Source: Roseovarius sp. W115 (GTDB taxonomy: Bacteria; Pseudomonadota; Alphaproteobacteria; Rhodobacterales; Rhodobacteraceae). From it: 64,000 bases of DNA. The stretch's first letter is position 1, and every line of letters starts with the position of its first letter. A model generated the notes under the pieces. That model was not told the origin of the DNA. It ran no database searches and saw only the letters and a list, made by a program, of their open reading frames with translations. A program made the position numbers and the translations under genes. The stretch lies in assembly GCF_032842945.2 (NCBI RefSeq), contig NZ_CP146606.1, forward strand, positions 1,306,501 through 1,370,500. The letters run 5' to 3'. Positions 1-64,000 of the stretch are shown here, one piece after another.

Positions 1-540
1 ACCATTGCGGCCTGCACCCAAAGGCGCAATCACCGGAATGGTGTCATCACGGAACAGAGTATGAAGAATAGACGGGTCCACCTTATCGGGTGTGCCAACA
101 AGCCCCAGCGCCGGGTCAGTCGGCACACAGGTGATCAGGTTGGCATCCTTGCCCGATAGTCCCACGGCCTTGCCGCCTTGCGCATTGATCGCTTGCACGA
201 TCCGCTTGTTGACCTGACCCGAAAGCACCATCTCAACCACTTCCATGGTGGCTTTGTCCGTGACCCGCTTGCCGTTCACAAACTCTGACTTTATGTCGAG
301 CTTTTCCAGGAGCCGATTGATCATCGGCCCGCCCCCGTGAACGATCACCGGATTCACGCCCACCTGACGCATCAGAACGACGTCACGGGCAAAGCTTTCC
401 ATACCTTCGTCACTGCCCATAGCATGACCGCCAAGCTTGATAACGACAATCGCATCATCATAGCGTTGCAGGTATGGCAGCGCCTCGCTGAGCGTGCGCG
501 CGGTGGCGATGTTGTCGCGGGTCATTTCTCGTTTCTTCAT
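1..540 (-). CDS. argB: Acetylglutamate kinase (N-terminal part, cut by window edge)
   Basis: Phosphorylates N-acetyl-L-glutamate, the second step of arginine synthesis, in the cytosol. I translated the reverse strand from the ATG at 540; the frame stays open to base 1, giving 180 codons of a family usually near 285-300 residues. Visible family motifs are [11 protein letters not shown] near residue 33 (phosphate-binding Lys and glycines), VHGGGP near residue 66 and VIAPLGAG close to the cut. The ATG at 524 is a possible alternative start. The gene follows engB on the same strand with a gap of about 60 bases, so it is probably the last gene of the yidC-MOSC-engB-argB run. Confidence 0.95.
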
Positions 541-602
541 AAAGCCGTCCCTCGGATGCATCCTCTAGCGCGGATGAAACCGTTTTGCCAAGCAGCTTTG
601 CT

Positions 603-1256
603 TTATTCCAAACCGGCGATGACTGCGCGCAAGGTAGCGATCCCATCGCCTTTTTCCGAGGATGTTACGATGAGTTCCGGAAAAGCCGCCGGATGTTTTG
701 ACAGTTTTTCCCGGACTTGGGCCAAAACCTTGTCCAGTTCCTTCGACTTCAATTTATCGGCTTTGGTCAGCACACATTGGAATGTCACGGCCGCGCTATC
801 GAGCAGGGACATGATCTCTTCATCAACGGCTTTGATACCATGGCGGCTATCAATCAGAACAAAGGCCCGGCGCAGCGTGGCGCGGCCCGAGAGGTACTGT
901 TTCAGCAGAGCCTGCCATTTTTGCACCTTGTCGAGAGGCGCGTTGGCATAGCCATAGCCCGGCAAATCGACCAGGTAACTTTGGCCTCCGAGATCGAAGA
1001 AGTTGATCTCTTGCGTCCGTCCGGGCGTGTTGGAGGCGCGCGCGAGTGATTTGCGGCCGGTCAGCGCGTTGATCAGGCTTGATTTCCCGACATTGGACCG
1101 CCCGGCAAAACAAACCTCGGCGCGATCAGCGGGTGGCAGGCCGGACATGGCAACCACGCCTTTGACGAAGTCAACAGGCCCGGCGAAAAGCTTTCGCCCA
1201 AACTCGGAGGTGATTTGATCAGGCGCGTCCGCGACAGGGAATGGCAAAGGCATCAA
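603..1256 (-). CDS. engB: Ribosome-biogenesis GTPase YihA/YsxC/EngB
   Basis: Small GTPase of the TrmE-Era-EngA-EngB group, needed for large ribosomal subunit assembly. The 217 residues show the G motifs in order: GRSNVGKS (52-59), the TPGRTQ switch (78-83), DLPGYG (97-102) and TKAD (164-167). Length is normal for the family. The start overlaps the stop of the MOSC gene by 4 bases, so the two are probably translationally coupled. Confidence 0.96.
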   Translation of the reverse strand: MMPLPFPVADAPDQITSEFGRKLFAGPVDFVKGVVAMSGLPPADRAEVCFAGRSNVGKSSLINALTGRKSLARASNTPGRTQEINFFDLGGQSYLVDLPGYGYANAPLDKVQKWQALLKQYLSGRATLRRAFVLIDSRHGIKAVDEEIMSLLDSAAVTFQCVLTKADKLKSKELDKVLAQVREKLSKHPAAFPELIVTSSEKGDGIATLRAVIAGLE

Positions 1257-1999
1257 AGCACCTCAACTTTGTCGCCAACCGTAACTTCGCCAGTTTTGGT
1301 GACAATCGCGTAAACACCAAAATTCTGATGTCCAAATGTGCCGTTGAGCGCACCCAATGTATCCGCATCCCGGACACCAGTCTCTGGGTTTGCCGCAGTG
1401 GCCAGGCAGCGTTCAATACGTTCCTCAATCTTGAACTCAGCTGTCCCGATGCGCAGGGATTTCCCGACCCAGCCGAACTCGGCCCACGCTTCTTGACCCG
1501 TAAGATGGATGTTTCCACGCCAGCGGTGCATAGAGATGTCTTGCTGTAAAACCTCTGCAACGGCATCACTTGAGGCTTGGTTGATCAGACTGAGGGTCGG
1601 GTAGTTGCTATCGGTCATGCCCTGAGTTTGGCTGCGGACCAGACGCACGGATTGCGCGCGGTTGGCGGGCATTAGCGGACGCACCCAATTGAGAAAGATG
1701 TCGCTCTCTTGGTCCGGGTCGAAGGTGATGTCTTTTAGCTGAGGGTGCGAGAGTGTGAGCTGGCCAGTGCGCTTATCCGTAATGGCCGTGATTGCCATGA
1801 TCGCGGGCACTTTGGCCGCTCGTGTAAACGACGCGCAATGCGCCCATGCAGACCCGTCTGCTTCAGACATCTCATGCGCAACAGCCCACTGGCGGTCACC
1901 GGGCATGGTCTGCCCCTCAGTCAGCACGATATGATCAAGCGCTTCGCGCCCATGCGCCTTGATGGGGTGGCGCCAGAGGGCCGCCACCTTGGCCATCAC
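1253..1999 (-). CDS. MOSC domain protein
   Basis: Molybdenum-cofactor sulfurase C-terminal (MOSC) domain protein of 248 residues. The MOSC signature is the ERCLATAANPETGVRD stretch around 196-211 with the conserved Cys198, which in this superfamily binds the cofactor sulfur or metal; the N-terminal part fits the MOSC beta-barrel. It lies between yidC and engB with 4-base overlaps on both sides (1253-1256 and 1996-1999). The substrate cannot be read from sequence; a role in sulfur or molybdenum cofactor handling is inference from the family. Confidence 0.88.
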   Translation of the reverse strand: MMAKVAALWRHPIKAHGREALDHIVLTEGQTMPGDRQWAVAHEMSEADGSAWAHCASFTRAAKVPAIMAITAITDKRTGQLTLSHPQLKDITFDPDQESDIFLNWVRPLMPANRAQSVRLVRSQTQGMTDSNYPTLSLINQASSDAVAEVLQQDISMHRWRGNIHLTGQEAWAEFGWVGKSLRIGTAEFKIEERIERCLATAANPETGVRDADTLGALNGTFGHQNFGVYAIVTKTGEVTVGDKVEVL

Positions 2000-3810
2000 T
2001 TGTCCTCCGCGTCGGGCTTTTTCTTAAAGCTTTCCATAATGTTGCCAAAGACATCCGGTTTGTAGCCCTGACTGCGCATGATCAGGTATTGCTGTGAGAA
2101 GGTGATCACGTTGTTGGCGATCCAGTAGACAACCAGACCCGAGGCAAAGCTGCCCAGCATGAACATGAAGACCCAGGGCATCCAGGCAAAGATCATCTTT
2201 TGCGTGGGGTCGGTCGGGGCCGGGTTGAGCTTTTGCTGCATCCACATCGAGATGCCGAGCAAGAGCGGTAGAATACCAATAAAGATCAGCGCAAGGATGG
2301 ATCCGGGCTCTGGTCCGGTCCAAGGGAAGACACCCCAAAGGTTATAGATCGAGGAGGGATCCGGCGCAGAAAGGTCTTTGATCCAGCCAATCCAAGGGGC
2401 GTGGCGCAGCTCAAGCGTGACAAAGATCACCTTGTAGAGCGAGAAAAAGATCGGGATCTGCAACAGGATCGGCAGACACCCCGAGGCCGGGTTCACCTTT
2501 TCCTTTTTGTAGAGCGCCATCATCTCTTGCTGCAGCTTCTGACGATCATCGCCAGTGCGTTCCTTGATCTTCTCCATCTCGGGCTGAAGCTCTTTCATCT
2601 TCGCCATGGAGACATAGGATTTATAGGCCAGCGGCAGCAGCACGAGTTTGATGATGAAGGTGAGCGCGATGATGGCCCAGCCCATGTTGCCAATCAGTAC
2701 ATTGAGCCAGTGCAGCACCGCAAAGATCGGCTTGGTCAGGAAAAAGAACCAGCCCCAGTCAATGGAATCGAGAAACTTTCCGACACCCTCGTTGTTCTGG
2801 TAGTTGCGGATTGTGTCCCATTCCTTCGCCCCGGCAAAGAGGCGGGTGGTTACGGCCATGTCTTGCCCGGGCTGAAGCGTCGTGGTGCGTTGTTTGACGT
2901 TGGTTTGGTAGATATTCCGCGATGCGTCCTGAAAGGTACTGAATTGCGCGCCTTCGGATTGTCCGGGAATGAGTGCGGTCATCCAGTAGTGGTCGGTGAA
3001 CCCGGTCCAGCCGCTTTCGGTTAGTGTGACATCTTCCTGAGCGCCGAAAGGTTCGAAATCGTCATAGTCTGTCTCGACCAGTTCGCCATCTGCGATGCTG
3101 ATCGCTCCCTCATGCAGAATGAAGAAGTTTTTCAGATCTGTGGGTTGGCCGTGACGCGCAAGGATACCATAGGGCGCGACGGTTGCAGTGGTGCTTCCGG
3201 TGTTCTGCACCGATTGCGTGACAGTGAACATTGACTTGTCGTCAACCTGCATTTCGCGTCGAAAGGTCAATCCGGCACCGTTGTTCCAAGTGAGCACCAG
3301 TGGCGTTTCCGGTGTGAGAGTTTCACCCGAGGTCACCTGCCAGATCGTGTTGGCACCCGGCACTTGGTCTGCACTCAGCCCACTTCCCGGAGCCCAGCCA
3401 AACAGAGCGTAATAGGCGTGATCGCTGCCTATGGGCGACAGCAAAGTCACAATAGGCGCATCCGGCTCAAGTGTTTCGCGGTAATTCTTGAGAAGCAGAT
3501 CATCAATCCGACCGCCACGCAACGACACGGATCCTTTCAAGGTGGGTGTGTCGATGTCCACGCGTGGGGCTTCGGGCGCGTCCTCAGTGATCTCTTGAGC
3601 CGTGGCCGTTTCGCTGGTTTCGCCCGTCCCGGCAGATTGCGGCACGAGTGCTGTGTCTCCTGCAGGCGCAGTTTCACCAGAGGTGGTTTCCCCGCTTGCA
3701 GTGTCAGTAGGCTCCGGCGGTTCGGGCGGTGGGAAAAGAGCGAACCAAATGACAATCACAAACAGGCTCAGGCCTGTCGCAAGCAGAAGATTCTTATTCT
3801 GTTCATCCAT
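1996..3810 (-). CDS. yidC: Membrane protein insertase YidC
   Basis: Inserts and folds inner-membrane proteins, alone or with SecYEG. The 604 residues have the long Gram-negative form: an N-terminal anchor (about 8-26), an acidic Ser/Thr/Glu-rich linker (about 30-80), a large periplasmic domain, then the conserved hydrophobic core with several membrane segments, including the NPASGCLPILLQIPIFFSLY stretch typical of the Oxa1/YidC fold. It is the first gene of the compact yidC-MOSC-engB-argB run on the minus strand. Confidence 0.97.
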   Translation of the reverse strand: MDEQNKNLLLATGLSLFVIVIWFALFPPPEPPEPTDTASGETTSGETAPAGDTALVPQSAGTGETSETATAQEITEDAPEAPRVDIDTPTLKGSVSLRGGRIDDLLLKNYRETLEPDAPIVTLLSPIGSDHAYYALFGWAPGSGLSADQVPGANTIWQVTSGETLTPETPLVLTWNNGAGLTFRREMQVDDKSMFTVTQSVQNTGSTTATVAPYGILARHGQPTDLKNFFILHEGAISIADGELVETDYDDFEPFGAQEDVTLTESGWTGFTDHYWMTALIPGQSEGAQFSTFQDASRNIYQTNVKQRTTTLQPGQDMAVTTRLFAGAKEWDTIRNYQNNEGVGKFLDSIDWGWFFFLTKPIFAVLHWLNVLIGNMGWAIIALTFIIKLVLLPLAYKSYVSMAKMKELQPEMEKIKERTGDDRQKLQQEMMALYKKEKVNPASGCLPILLQIPIFFSLYKVIFVTLELRHAPWIGWIKDLSAPDPSSIYNLWGVFPWTGPEPGSILALIFIGILPLLLGISMWMQQKLNPAPTDPTQKMIFAWMPWVFMFMLGSFASGLVVYWIANNVITFSQQYLIMRSQGYKPDVFGNIMESFKKKPDAEDK

Positions 3811-3928
3811 CGCAGATGACCACCCAATCGTTGTTTGTCACCCCGGGGGTTCAACAGAGTGCGGGGACAAAGGTCAAGGGGTATGCGCAGATTCCTTGTC
3901 GTTTGCAGGTTGTCAAAATGCAGCTTGT
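3811..3928. other. Intergenic gap between yidC and the EAL gene
   Basis: 118 bases separate the EAL gene (upstream on the minus strand) from yidC. A yidC promoter is expected here, but I see no convincing -35/-10 pair. A short G/C palindrome lies near 3840-3850. No open frame is supported. Confidence 0.4.
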
Positions 3929-5434
3929 TTAGGCGCGTCCAATTTTTGGTGGAGTTTGCACACGAGCCAGATGATCTCCGATCCAGGCATATGTGTCCTC
4001 AAGCGGCATAGGGCGACCCAGACCAAACCCTTGTACATATTGGCATCCCAGCTGGGCCAGCATCGCGTGTTCACCCGCCGTTTCGACGCCCTCTGCCAGC
4101 GTTTCCAGGTCCAGTTGCTCAGCCATGAGCTGAATGGCGTTCACTATGCGTTGTTGTTCTGGGTCGCAATCCACCTTTGTAACAAAGGACCGGTCAATTT
4201 TCAGACGCTTCACCCCAAATCGTCGGATCGACGCAATGGATGTGTGGCCGGTTCCAAAGTCATCGAGGTCAATGAAACATCCCAGCTCTGCCAAGCGCCG
4301 GATGTTACGTGTTACTGTATCGTCAGGCGACGAAGACACGACCGTTTCCAAAACTTCTATGGCAAGGCGTTTCGCCTCGACTCCAAACGTATCAAGTTCA
4401 AATTGCACACGATCTGTCAGCTTAGGATCACGCAACTCTTCTTGTGAAAAATTTACACCGACCTGAGCAATATCCCAACCTAAATGGTCCCATTGCTGCA
4501 GCGCGGTTAAAGCGTCACGGAGAATCTTGGCACCAAGCACATGAGCTTGGCCTGTGGTTTGCACGGTCGAAAGGAAATCACTGGGTGGAATTACACCGCG
4601 CGTCGGATGTTCCCACCTTGCCAGAGCTTCGAACCCACACACCTCTCCAGTGTCCGTTGACACTTGTGGCTGGAACCAGGCACGAATCTCGCCATTTTCG
4701 AGCGCATGCGAAACTTCCAATTCGTTGTCTTGGATATTGGCCAAAAAATACTGAAGTTCAGGACTATACGTCCGGATTGCAGTCGGCCCATGACGTCGCG
4801 CATCCAGCAAAGCAATACCAGCAGCCTTGGTTAGATCACTTCCGCGGTGCCCTTGTACAAACGTGTCAAGGCAGATGCCAATGGACACCGAAATATACAC
4901 AAAAGTCGACCCCAGAGACAACGGCGCATCCAGTGCATTTTGCAGCCGTTTGGCCACCTCCAAAACATCATCTGTGCCGAGCTTGCGTACTGGTTCTAGA
5001 ATGATCCCGAACTGACCGTTGGCTAAGTGGAACAATCTGTCCTGTTGACGTAAATAATCATTGAGCTTTTCTGCCACAGTCCTTTGCACGTGATCCGCTC
5101 CGGTTAGTCCATAGCGGTCGAGAAGCGTGTCGAAGTCATCAATTTCAACGATCATACAAGCCGTTCTGCGTAAATGCTGACGTGCGGAAACCAGCGTGTC
5201 GTGAACAGATGTTTCAAACGTGTCAGAAGATATATTTTTGTTCATCTTTTGTTCCAATTGCTTTGGCAACAAAACACAAATTGGCAACAAGATCGCAAAC
5301 ACCAGTAAAACAGTTTGTCCGCCAAACCAGACAGCCGCGAGTGTCAAAGACGGCAGAATCAACAAAGCCTGCGTACTGGACAAAACCGACGAAACCGTCG
5401 CCCTGAAATCAAAATCTGGTCTGCTGGACTGCAT
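3929..5434 (-). CDS. Membrane-anchored GGDEF/EAL protein, probable c-di-GMP phosphodiesterase
   Basis: 501 residues. A hydrophobic segment at about 22-56 anchors the protein. A GGDEF-type domain follows (about 85-225), but the signature at 138-142 reads ANGQF instead of GGDEF, so cyclase activity is very likely lost. The C-terminal EAL domain keeps the catalytic features: EAL at 269-271, the VNFS Asn near 328, Glu in LAIEVLE, DDFGTG at 391-396, LKID and AEGVET near 447-452. The likely role is c-di-GMP hydrolysis, perhaps tuned by the degenerate GGDEF domain; this is inference from motifs. It lies 55 bases downstream of ttcA on the same strand. Confidence 0.9.
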   Translation of the reverse strand: MQSSRPDFDFRATVSSVLSSTQALLILPSLTLAAVWFGGQTVLLVFAILLPICVLLPKQLEQKMNKNISSDTFETSVHDTLVSARQHLRRTACMIVEIDDFDTLLDRYGLTGADHVQRTVAEKLNDYLRQQDRLFHLANGQFGIILEPVRKLGTDDVLEVAKRLQNALDAPLSLGSTFVYISVSIGICLDTFVQGHRGSDLTKAAGIALLDARRHGPTAIRTYSPELQYFLANIQDNELEVSHALENGEIRAWFQPQVSTDTGEVCGFEALARWEHPTRGVIPPSDFLSTVQTTGQAHVLGAKILRDALTALQQWDHLGWDIAQVGVNFSQEELRDPKLTDRVQFELDTFGVEAKRLAIEVLETVVSSSPDDTVTRNIRRLAELGCFIDLDDFGTGHTSIASIRRFGVKRLKIDRSFVTKVDCDPEQQRIVNAIQLMAEQLDLETLAEGVETAGEHAMLAQLGCQYVQGFGLGRPMPLEDTYAWIGDHLARVQTPPKIGRA

Positions 5435-5489
5435 CTATCTTCATCCTGATCACGCCGCAGAACACTAGATGCCGTGTCTCAAGATGCGC

Positions 5490-6359
5490 TTAACGCAATC
5501 TCGGCAAACCTTCTTCGTTTGGATCAAATTTTACCGTTTCCCGCTCCAACCCCGCAAAATCAAAAAGCTTGGGATCCAGCAAATGCGAAGGTCTTGCATT
5601 CATCAGTGCGCGAAACATCACCTGGCGGCGTCCAGGGCTTCGCGATTCCCAGCCATCCAGGATTTGTTTGACCTGCTGACGTTGTAAACCATCCTGCGAC
5701 CCGCACAAATCACAGGGAATTATTGGGTATTTCATCGCCTTGGCAAAGCGATCACAGTCTTCTTCGGCCACATGCGACAGAGGACGATAAACGAATAGAT
5801 CTCCCTCTTCATTCACTAGCTTCGGCGGCATCGTGGCAAGCCGTCCCCCATGGAACAGATTCATGAAGAAGGTCTCAAGGATGTCATCCCGGTGATGGCC
5901 AAGTACCACAGCCGAACACCCTTCCTCACGTGCAATCCGATAAAGATGCCCGCGACGCAGGCGCGAACAGAGTGCACAGTACGTCCGGCCCTGTGGCACC
6001 TTGTCGACCACAACAGAATACGTGTCCTGATATTCGATCCGATGTGGGACATTCATGTCTTCGAGGAATTTAGGCAGAACCGTCGCTGGAAATCCCGGCT
6101 GACCCTGATCAAGATTGCAGGCCAAAATATCCACGGGCAGAAGGCCGCGCCACTTCAGTTCATAGAGAATAGCCAAAAGCGTGTAGCTGTCTTTGCCACC
6201 CGAGAGACAGACAAGCCAGCGCGTATCCTTTTCCACCATGCCATACGCCTCAATCGCCTCACGCGCATTGCGCACAAGCCGCTTGCGCAGTTTGCGAAAC
6301 TCGGTGGTCTTGGGCGCACCGGAAAAGAGCGGGTGGATATCGTCGGCCTCATCGAGCAT
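5490..6359 (-). CDS. ttcA: tRNA 2-thiocytidine synthetase TtcA
   Basis: ATP- and iron-sulfur-dependent enzyme that thiolates cytidine-32 in tRNA. The 289 residues show the PP-loop SGGKDS at 53-58 and the cysteine pairs CALC (128-131) and CDLC (216-219) that hold the Fe-S cluster in TtcA. Length is normal. It starts at the ATG at 6359. The AraC-type regulator gene is divergent on the other side. Confidence 0.95.
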
Positions 6360-6420
6360 GGGCTGAGGCTTTAGACAGTTTCACGTGCAGCGGCAAGCGG
6401 ACGGAGCGCAGCTACCAGTC

Positions 6421-6459
6421 ATCGATTTCTCGAAAAGTGACTGATTTTGAGAAATCGAT
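6421..6459. promoter_or_regulatory. Inverted repeat, candidate operator of the AraC-type gene
   Basis: Perfect 11-base arms, ATCGATTTCTC (6421-6431) and GAGAAATCGAT (6449-6459), with a 17-base spacer, between divergent ttcA and the AraC-type gene. A TATA-rich stretch (about 6482-6489) lies just downstream and could be the -10 of the regulator. The repeat is seen directly; the operator role is inference. Confidence 0.5.
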
Positions 6460-6515
6460 AAGCCAACCGCCGGGCGTGTTCATATATAAAACAGGCATTA
6501 CAGAAGGAGCCGCCC

Positions 6516-7550
6516 GTGCTGGCCGAAATTGATCTTCTCATCCGAGGCGCCCTCATCGGGGTCTGCATGTTGTGTTTTATCCTCTTGTGGTTTGGACGTG
6601 AGACCCGGCAAAAATCCTACTCTCTGGGGGCCATTGCCCTGTCACTCTCTGCCGCTATGGCCGTTGAGCAGGGGATTGGAACCGTCTGGTCCACACAGGC
6701 ACAGAATATCGCGCTGGTGTTTAAAGAATTCATGCCACTGGCCCTGACATGGTTCGTGCTGGATATCTTTCTGGAACCCAAAGAACAGCGTGGTGCGTGG
6801 CTTGGTCTCTTCGCGCTTGCGGCCTTGATCACAGCGCTGTCCTTTTTGCCAATTTCGGCTGGGTTGCTTCAGGCAGGTCTCAAGCTCGCGCTCTACCTGG
6901 GTTTGCTGGCCGTCGTCATCAAAACGGCGGCCTGTGATTTGGTCGAGGCGCGGCGGTCGTTCCGGATTGTGTTTGTCAGTGCCGTCGCAATTTTCGGCGT
7001 ATCAAAGTCTGTTCTTGATCTGTCACTTGATGCGGCAGCGCGGCCAGAATGGTACGGCACAGCACATGCCATGGCGCTTTTGGCCTTTGCAGTGGTTTTT
7101 GCGCATTGGGCTTTGCGCCCGGGCAGTGACATTTGGATAAATGAACAACCCAGAGCAAAACCGGTTGCCGCCAATATCCGTCTTGTTGACAAACAGACGC
7201 TCGACCGGATTGAGACGGCGATGCAGGACGAAATGTGGCGACGCGAGGGCTTAACGATTGGGGCCATGGCCGATGATCTCGGTCTTCCGGAACACCGCCT
7301 GCGGAAGGCCATCAATCAGGATCTGGGGTTTCGCAACTTTGCCACCTTCGTCAATGGCTACCGCATAGATGCCGCCAAAGAGGCACTGGCCGCGCCGGAC
7401 CGCGCGCATCAGACGATACTTGAAATTGCCTATGAATGCGGCTTTGCCTCCCTGGCGCCCTTCAATAAGGCCTTTCGTGCAATGACGGGGCAAACGCCCA
7501 CGGATTTCCGCCGACAGCAGCTCGACGGATACGCCTCGATTTCTGCATAA
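6516..7550 (+). CDS. Membrane-bound AraC-family transcriptional regulator
   Basis: 344 residues. The N-terminal part (about 1-205) is strongly hydrophobic with six or seven predicted membrane helices; the C-terminal part (about 230-340) is an AraC/XylS double helix-turn-helix, ending in the typical stretch with ECGFASLAPFNKAFRAMTG and TPTDFRR. The start is a GTG preceded by AAGGAG six bases upstream. This layout suggests a receptor that signals directly to DNA from the membrane; the ligand is unknown. The next gene, a small exported protein about 100 bases downstream on the same strand, is a plausible target. Confidence 0.87.
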   Translation: MLAEIDLLIRGALIGVCMLCFILLWFGRETRQKSYSLGAIALSLSAAMAVEQGIGTVWSTQAQNIALVFKEFMPLALTWFVLDIFLEPKEQRGAWLGLFALAALITALSFLPISAGLLQAGLKLALYLGLLAVVIKTAACDLVEARRSFRIVFVSAVAIFGVSKSVLDLSLDAAARPEWYGTAHAMALLAFAVVFAHWALRPGSDIWINEQPRAKPVAANIRLVDKQTLDRIETAMQDEMWRREGLTIGAMADDLGLPEHRLRKAINQDLGFRNFATFVNGYRIDAAKEALAAPDRAHQTILEIAYECGFASLAPFNKAFRAMTGQTPTDFRRQQLDGYASISA

Positions 7551-7654
7551 AGCGCCTCGTTTCCCAAAAAACCCAAGCGATTTCGAAACCGAAGAGAAGG
7601 CGGCACCCGCCCACCACATGTTGAGTTTCACACAGTCCGAAAAGGAGACTCTAC

Positions 7655-7891
7655 ATGTTGAAACAGTATATCACCGCAGGCGTTATCGCAGTCACACTTG
7701 GCGCAGGCCCAGCCCTGGCTCTGACACCGTCATTTGATGTGCCCGGAACGTGGCCTGCAGACGGGGCTTTTGATGGTAAGAAGTCACGCAAGTCAGACGC
7801 TGGTGTCACGCAGGACCGCATAACGCCACTCACCAACCCTGAAGCAGAGCCCAAAGCTCAAAATCTTGGGGACGAAGCGAAAAGCCGTTAA
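7655..7891 (+). CDS. Small exported protein of unknown function
   Basis: 78 residues with a clear signal peptide (hydrophobic 5-22, cleavage near ALA-LTPS) and a short polar, Lys/Asp-rich mature part without cysteines. A good ribosome binding site (AAAAGGAG) stands before the ATG. I do not recognise the family. Its stop codon overlaps that of the convergent thioredoxin gene in the shared tetranucleotide TTAA at 7888-7891. Confidence 0.7.
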   Translation: MLKQYITAGVIAVTLGAGPALALTPSFDVPGTWPADGAFDGKKSRKSDAGVTQDRITPLTNPEAEPKAQNLGDEAKSR

Positions 7892-8445
7892 GTCCCGGCT
7901 TTCATCATCGCGCGGATGATATTCTTGGCACTGTCCGAGTTCCACTGTGCATCCCCCTGCAACCGCGCGACCTCTTGTCCGTTGCGATCCAGAAGGATCG
8001 TGACGGGCAAACCAAAAACACCCATTTCGCGCGAAAGACCCATACGCGGGTCCGCATGCAATGGTAGGTTTTCAACACCGATCTCGCCAAAGAACTGCAC
8101 CATTGCCTGCGGCGCGTTGCGTCCCATCGCAATCGTGACGACTTCGAAATCATCACCGCCAAGTTCCGTTTGAAGGTCCGACAACATCGGCATTTCGTGA
8201 CGGCATGGTGCGCACCATACGGCCCAGAAATTCACTGCCGTGACTTTGCCTTTAAAATCCTTGAGAGACATTTGCCCGCCATCTTCCGCATTGAATGGCG
8301 TGTCGGACACGTTCAAGGGCTCTGAATGCACCACGAGCTTTTTCATGTCCCCTTCACGCAACTCCGCAATTTGCGCAGAATCCGCCAGCGCAGCGTTTGC
8401 ACCGAACGCGAGGGCCATATAAAGGACCAAAGACTTTACTTTCAT
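7888..8445 (-). CDS. Exported TlpA-like thiol:disulfide oxidoreductase
   Basis: 185 residues from the ATG at 8445, chosen because it gives a signal peptide ([20 protein letters not shown]) and has GGAGG just upstream; the open frame continues into argH but that part is shadow. The mature protein has a thioredoxin fold with the active-site motif WCAPC after NFWAV, and the cis-Pro region GLPVTILLD. Periplasmic TlpA/ResA proteins reduce cysteines, often for cytochrome c maturation; the substrate here is not known. The start codons of this gene and of divergent argH are only 22 bases apart. Confidence 0.9.
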
Positions 8446-8467
8446 AGGGCCTCCGAGGGGCTGGAAC

Positions 8468-9859
8468 ATGACAAAAAAGACCTCAAACCAGATGTGGGGC
8501 GGCCGCTTTGCCGCTGGGCCGGATGCGATTATGGAGGCAATTAATGCCTCAATCGGTTTCGACAAGCGGTTGGCAGCCCAGGATATCGAAGGCTCAAGGG
8601 CCCATGCCGCCATGTTGGCGAGCACCGGCATACTGACTGATAAGGATGCCAAGGCCATTCGGGAAGGCCTGCTCACGGTGTTGTCAGAGATTGAAAGCGG
8701 AGATTTCCAGTTTTCAACCGCGTTGGAGGACATTCACATGAATGTCGAGGCGCGTTTGAAAGAGATCATTGGTGAGCCTGCAGGTCGATTGCACACAGGG
8801 CGCAGCCGCAACGATCAGGTCGCGACAGATTTCAAACTCTGGGTGCGGGATCAGCTGGACGCGTTTGAAGAGGCGCTTGTGACGTTGATCCAGGCCTTTC
8901 TTGGGCAGGCCGAACAAGGGGCTGATTGGGTGATGCCGGGCTTTACCCATCTTCAAACAGCACAGCCGGTAACATGGGGCCACCACATGATGGCCTATGT
9001 CGAAATGTTTGGCCGCGACCTGAGCCGCGTGCGGGATGCGCGGGCGCGTATGAACGAAAGCCCGCTGGGGGCTGCGGCGTTGGCTGGCACCTCGTTTCCG
9101 ATAGATCGGGATATGACAGCCAAGGAACTGGGCTTTGATCGCCCTGCTGCCAATAGCCTTGATGCCGTGAGCGACCGGGATTTTGCTCTCGAATTCCTCA
9201 GCGCGGCGAGCATCTGTGCGATGCATCTCAGCCGTTTGGCCGAAGAACTGGTGATCTGGTCCTCAGCGCAGTTTCGCTTTGTGGCGCTCTCGGATCGGTT
9301 CTCAACCGGCTCCTCTATCATGCCGCAAAAGAAAAACCCGGATGCGGCAGAACTTATTCGTGCCAAGATCGGGCGGATTTTCGGGGCAAATGTCGCGCTG
9401 ATGACGGTGATGAAGGGCCTTCCGCTGACTTATTCAAAGGACATGCAGGAGGACAAGGAACAGGTCTTTGATGCCGCCGACAACCTGATGCTGGCTCTAG
9501 CAGCCATGAATGGCATGGTGCGCGACATGACAGCTAATCGCGAGAGCCTGGAAGCCGCCGCCGGTTCAGGATTTTCCACCGCCACTGATCTGGCAGACTG
9601 GCTTGTGCGTGTGCTTGGCCTGCCCTTCCGCGAGGCGCATCACATCACTGGCGCTCTTGTGGCCATGGCCGAAGCGAAGGGATGCGATCTGCCTGAGCTG
9701 AGCCTGGCCGACATGCAATCGGTGCATGGCGAAATTAGTGAATCGGTCTATGATGTTCTTGGTGTGCATAACTCCGTGGCCTCGCGCACGAGTTATGGCG
9801 GCACCGCCCCAGTGCGTGTGCGCGAGCAGATCGCACGTTGGAAGGAGGCACTGAAATGA
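8468..9859 (+). CDS. argH: Argininosuccinate lyase
   Basis: Cleaves argininosuccinate to arginine and fumarate, the last step of arginine synthesis. The 463 residues have the normal length, begin [14 protein letters not shown] as usual in the family, and carry the fumarase/aspartase signature [19 protein letters not shown] ribosome binding site precedes the ATG. Its stop overlaps the start of the following lipoprotein gene (ATGA at 9856-9859). Confidence 0.97.
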
Positions 9860-10113
9860 GAGTATGGATTGCGTTTGCCGGCTTGCTGGCGCTCATGGCC
9901 TGCGGAGTCGATGGAGAGCCTATCCCCCCCGGTCAGGAAGATGCACCGGCTGTGGATGAGGCTGAGGCGGATGAGACCGTATCCCAGAACACGCCTCAGA
10001 CGACCACGTCGACCTCAGTCGTCTTGTCCGGTGGATCAAGCGGCGTAGGTGCGGGCGTTGCGACAACGCTCAATCGTGGCAATGTTAGCGTAACATTGGG
10101 AACCTTCTTTTGA
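9856..10113 (+). CDS. Small lipoprotein between argH and lysA (possibly LptM-like)
   Basis: 85 residues from the ATG overlapping the argH stop. A short signal with lipobox LMAC puts the acylated Cys near residue 16; the mature part is acidic, then Thr/Ser/Gly-rich. The position before lysA and the CG-x-x-G-x-P start of the mature protein recall LptM (YifL) lipoproteins, but similarity is short, so this is a guess. It overlaps the next gene. Confidence 0.75.
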
Positions 10114-10430
10114 GATACCTCTTTCTGGCGCTGGCCATCTGGGGGGCGATCCACCCGATGGCCTATTTCCTGCAATGGTTTAACGAAAACGGCTACGACA
10201 TCATGGCCATGGTCGACGCGTGGCACGTCAATGCCGCGACAAGCGGTCTTGTCTGGGATCTCACGATTGCCGCAGTTGCGCTGACCTTTTGGGTCATTTG
10301 GGAAAGCGGCAAGCGGCGCGATTGGCTTGGGTTTTTGGCTATTCCGGCAACATTTTGTATCGGTGTCAGTTGCGGATTGCCGCTCTATCTGTTTTTGAGA
10401 ATGCGGCACGGCGATACGCCGGGCAACTAA
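10110..10430 (+). CDS. DUF2834 membrane protein
   Basis: 106 residues with three predicted membrane segments. The motifs SGLVWDL and a C-terminal GVSCGLPLYLFLR are typical of DUF2834. The start is a TTG overlapping the TGA of the lipoprotein gene (10110-10113). Function unknown; it probably belongs to the argH-lysA transcription unit. Confidence 0.82.
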   Translation: MRYLFLALAIWGAIHPMAYFLQWFNENGYDIMAMVDAWHVNAATSGLVWDLTIAAVALTFWVIWESGKRRDWLGFLAIPATFCIGVSCGLPLYLFLRMRHGDTPGN

Positions 10431-10453
10431 GCACTCAAGCCAAGAAGAAGCGT

Positions 10454-11719
10454 ATGGACCACTTTCTCTACAAGGACGGCGCCTTGCATGCCGAAGACGT
10501 GCCAGTGGCGGATATCGCCGCCGAGGTGGGCACGCCCTTCTACTGCTATTCTACGGCCACACTGACCCGGCATTTTCGACTGTTTGACGAGGCATTGGAC
10601 GGCATTCCCCATTTGGTTTGCTATGCCATGAAAGCCGCAAGCAATCAGGCAATCCTGAAAACGCTCGCTCAGGCGGGTGCTGGTATGGACGTCGTATCCG
10701 GCGGCGAATACCTGCGGGCCAAAGCGGCGGGTGTGCCCGGAGATCGCATTGTGTTTTCCGGTGTGGGCAAAACCCGTGATGAGATGCGTGTTGCATTGGA
10801 AGGCGGCATTCGGCAGTTCAATGTGGAAAGTGAGCCTGAAATGCAGGCTTTGAGCGAGGTGGCCAGCTCTTTGGGGATCGAAGCCCCAATCACTGTACGT
10901 GTGAACCCGGATGTAGATGCCAAAACCCACGCCAAAATTGCCACGGGCAAAAGCGAGAACAAGTTCGGTATTCCCATTGCACGAGCGCGCGAGGTCTATG
11001 CCGAGGCCGCACGTTTGCCGGGTCTCAAAGTCATCGGCATTGACGTGCATATCGGCAGTCAATTGACCGAGTTGGAGCCATTTCGCATTGCCTATCAGAA
11101 AGTAGCCGAGCTGACAGAAGTTCTGCGCGCCGATGGGCACGAGATCACGCGTCTGGATTTAGGGGGTGGGCTCGGCATTCCATACACGCGTTCTAACGAA
11201 GCCCCACCGTTGCCCGTCGAATACGGTGAACTGATTAAAGAAACCGTAGGGCATTTGGACTGTGAGATAGAAATAGAGCCCGGTCGGCTTGTGGCAGGCA
11301 ATGCCGGGATCCTTGTCACCAAGGTCATCTATGTCAAATCCGGTGAAGGGCGCGATTTCCTGATTCTGGACGGGGCAATGAATGATTTGATCCGCCCAGC
11401 GATGTACGAGGCCTATCACGACATCATTCCGGTCACTGAGCCTCATCCAGGCGTCGAACAGTCAAAATTCGATATCGTCGGCCCGGTTTGCGAATCTGGT
11501 GATACATTTGCCAAGGAACGCCTTATGCCGCCTGTGTCAGAAGGGGATTTGGTGGCGTTTCGCAGTGCTGGAGCTTACGGCGCCGTTATGGCCAGTGAGT
11601 ACAATACGCGGCCTCTTGTGCCCGAAGTTCTGGTGCATGAGCATCAATTTGCCGTCATCCGACCCCGTCCGACCTTTGACGAGATGATAAATCGCGATAC
11701 CATCCCAGAATGGCTGTAG
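10454..11719 (+). CDS. lysA: Diaminopimelate decarboxylase
   Basis: PLP enzyme that converts meso-diaminopimelate to L-lysine. I chose the ATG at 10454 (MDHFLYKDG), which gives 421 residues, the usual length; the longer frame upstream overlaps DUF2834 and is shadow. Visible are YAMKAASNQAIL with the PLP lysine, HIGSQL, the glycine-rich LDLGGGLGIPY, EPGR and the C-terminal PVCESGD and SAGAYG motifs of alanine-racemase-fold decarboxylases. Confidence 0.96.
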   Translation: MDHFLYKDGALHAEDVPVADIAAEVGTPFYCYSTATLTRHFRLFDEALDGIPHLVCYAMKAASNQAILKTLAQAGAGMDVVSGGEYLRAKAAGVPGDRIVFSGVGKTRDEMRVALEGGIRQFNVESEPEMQALSEVASSLGIEAPITVRVNPDVDAKTHAKIATGKSENKFGIPIARAREVYAEAARLPGLKVIGIDVHIGSQLTELEPFRIAYQKVAELTEVLRADGHEITRLDLGGGLGIPYTRSNEAPPLPVEYGELIKETVGHLDCEIEIEPGRLVAGNAGILVTKVIYVKSGEGRDFLILDGAMNDLIRPAMYEAYHDIIPVTEPHPGVEQSKFDIVGPVCESGDTFAKERLMPPVSEGDLVAFRSAGAYGAVMASEYNTRPLVPEVLVHEHQFAVIRPRPTFDEMINRDTIPEWL

Positions 11720-11755
11720 CGTAATCTTTGCGCTGGAGCGAAAAGGGAAAGGCAT

Positions 11756-14362
11756 ATGTCACAAGGGCAGACGCGTCTGACACCTGTACTGAAACGCCTG
11801 CGCAGACCGCTTTCATTGACTTGGGCGGGGCTGATCGCAGAGCGTGTTGTGCATTCCTTCTGGCCTTTGTGGAGCATCGTAATTGCCGTGGCTGCTGCCT
11901 TGATGCTCGGGCTGCACGAATTGGCGCAAGTCGAAGCGGTCTGGATCATCGGGACGCTTGCGGCAATGGGCGCACTTTATTTCGCATTCAAGGGCGCAAT
12001 GCGGTTTCGCTGGCCAAACCGACAAGAAGCCATCGACCGCATGGACGCCGCCCTTCCCGGGCATCCGCTGGCTGCGCTTTCGGATCAACAAGCCATTGGG
12101 GAAGGCGATGCAGGTTCAGAACAGCTCTGGCGCGCGCATTTGCGGCGGATGGAAGACCGGGCGGCAACCGCAAAAGCAGTTGAACCTGATCTCAAGCTCT
12201 CGCGACGCGATCCATTTGGCCTGCGTTACGTGGCGCTTCTTGGTCTCGTGGTGGCAATGCTCTTTGGTTCGGTTTGGCGCGCGGGCACGGTGACGCAACT
12301 GGGCGTTGGCGCGGCGCCACAGGTGGCCAGTGGCCCAACATGGGAGGGCTGGATCGAACCGCCCGCCTACACAAACCTGCCCAGCCTTTATCTGAATGAT
12401 CAGGAAGACAGCATTCGCGTGCCCCAAGGCAGTCGCGTCACCATCCGGCTTTACACAGATGTGGGCGACCTTAGCGTGGCCGAAACGGTATCCGGTCGGA
12501 CAGAGGACCTCGGCGCGGCCACCGATACGGAACAGGAGTTTGTGATCAACTCAGATGGTGCTTTGCGGATTGATGGTCCGGGCGGCAAAGAGTGGACCGT
12601 CACCGCCATCCCGGATGCGCCCCCCAATGTGGCCGCGAACCCCGGCGATCTTGAGGTCACATTTGATGGTCAGATGAGTCAGGCTTTTGAGGCCAGCGAT
12701 GACTATGGCGTGGAGGGCGGCAAAGCGACATTCACACTGGATTTGGCTGCGGTTGACCGTCGGCACGGTTTGACAGCAGAGCCTGATCCCAGAGAGCCGA
12801 TTGTGCTTGATCTGCCGATGCCCATCACCGGGGGGCGGGATGAGTTCTCTGAAGCGCTGATCGAGAACCTGTCAGAGCATCCATGGGCGCATCTTCCGGT
12901 AACATTGACGCTGGAAGTCAGTGATGCGGCGGATCAAACCGGGGCCAGCGAAGCGGTGTTGATGGACTTGCCCGCGCGGCGTTTCTTTGACCCGCTCGCC
13001 GCGTCGGTTATCGAACAACGCCGGGATTTGTTATGGGCCAAGAGCAATGCCAAGCGCGTGGTGCAAATGCTGCGCGCGGTCTCACATGCGCCTGAGGATG
13101 GGCTCTTTCGGTCAGATACCGCTTACTTGCGCATGCGCGTGATCCTGCGACGGCTTGATACGCTGGTGCGGCATGACGGTTTGACGGACGAAACGCAGGC
13201 CGAGATTGCCGAAGCGCTGTGGGATCTGGCGATTGTGCTCGAAGATGGCGACATTGGGGATGCCTTGGAACGCATGCGCGCGGCTCAGGAGCGCCTGAGC
13301 GAAGCCATGCGCAACGGGGCGAGCGAGGAGGAAATCGCGCGGCTGATGCAGGAACTGCGCGATGCCACGCAAGACTACTTGCGCCAGCGGACCCAACAGG
13401 CCCAGCGCGAAGGTGAGCAAGGTGGCCAGCAGCAGCAAGCGGAAAACATGCAGACGCTGGATCAGCAGGATCTGCAGGAAATGATGGACCGGATCCAGGA
13501 ATTGATGGAGCAAGGTCGCTTCGCAGAGGCGCAGCAGGCCTTGGAAGAGTTCCAGCAGATGATGGAAAACCTTCAGGTCACGCAAGGCCAGGGACAGAAT
13601 GGCGACAGCCCCGGTCAACAAGCCATGGAAGGTCTGGCCGACACGCTTCGCAATCAGCAAGGGTTGACCGATGAAGCATTCCGCGACTTGCAGGAGCAGT
13701 TCAACCCAGGCGCGCAAGCTGGTGAATCTGAGGGCAACGAAGGCCGCAATGGAGGTCAGGGACAAGGTCAGAGCCATGAAGGTACTCAAGGCCAGGGCGA
13801 GGGCCAGGAACCGGGATCTGGTCAGGGCGGCGACAGTCAGACAGCGGAAGGACAACAAGGCGGCGGTCTCGCAGAAAGCCTCGCAGACCGTCAACGCGCC
13901 CTGAGACAGGAATTGCAGCGCCAGCAGGATGGATTGCCCAATCTGGGTGGAGAGGCCGGCGATGCAGCACGCGACTCCCTTGATCGTGCAGGTCGTGCGA
14001 TGGATGGAGCAGAGGATGCGTTGCGCGGCGATGATCTGGCCGAGGCCATTGACCGGCAGGCAGAGGCCATGGAAGCGCTGCGCGATGGCATGCGCAATCT
14101 CGGCGAAGCCATGGCTGAGAACAATGAAGGCCAGCCGGGCCAGGGTCAGGCGCAAAGCGAGAGCTTGGGTCAATTCGGCGAACGCGATCCTCTTGGCCGC
14201 TCCCAACGCGGGTTGGCTGGCGATCAGGGTGAATTCACAGCACGCGACGACATCTATCGCCGTGCGGGTGAGCTTTTGGATGAGATTCGTCGTCGGTCAG
14301 GGGAAACCGGGCGACCCGAGATCGAGTTGGATTATCTGCGCAGGTTGCTGGACCGCTTCTAA
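11756..14362 (+). CDS. DUF4175 / TIGR02302-type membrane protein
   Basis: 868 residues. Three hydrophobic segments lie near 37-53, 62-79 and 155-171. A periplasmic-type middle region follows, then a long low-complexity C-terminal half (about 520-850) rich in Gln, Gly and Glu with alpha-helical repeats. This layout matches the large DUF4175 family found in alphaproteobacteria, whose function I do not know. It starts 36 bases after lysA, and an AAAGGGAAAGG stretch serves as ribosome binding site. Confidence 0.85.
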   Translation: MSQGQTRLTPVLKRLRRPLSLTWAGLIAERVVHSFWPLWSIVIAVAAALMLGLHELAQVEAVWIIGTLAAMGALYFAFKGAMRFRWPNRQEAIDRMDAALPGHPLAALSDQQAIGEGDAGSEQLWRAHLRRMEDRAATAKAVEPDLKLSRRDPFGLRYVALLGLVVAMLFGSVWRAGTVTQLGVGAAPQVASGPTWEGWIEPPAYTNLPSLYLNDQEDSIRVPQGSRVTIRLYTDVGDLSVAETVSGRTEDLGAATDTEQEFVINSDGALRIDGPGGKEWTVTAIPDAPPNVAANPGDLEVTFDGQMSQAFEASDDYGVEGGKATFTLDLAAVDRRHGLTAEPDPREPIVLDLPMPITGGRDEFSEALIENLSEHPWAHLPVTLTLEVSDAADQTGASEAVLMDLPARRFFDPLAASVIEQRRDLLWAKSNAKRVVQMLRAVSHAPEDGLFRSDTAYLRMRVILRRLDTLVRHDGLTDETQAEIAEALWDLAIVLEDGDIGDALERMRAAQERLSEAMRNGASEEEIARLMQELRDATQDYLRQRTQQAQREGEQGGQQQQAENMQTLDQQDLQEMMDRIQELMEQGRFAEAQQALEEFQQMMENLQVTQGQGQNGDSPGQQAMEGLADTLRNQQGLTDEAFRDLQEQFNPGAQAGESEGNEGRNGGQGQGQSHEGTQGQGEGQEPGSGQGGDSQTAEGQQGGGLAESLADRQRALRQELQRQQDGLPNLGGEAGDAARDSLDRAGRAMDGAEDALRGDDLAEAIDRQAEAMEALRDGMRNLGEAMAENNEGQPGQGQAQSESLGQFGERDPLGRSQRGLAGDQGEFTARDDIYRRAGELLDEIRRRSGETGRPEIELDYLRRLLDRF

Positions 14363-14370
14363 GAGTAGAG

Positions 14371-14382
14371 CGGTTCGAACCG
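14371..14382. repeat. Perfect 12-base palindrome after the DUF4175 gene
   Basis: CGGTTCGAACCG, fully self-complementary, lies in the 33-base gap between the convergent DUF4175 and zinc-ribbon genes. It may act as a bidirectional termination hairpin, but there is no T-run on either side. Confidence 0.4.
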
Positions 14383-14395
14383 TTGAATGTCAGCG

Positions 14396-15370
14396 CTACT
14401 GGTCTGACAAAGACGACGCAAAATTTTTAATCACACCATCAAGCCCAGACCGCCATCCATCAACCATGTTCTGATATTGCATCAGGGGTTCAGAAAGAGC
14501 AGGCACTGCTTCGGCCAGCTGTGGGGCAAAGATGTAAACCAACAACCCAATCAAAGCCAAAATGACTGCGAGACGAAATCCTGTGCGGAACCCGCTTTTG
14601 CGCGCCGCCACTGGGACTGGCTGATCTGAGATCGCAGAGCTGGCCTCACCGGCGTTTTCCGGACCCAATGACGAATTGATTTCATCAATATCCGGAAGAA
14701 GGTTTCGGCGCGACGCCTGATCATCAAGGGCGGAGTCGACTTCAATCTCTTCCGTCCCGCCTTCTGTGGCGGGATCAGCGACATCATCTCCGCGCAAACG
14801 CGCCATTCGGCTTCGCGCCTCTTCCGAGCGTTGCTGTGCAGCGCTGTCCTGAGCGTCAAGGCCAAGCTCTTGTTGGGTTTCCAGGCCACCTTGCTGATCA
14901 GAAGCGCGTGCGCTGGTTTCCAATTCGGCTTCTTCACGCAAAACTTCGGCAACCGATGGATCGAGCTGTCGCGGGAACACTGCGCTCGGGGGCTGAGGCT
15001 CTTCCACCGGCTCTTCATCCGCGTTGTCGTCAGCGTAATCTTCTTCGAAGTCCTCTGCCGCCTCGCCATGCGCTTCGACCATGCGGTCAACGTCGGAAAC
15101 GCTCTCTTCGGCGTCATCGTCTTGTGTATCTTGGTTGCTTACATCTTTGGGTTCATCAGCAACCGAAGCCTGCGCCTCAGACGCATCTTCCTCGGCATCT
15201 TCAACCCAATCCGCTGCGACGTCTTCTTCTTCAGGCTCGGGTTGATGATCCGGGTGATGTTGAAACCACGTGTTGCCGCAATCCGAGCATTGCACATCGC
15301 GCCCTGATGTCGGAATGACTTCGTCTGGAACTTCGTATTGTGCCCCGCAATTCGGGCAAATTAGCCGCAT
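14396..15370 (-). CDS. Zinc-ribbon (MJ0042-type) single-pass membrane protein
   Basis: 324 residues. The N-terminus is a zinc finger with CPNCG (residues 5-9) and CSDCG (33-37), the MJ0042-type ribbon. A very acidic, Glu/Asp/Ala-rich linker (about 45-235) follows, then one hydrophobic segment (about 268-288) and a short tail. Proteins of this layout are common beside ftsEX in Rhodobacteraceae; the role is unknown. It is divergent from ftsE. Confidence 0.82.
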   Translation of the reverse strand: MRLICPNCGAQYEVPDEVIPTSGRDVQCSDCGNTWFQHHPDHQPEPEEEDVAADWVEDAEEDASEAQASVADEPKDVSNQDTQDDDAEESVSDVDRMVEAHGEAAEDFEEDYADDNADEEPVEEPQPPSAVFPRQLDPSVAEVLREEAELETSARASDQQGGLETQQELGLDAQDSAAQQRSEEARSRMARLRGDDVADPATEGGTEEIEVDSALDDQASRRNLLPDIDEINSSLGPENAGEASSAISDQPVPVAARKSGFRTGFRLAVILALIGLLVYIFAPQLAEAVPALSEPLMQYQNMVDGWRSGLDGVIKNFASSLSDQ

Positions 15371-15540
15371 AAGTCCACCCTTTGCATGGCGCTACGGCAC
15401 GGCCCGTGCGCGTCTTGGAATTGCTCAAACCATAGGGGTAAAAGCCGCACTGTAAAAGAGGCAAAGGTTTGACCCTCGTGATCGTTGCACAACTGTGTCT
15501 CGTGAGGCATGTAGGAACAAACGAAGTGAGGGCGCGGGTT

Positions 15541-16218
15541 TTGATCGAACTGGACAGTGTGGCCTATAGCTATGGCGGCGGTGAATTGCTGAGTGATATC
15601 TCACTCAAGCTTCAGCCCGGATCGTTCCATTTCCTGACCGGGCCATCGGGATCTGGTAAAACAACTCTGCTAAAATTGTGTTACGGCGCGTTGTTTCCTA
15701 CAGCAGGGCACGTGACCCTGTTTGGCCAGGACGTGCACGCGATGGAACGTGATGACATCGCCATGGCGCGGCGTAGAATTGGCGTCGTGCACCAGGATTG
15801 CCAGTTTCTCGATCACATGAACGTCTCGGATAATATCGCCCTGCCCTTGTTGGTATCTGGTCGTGATATTCTCAGCCAATCTGCCAATTTGAGTGAATTG
15901 ATGAACTGGGTTGGCTTGAAAAGCCGGGCAAGCGCGTTACCACCAGAACTGTCCGGCGGGGAACGGCAGCGTGCTGCGTTGGCACGGGCCGTGATCATGT
16001 CGCCCGATGCCATTCTGGCTGACGAACCCACGGGCAATGTCGATTGGGACATGTCGCAACGTCTGTTGCGCCTGCTCATCGAACTGAACCGGATGGGCAA
16101 GACCATCATGGTGGCCACCCATGACCTGGCCTTGATCCGAGCGGCCAAAAGCCACGTACAGGCTCGTGTTCTGCGTATCTCCAATCAGCGGCTGCAATTG
16201 GCGGGTGCGGATCTATGA
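15541..16218 (+). CDS. ftsE: Cell division ATP-binding protein FtsE
   Basis: ATPase partner of FtsX; the pair activates cell-wall hydrolases at the division site. I chose the TTG at 15541 because it gives the family start MIELDSVAYSYGGGE, 225 residues, with GAGGG eight bases upstream; the frame is open further upstream. Walker A GPSGSGKT (34-41), signature LSGGE, Walker B AILADEPT and the switch His in MVATHD are all present. It overlaps ftsX by 4 bases. Confidence 0.93.
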   Translation: MIELDSVAYSYGGGELLSDISLKLQPGSFHFLTGPSGSGKTTLLKLCYGALFPTAGHVTLFGQDVHAMERDDIAMARRRIGVVHQDCQFLDHMNVSDNIALPLLVSGRDILSQSANLSELMNWVGLKSRASALPPELSGGERQRAALARAVIMSPDAILADEPTGNVDWDMSQRLLRLLIELNRMGKTIMVATHDLALIRAAKSHVQARVLRISNQRLQLAGADL

Positions 16219-17120
16219 AGTTTGACGTCTCAAAAGTTGCAGAGCTAATCGCCGGGGACACGCAAGCCGACCGGGTGGTACCACCCACTGGGTATACAGC
16301 TTCCCTCACATTGTTCAGCGCAGCCGCCATGGCTTTTCTGGCTGTATTTGCCGTCGCGCTCTCCATGGCCACTGGCCGCTTGGCAGATCGTTGGGGCTCT
16401 GAACTGGCGCAAAGCTCTACCATTCGCATCTCAGCACCCGAAGGACAGATGCAGGCGCAGACCACCGCGGCGCTTCGTGTTCTGGACACCACCAGCGGCG
16501 TGGCGTCGGCACGTGCGCTTGATGAGGCGGAACAGCGCGCTTTGCTTGAGCCATGGTTTGGCCCTGACCTCCCGGTGGAAACGCTGCCAATCCCTCAGCT
16601 TATAGAGGTGATTGAGGAAGGTGACGGCTTTGACGCCGAAGGGCTGCGACTGCGGCTTGCCGCCGAAGTGCCCGGGGCTGTTCTGGACGATCATACGCGC
16701 TGGCGGCGACCCCTGGTCGATGCAGCGTCACGACTTAGAACACTGGGGCTTGTATCGCTTTTGCTGATCGCGGGCACAACAGCGGCCATGATCACGTTGG
16801 CCGCCAATGCCGCGCTGGCCGCAAACACGCAAGTGATCTCCGTGCTACGCCTTGTGGGCGCGCAAGACAGCTATATCGCGCGCGCATTTGTGCGGCGCTT
16901 TACCCTGCGTGCGCTTTTTGGCGCTGCGGTCGGCGTTCTGCTTGGCGGATTGGCCGTTTTCCTGTTGCCCGCAGCACAGGAAGAAGGCGGGTTTCTGACA
17001 GGTCTGGGCTTTCACGGATGGCAATGGATTTGGCTGATCGTCATCCCGCCGCTGGCCGCGGCTGTTTCCTTCACTGCCACTCGGACCGCGGCACGCAAAA
17101 CGTTGAAAGATCTGTCATGA
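16215..17120 (+). CDS. ftsX: Cell division permease FtsX
   Basis: 301 residues with the FtsX layout: cytoplasmic N-terminus, first membrane segment near 35-57, a periplasmic domain, and three membrane segments in the C-terminal half. It follows ftsE with ATGA overlap and overlaps the acyltransferase start by 4 bases. Confidence 0.92.
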   Translation: MKFDVSKVAELIAGDTQADRVVPPTGYTASLTLFSAAAMAFLAVFAVALSMATGRLADRWGSELAQSSTIRISAPEGQMQAQTTAALRVLDTTSGVASARALDEAEQRALLEPWFGPDLPVETLPIPQLIEVIEEGDGFDAEGLRLRLAAEVPGAVLDDHTRWRRPLVDAASRLRTLGLVSLLLIAGTTAAMITLAANAALAANTQVISVLRLVGAQDSYIARAFVRRFTLRALFGAAVGVLLGGLAVFLLPAAQEEGGFLTGLGFHGWQWIWLIVIPPLAAAVSFTATRTAARKTLKDLS

Positions 17121-17857
17121 GAGACGCAATTCAATGGCTGCGGTCCCTCATCTTCGTCGGACAGATTTACTTCATGATGCTCCCTTTGGGCATTCTCTTC
17201 TTTCCCTGGGCGCTGTTGGACAGGCGCGGGGCCAACGCTGGCTGCAAAGCCTGGTGTCACTGGGTGACATGGACGGCGCGCTGGATGGTGGGGTTGCGGA
17301 CGGAAGTGCGCGGCACGCCACCCACAGATGAAGTTCTGGTGGTGGCCAAGCATCAATCCTTCCTCGATATCATCCTCATCTTTGCTGCCGTTCCGGCCGG
17401 CAAGTTCATTATGAAACGAGAGCTGATGTATGCGCCTATCCTGGGGCAGTACGGTCTCAGGCTGGGCTGCGTGCCAGTCGATCGCGGCAAGCGCAGCCAA
17501 GCCATCAAGAAAATGGTCGATGACGTGGCCAAAGGGCGTCAGGCCCCTGGGCAGTTGATTATCTACCCCCAAGGCACGCGCATCGCCCCGGGTGTCAAAG
17601 CACCCTATAAGATCGGGTCAGGCATTCTTTATGAAGAAACCGGGCAGGATTGCGTGCCAGTGGCCACCAATGTGGGTGTCTTCTGGCCACGCAAGGGCAT
17701 CATGCGCAAACCGGGACTGGCCGTGGTTGAGTTCCTGCCACGCATTCCGGCTGGTAAGGAAAAAGAGACATTTATGTCCGAGTTGGAGGAGGTGATCGAA
17801 ACCAACTCGAACCGGCTGATGCGCGAAGCGGGGTTTGATCCGGATGGAGTATCTTGA
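17117..17857 (+). CDS. 1-acyl-sn-glycerol-3-phosphate acyltransferase family protein
   Basis: PlsC-type acyltransferase (246 residues from the ATG at 17117 overlapping the ftsX stop). The catalytic HX4D block is HQSFLD, and the second block is YPQGTR; a hydrophobic N-terminal segment suggests membrane attachment. It should transfer an acyl chain to lysophosphatidate in phospholipid synthesis, though other lyso-lipid acceptors are possible. Confidence 0.9.
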   Translation: MRDAIQWLRSLIFVGQIYFMMLPLGILFFPWALLDRRGANAGCKAWCHWVTWTARWMVGLRTEVRGTPPTDEVLVVAKHQSFLDIILIFAAVPAGKFIMKRELMYAPILGQYGLRLGCVPVDRGKRSQAIKKMVDDVAKGRQAPGQLIIYPQGTRIAPGVKAPYKIGSGILYEETGQDCVPVATNVGVFWPRKGIMRKPGLAVVEFLPRIPAGKEKETFMSELEEVIETNSNRLMREAGFDPDGVS

Positions 17858-18446
17858 GGACATTGCGGCGCTCGAAGCGCTCTATGGCTCGCCCGGCGCG
17901 CCATCTTTGCGCAAGGTGGCGCATCGGCTGACACCGCTTTATCGCAAATGGATCATGACCTCGCGGTTTTGCGTGCTCAGTACCGTTGGCCCAAACGGCA
18001 CGGACGGCAGCCCACGTGGTGACGATGGGCCGGTTGTCACCGAACTGGATGAACATACCCTCGCTATGCCCGACTGGCGTGGGAACAACCGTTTGGATTC
18101 GTTGCGCAATATTGTCGAAGACGGGCGGGTGTCGCTGATGTTTATGGTCCCAGGATCGAATACAATTGTGCGACTGAACGGAGACGCGCGTCTGACCACT
18201 GATCCCGATATGCGCTCTCGATTTGAACGCAAAGGCCGCCAGCCTGCGACAGTGATCGTGATCAAGATTGGTGAGATTTACACGCAATGCGCCCGCGCCC
18301 CGATGCGCGCCGGGATCTGGTCGCGGGATGATAGCGAGGGGCTTCCAACGGTTGGAGAGATCCTCGCCGAGGCGTCTGATGGAGAAGAAGGCGGCGCAGA
18401 CTACGATGCAGCGTGGAGTGCGCGGGCGGCCAAGACGATGTGGTGA
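17844..18446 (+). CDS. Pyridoxamine 5'-phosphate oxidase-family FMN protein
   Basis: 200 residues from the ATG at 17844, overlapping the acyltransferase gene by 14 bases. The split-barrel flavin fold is suggested by FCVLSTVGPNGTDGSPRGD and by RLNGDARLTTD. It resembles the PPOX-class, DR_2398-type subgroup. Substrate unknown. Confidence 0.83.
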   Translation: MEYLEDIAALEALYGSPGAPSLRKVAHRLTPLYRKWIMTSRFCVLSTVGPNGTDGSPRGDDGPVVTELDEHTLAMPDWRGNNRLDSLRNIVEDGRVSLMFMVPGSNTIVRLNGDARLTTDPDMRSRFERKGRQPATVIVIKIGEIYTQCARAPMRAGIWSRDDSEGLPTVGEILAEASDGEEGGADYDAAWSARAAKTMW

Positions 18447-18479
18447 CCCCGCCCAAGGGCGAGGTCACAAGTCTGGCCG

Positions 18480-19331
18480 TTACTCTGCTGGCTGCCCCTG
18501 AGCAGAGCCTACCACGTCATGCAGGATTGTCTGCACCTGTTCGCCGGACATCCGCATGGCTTTGGCCAGTTTGCCGACAAACTGTTGCTCGCTGTCGGCC
18601 AACCGACCATCGGCAGCCACAACCATCAAAACACCGCGCATCATAACATCAAACTCGGGCCCAGTTCGGCCTTTCACAAGGCGCTTGAAATCCTTGTCCG
18701 AGGGTTTGCCCTCGGCCAATTCCGCCATTCTTGCGACTTGCCCTGGATCAAAGCTTTCACCGGTCATGCGCTCTGCCGCATCGGCAATAGCGGCAATCTC
18801 TGAGGCATCGATATGCCCGTCCGCCTTGGCGGCATGACACATGGCATCCAGGATCGCGACAGCGGCGGGGGAGGCTTCTCCCATCATGCCCTGACGTTCC
18901 TGGCGGCGTTTCCGGGCGTTCAGCGCACCATATCCTGCAAAGGCCAACACACCCGCCACAAAGAGCCAGCCTATGTGGCCCGTAATGAGGTCTGACGTGG
19001 ACAGTTTAGGCTCATTGGGTATCGCCGCATCAATCATGCCAGCTTCTTTAGCTTCGGCGATATCTTCGACTGACATTGGATAGTAGGCGGTAGTGTCGCA
19101 CTTGTTCTCGGCCAACGCATATGTCTCTACGCTTCGGAAGAGGTTAATTCCAAAAGCCGAGCGTTCATTCACCAGTAGACACAAGGAATAGGGTACGCCC
19201 TCTTCGATAATCTTGGTCTCTGCAACAAACAGCAACTCCTGGTGCTCGGACCCACCACGCCGGGCCTCTGCCGGTTCGGGAAGGGCCACAAGAAAGGTCG
19301 TGGCCAAAAGGGCCAGCATTGAACTACGCAT
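18480..19331 (-). CDS. Exported/membrane TerB-like protein
   Basis: 283 residues from the ATG at 19331, chosen for its signal peptide (cleavage near PAEA) and an AGGAG upstream; an in-frame GTG/ATG-type extension exists but is not needed. The middle has one membrane segment (about 120-138). The C-terminal part (about 155-275) is helical with two acidic DGHIDASE / DGRLADSE motifs typical of TerB-type domains. The exact role is unknown. Confidence 0.82.
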   Translation of the reverse strand: MRSSMLALLATTFLVALPEPAEARRGGSEHQELLFVAETKIIEEGVPYSLCLLVNERSAFGINLFRSVETYALAENKCDTTAYYPMSVEDIAEAKEAGMIDAAIPNEPKLSTSDLITGHIGWLFVAGVLAFAGYGALNARKRRQERQGMMGEASPAAVAILDAMCHAAKADGHIDASEIAAIADAAERMTGESFDPGQVARMAELAEGKPSDKDFKRLVKGRTGPEFDVMMRGVLMVVAADGRLADSEQQFVGKLAKAMRMSGEQVQTILHDVVGSAQGQPAE

Positions 19332-19448
19332 CGAAAAAGAACTCCTAACCAAATTTCGATGTGCAGTCAGACCTTTGTTTATGGCCAAAGAATGACGGAA
19401 TTTCCCTCTAAATCAGGCTGTTGTAGGAAAATCTCACGATTCAACAAA

Positions 19449-20837
19449 TCAGGCGTGGATCGGTCCATCCCCACAGGCCAGGGCCGCCTCGCGCACAGCC
19501 TCAGAATAAGTGGGGTGCGCGTGGCAGGTCAGGGCAAGGTCTTCTGCGGATGCACCGAATTCCATCGCGACACAGACCTCGTGGATCAAATCCCCTGCTG
19601 CAGGGCCGATGATATGCGCGCCAAGAATGCGATCCGTTTCCTTGTCTGCCAGAAGTTTCACGAACCCGTCGCCCGCAAACACCGCCTTGGCGCGACCGTT
19701 GCCCATGAAGGAAAATTTGCCGACTTTGTAGGCGCGGCCTTCTTCCTTCAATTGATCTTCGGTCAAACCAACGCTTGCGACCTCGGGATGTGTGTAGATC
19801 ACGCCGGGGATCACGCCATAATTTACATGGCCATGCTTGCCTGAGATGACCTCTGCGGCGGCCATGCCTTCATCTTCGGCTTTGTGAGCCAGCATAGGGC
19901 CATCGATTGCGTCACCGATGGCATAGATCCCTGCCACGTTGGTGCGCCATTGGGCGTCGGTCTTGATCTGACCGCGCTCACTCATTTCGACACCCAGCGC
20001 TTCAAGGCCCAGACCGTCAGTATAGGGGCGGCGGCCGGTGGCAACGAGAACGACATCAGCATCAAGAGACGCCTCACTATCATCTTTGCGCAGTTTGTAG
20101 GTGACTTTGGCCTTTGTCTTGGTCGCAGAAACACCTTGCACGGCGGCTCCCATGATAAAGGTAAGCCCCTGCTTTTTCAGCATTCTTTGGAAAGTCTTCT
20201 GCACCTCGCCGTCCATGCCGGGAGTGATGTGATCCAGGAACTCCACGACCGTAACCTCGGTGCCAAGCCGGGCATAGACCGATCCCAACTCAAGCCCGAT
20301 CACACCTGCACCGATCACGACCATCTTTTTGGGGATCTTTGGCAACTCCAGCGCACCGGTGGAGGTCACAACGATCTTCTCATCTACTTCGACACCCGGC
20401 AGACTGGATGCCTCTGATCCACTGGCGATGATAATGTTCTTGGCCTCGTGCACCTCGTCGCCGACCTTGACCTTGCCCGCTTCGGGTATCGATCCCCAGC
20501 CTTTGATCCAGTCTATCTTGTTCTTTTTGAATAAAAATTCGATGCCTTTGGTGTTCTGGCCGATGACGTCATTCTTGTAGGTCAGCATCTGCTTCCAGTC
20601 GACTGACGGCGCTTTGCCTTTGAGGCCCATGGTTGCGAAATTGTGCTCGGCCTCATGCAACATATGGCTGGCATGCAGGAGGGCCTTGGATGGTATGCAG
20701 CCGACGTTCAGGCACGTGCCGCCCAGCGTCTCGCGCCCCTCGACACAGGCGGTTTTCAGGCCCAGCTGCGCACAGCGAATGGCTGCGACATAGCCGCCGG
20801 GGCCGGAACCGATGATGATGACGTCATAGGATGCCAT
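19449..20837 (-). CDS. lpdA: Dihydrolipoyl dehydrogenase (E3)
   Basis: Flavoprotein that reoxidises dihydrolipoyl groups of 2-oxo acid dehydrogenases with NAD+. The start at 20837 ([15 protein letters not shown]) gives 462 residues, the normal length, with AAGGAGA upstream. Seen are the FAD-binding GSGPGG, the redox disulfide [13 protein letters not shown], the NAD-binding [11 protein letters not shown] and the C-terminal active-site HAHPTYSE. It is the last gene of the suc block and is preceded by an 11-base tandem repeat. Confidence 0.96.
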
Positions 20838-20860
20838 GGTTGTTCTCCTTGGAATTTTCG

Positions 20861-20904
20861 ACGTCGGTATCACGTCGGTATTGTGTCGGTATCACGTCGG
20901 TGTT
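20861..20904. repeat. 11-base tandem repeat in front of lpdA (4 units)
   Basis: Four units of 11 bases start at 20861, 20872, 20883 and 20894; on the plus strand the unit is ACGTCGGTATC with minor changes. On the coding strand of lpdA it reads GATACCGACGT and ends 24 bases before the start codon. A related array is at 63481-63535, before smpB. Function unknown. Confidence 0.85.
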
Positions 20905-20975
20905 TTTACGCGATCCTGCCGGGCGGAGGGCCAAGCGTAAAGGTCGGATTTGGGTATTTTCGACAAGAAAGAAGC

Positions 20976-21386
20976 TCATAGAAGGGCGCTCAGCAGCATC
21001 AGCGCGGTCGCACCAAAGCCCACCATCCAGATAAGCGACCGCCAGGGCCGTAGGCCGAGATAGTAGGCCGGAACATAGAAGATGCGCGCGATCAGGTAGG
21101 TCCAGGCGCAGGCGGCAGTGAAGCCGGTGGATTGGTTCGACAGGGTGATCACGACGCAGGCGATGGTGAAGAGGATCAGACCCTCGAAATGGTTGTTCAG
21201 GGCGCGGTAAAGACGCGCGATTTTTTCGCTGAGTTGGTCTTCGAGTGAGCCGCCCAGCTTTGAGCGGTCGCGGGCCGATGTGGTCTTGCCCGGGCCAAGT
21301 TCGAGGTTGGCGGGGACGGACATCAGGACGAACTGGAGCACCTGAAGGAGGGCCGCGAGGGTGAGGACGGTGAGTTCGGGGGTCAT
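20976..21386 (-). CDS. MAPEG-family membrane protein
   Basis: 136 residues from the ATG at 21386, which overlaps the previous stop by 4 bases. Four hydrophobic segments, and the pattern ARLYRALNNHFEGLILF is typical of the MAPEG (membrane-associated eicosanoid/glutathione metabolism) superfamily. The substrate is unknown. It sits between the 135-residue membrane protein and lpdA. Confidence 0.85.
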   Translation of the reverse strand: MTPELTVLTLAALLQVLQFVLMSVPANLELGPGKTTSARDRSKLGGSLEDQLSEKIARLYRALNNHFEGLILFTIACVVITLSNQSTGFTAACAWTYLIARIFYVPAYYLGLRPWRSLIWMVGFGATALMLLSALL

Positions 21387-21786
21387 AGTGCCTGAACCTT
21401 CGACACCACAGTCCAAACACCGAATATGAATGCAGCTACAGAAGCAAACGAAAAGCCGAAGTATCCAAGGTATGTTGCCCAGTCAGGCAGTGCTGCTTTA
21501 CCAGTGTATGGATTGGAAGTCAGTGCAACAATATACGCAGTCAAGATAACTATAAGTGCCAACACTATCCCCACGAGGAAGCAAAAAAGGCTCGCCTTGA
21601 TCGCCGCTAACGGGAGAAAAAATGCCGTTTGGGCGGCGGCATTACCCAAAAATGTGAGCATTACAACAAAGGCGCCACTGTTTAGAGTGACCATTGTCTT
21701 TATTGCATAAAGACCTAGCTCACGCGTCGTTTGGATCGACGCGCGATACCAGTCCATCTTGAGTTCTTTGTGATCCACCGGATTGC

Positions 21787-21790
<4 letters not shown>
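21383..21790 (-). CDS. Orphan membrane protein inside the sucB-lpdA interval
   Basis: 135 residues with about three membrane segments (near 30-50, 62-90 and 105-130). I do not recognise the family. Start and stop both overlap neighbours by 4 bases (21787-21790 with sucB, 21383-21386 with MAPEG). The base composition is visibly richer in A/T than the adjoining suc genes, suggesting recent arrival. Confidence 0.72.
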
Positions 21791-23331
<1,541 letters not shown>

Positions 23332-23337
23332 TGGGTC

Positions 23338-26295
23338 TTATCCTTCGATGGTCAGCGCGGCATTCACCAGCGCTTCTTGTTGTGCTTTGTGTTGGCTGGC
23401 AAGCCCCGTGGCCGGAGAGGCCGAGGCTGGGCGACCGGCATAGGTCGGGCGGGTATGCTTGGCCTTGATGCGCTGCAGGACCCATTCGATGTTGGGTTCG
23501 ATAAAGGACCAGGCGCCCTGGTTCTTGGGCTCTTCCTGACACCAGACCATGTCGGCGCCCTTGAAGCGTTCCAGCTCCTTGACCATGGAAATGGCCGGGA
23601 AGGGATAGAATTGCTCGAGCCGCATCAGGTAGACGTCATCCAGCCCGCGTTTGTCACGTTCTTCGAGAAGGTCGTAATAGACCTTGCCGGAACACATCAC
23701 GACACGGCGGATCTTGTTGTCAGGTTTAAGCTTGAGATCGGAGTTGCCGTGCTGGGCGTCGTCCCAGAGCACCCGGTGAAAGCTGGAGCCGGTGACGAAA
23801 TCCTCGGTCTTGGAAATGCACATCTTGTGCCGCAAGAGCGATTTCGGCGTCATCAGGATAAGCGGTTTGCGGAAGGTGCGGTGCAACTGGCGGCGCAGGA
23901 TGTGGAAGTAGTTCGATGGAGTCGAACAGTTGGCAACGATCCAGTTGTCCTGTCCACACATTTGCAGGAAACGCTCCAAGCGAGCCGAGGAGTGTTCCGG
24001 CCCCTGCCCCTCAAATCCATGCGGCAAAAGGCAGACAAGACCGGACATGCGCAACCATTTGCTCTCACCGGAGCTGATGAACTGGTCGAACATAATCTGC
24101 GCACCATTGGCGAAATCGCCAAACTGTGCTTCCCACATCACCAGCGCGTTGGGTTCTGACAGGGTGTAGCCATACTCAAAGCCAAGCACCGCATACTCCG
24201 AGAGCATCGAGTCGATGACTTCATATTGCGCCTGCCCATTGCGGATATGGTTAAGCGGGTAATAGCGCTCTTCTGTGTCTTGGTTGATCAACCCGGAATG
24301 GCGTTGGCTGAATGTGCCGCGCGTGCAGTCCTGACCCGCCAGACGCACAGGGTATCCTTCGGTCAGCAATGAGCCAAAGGCCAGCGCCTCGGCAGTGGCC
24401 CAGTCGAAGCCTTCTCCGGTTTTGAACATGTTGGCCTTGGTCTCGAGCAGACGCGCGACGGTTTTGTGCAGTGGAAAGTCCTTGGGTGCCGTGGTTAGTG
24501 CCTTACCAATTTCAGTGAAGGTCTTTTTCTTGATGGAGGTCGCGCCGCGTTGGTAGTCCTCATCCTTGCGGTCAAGATGAGACCATTTGCCATCCAGCCA
24601 ATCGGCCTTGTTGGGACGGAACTCTTTGCCGGCTTCAAACTCATCGGCAAGATAGGATTGGAAAGCCGCTTTCATGTCCTCAATCTCACCTTCAGGGATC
24701 AAGCCGTCTTTGACCAACCGTTCGGTGTAGAGCGCCAGAGTTGTCTTCTGCGTCTTGATCTTTTTGTACATGACGGGGTTGGTGAACATCGGTTCATCCC
24801 CCTCGTTATGGCCAAAGCGGCGATAACAGATCATGTCGATGACCACGTCTTTCTTAAACTTCTGGCGGAATTCGGTGGCGACGCGGGCTGCGTGCACCAC
24901 GGCCTCGGGGTCATCGCCATTGACGTGGAAAATCGGCGCTTCGACCATAAGCGCGATGTCAGTTGGATAGGGCGACGAGCGCGAGAAGTGGGGTGCGGTG
25001 GTGAAGCCGATTTGGTTATTCACGACGATATGCATCGTGCCACCGGTTTTATGGCCGCGCAGACCGGATAGACCGAAGCCTTCGGCGACCACACCTTGCC
25101 CGGCGAACGCAGCATCACCATGCAACAGGATACCCATAACAGACGTCCGGTCCGTATCGTTCATCTGGTCCTGCTTGGCGCGCACTTTGCCGAGAACCAC
25201 AGGGTTCACCGCCTCAAGATGTGACGGGTTCGCGGTCAGACTGAGATGCACGGAGTTGCCGTCAAACTCGCGGTCTGAGGATGCGCCGAGGTGATACTTC
25301 ACATCGCCGGAGCCATCCACATCCTCGGGCTTAAAGCTGCCGCCCTGAAACTCGTTGAAGATCGCGCGATAGGGTTTGCCCATCACATTGGCCAGCACCG
25401 ACAGACGCCCCCGGTGGGGCATGCCGATGACGATGTCCTTTACACCCAACTGCCCGCCGCGTTTGATGATCTGCTCCATCGCGGGGATAAGGCTCTCGCC
25501 GCCATCCAGACCAAACCGCTTGGTGCCCATGTATTTGACATGCAGGTATTTTTCGAACCCTTCGGCCTCTACCAGCTTGTTCAGGATCGCCTTGCGCCCT
25601 TCACGGGTAAAGCTGATCTCCTTGTCATAGCCTTCGATGCGTTCCTTAAGCCAAGCCGATTCAACCGGATCGGAAATATGCATGTATTGCAGCGCAAAGG
25701 TGCCGCAATAGGTGCGTTTGACGATGGCCAGAATTTCGCGGATGGATGCGACCTGCAGTCCCAAGACATTGTCGATGAAAATGGGCCGGTCCATGTCAGC
25801 CTCGGTGAAGCCATAGGATCGTGGATCGAGCTCGGGCCGCGCAGGTGTTTCACGCAGGCCCAGCGGGTCAAGGTCCGCCGCGAGATGGCCGCGGATGCGG
25901 TAAGCGCGGATCAGCATTAGGGCGCGAACACTGTCCAGCACGGCACGTTTGATGGCCTCATCCGAGACCTCAACACCGGTCTCTGCGGCCTTGGTCTTGA
26001 TCTTTTCCCCCGCCTTCTTGGCCTCAATTTCGGGCGGATACTCGCCCGTCAAAGCACCGGTCAGTTCGTCCTGCGGTTGCGGCGGCCAGTCAGGACGCGC
26101 CCAGCTTGGTCCGGCGGCTTCCCGCTTGACTTCAACCTCACCATCGCCCAACTGCGCAAAAAACGCCTGCCAAGCCTCATCGACCGCATTGGGGTCATTG
26201 GCGTAGCGCGCATAGAGCTGTTCAAGATATTCCGCGTTGTGCCCCTGCATGAAGGACGAGGCGTGGAATTGGTCGTTGGGAGATTGGTCGGTCAT
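23338..26295 (-). CDS. sucA: 2-oxoglutarate dehydrogenase E1 component
   Basis: Thiamine-diphosphate enzyme that decarboxylates 2-oxoglutarate and succinylates the E2 lipoyl group. The 985 residues match the family. Visible are the N-terminal E2-binding segment (NAEYLEQLYARY), GMPHRGRLSVL, the ThDP region GDAAFAGQG and NNQIGFTT, and the C-terminal CQEEPKNQGAW. Confidence 0.97.
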   Translation of the reverse strand: MTDQSPNDQFHASSFMQGHNAEYLEQLYARYANDPNAVDEAWQAFFAQLGDGEVEVKREAAGPSWARPDWPPQPQDELTGALTGEYPPEIEAKKAGEKIKTKAAETGVEVSDEAIKRAVLDSVRALMLIRAYRIRGHLAADLDPLGLRETPARPELDPRSYGFTEADMDRPIFIDNVLGLQVASIREILAIVKRTYCGTFALQYMHISDPVESAWLKERIEGYDKEISFTREGRKAILNKLVEAEGFEKYLHVKYMGTKRFGLDGGESLIPAMEQIIKRGGQLGVKDIVIGMPHRGRLSVLANVMGKPYRAIFNEFQGGSFKPEDVDGSGDVKYHLGASSDREFDGNSVHLSLTANPSHLEAVNPVVLGKVRAKQDQMNDTDRTSVMGILLHGDAAFAGQGVVAEGFGLSGLRGHKTGGTMHIVVNNQIGFTTAPHFSRSSPYPTDIALMVEAPIFHVNGDDPEAVVHAARVATEFRQKFKKDVVIDMICYRRFGHNEGDEPMFTNPVMYKKIKTQKTTLALYTERLVKDGLIPEGEIEDMKAAFQSYLADEFEAGKEFRPNKADWLDGKWSHLDRKDEDYQRGATSIKKKTFTEIGKALTTAPKDFPLHKTVARLLETKANMFKTGEGFDWATAEALAFGSLLTEGYPVRLAGQDCTRGTFSQRHSGLINQDTEERYYPLNHIRNGQAQYEVIDSMLSEYAVLGFEYGYTLSEPNALVMWEAQFGDFANGAQIMFDQFISSGESKWLRMSGLVCLLPHGFEGQGPEHSSARLERFLQMCGQDNWIVANCSTPSNYFHILRRQLHRTFRKPLILMTPKSLLRHKMCISKTEDFVTGSSFHRVLWDDAQHGNSDLKLKPDNKIRRVVMCSGKVYYDLLEERDKRGLDDVYLMRLEQFYPFPAISMVKELERFKGADMVWCQEEPKNQGAWSFIEPNIEWVLQRIKAKHTRPTYAGRPASASPATGLASQHKAQQEALVNAALTIEG

Positions 26296-26328
26296 GTGTC
26301 TTTCCCCTGCTGACAGACGCGCAGCGCG

Positions 26329-27003
26329 TCAGGGCCTGATGCCCCATTGTGAAACGATGGCGTCGTCGCCCAGTGCCGCTTTGGCTCCGTCCTTGGGGCG
26401 CAACTGCCGAAAAAAGATGAAGGGTTCGTCCTGTCCGTTTGGCGTTGAAATCGCGTCGGTCAGAAACTCTTGTTCGAAGGACTGATCCGGATTTTTGATG
26501 CCAGCAACGTCGTCGAACTCTCCAGCACGTAACGCGCCGTGGTCCAAACTGGCGACATGCGTGAATCCGCAATGCTCAGGTTCAACGACAGAGGTGATCA
26601 CAAAGAATGTGTCATCCTCTGGAAAAACGTAAATCTGCTGTCCGTCATCCGCGTCTTCGACCATTGCGGCGATGATACCAGTAAAGATTTCAACCGCATT
26701 GGCGTGCAAGGCGGGGTTGGGGGCCTCACCTGTTTGAGCATAGGTGGTCAGGCGCTCTGCATATGTCAGTTGCGCCCCCACGCGATCAACATGAGCATCG
26801 GTGAGATGTTCGAAACCGGCAGATGCCAGATTGGCGTCGAAGTCTTCCGGCGCAGCATCGGTGCAGGCCGCGATGGCCTTGCTGGCGATTTTGTTCCATT
26901 CGCCCGCTTGGGCGGATGAGGCCGCCACAATGAAAGCCGCACCCAGAAATGCCAGGGTCGCGTGCCGGGCTGAAGCCCGACCTACGGCTTTCATCTGGGA
27001 CAT
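26329..27003 (-). CDS. Exported protein of unknown function between sucD and sucA
   Basis: 224 residues with a signal peptide (hydrophobic 17-32, cleavage near AQA). The mature part has cysteines near 48 and 145 (numbered from the start at 27003) and no motif I recognise. The ATG at 27003 overlaps the sucD stop by one base. An in-frame Met four codons later is an alternative start. Its place in the operon suggests co-transcription with the suc genes, not a known role. Confidence 0.75.
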   Translation of the reverse strand: MSQMKAVGRASARHATLAFLGAAFIVAASSAQAGEWNKIASKAIAACTDAAPEDFDANLASAGFEHLTDAHVDRVGAQLTYAERLTTYAQTGEAPNPALHANAVEIFTGIIAAMVEDADDGQQIYVFPEDDTFFVITSVVEPEHCGFTHVASLDHGALRAGEFDDVAGIKNPDQSFEQEFLTDAISTPNGQDEPFIFFRQLRPKDGAKAALGDDAIVSQWGIRP

Positions 27004-27883
27004 TAGCCAATCGCCTCCAGAACGGCCTCACCAAGACCTGCGGGGGACTCAGAGACCACAATCCCAGCCGCGCGCATGGCTTCGATCTTATCATCCGCGC
27101 CGCCTTTGCCGCCCGCGACAATGGCACCGGCATGGCCCATGCGACGGCCCGGAGGGGCGGTGCGCCCGGCGATGAAACCGGCCGTGGGTTTCCAGCGGCC
27201 TTTCTTTTTCTCATCAATGAGGAACTGAGCCGCCTCTTCCTCAGCAGACCCGCCGATCTCACCGATCATGATGATGCTTTCCGTTTCATCATCGGCCAGG
27301 AACCATTCCAGCACGTCGATATGCTCGGTGCCTTTAATTGGGTCGCCGCCGATGCCGACACAGGTCGACTGGCCCAGACCCACATCGGAGGTCTGTTTCA
27401 CCGCCTCATAGGTGAGCGTGCCGGAGCGCGAAACCACGCCGCAGGAGCCGCGCTTGTGGATGTGGCCCGGCATGATGCCGATTTTGCAGGCATCGGGCGT
27501 GATGATCCCGGGACAGTTGGGGCCGATGAGTTTCGATGTGCTGTCCATCAGCGCGCGTTTGACACGCAGCATGTCGAGGACCGGAATGCCTTCTGTGATG
27601 CACACAATGAGCGGCATCTCGGCATCGATGGCCTCAAGGATGGAATCGGCGGCAAAAGGGGTGGCACATAGATCACGGACGCATTTGCGCCGGTCTCATG
27701 CATGGCTTCATGCACGGAATTGTAAACCGGCAGATCAAGATGCGTCTGCCCGCCTTTGCCCGGCGTCACGCCGCCGACCATCTTGGTGCCATAGGCGATG
27801 GCCTGTTCAGAGTGGAACGTCCCCTGCGAGCCGGTAAGACCCTGACAGATGACTTTGGTGTTTTCGTCTACGAGGACTGCCAT
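27003..27883 (-). pseudogene. sucD: Succinyl-CoA synthetase alpha subunit, frame broken by one missing base
   Basis: With sucC this makes ATP/GTP from succinyl-CoA. The 5' part ([15 protein letters not shown]... to VIYVPP) and the 3' part ([15 protein letters not shown]... to the stop at 27003) are in different frames. The break falls at the plus-strand G-run 27658-27661, which is a C-run on the coding strand; one more C would give [15 protein letters not shown] and join both parts into 293 residues, the normal length. The active His lies in the intact 3' part. A sequencing error is more likely than real loss, because the rest of the gene is well conserved. Confidence 0.9.
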
Positions 27884-27901
27884 GATTGTTGGCTCCTTAG
27901 G

Positions 27902-28495
27902 TTATTGTGTCTTTGCGCTGGACAGGATGGTGGTTTCAGAACCGGTTTCTGAAACACGCCGAGCTACAGTTATTAATCCGGACAGACCGGTATCACCGTA
28001 ATCTATTTGATAAACATCAGATCCAGTTTCCGTTGTTCCAACTTGGCTTATGGTTGACCCTTCGCTCACAACGCCTGCGAGTGAGATGAGTTTTTCAGTT
28101 ACTGTTTCTTTCGGATGCGCAATCGCAACCTGACAAATGTTCTCTCCGTTGAGACTATAGAAAACCAAAGAACCACGCTCATTGTGTTTCACTTTGTCTG
28201 GTGAACGTCCCACAGAAGCGAAAGAAACAGACCTGTCTGAAACGAATGCCATTTCAATCCCATCAACAGTCGTCTCTTTAGAACTGCCACCCATGACCGT
28301 CATGGTCGCAGTCGCATCTTTACGAGTAACGCTCGGGTTGGCGCATTTGGTCGCGAAGGTAAAAACACCCTGAGTTACGCTGGTGTATTCTGCAGTCCGG
28401 ACCGGTTCATTACGCTTGTAGGTCCAATACGCGCCAAACACTGCTAGCCCGATGCATACGGGCAGAAAATTCTTTCTGAACGTGGAAGAACTCAC
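27902..28495 (-). CDS. Orphan single-pass membrane protein between sucC and sucD
   Basis: 197 residues with an N-terminal anchor (about 10-25) and a Ser/Thr-rich outside part with two cysteines (near 51 and 121). No recognised domain. It fills the sucC-sucD gap with 5 and 18 bases to spare. Base composition is visibly more A/T-rich than sucC or sucD, which suggests acquisition after the operon formed. Confidence 0.72.
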
Positions 28496-28500
28496 GACGA

Positions 28501-29694
28501 TCAGCCCTTCACCGCCGCCACGATCTTCTCAGCGCCGTCTTTCAGGTCATCCGCCGCAATCACATCGACATCCGAGTTGTTGATGATGTCCTTACCCTTC
28601 TCGACATTCGTGCCCTCAAGCCGGACGACGAGCGGGACTTTGAGGCCTACCTCTTTCACAGCGGCCACGACGCCCTCGGCGATCACGTCGCAGCGCATGA
28701 TGCCCCCGAAGATATTGACCAGAATGCCTTTGACCTGTGGGTCTGAGGTAATGATCTTAAAGGCTTCCGTCACCTTGTCCTTGGTCGCACCCCCGCCCAC
28801 GTCGAGGAAGTTGGCCGGCTCTGATCCGTAAAGCTTGATGATGTCCATCGTTGCCATGGCAAGGCCCGCGCCGTTGACCATGCAGCCGATTTCGCCATCC
28901 AGAGCGATATAGTTGAGGTCATACTTAGACGCCTCAAGTTCTTTGGGGTCTTCTTCGGTCACATCGCGCAGCTCGGCAATGTCGGCGTGGCGGTAGACCG
29001 CGTTGGAATCGAAACCCATCTTGGCATCGAGGCATTTGAGGTCGCCGCCTGTGGTCAGGATCAGTGGGTTGATCTCCAGCATCTCCATGTCTTTTTCGAG
29101 GAACATCTTGTAAAGCGTGCCCATCAGCTTGACGCATTGCTTCACAGCACCACCGGTGAGTTCCAGCATGAAGGCGATGCGACGGCCGTGAAAGGCCTGG
29201 TAGCCGGTGGCTGGATCAACACTGAAGCTAAGGATTTTCTCAGGCGTGCTTTCGGCCACTTCCTCGATGTCCATGCCGCCCTCGGTGGAGCAGACGAAGC
29301 TGATACGCGAGGTGCCGCGATCCACGAGCAGGGCGAGATAGAATTCCTTGTCGATGCCAGCGCCGTCTTCGATATAGACGCGGTTGACCTGCTTGCCTGC
29401 CGGGCCGGTCTGTTTGGTGACCAATGTGCGGCCCAACATGTGCTTGGCCTCTTCGGCAGCTTCACTCACGGATTTGGCGATGCGCACGCCACCTGCACTT
29501 CCGGCTTCGGGTTCCTTGAATGTCCCCTTGCCGCGACCGCCTGCATGAATCTGTGCCTTGACGACCCAGACCGGGCCATCAAGCTCTCCGGCGGCGGTTT
29601 TGGCTTCTTCTGCGCGCAGCACAACGCGGCCATCAGAGACCGGCGCACCGTAAGAACGCAGCAAGGATTTCGCCTGGTATTCGTGAATGTTCAT
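28501..29694 (-). CDS. sucC: Succinyl-CoA synthetase beta subunit
   Basis: ADP-forming subunit of succinyl-CoA synthetase. The 397 residues have normal length, with the ATP-grasp pattern in the N-terminal part ([32 protein letters not shown]), EINPLILT, and the C-terminal [13 protein letters not shown] and [15 protein letters not shown] blocks. It is the first gene of the leftward suc operon and stands about 108 bases downstream of a pair of TGTGATCACA palindromes. Confidence 0.97.
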
Positions 29695-29916
29695 CGCACA
29701 ATCCCGTCTTGGTGTGTTTCCCTCTCGGTATAGACACGGATTTGGACGGACTTAAGTGCTTTGTCGTCGGTTTATGGGTTTTGCGGCCAAATAATAACTT
29801 TTGTGATCACAGCATTAAAAACTGTGATCACAAATTTACAAATATGAAGCTAGGAGCGAATCAATGCGCAGTTTCAAGCCTCTGCTTGATATGATGGCAA
29901 CATCAGCATGTGACCC
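29695..29916. other. sucC upstream region
   Basis: 222-base gap between sucC and the 503-residue protein gene, both on the minus strand. It is A/T-rich compared with its surroundings and holds the paired palindromes. No open frame is supported. A promoter of sucC should lie between 29700 and 29800; I see no strong -35/-10 pair. Confidence 0.5.
29802..29832. promoter_or_regulatory. Paired TGTGATCACA palindromes upstream of sucC
   Basis: Two perfect copies, 29802-29811 and 29823-29832, centres 21 bases apart, in an A/T-rich gap. Relative to sucC the pair has the same layout as the pair before sdhC: TTTGTGATCAC, a short spacer, then TGTGATCACAAAA. It is probably a dimer-pair operator. The regulator is not in this window as far as I can tell. 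Confidence 0.7.
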
Positions 29917-31428
29917 TTAGTTGAAGAAGATCGCAAATCCACCGGGGTTTCCATTGGTCAAACGTTGAAACGCATTCCAACTTTGCGCGGTGAGCCGTGG
30001 CCCCTTGGCGGCATAGCGATACGCACCAATGCCATGCACCCATTCGAGCAAGGACAATGGGCTGGGGTCTTCAACATAGGCTGGAATACTGATGCCGTGA
30101 CCGGGTGGCAAAAGCGGGTGCGTGATCAGCAGATCGCCTTGCAGCACCGCCTCGATATCCGCCAGGATCGCTTGCCAGGCCTCGGGCGCACCATCAGGGA
30201 TTTCTACCGGCAAGGCCGAAGTCTGGGTCGCGTTGGGAATCCATTCGCGCTCATTGTCAGTCTCTTCGGCCAGCCGCGTCCAAAACACCCGGTTTTGCGC
30301 AATCATGCCCATCCAGTTGTCGCGCACAGCCCGGATGTGATCAGCATCGGGTTGCTGATCCAGGGATCGGATCAGAACGTAGATGAAATCAATCGTCTCG
30401 GCCTGCTGTGCCGCCATCCTTTGCATGTCGCCAACCGCTTCGGGCTGTTTGGCCTCAATGGCGCGCTTTTCGTTGCGGATGAACTGAAGACTGCGGCGCA
30501 GATCGCTTAGGTCTCTGCCCATTGCTCTGTTTTCAGTCTGCATTGCATCGGCGGTTTCCTGAAGCGCATCTTTTTCAGCACCGTCAGGCATTTCTCTTAT
30601 TTCATCGTAAAGCGTGCGGTACGCGTCGTTCTTGGCGTTGAAACTTTCCTGCAGTGCCTCCGTTTCAGCCTTTATCTCTGCCTCTTCTGCCTCCAACGCC
30701 GCGAGTTCTTGTTCCAGTTGCGCCTGATCGTAGATGTTCGGAATCTCTGGTGCGTTGCCCAGCGCCGTGCGTTCGGCTTCCAGTTTTTGGAACACCGGTT
30801 CGGGGTCAAAGGCCAGGTAGAGGTGCCCAAAGCCTGACAACATATGAGTGTAGGCCGCCAGCCAGGCATGATCTGCGGCATCAAAACGAACACTGATGGG
30901 TGTGTCTTTCGCCTCTGACTGAGAGAATTCACGATAGGCGCGCCCGCCAATCACCAATGCCCCCAAAAGCTCGGTGACGTTTTCAGACCGTGCGCGCTGT
31001 CCGTTTCCATCCACATCAAACCACAGATCTTGCAGCGTCAGATCAAAGGCAGGCGCATCGTCGCCTGAAGTCAGCGTTGTGCGCGCCACCTCCATATCTT
31101 CGACAAACTGGCGCATGATGTCCGAGAGCGTGCCAGTGTCAGACGGCTTGGGGTTCGGATTAGGTGTCAGCGCGCCCTGAATGCGCAGAACCGGAAGCAT
31201 CGGCACGCTCTGCCCGATCCCATATTCGTATCGTGTTTGCAGGGTTTTTTCGACCGCACGGAGCGTTTGTAACATCCCCAATTCAAAGGTGTTCGCGTTG
31301 GGGTCTGCGGACAACCGTTCAATCGTTGGGGCCAGCCCGTCTTCGGCCAATGACTGCGCCTGTAGGGGAAGTGCGGTGGCACTCAACAGCGAAAACGCTG
31401 CCGCACCGAGAAGGAAAAATCGTTTCAA
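29917..31428 (-). CDS. Exported coiled-coil protein of unknown function
   Basis: 503 residues with a signal peptide (cleavage near LQA-QS). A central stretch (about 225-340) is rich in Glu, Ala and Lys with heptad character and should form a coiled coil. The C-terminal part has a proline-rich HPLLPPGHGISIP segment and ends GFAIFFN. I do not recognise the family. It lies between mdh and sucC on the same strand, separated from mdh by a clear terminator. Confidence 0.78.
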   Translation of the reverse strand: MKRFFLLGAAAFSLLSATALPLQAQSLAEDGLAPTIERLSADPNANTFELGMLQTLRAVEKTLQTRYEYGIGQSVPMLPVLRIQGALTPNPNPKPSDTGTLSDIMRQFVEDMEVARTTLTSGDDAPAFDLTLQDLWFDVDGNGQRARSENVTELLGALVIGGRAYREFSQSEAKDTPISVRFDAADHAWLAAYTHMLSGFGHLYLAFDPEPVFQKLEAERTALGNAPEIPNIYDQAQLEQELAALEAEEAEIKAETEALQESFNAKNDAYRTLYDEIREMPDGAEKDALQETADAMQTENRAMGRDLSDLRRSLQFIRNEKRAIEAKQPEAVGDMQRMAAQQAETIDFIYVLIRSLDQQPDADHIRAVRDNWMGMIAQNRVFWTRLAEETDNEREWIPNATQTSALPVEIPDGAPEAWQAILADIEAVLQGDLLITHPLLPPGHGISIPAYVEDPSPLSLLEWVHGIGAYRYAAKGPRLTAQSWNAFQRLTNGNPGGFAIFFN

Positions 31429-31450
31429 AAAATCAACTCCTGAAATAAAA

Positions 31451-31477
31451 AACGCGCGGGTCTGAGGCCCGCGCGTT
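31451..31477 (-). terminator. Rho-independent terminator of mdh
   Basis: Perfect 10-base stem AACGCGCGGG / CCCGCGCGTT with a 7-base loop. On the minus strand the stem runs into a T-rich tail (TTTTTTATTT), placed about 30 bases after the mdh stop. Confidence 0.88.
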
Positions 31478-31505
31478 CCAGCTTAAACTTGTCTAGGGAA
31501 GAGGA

Positions 31506-32757
<1,252 letters not shown>

Positions 32758-33063
32758 CTACGCATCGTTGTCATCAACCGGGAGCACCTCGGCCAGTTCT
32801 TCAAACGCCTGACCGCTGGCCACCATGCAGGTCACTCCGTGCACTGAGGTCACTGTGATCGTCCAAGTTCCGGTTTCTTCCGAGGCGAACACCTCAACAA
32901 CGGCATTGTTGGCCCCAAGGCCCATAGACTGTCGCGATTCGCCGTATTTCTTGGCCAGGTTTTCAACCACCATCTCACGTGGGGCACAGTTTGAGGCAGC
33001 GGACGGGCCAGCCAGGCAGACCGCAATCGCGGCCGTCGTTATCTTCGCATTAAGCTTCATCAT
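32758..33063 (-). CDS. Small exported protein of unknown function
   Basis: 101 residues (99 or 100 if a later start is used) with a signal peptide, cleavage near PSAA. The mature part has two cysteines (near 26 and 79) that could form a disulfide, and the motif KKYGESRQSMGLG. I have no function for it. It is divergent from mcl2, with a palindrome in the shared upstream gap. Confidence 0.78.
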   Translation of the reverse strand: MMKLNAKITTAAIAVCLAGPSAASNCAPREMVVENLAKKYGESRQSMGLGANNAVVEVFASEETGTWTITVTSVHGVTCMVASGQAFEELAEVLPVDDNDA

Positions 33064-33102
33064 TCTCGCCTTTCTAAGCTTGGTCCCTGCCTTTTGAATG
33101 TT

Positions 33103-33118
33103 TGAAAGCGTGCTTTCA
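33103..33118. promoter_or_regulatory. Palindrome between divergent small exported gene and mcl2
   Basis: TGAAAGC (33103-33109), two bases, GCTTTCA (33112-33118): perfect 7-base arms, 40 bases upstream of the leftward start codon and about 150 upstream of mcl2. Candidate operator only. Confidence 0.4.
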
Positions 33119-33268
33119 TGGCTACCAAAACAAGGTTAATGCGACGTTCGCCTCGCTTATCTTTCGTATGTTTCTGCACTGCGGCGGGAAAATCCTTGAA
33201 CTTTTCAGGCAAAAAATGGCAATGCTGCGCAAGAAAATTTCTATCGACTTTGGAAAGGAGCCGTTTGA

Positions 33269-34132
33269 ATGGACCTTCAGACGCACCCCTATCGTTCTGT
33301 ACTTTATATCCCTGGCTCCAAGGAACGTGCGCTTGAGAAGGCGCGCAGCCTTCCGACGGACGCGATCATTTTTGATCTGGAAGATGCCGTGGCCCCCGAT
33401 GCCAAGGCCGAGGCCCGGCAGACACTGGCGCAAGCTCTCAGCGATGGCGGCTACGGCAATCGGGTCAAAGTGGTGCGGATCAACGCCCTGACCACCGAGT
33501 GGGGCTTTGAAGATGTACGTGTTTTGGGCAACGCCGGAGCCGACATCATCCTACTGCCTAAGGTGAACAACTACTCCGATGTTGATAGCCTCGCCGATAT
33601 GGTTGGACCAGATATGCCGATCTGGACGATGATGGAGACGCCTGCGAGCGTGTTTAACGCACGTGAGATTGCCGCGCATCGCCAAGTAACGGGCCTGATT
33701 ACAGGAACCAACGACCTGACCAAGGAATTGGGGTGCCGCTACCGGCCGGACCGCATGCCTCTTTTGTCATCCTTGCAAATGATCGTGATGGCCGCACGTG
33801 CGGCGCGCGGAGTTGTAGCGATTGATGGCGTCTACAACCGATTTCGGGATGGCGATGGATTGAAAGCGGAATGCGAACATGGCCGAGATCTGGGCTTTGA
33901 TGGCAAGACGCTCATTCACCCAGCGCAGATTGAAGTAACCAACACCGCCTTTGCGCCAACGCAGTCTGAAATCGACCTTGCCAAGCGACAGATCGAAGCC
34001 TTCGAGGAAAGTCAGCGGCAGGGACAGGGCGTGGCCGTTGTTGACGGTCAGATCGTAGAAAACCTACACGTGGTTGCAGCCCAGCGCATTCTGGCCAAAT
34101 CGGAAGCAATTGCCGAGATGGCAGCGGAGTAA
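33269..34132 (+). CDS. mcl2: (3S)-malyl-CoA thioesterase, HpcH/HpaI lyase family
   Basis: 287 residues of the HpcH/HpaI aldolase/citrate-lyase-beta fold, with YRSVLYIPG near the N-terminus and the metal-binding DLEDAV (36-41). In Rhodobacter sphaeroides the shorter Mcl paralogue, encoded between mdh and sdh, hydrolyses (3S)-malyl-CoA to malate in the ethylmalonyl-CoA pathway; length and location match, so I name it after that. A malyl-CoA lyase or citrate-lyase-beta-like role remains possible. An AAGGAG precedes the ATG. Confidence 0.85.
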   Translation: MDLQTHPYRSVLYIPGSKERALEKARSLPTDAIIFDLEDAVAPDAKAEARQTLAQALSDGGYGNRVKVVRINALTTEWGFEDVRVLGNAGADIILLPKVNNYSDVDSLADMVGPDMPIWTMMETPASVFNAREIAAHRQVTGLITGTNDLTKELGCRYRPDRMPLLSSLQMIVMAARAARGVVAIDGVYNRFRDGDGLKAECEHGRDLGFDGKTLIHPAQIEVTNTAFAPTQSEIDLAKRQIEAFEESQRQGQGVAVVDGQIVENLHVVAAQRILAKSEAIAEMAAE

Positions 34133-34137
34133 GCGAC

Positions 34138-34686
34138 ATGATCTATCTCATTCTTGGTCTTGTTCTTTGGAGTGCCGCACATCTCCTGAAGCGTCTTGCG
34201 CCAGGCCTGCGCGCAGCTTTGGGGGAAGGACCAGGCAAGGGGATTATCGCTGTCACGTTGCTCATCAGCATTTGGCTCATGAGCAAAGGCTATGGTATGG
34301 CCGATGGCGCGGTTTTCTGGGGGCGTAGCCCGGCGCTTGTCGGCATCAACAATCTGCTGATGTTGCTTGCGGTCTACATGTTCGCCGCATCAGGTATGAA
34401 AACAGCTCTGGCACGCCGGATGCGTCACCCGATGTTGGGTGCGGTCAAGGTTTGGGCCTTGGCGCATATTCTGGTGAACGGGGATGTTCCATCTTTCATC
34501 CTCTTCGGCGGCCTTTTGGCCTGGGCTGTGGTGCAGATGATTGTCATCAACAAAGCGCAACCTGAATGGACCCGCCCCGATCCTGTTCCACAAAGCAAGG
34601 AACTGATGGCGCTTGGCGGCACCGTTGTGGTCTTTGCCGTGATTGCAGGGATACATTACTGGCTTGGCTATCCGGCCTTTGGGTAA
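34138..34686 (+). CDS. NnrU-family membrane protein
   Basis: 182 residues with five or six membrane helices and the family motifs RHPMLGAVKVWALAHILVNGD. NnrU was first met near nitric oxide reductase genes, but no denitrification gene is in this window and the role is unclear. It starts five bases after mcl2. Confidence 0.87.
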   Translation: MIYLILGLVLWSAAHLLKRLAPGLRAALGEGPGKGIIAVTLLISIWLMSKGYGMADGAVFWGRSPALVGINNLLMLLAVYMFAASGMKTALARRMRHPMLGAVKVWALAHILVNGDVPSFILFGGLLAWAVVQMIVINKAQPEWTRPDPVPQSKELMALGGTVVVFAVIAGIHYWLGYPAFG

Positions 34687-34690
34687 ACGC

Positions 34691-34894
34691 ATGAAACTCT
34701 ATCGGTTCCTCTCGGCAGACGACACATCCGACTTTTGTCACAAGGTCACTGAAGCCCTGAACAAAGGATGGGAGCTTTATGGCGACCCGACTTACGCGTT
34801 CGACGCAGCAAACGGCGTCATGCGCTGCGGACAAGCGGTCGTCAAAGAAGTCGACGGCACTTACGACGCAGACGTCAAACTTGGAGAACACTGA
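34691..34894 (+). CDS. DUF1737 small protein
   Basis: 67 residues from the ATG at 34691, four bases after the nnrU-like stop. The pattern FCHKVTEALNKGWELYGDPT is characteristic of DUF1737. Function unknown. It ends two bases before the mch start. Confidence 0.86.
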   Translation: MKLYRFLSADDTSDFCHKVTEALNKGWELYGDPTYAFDAANGVMRCGQAVVKEVDGTYDADVKLGEH

Positions 34895-34896
34895 AC

Positions 34897-35928
34897 ATGG
34901 TCAAGACCAACCCGGGCCGGTTTTTTGAAGACTACACCGTCGGCGAGACCATTCATCATGCCGTGCCTCGTACGGTGTCCGGAGGAGAGCGCGCGCTTTA
35001 TCACGCGCTCTATCCTGCGCGGCATGCGCTCTATTCATCCGATGAGTTCGCCCGCGCCTGCGGCCTGCCTGCAAGTCCACTGGATGATATCGCAGCGTTT
35101 CACGTGGTCTTCGGAAAGACTGTTCCCGATATTTCACTCAATGCGATTGCCAATCTTGGCTATGCAGAGGGACGGTGGCTGAAGCCGATTTATCCGGGCG
35201 ATACGCTACGTTCGTCATCGGAGGTGATCGGCCTCAAACAGAATTCGAATGGTAAATCCGGGGTTGTCTGGGTTCGCACAAAAGGCACGAACCAAAGCGG
35301 TGAGGTGGTGCTTGATTATGTGCGCTGGGTCATGGTGCGCAAACGCAATGTCGATGCACCCGCGCCCGACACACTCATTCCTGAGTTAAAACCGGCGCTC
35401 GAAGTAGCGGATCTGGTGGTGCCCGAGGGGCTTACTTTCGACGACTACGATTATACCCTTGCCGGAGAACCACATCGCTGGGGCGATTATGATGTCGGTG
35501 AAACCATTGACCATGTGGATGGCGTCACGGTCGAAGAGGCCGAACATATGATGGCCACGCGTCTTTGGCAGAACACAGCGAAGGTCCATTTTGATGCGAC
35601 CCTTCGCGAGGATGGCCGGCGGCTCATCTATGGCGGTCACGTCATTTCCATGGCGCGTACGCTTAGCTTTAATGGGCTGGCCAATGCGCAGATCGTTGCT
35701 GGATTGAATGCCGGGGCGCATGCGAATCCATGCTACAGCGGTGATACGATCAAGGCCTGGTCTGAAGTGCTGGACAAAGCCGAAACCGGCGTACAAGGCG
35801 TCGGCGCACTGCGTTTGCGATTGGTGGCGACCAAGGGTGGAGCGCCTTTCACCCTGAAAGGCGAGGATGGCAAGTACCTGCCGCACGTGATGCTTGATCT
35901 GGACTACTGGGCGCTCATGCCGATGTGA
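34897..35928 (+). CDS. mch: Mesaconyl-CoA (2-methylfumaryl-CoA) hydratase, MaoC family
   Basis: 343 residues from the ATG at 34897, the length of R. sphaeroides mesaconyl-CoA hydratase, and with two hot-dog (MaoC-like) halves: FFEDYTVGETIHHAVPRTV near the start and a second YDVGETIDHVDG near 200. In the ethylmalonyl-CoA pathway it forms beta-methylmalyl-CoA. The mcl2 gene, four genes' length upstream, acts in the same pathway. Confidence 0.88.
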   Translation: MVKTNPGRFFEDYTVGETIHHAVPRTVSGGERALYHALYPARHALYSSDEFARACGLPASPLDDIAAFHVVFGKTVPDISLNAIANLGYAEGRWLKPIYPGDTLRSSSEVIGLKQNSNGKSGVVWVRTKGTNQSGEVVLDYVRWVMVRKRNVDAPAPDTLIPELKPALEVADLVVPEGLTFDDYDYTLAGEPHRWGDYDVGETIDHVDGVTVEEAEHMMATRLWQNTAKVHFDATLREDGRRLIYGGHVISMARTLSFNGLANAQIVAGLNAGAHANPCYSGDTIKAWSEVLDKAETGVQGVGALRLRLVATKGGAPFTLKGEDGKYLPHVMLDLDYWALMPM

Positions 35929-35974
35929 ATGTCAGCCCCTAGGCAGCGGAGATGAAATTGGTCATGCTCGAGGG

Positions 35975-36664
35975 ATGATCAAACGTCTTGGCCTCGCGAT
36001 TATCTTTATGCTTGTGACATGCCGCGCCATGGCTTGTGAGGTGGCATTGGTTCTGGCCGTGGACGTCTCAGGCTCAGTGGACAACGAGGAATACCGCATC
36101 CAGATGCAGGGGATTGCTGATGGGTTGCGCGACGGGTCGGTTGCCGAGGCGCTTGTTACTCAAGAGGCCGCTGTGATGGTCTTGCAGTGGACCGGGTCTT
36201 CGCGCCAACGCGTGGTCACGCCATGGACCCGGATGACCGATTTTGATGTGCTCGAGAATTTTGCGGCGCAAGTGGAATCAACGCCGCGTGTCTGGCGCAA
36301 CTTCTCCACAGCCATCGGCGAGGCCCTCGCCTTTGCAGGGGCGCAGTTTGCTGATGTCCCAGATTGTGAACGGTGGGTCATCGACATTTCCGGCGATGGA
36401 TCATCCAATGAAGGGGTGGACCCCAAAGAAGTACACAAAATACTGAGTTCATCGAATATCATCGTAAATGCTCTGGTCATCGAAGGTGCTGAACTGTTGA
36501 TGACTGAGTATTTCTGGGAGAATGTCATTCTTGGAAATGGAGCTTTTGTGATCACAGCTAACAGCTACGATGATTATCCCAACCGGATGCAGCGCAAGCT
36601 TTTGCGCGAGGTAACAAAACAAATATCTGGAAGACGTCCTGCTTCTTGGAATCCCAATTTGTGA
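35975..36664 (+). CDS. Exported VWA-domain protein, DUF1194
   Basis: 229 residues from the ATG at 35975 with a signal peptide (cleavage near AMA-CE). The domain starts at once with ALVLAVDVSGSVD, which holds the DxSxS metal-ion-dependent adhesion site, and continues with GDGSSNEG. It lies in front of sdhC. The stop codon overlaps the first operator palindrome of sdhC, and another copy lies inside the gene at 36547-36556. Confidence 0.85.
   Translation: MIKRLGLAIIFMLVTCRAMACEVALVLAVDVSGSVDNEEYRIQMQGIADGLRDGSVAEALVTQEAAVMVLQWTGSSRQRVVTPWTRMTDFDVLENFAAQVESTPRVWRNFSTAIGEALAFAGAQFADVPDCERWVIDISGDGSSNEGVDPKEVHKILSSSNIIVNALVIEGAELLMTEYFWENVILGNGAFVITANSYDDYPNRMQRKLLREVTKQISGRRPASWNPNL
36547..36556. 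promoter_or_regulatory. Single TGTGATCACA palindrome inside the VWA gene
   Basis: A third perfect copy of the palindrome, 104 bases before the outer sdhC site. Its flanks (CTTTTGTGATCACAGC) match 16 bases of the sucC site. It could be an auxiliary operator, or may be a chance match constrained by coding. Confidence 0.45.
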
Positions 36665-36689
36665 TCACTGAAAATACAATGTGATCACA
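36660..36689. promoter_or_regulatory. Paired TGTGATCAC palindromes upstream of sdhC
   Basis: TGTGATCACT (36660-36669) and TGTGATCACA (36680-36689), centres 20 bases apart. Together with the flanks they match the sucC pair in order and spacing. They end about 146 bases before the sdhC start and just upstream of a possible -35. Confidence 0.7.
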
Positions 36690-36699
36690 AAAACCCAAA

Positions 36700-36729
36700 T
36701 TGCGACCAAATGCCTGCAGATTCTATAGA
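36700..36729 (+). promoter_or_regulatory. Predicted sdhC promoter
   Basis: TTGCGA (36700-36705), an 18-base spacer and TATAGA (36724-36729) fit a sigma-70-like promoter. The paired palindromes lie directly upstream, where an activator would bind. Prediction by eye only. Confidence 0.4.
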
Positions 36730-36835
36730 TTCAGGGTTTGCACCGGCAGCAATTGGTTAGATAAAAAGACTCAAGTGGTGACATTGCTGCGTGTCAACGG
36801 GACATGCGTGTCACCCGACGAAGAAGGAAGGGTAC

Positions 36836-37219
36836 ATGGCTGATGTCAATCGCGGCAATCGTCCGCTCTCGCCTCACCTGTCAATCTACAGACCCCAGCT
36901 AACATCTATCACATCGATCCTCACGCGTATCACTGGAAACGCTTTGCTGGTCGCGGCACTGCTGATCGTATGGTGGTTCCTCGCGGCGGCCACTTCTGAG
37001 GAATACTTCGCTGTAGCCAACGCTGTGGTGACAAGTTGGTTCGGAGACATGATCATGTTCCTGTCGCTCTGGGCGCTGTGGTACCACACCCTCGCCGGTG
37101 TGCGTCATCTCATCTGGGACAACGCGATGATGCTTGAAATTGAGACCGCTGAGAAACTTGGTTGGTGCATCATTGGCGGTTCGGTTGTCCTGACCATCCT
37201 GACAGCTCTTATCGTGTAA
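36836..37219 (+). CDS. sdhC: Succinate dehydrogenase cytochrome b556 subunit
   Basis: Membrane anchor of complex II. The ATG at 36836, with GAAGGAAGG before it, gives 127 residues with three membrane helices, RPLSPHLSIYRPQ at the quinone site and HTLAGVRHLIWD, where the haem ligand His lies. The frame is open upstream but the longer start is not plausible. Confidence 0.95.
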   Translation: MADVNRGNRPLSPHLSIYRPQLTSITSILTRITGNALLVAALLIVWWFLAAATSEEYFAVANAVVTSWFGDMIMFLSLWALWYHTLAGVRHLIWDNAMMLEIETAEKLGWCIIGGSVVLTILTALIV

Positions 37220-37229
37220 GGGGACCAGC

Positions 37230-37601
37230 ATGAGATACCTGACTGACCGTAAACGTGCCGTTGGAATGGGCGCCGCCAAATCCGGCGTTCATCATTTCTG
37301 GGCAATGAAAGTGCAAAGCGTGGCACTGCTCATCCTCATACCGCTCTTTATATTTACCTTTGGGGCAACGCTTGGCGGATCCTATGAAGACGTGACCGCA
37401 TATTTTGCACGCCCCTTCCCAGCGATTGTGGCGGCGCTTACGATCATTGTTGGGTTCAAGCATTTCTCGGACGGTGCACAAGTTCTTATCGAAGACTATG
37501 TGCACGGCACCGCACAGAAAATTAGTATCATCCTGGTCACGTGCCTGAGCTATGGCGCTATGGCCACGGGTCTTTTTGCCATCGCACGGCTGGCGCTGTG
37601 A
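37230..37601 (+). CDS. sdhD: Succinate dehydrogenase hydrophobic anchor subunit
   Basis: 123 residues with three membrane helices, the second haem/quinone-binding subunit of complex II. It has HHFWAMKVQSVAL near the start and HFSDGAQVLIEDYVH near the third helix. It starts 11 bases after sdhC. Confidence 0.94.
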   Translation: MRYLTDRKRAVGMGAAKSGVHHFWAMKVQSVALLILIPLFIFTFGATLGGSYEDVTAYFARPFPAIVAALTIIVGFKHFSDGAQVLIEDYVHGTAQKISIILVTCLSYGAMATGLFAIARLAL

Positions 37602-37616
37602 GACCGGAGTAACGAC

Positions 37617-39422
37617 ATGGCATCTTACGAATACGAAACCCATGACTACGACGTGGTCGTTGTCGGCGCAGGTGGCGCAGGCTTGCGTGCCACGCTCGGC
37701 ATGGCCGAGCAGGGACTGCGCACGGCATGTATCACCAAGGTCTTTCCAACCCGCTCTCACACAGTAGCAGCGCAGGGTGGCATTGCCGCGAGCCTGGGCA
37801 ATATGGGTCCCGATAGTTGGCAGTGGCACATGTATGACACGGTCAAAGGTTCTGATTGGTTGGGTGATACCGATGCGATGGAATACCTTGCGCGTGAAGC
37901 GCCAAAGGCGGTCTATGAGCTAGAGCATTACGGCGTGCCGTTTTCACGCACCGAAGAAGGCAAGATCTATCAACGCCCGTTTGGCGGCCACACGACAGAG
38001 TTTGGCGAAGGACCAGCCGTGCAGCGCACCTGTGCTGCGGCAGACCGGACCGGTCACGCGATCCTTCACACGCTTTATGGTCAGAGCCTGAAGAACAACG
38101 CTGAATTCTACATTGAGTATTTCGCTATTGATCTTTTGATGAGCGATGATGGCATCTGCACTGGCGTGGTCTGCTGGAAACTCGATGATGGCACGATCCA
38201 TGTTTTTAACTCTAAGATGGTCGTTCTGGCCACCGGCGGCTATGGCCGCGCCTATTTCAGCGCCACATCTGCGCATACGTGCACCGGCGATGGCGGCGGG
38301 ATGGTCGCGCGGGCTGGATTGCCTTTGCAGGACATGGAGTTCGTGCAGTTCCACCCGACCGGGATTTATGGCTCTGGCACTTTGATCACCGAGGGCGCGC
38401 GTGGTGAGGGCGGGTATCTGACCAACTCCGAAGGTGAGCGGTTTATGGAGCGCTATGCGCCCAATTACAAAGACCTCGCACCTCGCGATTACGTTTCACG
38501 CTGTATGACTATGGAAATCCGCGAAGGGCGTGGTGTTGGTGAAGGAGGGGATCACATTCACCTGAACCTCAGCCACCTGCCGCCGGAGGCGTTGAAACTT
38601 CGGCTCCCAGGCATCTCGGAATCAGCCAAGATTTTCGCCGGTGTCGATGTCACCAAGCAACCCATTCCAGTCCTGCCGACTGTGCACTACAACATGGGTG
38701 GCATTCCGACGAATTACTGGGGCGAGGTGCTCAATCCTTCCAAGAAGGACCCAACCGCGGTTGTGCCTGGTCTTATGGCTGTGGGCGAAGCGGGTTGTGC
38801 TTCGGTGCATGGCGCGAACCGGCTTGGTTCCAATTCGCTCATTGACCTTGTTGTGTTTGGTCGGGCCTCGGCCATCCGCGCGGGCAAAGTTGTCGATCGC
38901 GAGAGTGCCGTGCCGGACACCAATGTAGCGCAGGTCGACAAAGCGCTGGATCGGTTCGATGGAATCCGCCACGCAGATGGCGCCGTGCCAACTGCGGACC
39001 TGCGGCTCGAAATGCAGCGTACGATGCAGGCCGACGCGGCGGTGTTCCGCACCTCCAAAACACTGTCAGACGGCGTTCAGAAAATGGACGCGATCGCCAC
39101 CAAGATGGATGACATCAAGGTCACCGACCGCAGCCTTGTCTGGAACAGCGACCTGATGGAGACGCTGGAACTGACCAACCTGATGCCCAACGCACTGGCT
39201 ACGATTGCCGGGGCAGAGGCCCGCAAGGAAAGCCGTGGAGCTCACGCGCATGAGAATTTCAGCACGCGGGATGACAAGAAATGGCGCGTCCATACAGTTG
39301 CGCGCGTTGATGGCCGGAAGGTAAGTCTCAGCTACCGTCCGATCATTGAGGCCCCACTGACAACTGAGGCCGAAGGCGGCATCAGCCTGAAGAAAATCGC
39401 GCCGAAGGAACGGACCTTCTGA
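37617..39422 (+). CDS. sdhA: Succinate dehydrogenase flavoprotein subunit
   Basis: 601 residues, normal length. The FAD-binding [15 protein letters not shown] is near the start, the covalent-FAD site is [12 protein letters not shown], and the substrate region includes [21 protein letters not shown]. It oxidises succinate to fumarate. Its stop overlaps the start of the next small gene by one base. Confidence 0.97.
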
Positions 39423-39748
39423 TGCGGGTTGTGCTGATATGTGTCGCGCTCGCGCTGACGGGTTGCACGGCGGCCAATGATGCAGCCGATGCGTTGGCGC
39501 GCAAGCAGGCCAAGACTGTTGTGAATGAGGTCATGCAAGCCCGGTTTCCCGGGCTGAATATCGCGCCGGTGACGGACTGTGTGATTGATGCGGCCTCCGC
39601 CGGGGAAATCCTTGGCCTTGCACGCGCATCAGTGACACAGGTCACCACGCAAACGGCCGAAACTGTGATTGAAATCTCAACCCGCCGGGAGGCGGTGCAA
39701 TGCTATGCTGAAAACGGTCTTCCACTTCTGACAGGGCTGGCAGGATGA
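39422..39748 (+). CDS. Small lipoprotein between sdhA and sdhB
   Basis: 108 residues; a short hydrophobic signal with lipobox LTGC puts the acylated Cys near residue 15. The mature part has two more cysteines (near 53 and 95) and no recognised domain. The ATG overlaps the sdhA stop (TGATG), so translation is coupled. Role unknown. Confidence 0.78.
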   Translation: MRVVLICVALALTGCTAANDAADALARKQAKTVVNEVMQARFPGLNIAPVTDCVIDAASAGEILGLARASVTQVTTQTAETVIEISTRREAVQCYAENGLPLLTGLAG

Positions 39749-40071
39749 TCAGATTTGCGTTCGTCATTTTGACTTTTCTTGTACCGTCTGCCGTGCTTGG
39801 CAATGACCTGGTCGGACAGGTGGCGGCGGTGTGTGTTGCGCAAAACGCCACGCCAGAGACCATAGATGCGCAAGACAGGCCAGCCTACTGCCGGTGCGAG
39901 GCCGAGATTTGGGCGAAGAACGGGACAGAAAATGAACTCCGTGGCGCAATGACATTTATGACCGGAGATGAACGTCATATGAATGGCGCGCCGTATTCTT
40001 ATGATGACGCGCTCGATTTCATCGTTGCTCAAAGTGACAATGTGGCACGAGCATGTGATGTCGAATATTGA
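39745..40071 (+). CDS. Small exported cysteine-containing protein between sdhA and sdhB
   Basis: 108 residues with a signal peptide (cleavage near VLG-ND). The mature part has four cysteines (near 30, 49, 51 and 104), including a C-R-C pair, which suggests disulfides or metal binding. It overlaps the lipoprotein gene by 4 bases and is followed 51 bases later by sdhB. Function unknown. Confidence 0.78.
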   Translation: MIRFAFVILTFLVPSAVLGNDLVGQVAAVCVAQNATPETIDAQDRPAYCRCEAEIWAKNGTENELRGAMTFMTGDERHMNGAPYSYDDALDFIVAQSDNVARACDVEY

Positions 40072-40122
40072 TAACATGCATCGCCTGACCACGAGGATAG
40101 TTGGTCGAAAGGACATCTGACC

Positions 40123-40902
40123 ATGGTACAACTCACGCTTCCCAAGAACTCCCGGATCACGACCGGCAAGACCTGGCCCAAGCCTGAAAGCGCCACGAAT
40201 GTCCGCAAATTCCAGATCTATCGCTGGAACCAGGAAGACGGCAAAAACCCGTCAGTAGACACCTATTTCCTCGATATGGACAAATGCGGCCCGATGGTTC
40301 TGGACGCGCTGATCAAGATCAAGAACGAGATTGATCCGACCCTGACCTTCCGCCGCTCTTGCCGCGAGGGGATTTGCGGCTCATGTGCGATGAACATCGA
40401 CGGAATCAATACGCTCGCCTGTATCTATGGGCTGGATGAGATCAAGGGGGATGTGAAGATTTATCCACTGCCGCACATGCCTGTGGTCCGCGATCTGATC
40501 CCGGACCTGACACACTTCTATGCACAACACGCGTCCATCATGCCGTGGCTTGAGACCAAGACAAACCGCCCGGCCAAGGAATGGAAGCAGTCCATTGAAG
40601 ACCGTGAAAAGCTCGATGGCTTGTATGAATGCGTGATGTGCGCGTCCTGCTCAACCTCGTGCCCGAGCTATTGGTGGAACGGCGACAAGTACCTTGGACC
40701 GGCCGCCCTCTTGCATGCCTATCGCTGGATCATCGACAGCCGGGATGAGGCGACGGGTGAACGGCTGGATGATCTGGAAGATCCCTTCAAGCTCTACCGC
40801 TGTCACACGATCATGAACTGCGCCAAGACGTGCCCCAAAGGGTTGAACCCGGCCAAGGCGATTGCGGAAATCAAAAAGATGATGCTGGAGCGTGCGGTTT
40901 AA
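40123..40902 (+). CDS. sdhB: Succinate dehydrogenase iron-sulfur subunit
   Basis: 259 residues with the three cluster motifs: the plant-type ferredoxin site [12 protein letters not shown], then CASCSTSCP and CAKTCPKG. It carries electrons from FAD to the quinone. The stop codon shares TTAA with the convergent MarR gene. Confidence 0.97.
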
Positions 40903-41345
40903 TCCGCCGCTTCCGCCGTGTCATCAAGCAGTCCCAAAAGCCGTGTCATGCGCATCAATTGACCCGGCCGGGCGCGTGGCCCGAAAAACTCGACCAGACT
41001 TGCATCGCGCACCCGCTTCATGCGGATATGTGTATCGGCACCGCTTTCCGTAACCTTCAAGAGCTTTGACCGCTGGTCGCCGGGGTTGGCCACACGCGCG
41101 ACGAGCCCGTCTTTCTCCATGCGGTCCAGCAAACGCGACACGCCGTATTGTGGCATCAGGAGCGCTGTTTCCAATGCTTTGGCCGTCAGCTGCGTCTCGC
41201 TTTCAACCAGCGCGTTAAGCGCATCAAAAACATCAAGCGTAGGAAGGTTTGCAGATTTGAGAGCACCCTCCAACGCGCCCCGTGCCTGGCTATATCCCCG
41301 CGACAGGGCATACCACATCGCTTCTTGTTGAGGCAGGTTACTCAT
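40899..41345 (-). CDS. MarR-family transcriptional regulator
   Basis: 148 residues from the ATG at 41345 (a TTG six bases upstream is also in frame). The winged helix is visible as [41 protein letters not shown], with the typical DQRSK wing. A palindrome just upstream of its start is a candidate autoregulatory site. The ligand is unknown. Confidence 0.9.
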
Positions 41346-41357
41346 ACGCAAAGTCTA

Positions 41358-41371
41358 CATGCAGGTGCATG
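41358..41371. promoter_or_regulatory. Palindrome upstream of the MarR gene
   Basis: CATGCA, GG, TGCATG: perfect 6-base arms, 13 bases before the MarR start and about 110 before creD. MarR proteins bind short inverted repeats of this kind; the assignment is inference. Two direct copies of CTGCGCAAAA follow at 41391-41400 and 41402-41411. Confidence 0.5.
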
Positions 41372-41390
41372 ATCACACAAGCCCCCTAAT

Positions 41391-41411
41391 CTGCGCAAAA
41401 ACTGCGCAAAA
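41391..41411. repeat. Direct repeat in the MarR-creD gap
   Basis: CTGCGCAAAA occurs at 41391-41400 and again at 41402-41411, an 11-base period. It lies between the MarR palindrome and creD. Possible regulator site; no known match. Confidence 0.4.
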
Positions 41412-41481
41412 TCATGGCAATGCACTGCACGCAGCTGGGCCAAAACGGACAGCATCGGAACAGTTGAGACAGGAGTATTCC

Positions 41482-42909
41482 ATGCATCGATCCGCCGGGC
41501 TTCGCTTTATCATCGTGGGGCTATTGGTCTTGCTCATGACCATCCCCGTCTTCTTCGTGGGCGCCATCATCGACAGCCGCGCAGACTACAATCGCCAGAC
41601 CATAAGCTCGGTCGGCCATGAATGGGGCGGGGCGCAAAAGCTATCTGGCCCCGTGCTGATCATCCCTGTGGAAGAAACCGTGACAGTGCGAGAAAAGAGT
41701 GAGGTGATTGACCCGCTGACCGGCGAGCAAAAGCTCGACGCCAAGGACAGGCCGGTCTTTCAATTCAAGACCGTGACCAAAACATTGCGCCGTGCCCCGG
41801 TCTATATCCTGCCGGATAAACTCGACATCGAAATTGAAAAAACGACACAGGAACGCAGCCGAGGTATTTTTACCGTTCCGGTCTACACCTCAAAATCCGA
41901 CATGGCCTTTGATTTCCCGGCAGAGGATGCCGAGAACGTTTTGCGCGGCGAAGAAGTGCTTTTGTGGGACAAGGCCGAGCTGCGCATCAATGTCAGCTCC
42001 AACCGCGCCTTGCGTGGGGAAACGCGGCTTCTGGCCGATGGTCGAAGCCTGGCTATGGAACCAGCGGCCAGCGACAATCGCTGGGTCGGTGGTGTACGGG
42101 CGGCCACGGGGGATCCCAGGGCGATCAAGGCTTACACGCTCAAGCTTGGTTTCAATGGTGCCGAAGCTGTTTCATTTGCGCCAGTTGGACGCGAAACGCG
42201 GGTGGTGATGCGCTCGGACTGGCCCCATCCGGAGTTCCAAGGCGCGTTCCTTCCGGACACACGGGAAATTACCGAGACGGGGTTCACCGCAGAATGGGTG
42301 ATTCCCCATTTGGCACGCGCCCTGCCACAGATCAGCCGTGAAGATCAGGATGAACTTGCCCGCAACGAGACCAGCTTTGGCGTCGGCCTCTACCGTCCCA
42401 ATGATTTTTACCAAAAGGCCTATCGCGCCGCACGCTACGGTGTGCTGTTTATCGGGCTGACCTTCCTCACAATCTACCTTGTTGAGGGTCAGACCAAGCG
42501 CCCGACCCACCCGGTGCAATACATCCTGATTGGCCTGGCGCAGTCGACCTTTTTCCTGTTGATGCTGGCGCTATCAGAACAAGTAGGGTTTGCTTTGGCC
42601 TATCTCATTGCCGGAAGTGCCACGGTGGGTTTGGTGACTGCCTTTGCGGCAACCGCGCTGAAACTGGGCAAACGGACTTTGGTTGTCGCAGTCTTGCTGG
42701 CCGTGCTGTACGGCGTGCTTTACCTCATCCTGCGCAGCGCGGACTATGCCCTTCTGGCGGGATCCATTCTGCTCTTTGCGGCCATCGCAGGCACCATGTT
42801 CGCGACCCGCAATGAGAACTGGTATGGCGAGCCACGCGAAGGCCCGCGCCGCGGATGGTTCCGCCGGGCAGAGCCAAAAACACCGGACACACCTGCGCCC
42901 GCAGGCTGA
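41482..42909 (+). CDS. creD: Inner-membrane protein CreD
   Basis: 475 residues from the ATG at 41482, preceded by AGGAG. Layout fits CreD: a membrane segment at about 7-27, a large outside domain, then five or so membrane segments from about 310. CreD affects envelope integrity and beta-lactam or colicin tolerance in other bacteria. No creBC genes are nearby, so regulation differs from E. coli. Confidence 0.9.
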   Translation: MHRSAGLRFIIVGLLVLLMTIPVFFVGAIIDSRADYNRQTISSVGHEWGGAQKLSGPVLIIPVEETVTVREKSEVIDPLTGEQKLDAKDRPVFQFKTVTKTLRRAPVYILPDKLDIEIEKTTQERSRGIFTVPVYTSKSDMAFDFPAEDAENVLRGEEVLLWDKAELRINVSSNRALRGETRLLADGRSLAMEPAASDNRWVGGVRAATGDPRAIKAYTLKLGFNGAEAVSFAPVGRETRVVMRSDWPHPEFQGAFLPDTREITETGFTAEWVIPHLARALPQISREDQDELARNETSFGVGLYRPNDFYQKAYRAARYGVLFIGLTFLTIYLVEGQTKRPTHPVQYILIGLAQSTFFLLMLALSEQVGFALAYLIAGSATVGLVTAFAATALKLGKRTLVVAVLLAVLYGVLYLILRSADYALLAGSILLFAAIAGTMFATRNENWYGEPREGPRRGWFRRAEPKTPDTPAPAG

Positions 42910-42932
42910 CGCCACGTTTCTTTCCCACCTAC

Positions 42933-42956
42933 GGACCAGCCCTGTTAGGCTGGTCC
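42933..42956 (+). terminator. Hairpin between creD and the FAD dehydrogenase gene
   Basis: Perfect 9-base stem GGACCAGCC / GGCTGGTCC with a 6-base loop, 24 bases after creD and 17 before the next start codon. There is no T-run after it, so it may be a processing or attenuation hairpin instead of a full terminator. Confidence 0.5.
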
Positions 42957-42972
42957 ACAACGGGAGGGAAGA

Positions 42973-44619
42973 ATGCCTGACAAAACAGATGTTGCGATCA
43001 TCGGGGGCGGCTTGTCCGGCCTCGTTGCCGCATTTGAAGCAACAAAGCGAGGGCGCAAAGTCGTTCTCATTGACCAAGAAGGACCGCAATCATTGGGCGG
43101 TCAGGCGTTTTGGTCCCTTGGCGGTTTGTTCATGATCGACACCCCCGAACAGCGGCGCATGGGCATCCGCGACAGCCGCGCTTTGGCAGAACAGGGCTGG
43201 CTGGGAAGTGCCGGGTTTGACCGCGCCGAAGATGCGATGCCACAGGCCTGGGCCAGCGCCTATCTCGACTTCGCCGCAGGTCCAATGCGAACTTATCTGC
43301 AAGAGATCGGGATGCGATGGTTTCCCGTAGTCGGCTGGGCCGAGCGTGGCGGTGGCGCCGCAGATGGGCACGGCAATTCCGTACCACGTTTTCACATCAC
43401 CTGGGGCACGGGCGAAGGCATCATTGCGCCCTTTGTGCAGCTCGCCCGAGAGGCAGAGGCCACCGGACAATTGCAGTTTGCGTTTCGGCACCGCGTGACC
43501 GAGCTTGTTGCGACCGATGGCAGGATCACAGGTGTGCACGGTGAGGTCTTGGCCGAGGATGAAGCCGTTCGCGGGGCATCCACTACGCGCGAAGTTACAG
43601 GCAGCTTCGAAATTGAAGCCGAGAACGTGATCGTGGCCTCAGGCGGCATTGGCGGTGACCATAACAAGGTGCGCGCCCTCTGGCCCACAGACCGGCTTGG
43701 CCCCGCCCCGGACCGCATGGTGGCGGGCGTGCCCGACTACGTGGATGGCCAGATGCAGGAGATTGCCAAAGCTGCCGGGGCCGATGCCATCAACGAAGAC
43801 CGCATGTGGCACTATTGCGAAGGAGTGCAGAATTGGAATCCGATCTGGCCCAATCACGGCATTCGCATTCTGCCAGGGCCGTCTTCGATATGGTTTGATG
43901 CACAGGGCAACCGGATGGAGGCGCCTTGCCTGCCCGGGTTTGACACGCTCTCAACTTTGCGTCGCATCCTGTCCACAGGCCACAGCCACAGCTGGTTCAT
44001 CCTCACGCAAAAGATCATCGAAAAGGAATTCGCGCTGTCAGGCAGCGAGCAAAACCCAGACCTGACATCGGGCAAATGGAGCGCCGTGTTGAAGGAGCGT
44101 CTGGGCAAAGGGGTCACACGCGCTGTTGAGGCATTCAAGGACAACGGCGCAGACTTTGTCGTGGCACAAACCCTTGATGCATTGGTCGACGAGATGAACA
44201 GGCTCACGCCAAATACGCCGCTGGATCCGACCCATCTGCATGCCCAGATCGCCGCGCGCGATGCACAGCTGAACAACCCTTTCGCCAAGGATGCTCAGAT
44301 CATCGCGATCCGTCAGGCCCGTGCCTATCGCGGGGATAAACTCATCCGTACGGCCAAGCCACACGCCATTCTGGACCCCGAGAACGGCCCATTGATCGCC
44401 GTGCGGCTGAACATTCTCACACGTAAATCCTTGGGTGGATTACACACCGATCTTGAGGCGCGAGCCTTGCGGTCTGATGGGTCAGTACTTGAAGGGCTTC
44501 TTGCGGCTGGTGAAGTCGCAGGTTTTGGAGGTGGCGGTTACCACGGATACAACGCATTGGAAGGAACCTTCCTGGGCGGGTGTGTTTTCTCGGGTCTCAA
44601 GGCCGGTCAATCCGCCTGA
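42973..44619 (+). CDS. FAD-binding dehydrogenase, fumarate-reductase/KsdD-type
   Basis: 548 residues. The dinucleotide fold is at the N-terminus (DVAIIGGGLSGLVAAFEA) with the Glu/Asp end at VVLID, and a GGIGGDHNKV stretch and the C-terminal AAGEVAGFGGGGYHGYNALEG complete the flavoprotein_HI0933/FAD_binding_2 pattern. Substrate unknown; steroid or short-chain ene-reduction are family possibilities. AGGGAAG precedes the ATG. Confidence 0.86.
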   Translation: MPDKTDVAIIGGGLSGLVAAFEATKRGRKVVLIDQEGPQSLGGQAFWSLGGLFMIDTPEQRRMGIRDSRALAEQGWLGSAGFDRAEDAMPQAWASAYLDFAAGPMRTYLQEIGMRWFPVVGWAERGGGAADGHGNSVPRFHITWGTGEGIIAPFVQLAREAEATGQLQFAFRHRVTELVATDGRITGVHGEVLAEDEAVRGASTTREVTGSFEIEAENVIVASGGIGGDHNKVRALWPTDRLGPAPDRMVAGVPDYVDGQMQEIAKAAGADAINEDRMWHYCEGVQNWNPIWPNHGIRILPGPSSIWFDAQGNRMEAPCLPGFDTLSTLRRILSTGHSHSWFILTQKIIEKEFALSGSEQNPDLTSGKWSAVLKERLGKGVTRAVEAFKDNGADFVVAQTLDALVDEMNRLTPNTPLDPTHLHAQIAARDAQLNNPFAKDAQIIAIRQARAYRGDKLIRTAKPHAILDPENGPLIAVRLNILTRKSLGGLHTDLEARALRSDGSVLEGLLAAGEVAGFGGGGYHGYNALEGTFLGGCVFSGLKAGQSA

Positions 44620-44662
44620 CCCGCAGATTGACAAATCGCCTCTGTCCGGGTGCTAGTAAGGC

Positions 44663-45670
44663 ATGACTTTGCATGACCACCTGAAACGATTTCCACGCGC
44701 TCGGATGGGACATCTCCCCACCCCGCTTGAACCGATGCTAAACCTTGGCAAATCCGTTGGCATCGACCTTTGGGTCAAGCGCGACGACTGCACCGGGGTG
44801 GGTCTGGGCGGCAACAAGGTGCGGCAGTTGGAGTTCTATCTCGGCAAGGCACAAGCCGAAGGGGCCACGCAAGTTCTGATCACCGGGGCGATACAGTCGA
44901 ATTTCGTACGCACTGCGGCGGCGATGGCCGCGCGTCTTGGCATGGGGTGCCACATACAGCTGGAAGACCGTGTGCCGGGCAAAAACGAGATATATCGCGA
45001 GAACGGCAATGTGCTTCTGGACCGGTTGCTTGGCGCGACACTGCACAGCTATCCCGAAGGCGAGGATGAAGCGGGAGCAGACGCGCAACTGCGGGTGATC
45101 GCAGAAGACTTGCGCCATGCCGGGGAACACCCCTTCATTGTTCCGCTCTCGGCGGATCAGCCACCCACCGGGGCATTGGGATACGCGGATGCCGCGATTG
45201 AATTGTTGTCACAGGCCGAGCAATTCGACGAGATTTTCCTGGCGTCCGGCTCTGCCATTACCCATTGCGGCCTGCTCTTTGGACTACGCGCGCTCGGCGA
45301 CAAAACTCCAGTGACCGGTATTTGCGTGCGCCGAAACGCAGAAGTGCAAACGGATCGAGTCACGAGACGCATACAAGATCTGGCTGAACTGACGGGCATG
45401 GAAAACCCGGTGACGCCCAAAGATATCCGCCTCGACGACAGCGCCTTTGCGCCCGGCTATGGCCAGCTTTCTGACCCACTGATCTCGGCTATGCAACTCA
45501 CTGCACGCACCGAAGGGCTGATCCTTGATCCCGTCTACACCGGAAAAGTCATGGCCGGGCTTCTCGCTCAAAAAGATCGACTGGCCGGAAAGCGTGTCCT
45601 GTTCTGGCATACAGGCGGGCAGCCGGCGCTCTTTGCCTATGCTGACCTATTGGACGCCAAGCTCAAATGA
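44663..45670 (+). CDS. PLP-dependent D-cysteine desulfhydrase / cysteate lyase-like enzyme
   Basis: 335 residues of the ACC-deaminase fold. The PLP lysine lies in GVGLGGNKVRQLEF, followed by GAIQSNFVRT. D-cysteine desulfhydrase and L-cysteate sulfo-lyase (CuyA) share this fold and length, and I cannot separate them by eye; CuyA is known in roseobacters. No sulfite exporter or regulator typical of cuy loci is beside it. It overlaps the next small gene by 4 bases. Confidence 0.85.
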   Translation: MTLHDHLKRFPRARMGHLPTPLEPMLNLGKSVGIDLWVKRDDCTGVGLGGNKVRQLEFYLGKAQAEGATQVLITGAIQSNFVRTAAAMAARLGMGCHIQLEDRVPGKNEIYRENGNVLLDRLLGATLHSYPEGEDEAGADAQLRVIAEDLRHAGEHPFIVPLSADQPPTGALGYADAAIELLSQAEQFDEIFLASGSAITHCGLLFGLRALGDKTPVTGICVRRNAEVQTDRVTRRIQDLAELTGMENPVTPKDIRLDDSAFAPGYGQLSDPLISAMQLTARTEGLILDPVYTGKVMAGLLAQKDRLAGKRVLFWHTGGQPALFAYADLLDAKLK

Positions 45671-45870
45671 TCGTCGTTGTTGGGCTGATCATAGCCTTTA
45701 TTCTGATTGTTCTTTTCGCCAACCGCCGGACGCGCTCGTGCCGATGGCGGGCGGTGCGTTCAGGTGATCAGGACGGCCAAAGCCTTTATCGCTGTGCCGC
45801 CTGTGGTGCTGAAGTCTTTACATCCGATGGCAAAGTGCCGTCAGATTGCCACGCGTTTTCCAAAAGGTGA
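45667..45870 (+). CDS. Small membrane-anchored zinc-ribbon protein
   Basis: 67 residues: one hydrophobic helix (2-19), a basic stretch, then YRCAACGAEVFTSDGKVPSDC, a CxxC plus later Cys/His pattern suggesting one zinc site. The ATG overlaps the previous stop (ATGA). Function unknown. Confidence 0.7.
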   Translation: MIVVVGLIIAFILIVLFANRRTRSCRWRAVRSGDQDGQSLYRCAACGAEVFTSDGKVPSDCHAFSKR

Positions 45871-45877
45871 TCCGCTC

Positions 45878-46720
45878 ATGACCCAACCCCCTGATGCCGA
45901 TGCGCGCCGCGCCGTCAAACCGGTGATATGCTATCCCAACGATACACTGCCCAAGCCCAATCTGGCACTTTATCAGGCTGCACGCGACGGGGCCACGAAG
46001 ATTGATGAGGTCATCGCGCCCCCGCGTGAGGCTGCCTGTTTTCGTGCCGCCGCAGGACAATTCTTTCGCATCACCAGTGTCGAAGGCTCCCAAGTGGGCG
46101 ACCTGAACCTATGGAATGCCAACGATCTGAGTGAACGGTTCTACTCCGGCAAAAGCCGCGCCTTGCACGGCACGCACCTGACCACCGGCGAACGCATGTG
46201 GTCAAGCTTTCCGCACCTGCGCCCCATGGCGACGATCACCGAGGACACTCTAGGCTGGTACGGCATCGACGCCTATGGCGGCTCAGTGCATGACGTGATT
46301 GGCACACGCTGCGATCCCTACACAGGGAACCTGCTGGCCGGATCGCAGTATCACCATTGCTGTCATTCCAATCTCACGCGGGCCTTGGCGGATGAGTTGG
46401 GTGTTTCTCTGTCTGAAGCCGAGCCACACGTGCATGACGTCCTCAACGTTTTCATGTGCACCGGCTTCACCCGCGACACGGGCCAGTATTTCATGAAATC
46501 GAGTCCCGTGCGACCCGGCGACTACATCGAGTTCTTCGCCGAAATCGACATCCTTGGCGCGCTCAGCGCCTGTCCCGGCGGCGACTGTTCGTCTGAACAT
46601 TCCAGCGACACAGCGGTGTGCTATCCTCTCAAGGTCGAGGTGTTCGCCCCGCAAGCTGGCGCGCTGGACGAATGGCAGAGCCCTGATGTCAACGGCTATG
46701 ACCGCAGTCACGGGCGCTAG
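45878..46720 (+). CDS. DUF1989 (urea carboxylase-associated) family protein
   Basis: 280 residues from the ATG at 45878; the upstream open frame is shadow of the small gene before it. The pattern HCCHSNLTRAL and VNVFMC-type stretch (VLNVFMCTGF) are typical of DUF1989, met beside urea carboxylase or aminomethyltransferase genes. The substrate is unknown; the methyltransferase gene follows 17 bases later. Confidence 0.83.
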   Translation: MTQPPDADARRAVKPVICYPNDTLPKPNLALYQAARDGATKIDEVIAPPREAACFRAAAGQFFRITSVEGSQVGDLNLWNANDLSERFYSGKSRALHGTHLTTGERMWSSFPHLRPMATITEDTLGWYGIDAYGGSVHDVIGTRCDPYTGNLLAGSQYHHCCHSNLTRALADELGVSLSEAEPHVHDVLNVFMCTGFTRDTGQYFMKSSPVRPGDYIEFFAEIDILGALSACPGGDCSSEHSSDTAVCYPLKVEVFAPQAGALDEWQSPDVNGYDRSHGR

Positions 46721-46737
46721 AGCGAAAGGACATCTCC

Positions 46738-47379
46738 ATGGGACAGGAAGAACTCCCCGACAATCAAGCCGACCGCGTGGATTGGGTCATCCGCGCGCCC
46801 GACAACCAGGAACTGCGCCGTCGCTACGATATCTGGGCTGCACAATATGACGGCGATGTCGGATCGGTGGACGACTATCTTGCGCCGCTGGAACTGGCCA
46901 AAACGGCAACCCGGCATCTCACACCGGACATGAGCATCATTGATGCAGGTGCTGGCACCGGACTGGTGGGCGAGGCCCTTCAGCGCGAAGGGTTCAATCA
47001 TCTCACCGCACTGGATTTCTCTGAAAACATGCTGGACATCGCCCGCACCAAAGGCATCTATGCCGCACTGCACCAGTGCGATCTGAGTCAGCAAACAGCG
47101 TTAGATGCCGATTGTGCCGATGCGCTTGTCAGCTGTGGAACCACCACGCAAGTTCCCTGCGCCAGTTTGCGGGAATACGCCCGGCTGGTGCGGCCCGGCG
47201 GTAAAATCATCTTTGCAGCGGTTCAGGGCACGTGGGATGAATTTGGTTATGCCGATGTGCTGGCTGAGTTGGAATCCGCAGGCAAACTGCGCGTCACCGA
47301 GCGCGGCCAACCCTTCCAGATGATGCCGACAACCGAGCCGCAATTCATTTGTGAGATTTGGGTGATGAACGTGTCCTGA
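46738..47379 (+). CDS. Class I SAM-dependent methyltransferase
   Basis: 213 residues with motif I IDAGAGTGLVGEAL (near 63-76), motif II ALDFSENML, and a Rossmann-like rest. The ribosome binding site is AAAGGAC. It lies after DUF1989; the substrate is not known. Its stop is 3 bases from the convergent SCP2 stop. Confidence 0.87.
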   Translation: MGQEELPDNQADRVDWVIRAPDNQELRRRYDIWAAQYDGDVGSVDDYLAPLELAKTATRHLTPDMSIIDAGAGTGLVGEALQREGFNHLTALDFSENMLDIARTKGIYAALHQCDLSQQTALDADCADALVSCGTTTQVPCASLREYARLVRPGGKIIFAAVQGTWDEFGYADVLAELESAGKLRVTERGQPFQMMPTTEPQFICEIWVMNVS

Positions 47380-47382
47380 CAT

Positions 47383-47673
47383 TCATTCCGTGAGTATCGC
47401 GCTCACTTTCAACGCCCGCTGCGTGTTGCCCTCAACCTTCAGCTTGCCAGACATAAAGGCCATGACCGGGTTTTGATCCCCCGAAAGAATATTCCGAAAC
47501 ACCTCGTCACTGGCGATGAGCACCACATCCGCCTCGCCGTCACCTTCCCGCGCGCCTGCTTCATCAAGCATCACCGAGCCTTCCCCAGTGATGACGAGCT
47601 TCGCAGTCCCACGAATGGTCCCCTTGGCTTTTGGGTCCAGTTTTTCGACATATTCGGCAACAACAGCACTCAT
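47383..47673 (-). CDS. SCP2 sterol-binding domain protein
   Basis: 96 residues from the ATG at 47673, with AAAGGA upstream. The SCP2 fold is recognisable in ADVVLIASDEVFRNILSGDQNPVMAFMSGKLKVEG. Such stand-alone SCP2 proteins carry hydrophobic ligands; the ligand here is unknown. Confidence 0.85.
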   Translation of the reverse strand: MSAVVAEYVEKLDPKAKGTIRGTAKLVITGEGSVMLDEAGAREGDGEADVVLIASDEVFRNILSGDQNPVMAFMSGKLKVEGNTQRALKVSAILTE

Positions 47674-47747
47674 CTCGGCGGGTCCTTTGGTCTGGATATT
47701 GGTTTGGTCTGACGCCGGGCTGCGCACGGGTCAACGCAAACCTTACG

Positions 47748-48191
47748 TCAGTTCCAGCGCGTCAACGCGTCTTCGTCTTCATCCTTAGCCGCCACCCAAT
47801 CTTCGCCTGATTTAGTGACTTCTTTCTTCCAGAACGGCGCGCGAGACTTCAGATAGTCCATCAGAAATTCCGCTGCTGCAAAGGCATCCACCCGATGCGG
47901 GGCCGAGGTGGCCACCATCATGATCAGGTCATCCGCCCTAAGCGCGCCATGTCGGTGAATGACCAGAACATCCCCAAGCGACCACCGCGTCTTGGCCTCT
48001 TGAGCGATCTTGGTCAGCGCCTTTTCGGTCATGCCCGGATAATGCTCGATCTGCATCACATCGAGCCCCTCGGCGAGGTCACGCACAATACCGGTAAAGC
48101 TGACAACGGCACCCATGCCGGTCTGCCGTGCGGCAAACCTGTTCAGTTCTGCGCCCAGATCAAACTCAACATCCTGAACGCGCACGTCCAT
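47748..48191 (-). CDS. moaE: Molybdopterin synthase catalytic subunit
   Basis: Makes molybdopterin from precursor Z with MoaD. The ATG at 48191 (GGAGG upstream inside moaD's end) gives 147 residues, normal length. A TTG six codons earlier is in frame but overlaps moaD. Motifs: VSFTGIVRD, MTEKAL, HRHG and FWKKE (catalytic lysines). Confidence 0.93.
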   Translation of the reverse strand: MDVRVQDVEFDLGAELNRFAARQTGMGAVVSFTGIVRDLAEGLDVMQIEHYPGMTEKALTKIAQEAKTRWSLGDVLVIHRHGALRADDLIMMVATSAPHRVDAFAAAEFLMDYLKSRAPFWKKEVTKSGEDWVAAKDEDEDALTRWN

Positions 48192-48196
48192 GTGCC

Positions 48197-48442
48197 TCAA
48201 CCTCCGGTCATGGGCGGAAAGAACGCGACCTCGCGCACCCCGGACAAGGGCGTATCAAAGTCGGCAAGTTCCTGATCGACGGCCACGCGCAACGCATCCA
48301 AATCGGCAAAGGCCGCTTCATAGCGCGGCTCACGCGCACGCAATTCTTGTACCAGCTCACGCACCGTCGCGGCACCAGTATCTACTGTGTCCTTGGGTTG
48401 ACCGATCCGCTCGCGCACCCAGGCAAAATAAAGCACATCCAT
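48197..48442 (-). CDS. moaD: Molybdopterin synthase sulfur carrier subunit
   Basis: 81 residues with a ubiquitin-like fold and the C-terminal GG (FFPPMTGG) that is thiocarboxylated to donate sulfur. It lies directly before moaE on the minus strand and 3 bases after pgsA. Confidence 0.92.
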   Translation of the reverse strand: MDVLYFAWVRERIGQPKDTVDTGAATVRELVQELRAREPRYEAAFADLDALRVAVDQELADFDTPLSGVREVAFFPPMTGG

Positions 48443-48445
48443 CGC

Positions 48446-49105
48446 TCAATCCTTCAGATACGGCACCGACTTGCGGAAATAGTCGATCCCGGAAATCAGC
48501 GTCATGGCTGCAGCCAGCCACAACAGCCACAGCCCTGCATGTCCAGATATGATCATCCCCTGAAACTTCCAGCGTAGACCAAAGAGATCTTCCTCACGCC
48601 CCTCCAGAATATCGACCACAATCTGATCATTCATTCCCAGCGAAGACATACCAAAGTAGTGTTCGAACACGCCTTGAGCAAAGAGCACGGCAATGGCGAT
48701 CATCTGAAACGTCGTTTTCCACTTGGCCAATTGTGTGACCTTCAACGTCCCCGCCGTGTCGCCGAGGTATTCGCGCAGGCCCGAAACAAACACCTCACGA
48801 AACAGAATGACTGTGGCCGGAAGCACCAGCCAGGGAGACATAGAGGAATACCCCAGGATCACAGCCAATGCGATTACCACCATCGCCTTGTCTGCAATGG
48901 GGTCAAGCATCGTGCCAAGCTTTGTTGTCTGTTTCCAAAGGCGTGCCAGATACCCATCAAACCAATCGGTCACTGCCGCGCTGACAAACAGAACCAGGGC
49001 AAACCAATCCGCCCAGGGGCGATTGAAGTAAAGGAACATCACTGCCACCATTGGCGCCGCCAATAGGCGCAGCAGAGTCAGCACATTTGGAATGTTCCAT
49101 GTCAT
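48446..49105 (-). CDS. pgsA: CDP-diacylglycerol--glycerol-3-phosphate 3-phosphatidyltransferase
   Basis: Commits CDP-diacylglycerol to phosphatidylglycerol. The ATG at 49105 (MTWNIPNVLTLLRLL) gives 219 residues. The CDP-alcohol transferase signature DGYLARLWKQTTKLGTMLDPIADK and four or more membrane segments are visible. It precedes moaD with a 3-base gap, probably co-transcribed. Confidence 0.94.
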   Translation of the reverse strand: MTWNIPNVLTLLRLLAAPMVAVMFLYFNRPWADWFALVLFVSAAVTDWFDGYLARLWKQTTKLGTMLDPIADKAMVVIALAVILGYSSMSPWLVLPATVILFREVFVSGLREYLGDTAGTLKVTQLAKWKTTFQMIAIAVLFAQGVFEHYFGMSSLGMNDQIVVDILEGREEDLFGLRWKFQGMIISGHAGLWLLWLAAAMTLISGIDYFRKSVPYLKD

Positions 49106-49204
49106 AAAGAACTTAGTAGACCCAAGCGCCACATGGGGAAAGCCCTGTTCTTGCGGCTTTCATCGTTCCGGAAATACTCTGGGGAGCGCGGGGGGCAAAA
49201 GCTC

Positions 49205-51088
49205 TCACCCTTTCTCATGAAAGTGATCATAGACCTTTTGCGCCAACGCTTCGGACACCCCCTCGACCGCCTTCAAATCTGCAAGAGCGGCTCGGCTCAC
49301 GGCCTTAGCCGATCCAAAATGCGCCAAAAGCGCCCGTTTTCGTGCAGCACCCACACCGGCTATGTCATCCAGCGGCGATGCGCCCACCGCCTTGGCGCGT
49401 TTGGCCCGGTGCGTACCAATCGCAAACCGATGTGCTTCATCACGCAAGCGTTGAATGAAATAGAGCACCGGATCATTGTGGCGTAACGCCATTGGCATTT
49501 TGCCTGTCCGGTGGAATTCTTCCTTGCCGTGATCCCGGTCCACGCCCTTGGCCACGCCCACCATCGGCAGATTGTCGACGCCCATCTCACGCATGATTTG
49601 AGCCACTGCGCTCACCTGCCCGGCACCCCCGTCAATCAAAAGCAAATCTGGCCAAAGCCCTTTCTCCCGTTCAGGATCTTCTTTCTGCAGCCGTTTCAAT
49701 CGTCGCTTCAGAACCTCTTTCATCATCCCGAAGTCATCTCCCGGGGTTAACTCTTCACCCTTGATATTGAACTTGCGATACTGGCTCTTCATGAACCCTT
49801 CCGGGCCGGCAACGATCATGGCCCCGACGGCAAACGCACCCTGGATGTGCGAGTTGTCATAAACCTCGATCCGCTCAGGCGGGGCTTGCAGATCAAACGC
49901 CTCAGCAACACCCTTGAGCAGCTTGGCCTGCGTCGCGGATTCCGACATCTTGCGCGCCAGACTTTCCCGCGCATTGCGTAGCCCGGCCTCGATCAACTCC
50001 GCCTTCTCGCCACGTTGCGGGACAAGGATTTCAACCTTGCGTCCCAACTTGCCCGACAGCGCATCCGCCATCAGGTCCGCATTCTCAATCTCATGGCTCA
50101 GGATCAGTTGCCGTGCAGGATCCTTGGTGTCATAAAATTGTCCCAGGAACGCTTCCAAAACCTCGGCCTCGGCAACATCTGCGCCGACACGCGGATAGAA
50201 GTCCTTGTTCCCCCAATTCTGCCCAGCCCGGATAAAGAAGACCTGAACACATGCCTGACCTTTGTCCATATGCAATGCCACAAGATCAGCCTCATCCACG
50301 GTGCGCGGGTTAATGCCTTGCGCAGTCTGCACCTGCGTCAGCGCCTTGATCCGGTCGCGAAGTGCAGCAGCGCGCTCAAACTCCATCGCTTCAGACGCCT
50401 CTTGCATCTGCGCTCCGAGCTTTTCCTGTATCTCTGTGGATTTGCCTGAGAGATAGCGTTGTGCATCGGCTACTTGCGCCGCGTATTCTGGCTTTGAGAT
50501 CAGCCCGACACAAGGCGCAGTGCAGCGTTTGATTTGATATTGCAAGCAGGGACGCGTGCGCGTTTCAAACTGCGTGTCTGTGCAATTGCGCAACTGAAAC
50601 ACGCGCTGTAGCTGACCCAATGTGCGGTTTACAGCACCGGCACTGGCAAAGGGACCGTAGTAGCGCCCCTTCTCTTTTTTCGCGCCACGGTGCTTCTTGA
50701 TCATCGGGAAGTCATGCCCCGTGACAAGGATATTTGGAAAACTCTTGTCGTCGCGCAGAAGCACATTGTAGCGCGGTTTGAGCTGCTTGATCAGGTTTTG
50801 CTCAAGCAAGAGCGCTTCGGTTTCCGTGGCGGTCGTCAGGAACATCATCGACGCGGTCTCCGAGATCATCCGCGCAATACGCGGCGTGTGCCCCGTTGGT
50901 CGCGAATAGCTCGACACCCGTGCTTTCAGATTGCGCGCCTTGCCCACATAAAGCACCTGCGACTGCGCCCCCAACATCCGGTATACACCCGGCGATCCAT
51001 CAAGGGTTTTGAGATAGCTCAGGATAACCTCATGCCCTGTCGGGATGGGTTCTTCATCGGCCTCAGAATGCGGTGTCTGCTCGGACAT
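49205..51088 (-). CDS. uvrC: Excinuclease ABC subunit C
   Basis: Makes the 3' and 5' cuts in nucleotide excision repair. The 627 residues show the GIY-YIG nuclease at the start ([23 protein letters not shown]), the UVR domain near 205-240, the RNase-H-like C-terminal nuclease ([18 protein letters not shown]) and helix-hairpin-helix ends. Confidence 0.97.
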
Positions 51089-51375
51089 ATGCCTGACTTA
51101 TGATTCTCATGCTGCGCTGCAATCTTATCGAAGTGGGAGCAAGAGGAAACATGTCCACGAAAGATGTGGATAAGTTTGCTGATAACTTTTGGACAGGGTG
51201 GTTTTTTCGTTGTTTTCAGGCGCTTTCGTTGATTTGCCTAAAAAATAGGCAGTTATGTAGCCTTTTGATTTTAAAAGGAAAAAACTTCTTCCAAAGTCAA
51301 AACACTGAAAACATTAAAACTTTTGTGAAGACTGCATGTCAATTCCGTGAACGGTGAACAACTTGGCGCTGCACA
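51089..51375. other. A/T-rich gap between uvrC and the SDR gene
   Basis: 287 bases; the stretch from about 51165 to 51340 is clearly A/T-rich compared with neighbours. It contains TGTGGATAA (51165-51173), the complement of the DnaA box TTATCCACA, once. No open frame is supported. Promoters of uvrC are expected here. Confidence 0.5.
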
Positions 51376-52173
51376 TCACAGATCGACACCCACCACATCG
51401 GGAGTTTGCCAGGCAAGATGCTGTCCACCATCGACGCAAAGTAGCTGCCCTGTGATGGCAGGAGCGTCGATGAAATAGCCCAAGGCCGCCGTGATATCTG
51501 CCGGACTCGCACCACGTTTAAGAACCGTACGCGCCCGTTGTTTGGCAAACTGCTCAGATGTTTGTTCCGTACTTTGTAGGGTCGGCCCTGGCCCAATTCC
51601 GTTGACGCGCACACGCGGGGCCAGCGCCTGCGCGGCAGTTCTGGTCATCGCCCAAAGACCCATCTTCGCAATCGTATAGCTCGCGAAATCCGGAGTCAGC
51701 TTGCGCACACGCTGGTCGATCATGTTAACCACCAAACCTTGGGCGACCGGCTCGTTCATGTCGTCCATCACCGGGTCCGGGATTTGCGAGGCCAGCGCCT
51801 GCGTGAGCACGAATGGCGCCCGCAGATTGGACTCGATATGCATATCCCAACTATGTCGCGTCGCCGTTTCATAGGTGTCCTGCTCAAAAATCGACGCATT
51901 GTTCACGAGCAAAGTCAGCGGCCCACCCAGCGCCGCTACTGCACTCGGGACCAGCGACTGTACGGCACCTTCATCAAGCAAGTTCGCCTGAAGCGCAGCG
52001 GCTGTTTGATCCATCGAACGGATCTCTTTAACAACTTCGTCGGCCCCGGCAGAAGAGGTGGCGTAGTGAACCGCCACATCAAACCCTCGACGCCCCAGAT
52101 ACAGCGCCATTTCCCGGCCAACTCTTTTGCCCGCCCCGGTTACAAGCGCGCGTTTTGGTGAAGTCTTTGCCAC
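51376..52173 (-). CDS. Short-chain dehydrogenase, pteridine-reductase (FolM)-like
   Basis: 265 residues with GAGKRVGREMA (NADPH site, R-rich as in pteridine reductases), NNASIFEQD and the catalytic YTIAK. GPGPTL near 195 is also typical. This suggests dihydromonapterin or dihydrofolate reduction, but the SDR family is broad and this is inference. It lies 13 bases after the antiporter gene. Confidence 0.85.
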   Translation of the reverse strand: MAKTSPKRALVTGAGKRVGREMALYLGRRGFDVAVHYATSSAGADEVVKEIRSMDQTAAALQANLLDEGAVQSLVPSAVAALGGPLTLLVNNASIFEQDTYETATRHSWDMHIESNLRAPFVLTQALASQIPDPVMDDMNEPVAQGLVVNMIDQRVRKLTPDFASYTIAKMGLWAMTRTAAQALAPRVRVNGIGPGPTLQSTEQTSEQFAKQRARTVLKRGASPADITAALGYFIDAPAITGQLLCVDGGQHLAWQTPDVVGVDL

Positions 52174-52186
52174 AAAGTTGCTCCCC

Positions 52187-53155
52187 TCAGGTCAAGACAA
52201 CAAGAATGTAGACCAGATATAGCGCAGTCAAACAAACACCCCAGACTCGGGTAATGTCGCGCTTGAAAAAAACGAACGGGATAATGAGGAGCGATGCACC
52301 TAGCATCACCCACAAATCAAATCTGAGGAACTCAGGATCAACAGGGATCGACCCAACAAGCGTTGTGATGCCGATAATGGCCAATAGGTTGAACATGTTC
52401 GACCCAATGACATTGCCCAACGCCACATCCGCCTGTCCACGCCGTGCGGCCATAACGGTCGTTGCCAATTCCGGCAATGATGTGCCCAGCGCCACAAGCG
52501 TCAGGCCGATCACAGCATCGCTGACCCCAAAGCTCTTGGCGATTATCGACGCATTGGTGACCAACAAATCCGCGCCCAGTGGCAGCCCAACAAGCCCAAG
52601 CGCAAGAAAGACAATGATCTGCCACCAGGGCATGTTTGGATCCGCGCCTTCAAGCTCTTCTTCGTCCTCCTCGGCACATCCGGCTTCCGGTGCGCCACAG
52701 GACTTGCGATGGCGATGCGCATCGCGAAAAGCGTCGAACAGCACATAGGCCAAAATCGCCAGCAATATGGACCCCGCGAGCGCATCAAATACGCCTCGAA
52801 ATGCAAGAGCAATGAACACGAGCGTCGATACGATCATGAAAACATAGGTTTTGCGCGTGTTGCAATGTGACGTGTAGAGCACGGCAAGCATCGCCGGGAC
52901 GCCCATCACCAACAGAATGTTCGCTGTGTTGGAGCCAACAACATTGCCCAGAGCCAGGCCCGGCTTGCCTTCCAGAACGGCGTTGATCGCGATCAACAGT
53001 TCAGGTGCAGAGGTGCCAAAGGCGACAATGGTGAGGCTCACGATAAGCGCTGGAACACCCAGACGAAGGCTTAGGTTCACGGCGCCTTTGACAAGAGCAT
53101 CCCCAGCCAGAAGCAAGATCAGCAGGCCCAGGCCAGAGAGCAGCCAAGGCATCAT
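52187..53155 (-). CDS. Calcium/sodium antiporter, YrbG-type
   Basis: 322 residues with ten or so membrane helices and the two inverted repeats of the CaCA superfamily: FGTSAPELLIA and GNVVGSNTANI in the first, LGTSLPELATT and GNVIGSNMFNL in the second. An acidic loop with a Cys/His-rich segment lies in the middle (about 145-170). Ion exchange direction cannot be told from sequence. Confidence 0.93.
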   Translation of the reverse strand: MMPWLLSGLGLLILLLAGDALVKGAVNLSLRLGVPALIVSLTIVAFGTSAPELLIAINAVLEGKPGLALGNVVGSNTANILLVMGVPAMLAVLYTSHCNTRKTYVFMIVSTLVFIALAFRGVFDALAGSILLAILAYVLFDAFRDAHRHRKSCGAPEAGCAEEDEEELEGADPNMPWWQIIVFLALGLVGLPLGADLLVTNASIIAKSFGVSDAVIGLTLVALGTSLPELATTVMAARRGQADVALGNVIGSNMFNLLAIIGITTLVGSIPVDPEFLRFDLWVMLGASLLIIPFVFFKRDITRVWGVCLTALYLVYILVVLT

Positions 53156-53342
53156 GCGCGGCCATCCTTACCACATGGGCAGCGTCCCTTTCCGATCCGA
53201 AACCGTCCGCATTTAGAGCACTTGGCGGATTGAAGCTTTTTTGCCCAGGAAAGCGCAGTCGCCCGAACATCGCCAGAATGGCCATGAACACCAGAAAGAG
53301 TATGGCGATCTTCGATAGCACGTCAGAGACCGAACCGCGCAT
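53152..53342 (-). pseudogene. Small membrane zinc-ribbon protein, frame broken by one missing base
   Basis: Read from the ATG at 53342 the frame gives MRGSVSDVLSKIAILFLVF, a helix, then RFPGQK and drifts into a run without motif. Inserting one base in the coding-strand A-run (plus-strand T-run 53237-53242) restores KLQSAKCSKCGRFRIGKGRC followed by PCGKDGRA and a stop at 53152-53154, a Cys4 ribbon. The restored protein has 63 residues and overlaps the S49 gene upstream and the antiporter start downstream. GTG at 53321 is another possible start. Sequencing error is likely. Confidence 0.72.
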
Positions 53343-54128
53343 AAGCCGCGCGCTCTTCTATTGCGGCAAAGGCGTCTTCGGCCATGGTCATACCAAAGCG
53401 TTGAAAAAGACCCCGCTTGCGGCCATAGACCGAGAAGCGCACCTTGTCGCCGTAGAGTTGTTTGAGCTTGGGAACCAGATGCCCGACCCCGTCAGCCAAG
53501 CCAAGCTCAACACCACGAGAGCCCAACCAGAATTCACCTGTGAAAAGATCCACATCACTGGTCAACCGATCACCACGTCGCGTCTTGATCTGAGCTGTGA
53601 ACGACGTGTGCATGTCCTCAAGCAGGGACTTGAGCCGCGCCACATCTTCTTTCTTTTCCGGCATGAAGGGATCGAGCGTGCTCTTGGATTTTCCGGCGGT
53701 GTAAACACGGCGCTCAATGCCTTGTCTTGACAAAAACACATGCGCCCCGAACCCCGCCGAGATCACCCCGATAGACCCGACAATCGAATTCTCATCGACC
53801 CAAATGTCATCCGCCGCGCTTGCCAGCCAATACCCGCCAGACGCCGCCACATCCTCAACAAAGGCATGGACCGGAATTTCCTTTTCCTCCGCCAGCCTTC
53901 GGATACGCGCGGCAATAAGCGCCGATTGCACCGGCGACCCCCTGGCGAATTGATCACCAAAGCCACCGCAGCGGGCTTGCCTTTGCGAAAGGCCTTTTCA
54001 ATCACGGGCGCCATGGCCTCGTCATTCAGAGGCAACCGCCCTCCGGCGCCAATGGCACCGTTCAAGCGAACGACCGCAACCATAGGGTTCCGGTTGATGA
54101 AAGGCAGACGCAATTCCATTGGTGGCAT
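53323..54128 (-). pseudogene. S49-family peptidase (SppA-like), frame broken by one missing base
   Basis: The 5' part from 54128 (VAVVRLNGAIGAGGRLPL... VALVINSPGG) and the 3' part, which ends at 53323 (QSALIAARIRRLAEEKE...), are in different frames. The junction is the C-run 53938-53942; one more base would give SPGGSPVQSA and join both parts into 268 residues. The nucleophile region VAASGGYWLA and the lysine side of the SppA-type Ser-Lys dyad lie in the 3' part. Likely cleaves signal peptides or membrane proteins. Sequencing error is the likelier cause of the break. Confidence 0.88.
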
Positions 54129-54245
54129 GTAGAATGTCGAGCCCGCGCCGACAAGGTGTGTGGCGTCATGGTTTGAAAACGTGACCTAAAAAGATTGGGT
54201 CACGGGCATTTTGGCCACGCCATACGCTCCCGTCATTTTTCCGCC

Positions 54246-55007
54246 TCAGCTTCTGATGCGGTAGCCCGTTTTGAAGATGCGCCAGACCAGAAACAAGCAG
54301 ATCGCAGTAAAGGCTGCGATGGCGAAAAGGCTAAAACCGATGGACACATCCGCCTGCCCAAAAAAGGACCAGCGAAAGCCCGAGACAAGATAGACCACCG
54401 GATTGAAAAGCGTGATGGTCTGCCAGACCGGTGGCAGCATCGAGATTGAGTAAAAAGACCCACCGAGGAAGACCAGAGGCGTGACGATCAGGAGGGGCAC
54501 AAGCTGTAGCTGCTCGAAACTCTGCGCCCATATGCCGATGATGAACCCGAAAAGCGAAAAGCTTATGCAGGTCATCAGAAGGAAGGCCACCATGGCGAGT
54601 GGATACTGAATTTGCAGGTCCACAAAAAGCGCAGCAGTGGCAAGGATCACGGTGCCGATGAACAGCGCCTTGGTCGCCGCCGCACCGACATAACCAATGA
54701 CAATCTCAAAGAAGGTGACCGGGGCGGAGAGCAACTCGAAAATTGTGCCGATGAATTTTGGGAAGTAAATCCCGAATGACGCCGCCGAGATGGCCTGTGT
54801 CATGACCGACAACATGATCAACCCGGGCACAATGAACGCGCCATAGCTGACGCCTTCCACCTCTTGAATCCGAGAGCCTATCGCGGCCCCAAAGACAACG
54901 AAATACAGTGAGGTCGACAGAACCGGCGATACAAAGCTCTGCAAAAGCGTGCGAAAAAACCGCGCCATTTCAAATTTATAGATGGCTCTGATCGCAAGGA
55001 AGTTCAT
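54246..55007 (-). CDS. ABC-2 type transporter permease (YadH-like)
   Basis: 253 residues with six membrane helices and [11 protein letters not shown], typical of ABC-2 permeases; length matches E. coli YadH. It overlaps the ATPase gene by 4 bases. Cargo unknown. Confidence 0.9.
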
Positions 55008-55933
55008 GCCGCACCCTCCTTTACGAGACCCACGAAAATCTCTTCCAGACTGGACTCTTTCGTCTGAATATCACGCAGCGACAGCCCCGCCCCTGCAAGA
55101 TCCTGCAGGAGCCGCGTGATACCCGTCCGCTCGGCCCGTGTGTCGTAGGTGTAGGTCAGGCTGGCGCCATCCGTACTCAGCTCAAGATCATATCCGGCCA
55201 GCGCCTCTGGCACGGCCTGCACCGCCGTGGTGAGGTCAATCCGAAGCACTTTGCGCCCCAGCTGCTTCATTAGCGCAGCTTTCTCTTCGACCAAAAGGAT
55301 TTCACCCCCGTTGATCACCGCCACGCGGTCGGCAATCGCCTCCGCCTCTTCGATGTAATGCGTCGTCAGGATAATGGTCACACCGTCCTGACGCAGTTCC
55401 TCAACGATCTGCCACATGTCCCGGCGCAACTCGACATCGACGCCCGCAGTGGGCTCATCCAAAAACAAAACCCGTGGCTCATGACAGAGCGCCTTGGCAA
55501 TGAGCACCCGGCGCTTCATCCCGCCCGACAGTTCCTTGATCTGCGCGTCGCGTTTGTCCCACAAGGTCAGCTGCCGCAAAATCCGCTCGATCAGCGCATC
55601 ATTGCGCGGCTTGCCAAAAAGCCCCCGCGAAAAGCGCACCGTGTTGATCACCTTCTCAAACGGCTCCAGCGCCACCTCTTGTGGCACAAGCCCAATCAAC
55701 CGCCGCGCCTCTCTGAAATCCTTCTGAATGTCATGGCCGCCAACAATGGCGGAGCCAGAGCTGGGCTGGGTGATGCCACACAGCGTCGAAATAAGGGTCG
55801 TCTTGCCCGCCCCATTGGGCCCCAGCAATGCAAGGATTTCACCTGCCTGAATGGTCAGAGACACGCCCTTGAGCGCTTCGAACCCTCCATTATAGGTTTT
55901 TCTAAGGTCTTTAACCTCGACAATAGCTGGCAT
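55004..55933 (-). CDS. ABC transporter ATP-binding protein (YadG-like)
   Basis: 309 residues from the ATG at 55933 ([14 protein letters not shown]), similar in length to YadG. Walker [10 protein letters not shown], signature LSGGM, Walker [13 protein letters not shown], and TTHYIEEAE. The frame is open about 110 bases upstream but has no family match there. Forms an exporter with the permease. Confidence 0.92.
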
Positions 55934-56107
55934 TGTGTCCCCGCTTTTCACGCGCATGCCTGGTGATGGCGTATCGGGCAATTTAACTCCCTGACTTCGG
56001 TGTGCAACATACACATCACCCGAGGGACTTGTGCATTTTTGCATATCAATGACACCCTATCGTCAACGCTGTGTTTCCAAGTTCTGGATTGATTAGCGCT
56101 CCCTTAA

Positions 56108-56129
56108 CCTCAACCATGAGATGTTGAGG
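56108..56129. repeat. Inverted repeat before the SGNH gene
   Basis: CCTCAAC (56108-56114) and GTTGAGG (56123-56129) with an 8-base spacer, about 50 bases before the SGNH start codon and divergent from the ABC genes. Possible leader hairpin or operator. Confidence 0.35.
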
Positions 56130-56180
56130 CGGGTTGGGTCCGCCTTGGGGTTACGTGTGTTTTCAATGGGGTAAGGGCTA

Positions 56181-56863
56181 ATGAAACACCTGTCTTTTCT
56201 GGTCGTGGCACTGGTGTGTCTGGGCGTCGCCGGGTGCACTGAAACAATTCAACCTGAGGAAAACCCGCGTATTCTTCTGATGGGGGATTCGATGATGGCG
56301 GTGCATGGTGTGCGCGGTCAGGCGGTTGCCGACGCCGTGGAACGACGCCTGGGCGAACAGGTCGTGGATCGCTCAGTCACAGGCGCGCGTTTTCTCTATG
56401 CCTTGCCGATATCTGGGGCTGCAGGCCTCAACATCACCAAGCAGTATCGCAAGGGCAACTGGAACTGGGTTGTCCTGAATGGCGGAGGCAATGATTTGCT
56501 ATGGGGCTGTGGCTGCGGCCATGCAGGGGCAAGATCGACCGCTTGATTTCCGAAGACGGACGGCGCGGCGTGATCCCCGGCTTTGTCTCAAAGATGCGTC
56601 AATCCGGGGCCAATGTGGTCTTTGTGGGGTACCTGCGCACCCCCGGTGTCACCTCTCCGATTGAGCACTGCGTTGACGAAGGTCAGGAAATGGATCGTCG
56701 TGTGGCCAAACTGGCGGCCCTGGACAGAGGCGTACACTTCGTCTCCCTGCAAGACCTCGTTCCCGATGGCGACCGAAGCTATCACGCGGTTGATCTGATC
56801 CATCCATCCACCAAGGGCAGTGATGCCATAGGCGCGCGGATTGCCGAGACAATTATGAAATAA
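56181..56863 (+). pseudogene. SGNH-hydrolase lipoprotein, frame broken by one missing base
   Basis: The 5' part has a lipoprotein signal (VAGC), then ILLMGDSMMAVHG, the SGNH GDS block, and VVLNGGGNDLLWGCGC. The 3' part, in another frame, has KIDRLISEDG... VFVGYLRTPG ... DLIHPSTKG with the D-x-x-H catalytic pair. They meet near 56519-56521; one more C after TGCGGC would join them into about 227 residues. Function would be an exported esterase or lipase. The end overlaps the convergent CoxG-like gene by 11 bases. Confidence 0.85.
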
Positions 56864-57356
56864 GCCGCTTGAGCCAGCCCTTCTTTTCCGCCTCTTCCGG
56901 GGCATCGTCCTCGCTTGGACCTTCGATAACCTTTTCAAGGTTCTCGAAAAACTGATCCGCCATCTTTTTGGCAAACCCATCCACGATCCGGCTGCCAAGC
57001 TGCGCCAGCTTGCCACCGACCTTGGCATCCACGTCATAGGCCAGCTCGATACCCTCATCGGTCTCGGTCAACCGCACATCGGCACCCCCCTTGGCAAAAC
57101 CGGCCGCACCGCCTTTGCCTTCGCCATCAAGACGAAGGCTCTCGCCCTCCACAATGTTCGACAGTGTCACCGTTCCTTTGAACGTGGCTTTCACGGGGCC
57201 GACCTTTTGCACAACCGTGGCCTCAAACCCGTCTTCGGGTGTTCCGGAAAGGTCCTTGGCACCCGGCACACATTCCTTAAGCACCTCAGCGCTCAAGAGC
57301 GCATTCCAGACGGTGGACTTGTCCGCGTTGATCATGCGTGCGCCGCTCATATGCAT
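56853..57356 (-). CDS. CoxG-like SRPBCC protein
   Basis: 167 residues from the ATG at 57356 with GGGAG before it; the open frame extends upstream but is not plausible. The fold is that of carbon monoxide dehydrogenase subunit G: VWNALLSAEVLKECVPG, and the C-terminal membrane-targeting-type end. CoxG acts in CO-dehydrogenase maturation, but no cox genes are in this window, so the role is uncertain. Confidence 0.85.
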   Translation of the reverse strand: MHMSGARMINADKSTVWNALLSAEVLKECVPGAKDLSGTPEDGFEATVVQKVGPVKATFKGTVTLSNIVEGESLRLDGEGKGGAAGFAKGGADVRLTETDEGIELAYDVDAKVGGKLAQLGSRIVDGFAKKMADQFFENLEKVIEGPSEDDAPEEAEKKGWLKRLIS

Positions 57357-57489
57357 CGTAAGACTCCCTGAACTCTGACCTTTCCTTGGTAGTCGAATCG
57401 CGATCAGAGGCCAAGACCCGCATAGGGGTCGCAAATGGGCCAGACCCCTTTCCGCTCTGTCTGCTACTCCGCAAGAGAAAGGTCTCTCA

Positions 57490-58476
57490 ATGCAATCGGC
57501 ACAGGCACAAAGCAATTCAGGCGTGGGCATCGCTTTCATTCTTGTTGGTGTGGTAGCGATCTCTGTGAACGACATGCTGATCAAGTTTCTCTCGGGCGAC
57601 TATCCGCTGCATGAGATCGTTTTTGCTCGCTCTGCCATTGGCATTGCCTTCAGCCTTGTTCTTGTCCAACTCGAAGGCGGCTGGCGGATTCTGAGGGCTG
57701 ATCACCCTGCCCTGCACCTGTTGCGCTGCATCATGATTGTCATCGCTAACATGACGTTTTTCTCTGCTCTTGCCGTTCTGCCCCTGGCCGAAGCCACCGC
57801 GCTTTTCTTTGTCAGCCCGCTGATCATCACCTTGCTCAGTGTTCCGTTACTGGGTGAAAAGGTCGGCCCCCTACGGCTGGGTGCTGTGCTGGTTGGCTTT
57901 GTCGGCGTCATTGTCATGACCCGACCCTGGGAGGCGCAGGATGGGCGCGATATCTCCATGGTGATTTACCTTTTGCCCATCCTTGCGGCCGTGACCTATT
58001 CCATCAATCAGGTTCTGACCCGCATGCTAGGCGTCACCGCCAAAGCGTCGGCTCTGACGGTCTATATTCAATCGACCTTTATTGTCGTCAGTCTCGGGTT
58101 CTGGACATTTGCCGGGGATGGCCGGTTTGCCGAAGGTTTGACAAATCAAAGCCTGATCTTCCTCCTGCGCGCCTGGATCTGGCCTCAGGGCAGCGACATT
58201 TGGCTCTTCCTCACTTTGGGGTTCAACTCCGCCATCCTGGGCTATGCGCTGGCGCAGGCCTACCGCTCCGCCGACGCGGCGGTTGTGGCACCCTTTGAAT
58301 ACGCCATTCTGCCACTGGCCATCTTCTGGGGCTGGCTCATCTGGGCCGACCTACCGGATGCAGTGACGTTAGTGGGCATTGCACTTATCCTCGGGGCAGG
58401 GTTGTTTGTGTTCCTGCGTGAATACCAAAAGAAACGCCGTGTTTTGCGCGGCAAGCGTGTCCATGGACGGTGGTGA
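57490..58476 (+). CDS. EamA-type DMT-superfamily transporter
   Basis: 328 residues with ten membrane helices in two EamA repeats. It has a basic C-terminal tail after the last helix. The substrate is unknown. The stop lies 10 bases before the chosen start of the next gene. Confidence 0.9.
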   Translation: MQSAQAQSNSGVGIAFILVGVVAISVNDMLIKFLSGDYPLHEIVFARSAIGIAFSLVLVQLEGGWRILRADHPALHLLRCIMIVIANMTFFSALAVLPLAEATALFFVSPLIITLLSVPLLGEKVGPLRLGAVLVGFVGVIVMTRPWEAQDGRDISMVIYLLPILAAVTYSINQVLTRMLGVTAKASALTVYIQSTFIVVSLGFWTFAGDGRFAEGLTNQSLIFLLRAWIWPQGSDIWLFLTLGFNSAILGYALAQAYRSADAAVVAPFEYAILPLAIFWGWLIWADLPDAVTLVGIALILGAGLFVFLREYQKKRRVLRGKRVHGRW

Positions 58477-58486
58477 GACAAAGCGA

Positions 58487-59578
58487 ATGCTTTCAGGGAT
58501 CAAGGTCGTAGAATTTGAAGGTCTGGGGCCCGGTCCTTTTGCCGCCATGATGCTGGCCGACCTCGGGGCCGACGTGACCGTAATCCAGCGCCCCGGCCCC
58601 GCCAATCCAACCATGGGTGAGCACAATATGCTGGACCGGGGAAAGCGCGCGGTTGTGCTCGACCTGAAATCACCCAAAGGTTTTGCGGCGGCCAATGCTT
58701 TGGTGAACGACGCCGGCGCCCTGATCGAAGGGCTGCGCCCCGGTGTGATGGAACGGCTTGGCCTGGGGCCAGAGGCGTTCACCACCACAAATCCAAAGCT
58801 CGTCTATGGCCGCATGACCGGCTGGGGTCAGGACGGCCCCCGCGCCCACACGGCCGGGCATGACTATAACTACATCGCCACCTCAGGCGCGCTTTGGTAC
58901 GCGTCGACGCCCGGTGACGTGCCACTGACGCCGCCCACCATCGTGGGCGACATTGGCGGAGGCGCGCTGTATCTCGTGGCTGGTATCCTTGCCGGCATCC
59001 TCAACGCCACACGTACCGGCCAAGGCACCGTGGTGGATGCGGCCATCGTCGATGGCTCGGCTCATATGATGGCACTTTTCATGGCTATGGCGGGGGGTGG
59101 CAACGTCTCCAAGACCCGTGGTCGCAGCCTGCTCGACGGCCCGCCATGGGGCCGGGTCTATCCCTGCGCCGATGGAGCCTATCTTTCGGTCCAATGTCTT
59201 GAACCACAGTTCTACGCCATCTTTCTGGACCAGATGGGCCTGCGGGATGAGCCTGACTTCGCAGACCAATATGACCGGGCGCAATGGCCAAACCAAACAG
59301 CCCGCCTTGCTGAGATTTTCGCAGGCCAACCCGTCTCGCACTGGGCCGCGTTGTTCGCTGGGACAGATGCCTGCGTCGCGCCGGTTCTGGACCCATGGTC
59401 TGCCATGGACGAACCCCATATGGCCACCCGCGCAGTGTGGTCCGAGGGACAAGGGATTTTACAACCCGCACCCGCACCTCGCTTTGGCGGTATCGCTCCT
59501 CAACCTGCATCAATCCCCGAACGCGGCGCAGACACAGAAACCGTGCTGCAAGACCTCAAGACCCGCGGGCTACTCTAA
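58487..59578 (+). CDS. Family III CoA-transferase (alpha-methylacyl-CoA racemase-like)
   Basis: 363 residues from the ATG at 58487 (MLSGIKVVEFEGLGPGPF), the usual racemase-type start; an in-frame ATG at 58463 would overlap the EamA gene. The CaiB/BaiF pattern includes DLKSPKG, the catalytic Asp in AGHDYNYIA and IGGGALYLVAGI. Exact substrate not known. It ends 9 bases inside the convergent regulator gene. Confidence 0.9.
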   Translation: MLSGIKVVEFEGLGPGPFAAMMLADLGADVTVIQRPGPANPTMGEHNMLDRGKRAVVLDLKSPKGFAAANALVNDAGALIEGLRPGVMERLGLGPEAFTTTNPKLVYGRMTGWGQDGPRAHTAGHDYNYIATSGALWYASTPGDVPLTPPTIVGDIGGGALYLVAGILAGILNATRTGQGTVVDAAIVDGSAHMMALFMAMAGGGNVSKTRGRSLLDGPPWGRVYPCADGAYLSVQCLEPQFYAIFLDQMGLRDEPDFADQYDRAQWPNQTARLAEIFAGQPVSHWAALFAGTDACVAPVLDPWSAMDEPHMATRAVWSEGQGILQPAPAPRFGGIAPQPASIPERGADTETVLQDLKTRGLL

Positions 59579-60277
59579 GGGTTTGCTGGCGTTGTAGAGC
59601 ACCCAGTCTTCTTGCTCCAACGTCTCTGTCCAGGCTTTGTGCAAGACGCCTGCTTCTTGCGGAAACAACTCTCCTGTCGGGGCGAAATCAGAAATCCGGT
59701 CAATCCGGAAGCTGCGGAAATCCTGCCGCAACCCGCACCACGCCGCCAGCAAAACCACCTCGATATGATAGGTCAGCGCCAGCGGCTTGATCGCACGTGT
59801 CGTGTGCGTGCCCTTGAGGTCGAGATAGGTGATCTGCAATTCCACTGCATCCCGAATGTAGCCGCGCAACTGTTCGGCATCCGCCCCGTCACGTGGCACC
59901 CTGTTCCAGCCTGACACCCGCAACGGAACATGCGGTGCCCCTCCGGGCAAGGCCGTCGCAATCTTTTCCGCAGCCCGTCGCGCCGCCCGCTCCAGCCCTG
60001 GATCGCCCGTGCGGTGCAACAGCGCCATGCCGACGTAAAGCGCCTCTAGTTCCTCAGCGCTGAACATTAGCGGCGGCAGATCATAGCCTGCGCGCAGCAT
60101 GTACCCCACGCCCGCCTCTCCATCGATCGGCACCCGCATCGCCTGCAACGCCACCACATCGCGATAGATCGTCCGCTTGGTCACCTCCAGTTCCTCACCA
60201 AGACGCTGTGCCGTGACGGGTCCGTCAGCGCTGCGCAAAATCTGGATGATGTCAAAAAGGCGTGTCGAGCGAGTCAT
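59570..60277 (-). CDS. HTH-WYL (YafY-type) transcriptional regulator
   Basis: 235 residues from the ATG at 60277 (a GTG two codons earlier is in frame). The N-terminus is a winged helix (MTRSTRLFDIIQILRSADG, then LGEELEVTKRTIYRDVVAL), and the rest is a WYL-type sensor domain. It is divergent from the YqfO-like operon and a perfect inverted repeat lies between the two starts, so it probably controls that operon. Confidence 0.9.
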   Translation of the reverse strand: MTRSTRLFDIIQILRSADGPVTAQRLGEELEVTKRTIYRDVVALQAMRVPIDGEAGVGYMLRAGYDLPPLMFSAEELEALYVGMALLHRTGDPGLERAARRAAEKIATALPGGAPHVPLRVSGWNRVPRDGADAEQLRGYIRDAVELQITYLDLKGTHTTRAIKPLALTYHIEVVLLAAWCGLRQDFRSFRIDRISDFAPTGELFPQEAGVLHKAWTETLEQEDWVLYNASKPLE

Positions 60278-60296
60278 ACGCACACCCTAGCATGAT

Positions 60297-60318
60297 TGCT
60301 GACAGTATGGTGTCAGCA
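60297..60318. promoter_or_regulatory. Perfect inverted repeat between WYL gene and YqfO-like operon
   Basis: TGCTGACA (60297-60304), six bases, TGTCAGCA (60311-60318). The arms lie 20 bases before the regulator start and about 40 before the first operon gene. Likely operator of the WYL regulator. Confidence 0.7.
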
Positions 60319-60358
60319 GGGTTTTGATATTCTGATTCAAAGGAGAAGGAGCCCTGAT

Positions 60359-60811
60359 ATGACCCACGAACTGGATGACCACGACATGACCCCGGCCGTA
60401 TTGGAGCGCGAATGGGTTCTCACGATCGACACACCGAATGGCGGATTAGAACCGGTGCTGCTGGCTTTGGGCGAGCATCTGCCACTAAAACAGGGACCAT
60501 ACGACAACTGTATGTATGTCCGCGAAGGTGGGTTTCAGCGCCTGCGCGCGCTCGAAGGCTCTCATGCAGGTGACGAAGGCACCATTCAGCAGGTGCCCGC
60601 CAGCCAGATCATTACTTCCATACCGCCCGACCCGGAACTGCTTTCCAAAGCGTTCGACGTGATCTTCGCTATCCACGTAAACGAAGAACCCACAATTCGC
60701 GTAACCGAAGAATGGGGCAGCCGCTCCAAACTCCTTGACGACAAAAACAACCCCAACCGCTACTGGAACCGACCTGACGCAAAGGAACTGCATGGAAAGG
60801 CTGTGGGATGA
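60359..60811 (+). CDS. YqfO/CutA-like protein, paralogue 1
   Basis: 150 residues from the ATG at 60359 (AAGGAGAAGG upstream). The body (about 18-117) resembles the ferredoxin-like insert domain of NIF3/YqfO: QGPYDNCMYV, then FAIHVNEEPTIRV, matching the HPYEEP-type motif of that family. It ends in a basic tail with NPNRYWN at 131-137, shared by the two paralogues below. I infer a small oligomeric binding protein; ligand unknown. It overlaps the next gene by 4 bases. Confidence 0.78.
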   Translation: MTHELDDHDMTPAVLEREWVLTIDTPNGGLEPVLLALGEHLPLKQGPYDNCMYVREGGFQRLRALEGSHAGDEGTIQQVPASQIITSIPPDPELLSKAFDVIFAIHVNEEPTIRVTEEWGSRSKLLDDKNNPNRYWNRPDAKELHGKAVG

Positions 60812-61272
60812 CACTCGCAACATATCAGGCGCAGTCCGGCACACTCGTGCCGGTCTGGACCCTTGAGATACAAACTCTGCCAGAGGACACGGACCGCATT
60901 CTGGATGAAGTCCTGAAAGTGCACTCCTTGGGATATGGCCGTTACCATCGCAACGCATCGATTTCTGCCGTGGGCTGCGAGACGGCTCAGCCACAGGCGA
61001 ACTCGACCACCACAACCCACAAGGCGGGCTATCAGACAGGTGTCACCGAAACCTATCCTATGGTCGAACTGAAGATTTCGATCGAGCGAGATGCAGACGT
61101 GCTTGCCACGGTAATGGACGCCATCCTTTACGCGCACCACTATGAGCAACCCGTGGTTTTTGTGCGCGAAGACTGGGCCAGCCGGGCCAACTACGACCTG
61201 AACAACAAAAATCCCAACCGTTGGTGGAACAACGGACGTGGCCTTCCAAATACCTTGGAGACCACGACATGA
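60808..61272 (+). CDS. YqfO/CutA-like protein, paralogue 2
   Basis: 154 residues; same fold pattern, with LGYGRYHRNA near 41-50, YAHHYEQPVVFV near 108-119 and the tail NPNRWWN at 135-141. A Thr/Ser-rich loop (about 65-80) differs from paralogue 1. It overlaps neighbours by 4 bases on both sides. Confidence 0.78.
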   Translation: MTLATYQAQSGTLVPVWTLEIQTLPEDTDRILDEVLKVHSLGYGRYHRNASISAVGCETAQPQANSTTTTHKAGYQTGVTETYPMVELKISIERDADVLATVMDAILYAHHYEQPVVFVREDWASRANYDLNNKNPNRWWNNGRGLPNTLETTT

Positions 61273-62090
61273 CCTCCTTTCGCGCCCTGCACCAAACGAA
61301 CACACCATTTGTTATTCCCAACCCATGGGACTTGGGTTCGACACGTATCCTTGCAGCGATGGGATTTCCCGCCCTGGCCACCACCAGCGCCGGCATGGCC
61401 TTTTCCAAAGGTCAGATCGAAGGAACCACGCCCCCCGATCAAGTGCTTGATCATTGCCGCGAGATCGTGTCGGCCACATCTCTGCCCGTCAACGCCGATC
61501 TTGAACGCGGCTTCGGTGACAGCCCCGAAAGCGTCGCCGACACGATACGCGCCGCGGCGGCAACGGGCCTGGCAGGGGGCTCAATTGAGGATCACACCGG
61601 CGACCGCGCTTCCCCAATTTTTGACAAAAACCTCGCTATTGAGCGTATCGCCGCGGCGGTCGAGGCTGCTCAAGCCTTGCCATCAGATTTCGTTCTGACC
61701 GCGAGGTGCGAAAGCCTTTTGTGGGGTGAGACAAATCTTGACCCGGTGATTGAGCGTCTACAAGCCTTCGAAGCCGCAGGCGCTGATGTTCTCTACGCTC
61801 CTGGTTTGCGTGACCTCGATGCGATCCGAACAGTCTGCGCATCTGTGTCAAAGCCCGTAAACGTGGTGATGGGCATGGCGGGACGAACCTTTCCGCTGGA
61901 ACAGTTGGCCGATGCTGGCGTCACCCGCGTTAGCGTGGGGTCGGCGCTCTTCCGGGTTGCCTATGGCGCCTTCATCGACGCCGCACGGCAAGTTTTCGAC
62001 GATGGCACCTTCGACAAAACTGCCAAAGGCATCGGCTTTGCCGAGCTAGAAGCCTTCTTTCAACCCCCGACCAAGGACACCCCGCCATGA
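61269..62090 (+). CDS. Isocitrate lyase/PEP mutase-superfamily enzyme
   Basis: 273 residues from the ATG at 61269. TIM-barrel pattern of the superfamily: NPWDLGSTRIL, ATTSAGMAFSKG, VNADLERGFGDSP, GGSIEDHTGD, TARCESLLWG. The usual K-[KR]-C-G-H catalytic loop of isocitrate lyase is not seen, so it is not ICL itself. C-C bond or C-P chemistry on a 2-oxo acid is the family expectation; the substrate is not known. Confidence 0.86.
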   Translation: MTSFRALHQTNTPFVIPNPWDLGSTRILAAMGFPALATTSAGMAFSKGQIEGTTPPDQVLDHCREIVSATSLPVNADLERGFGDSPESVADTIRAAAATGLAGGSIEDHTGDRASPIFDKNLAIERIAAAVEAAQALPSDFVLTARCESLLWGETNLDPVIERLQAFEAAGADVLYAPGLRDLDAIRTVCASVSKPVNVVMGMAGRTFPLEQLADAGVTRVSVGSALFRVAYGAFIDAARQVFDDGTFDKTAKGIGFAELEAFFQPPTKDTPP

Positions 62091-62269
62091 TCAAATATTA
62101 CTACCCCGACGGCAGCCACTGTTACCGTGCACTGCACACAACCCATGCCGTCTATCAATCCGAGGATGGCAAGCTCATTGCTCGCACGATGCGGCCTGAC
62201 AATTCAGAACTCTACGAGTTTGAAATCACCGGGTTCGAGCTTTTGGAAACGGGGGTGCGCTATGGGTGA
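62087..62269 (+). CDS. 60-residue protein of the YqfO-like operon
   Basis: 60 residues, rich in Tyr and Glu, with an apparent beta-rich pattern and no membrane segment. It overlaps the genes on both sides (4 and 8 bases). I recognise no family; coupling to neighbours is the reason to call it real. Confidence 0.62.
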   Translation: MIKYYYPDGSHCYRALHTTHAVYQSEDGKLIARTMRPDNSELYEFEITGFELLETGVRYG

Positions 62270-62708
62270 GACATCCATCATGCAGGACGGATTTGACACG
62301 AGGCCCATCGAAATGCTGCCCATGTGGCAGATTGCCTTTCTCGCGCCTGATGAAGATGTGGATCGCATCTTTGATGCCGTGGCAGATGTCGCACCGCTGA
62401 CCTATGGCGCAACAGACCGCAACGGGTATCGCATGATGGGTGGGGTAGAATATTATCGCCCTACTGACGACGCCCCCACCGGATCAGACGGCCCGCGCCA
62501 ACGCCCCGGCGTGGATCAGATGCGTATTTTCATTCCCCGCGATATGGACCTTTTGAACGCAGTGATCGAAGCAATCTACGACGTACATTCCTACTACGAA
62601 CCCCCCATCACTATGACTGAAGTCCTGCGCAGTCAGACCAAAGGTCTGGATGACAGCCAGAACCCCCACCGCTGGTGGAACAAGGACGGCGATTGGAAAT
62701 CGTCCTGA
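62262..62708 (+). CDS. YqfO/CutA-like protein, paralogue 3
   Basis: 148 residues from the ATG at 62262, overlapping the 60-residue gene by 8 bases. LTYGATDRNGY near 46-56, DVHSYYEPPITM near 107-118 and the tail NPHRWWN at 134-140 link it to paralogues 1 and 2. Confidence 0.78.
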   Translation: MGETSIMQDGFDTRPIEMLPMWQIAFLAPDEDVDRIFDAVADVAPLTYGATDRNGYRMMGGVEYYRPTDDAPTGSDGPRQRPGVDQMRIFIPRDMDLLNAVIEAIYDVHSYYEPPITMTEVLRSQTKGLDDSQNPHRWWNKDGDWKSS

Positions 62709-62742
62709 TGCCGAACACGCACGCACATGAAAGGCGCTGACC

Positions 62743-63384
62743 ATGCAAGACCTCTCTATCTATCTTCCCGGTATCCTGCTCGCCTATTCGGCATTCTTCG
62801 TTGGCATCGCCAGCCCGGGACCAAATATCCTGGCCATCATGGGAACCTCTATGAGCGTGGGGCGCAGATCGGGCATCGCTCTTGCCCTTGGTGTGGCTAC
62901 TGGGTCATTCACCTGGGCCGTGCTAACGGTTGTTGGCCTCTCTGCGCTGTTGGCGACCTATGCCGCCGCGCTGGTGGCAATAAAAGTCTTTGGCGGGCTT
63001 TACCTGCTCTGGCTGGCGTACAAATCCTTCAAGTCCGCCATGGCAAAGCACGACATCGAGGCACGTCAACTCGCCGGCGGGACCCGTACGCCAATGGGCT
63101 ACCTCACCCGCGGTTACGTCATTCAGATGACCAACCCCAAGGCGGCGCTCGCCTGGATTGCGATCATCTCGCTGGGCTTACAACAGGACACGCCGCTCTG
63201 GGTCGGGGCCATGATCGTCTTGGGCACATTCGCGCTCTCTGTCGTCATCCATGTGACCTACGCCATTGCCTTCTCCACGCCAGTGATGGTGCGCATCTAT
63301 GGCCGGGCACGGCGCGGCATCCAAACCGTGCTGGGATGTTTCTTCGCTTTTGCCAGTCTGAAGCTGCTGACCTCACGAACATAG
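62743..63384 (+). CDS. LysE/RhtB-family exporter
   Basis: 213 residues with six membrane helices and the family start ASPGPNILAIMGTS, then YLLWLAYKSFKSA. Amino-acid or related metabolite export is the usual role. It lies 34 bases after paralogue 3 on the same strand and could export a product of the operon. Confidence 0.9.
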   Translation: MQDLSIYLPGILLAYSAFFVGIASPGPNILAIMGTSMSVGRRSGIALALGVATGSFTWAVLTVVGLSALLATYAAALVAIKVFGGLYLLWLAYKSFKSAMAKHDIEARQLAGGTRTPMGYLTRGYVIQMTNPKAALAWIAIISLGLQQDTPLWVGAMIVLGTFALSVVIHVTYAIAFSTPVMVRIYGRARRGIQTVLGCFFAFASLKLLTSRT

Positions 63385-63645
63385 CATGAAACACCGCGTG
63401 TTGCGCAAAATCTCCGGAATCAATATCTGGCTGCGTTGCGGGGCGCGCGGCACATTTACGATCAGGCTGCCAGCCCCATGTACCGACCCCGCACCGACGC
63501 AATACCGATGTGATACCGACGCAATACCGACGTCCAGGATCCTTGTTTTTCGGGCCGTTAACCTTTGAGTCGCACACAAGGGCTTTAAACGCCTGGCGAC
63601 TGCGGTTATCTTCGTCCTTCGCATATCCGCCGGGACACCCGAAAC
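63385..63645. other. Gap between the LysE gene and smpB, with tandem repeat
   Basis: 261 bases. The only clear element is the 11-base tandem array at 63481-63535. No credible gene is seen. An smpB promoter is expected but I cannot locate it. Confidence 0.5.
63481..63535. repeat. 11-base tandem repeat before smpB (5 units)
   Basis: Units start at 63481, 63492, 63503, 63514 and 63525; consensus TACCGACGCAA with changes. In the orientation of smpB it reads TACCGACG, as the array in front of lpdA does on lpdA's coding strand. The array ends about 110 bases before the smpB start. Confidence 0.85.
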
Positions 63646-64000
63646 ATGGCCAAGCCAAAGGACAATCCGAACTACAAAGTCGTCGCCGAGAACCGGCGCG
63701 CACGGTATGATTATGCCATCGAGGATGATCTGGAATGCGGGATCATTCTGGAAGGCTCCGAGGTTAAGTCCCTGCGCCAGAACACCTCCAACATCGCCGA
63801 AAGCTATGCGGCGGTCGAGGACGGTGAACTGTGGTTGGTGAACTCCTACATCGCGCCCTATGAGCAGGCCAAGACCTTCGGCCATGAAGAGAGGCGGAGG
63901 CGTAAGCTTCTGGTTTCGCGAAAAGAATTGTCCCGTCTATGGAACGAAACTCAGCGCAAAGGCATGACGCTTGTACCTTTGGTGCTCTATTTCAATGACC
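63646..64000 (+). CDS. smpB: SsrA-binding protein (5' part, cut by window edge)
   Basis: Binds tmRNA for trans-translation rescue of stalled ribosomes. From the ATG at 63646 the frame stays open to the edge (118 residues). Seen are [42 protein letters not shown], and [31 protein letters not shown], all strong SmpB patterns. The C-terminal tail is missing. Confidence 0.95.

Follow-up and report, generated by a model that had tools for sequence, protein, structure and literature searches.

Stand-alone YqfO-like proteins (COG3323) have no agreed molecular role. They make up subgroups D and E of a survey of the DUF34 family, which treats them as functionally separate from NIF3 (PMC8469502). Within NIF3/DUF34 proteins, the PII-like insert of SA1388 forms trimers, for which the structural report names no ligand (PMC1779786). 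The closest regulatory precedent comes from Mycobacterium smegmatis, where SiwR, a divergently transcribed WYL activator, switches on two small genes of the DinB superfamily after binding to a 19-bp palindrome; a glyoxalase-like gene adjoins this locus in some genomes (PMC10693628). The locus described here brings known kinds of parts together in a new combination, the function of which is testable. No description of its protein family, C-terminal tail, operon or operator was found in the literature searched (open-licence PMC papers).

The locus lies in the 3.7-Mb genome of the marine bacterium Roseovarius sp. W115, within a 64,000-nucleotide stretch analysed as a whole (the window). Three plus-strand genes encode YqfO-like proteins: A (60359-60811, 150 residues), B (60808-61272, 154 residues) and C (62262-62708, 148 residues). 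They were recognized from open reading frame translations, with alignment and tree placement for A and B and a structure model for C. Between B and C, on the same strand, lie genes for a 273-residue enzyme of the PEP-mutase/isocitrate-lyase superfamily (61269-62090; PF13714, E 6e-76, 255.6 bits against a gathering score of 31.5) and for a highly conserved 60-residue protein (62087-62269), and C is followed by a plus-strand gene for a 213-residue LysE-type exporter (62743-63384; PF01810, E 2.8e-31, 108.9 bits against a gathering score of 25.6). A transcriptional regulator with HTH_11 (E 2e-18) and WYL (E 1.7e-11) domains is encoded divergently on the minus strand (60283-59570), its likely start being ATG 60277 or GTG 60283. 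The initial annotation had placed three genes for proteins of 148-154 residues here, together with a PEP-mutase-like enzyme, a LysE exporter and a divergent WYL regulator, and the translations and Pfam matches bear this out. It had also described end-to-start overlaps of 4-8 bases; these hold from A through C (4, 4, 4 and 8 in succession), and a 34-base gap separates C from the exporter gene.

The PEP-mutase-like protein falls below the cut-offs of all NCBIfam equivalogs of its superfamily (best 78.4 bits against 354.4), and its nearest PDB structure is 4lsb, a 'lyase/mutase'. The 60-residue protein has 161 homologues and a confident all-beta model (pLDDT 95.5) with no clear fold match in the PDB. 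Its gene also adjoins unrelated genes elsewhere (L127-L135).

The kinship of A, B and C is real rather than a chance likeness, since their local alignment scores (A/B 116, A/C 177, B/C 168) lie far above the best of 1000 shuffles for each pair (53, 52 and 51). All three carry the C-terminal tail and the H-x-x-x-[EQ]-P block that had been noticed at the outset (tails NPNRYWN, NPNRWWN and NPHRWWN; blocks HVNEEP, HHYEQP and HSYYEP in A, B and C). No Pfam family matches them or the 60-residue protein above cut-offs, and for A, B and C no NCBIfam family reaches its cut-off either. A profile of 91 rows did reach the NIF3 insert domain (2gx8, E 4e-4; SA1388, E 4e-3), which a profile built from the three window proteins alone reached only at E 0.51. 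The predicted structure of C (pLDDT 92.8) has a ferredoxin-like beta-alpha-beta repeat fold, and NIF3 inserts, PII and CutA proteins top the 50 PDB matches listed for it. The model, extended to A and B by their alignment to C, places the three proteins in the PII/CutA/YqfO fold superfamily.

The likeness to YqfO and CutA that was originally proposed thus stands for the shared fold and for the NIF3 insert, the best structural and profile match. It fails at the family level for CutA, since A, B and C have no match to PF03091 (CutA1) at E 1, and the GlnB/GlnK PII profile is likewise not matched; among relatives, 15 of 91 match PF03091 weakly (best E 0.0046). Full-length NIF3/DUF34 proteins differ in having flanking NIF3 domains, and the NIF3 Pfam family, a dinuclear metal-site domain, has no match at E 1 in these proteins of 148-154 residues. 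With stand-alone YqfO-like proteins they share the fold and show an HxxxEP-type block, and they are set apart by their length and by the N-P-x-R-x-W-N tail. Two relatives of 119 residues each (L113, L114) lack this tail and are presumably COG3323 proteins. Distant fold kinship with CutA and NIF3 might by analogy point to metal homeostasis. We consider this very improbable, because the first 25 of 86 neighbour families include no metal transporter family and because the role of CutA itself in metal handling is disputed (PMC8469502).

Seven residues (H109, P114, N134, P135, R137, W139 and N140 in C numbering) are near-invariant, being kept in 215-217 of 217-218 sequences, figures inflated by a 219-sequence set that includes the 119 best listed of 1977 relatives. 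In the HPYE-type block, H and P are kept in 216/218 sequences, and the full HPYEEP occurs in 13 of 114 tree rows. By analogy with PII and CutA proteins, A, B and C would each form a homotrimer, and the conserved His, Arg, Asn and Trp of block and tail may line a small-molecule site.

The family is large: of 2632 candidate sequences, 1977 proved to be relatives with an E-value of 1e-3 or better. In a 114-row tree, the window proteins fall into three well-supported branches: A into one of 10 rows (100/100), B into one of 44 (100/100) and C into one of 42 (99/99). A further branch of 13 rows, D (100/99), mostly has HPYEEP and a DEDNPNRFWN-like tail. The order of the deep forks is left undecided because their support is weak and long branches meet there (8 long end branches were flagged). 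Judged from this tree, A, B and C are old lineages and not the products of a recent local triplication. The distribution of the family is patchy: genome searches gave matches in 13 of 149 genomes of the same taxonomic family, 21 of 100 relatives, 14 of 385 genomes of the class and 17 of 398 of the phylum (six of them short and without the tail part), with misses in class and phylum being upper bounds, since 10 candidates were scored per genome.

The initial annotation had raised the possibility that A, B and C are subunits of a single hetero-oligomer, for handling or sensing a small metabolite that the PEP-mutase-like enzyme makes or breaks. An operon with overlapping genes for proteins of one and the same fold would fit such an assembly, and the same operon is kept in a second species (L077, genome G180), the only genome besides that of the window in which all three members were found among those searched. 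However, when 104 loci were examined and 7 redundant ones dropped, A, B and C occurred together in only 2 of 97 loci (the window and L077). Five loci had B and C (L015, L022, L026, L075, L079), 89 had a single member and one had a split gene (L052); these loci were found with profiles favouring A, B and C and so are not a random sample. In one genome (G584), B and C lie far apart. The genes are therefore rarely together, and members of this patchy family do not generally work as a hetero-oligomer; as an account of the window, we regard such an assembly as improbable. The operon is instead built modularly, as seen from the orders found in relatives (the bar marks the divergent regulator): WYL|B-small, WYL|B-C, WYL|B-small-PEPM, WYL|B-PEPM-small-C, the last with LysE, and the same with LysE and A.

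Between the regulator gene and the operon lies a perfect inverted repeat, TGCTGACA-N6-TGTCAGCA with GTATGG as N6 (60297-60318, no strand), a newly observed and predicted operator with the 12-base core CTGACA-N6-TGTCAG. With at most one mismatch allowed, the core was sought around the start of the first YqfO-like gene in each of the 97 loci (200 bp upstream to 80 bp inside the gene), and the loci were grouped by best BLAST hit and motif. It is kept before C-type genes (28/31) and occurs at 11 of 42 B-type loci, being missing within one mismatch from the other 31, and at 2 of 8 A-type loci, a group that includes L052, with its split B-like gene, and L125, which the tree places in branch D. The D branch has none (0/12), the tail-less rows none (0/2), and the unplaced rows one (1/2). 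In base-shuffled control regions, even two mismatches were reached in only about 1%. With redundant loci included, 56 such sites occur in 51 of 104 loci. The repeat does not simply travel with the regulator gene, since at 16 of the 28 operator-bearing C loci no WYL gene lies closer than 1.5 kb. Where a WYL gene does lie near a YqfO-like gene (29 listed loci), most of the divergent ones carry the operator. Two of the 11 positive B-type loci (L091 in G168, L092 in G194) hold broken, decaying copies behind a perfect core and a WYL gene.

The neighbours of the YqfO-like genes were compared between adjacent slots (n=184) and slots four genes away (n=163) with the same profiles for both, after 8 redundant loci and the window had been dropped from the 104. 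WYL genes occupied 22 adjacent slots and none of the distant ones; the corresponding numbers were 10 and 3 for EamA genes, 8 and 1 for LysE genes, and 9 and 0 for genes of the small protein. ArsR-like HTH_20 regulators (Pfam) stand in place of WYL regulators beside three D-branch genes (L088, L090, L124) and one A-branch gene (L103), and HTH_20 matches were found in 8 of 109 unlabelled neighbours.

The operator also occurs well beyond the YqfO-like genes. A 16-base pattern was found in 12 of 318 class genomes and 32 of 295 family genomes (49 distinct sites), and its reversed control gave 0 in all rows of both sets. Among 42 loci with this pattern (L186-L227), 31 have a WYL gene, 18 a glyoxalase-like ORF (two of the 18 Pfam-confirmed), 4 a YqfO-like gene, 4 an EamA gene, 2 a PEP-mutase-like gene and 1 a PNPOx-like gene; a polyketide-cyclase-like and a GST-like gene are single cases. 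Within the genus, the 12-base core occurs in 25 of 60 genomes, and the reversed control once each in 2 of 60. Where no YqfO-like gene adjoins, the operator can precede a PEP-mutase-like gene alone (G200), an EamA gene alone (G188, G175) or PNPOx-like genes (G200, G157). Because it is common to many WYL regulators and a YqfO-like gene is present at only 4 of the 42 loci, the operator does not define one regulon; the variety of genes behind it argues that it serves a set of WYL regulators controlling small enzyme-like proteins and exporters. In the window, YqfO-like genes appear to fill its output slot. Ten loci have a glyoxalase-like gene behind the operator and no YqfO-like gene (L199, L205-L207, L209, L214, L215, L221, L225, L226), nine of them with a WYL gene. 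The window genome itself has two other exact cores, one inside an ORF and one (G000:C1:496666-496683, L175) 36 bp upstream of a gene for a WYL paralogue, which hints at self-regulation of that gene.

Three PII-fold proteins, an enzyme and an exporter in one operon, beside a regulator gene and a recurring DNA repeat, suggest an inducible small-molecule system. The reading that we favour, with somewhat better than even confidence and from sequence comparison, is a WYL-switched module for the handling and export of a small molecule, built like SiwR-DinB. The regulator would bind the palindrome at 60297-60318, and a signal perceived by its WYL domain would alter operon expression. Homotrimers of A, of B and of C would bind or convert a metabolite that is toxic or in surplus, the PEP-mutase-like enzyme would act on a related carboxylic acid, and LysE (elsewhere EamA) would export the product. 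The parts would be exchangeable, relatives keeping the switch and swapping the outputs. In favour of this reading are the retention of the operator core before C-type genes, the excess of WYL, EamA, LysE and small-protein genes in adjacent slots, the other genes found behind the operator, the fold, the near-invariant residues and the SiwR precedent. Weighing against it are the many B-type loci and the whole D branch without the operator, the ArsR-like regulators beside D genes, the sharing of the operator among many WYL regulators, the positions of the two other exact sites in the window genome and the two hits of the reversed core control. The likeness to the mycobacterial system is one of layout, with a divergent HTH-WYL regulator, a palindrome and two related small genes (PMC10693628); the SiwR outputs have a four-helix fold unrelated to the YqfO fold.

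More tentatively, and possible rather than probable, A, B and C together with the D branch could constitute a new enzyme family on the PII fold rather than a set of sensors. They would detoxify a reactive metabolite at an active site built from the HxxxEP histidine and the tail residues Asn, Arg, Trp and Asn. In relatives, the slot that YqfO-like proteins fill behind the WYL operator is that of glyoxalase-, GST- and polyketide-cyclase-type genes. To our knowledge, no PII-type fold that is catalytic and controlled by a WYL switch has been described, and such a case would be new.

Alternatively, A, B and C might be PII-like signal proteins that do no chemistry but respond to a metabolite by acting on the exporter, enzyme or regulator through direct contact, given that the fold is common to GlnB/GlnK and CutA and that relatives adjoin regulators in two unrelated settings, WYL and ArsR-like. 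However, the YqfO-like genes are themselves targets behind the operator, its other partners are enzymes and exporters, and many B and C genes have no recurrent partner, so this alternative seems unlikely. Still less likely, and quite doubtful in our judgement, is a module linked to genotoxic stress or defence. Sensing of single-stranded DNA and the guarding of defence islands are roles of other WYL regulators, SiwR offers a precedent (PMC10693628), and the window regulator matches PADLOC WYL models; set against this, the other six proteins have no PADLOC match at E 0.01, and the partners are metabolic enzymes and exporters.

A handling-and-export module, if true, would add metabolite handling to the roles of WYL regulators, which are best known from DNA damage and phage defence. 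A large YqfO-like branch is now tied to a predicted operator, a type of regulator and a few exporters and enzymes, which makes an orphan fold testable: once the inducer of the operator is found, the ligand should be close. On its other side, the WYL gene adjoins genes for an EamA-type transporter and a CoA-transferase-like protein (57490-59578), and these recur in relatives, for example at L015, L026, L077 and L078.
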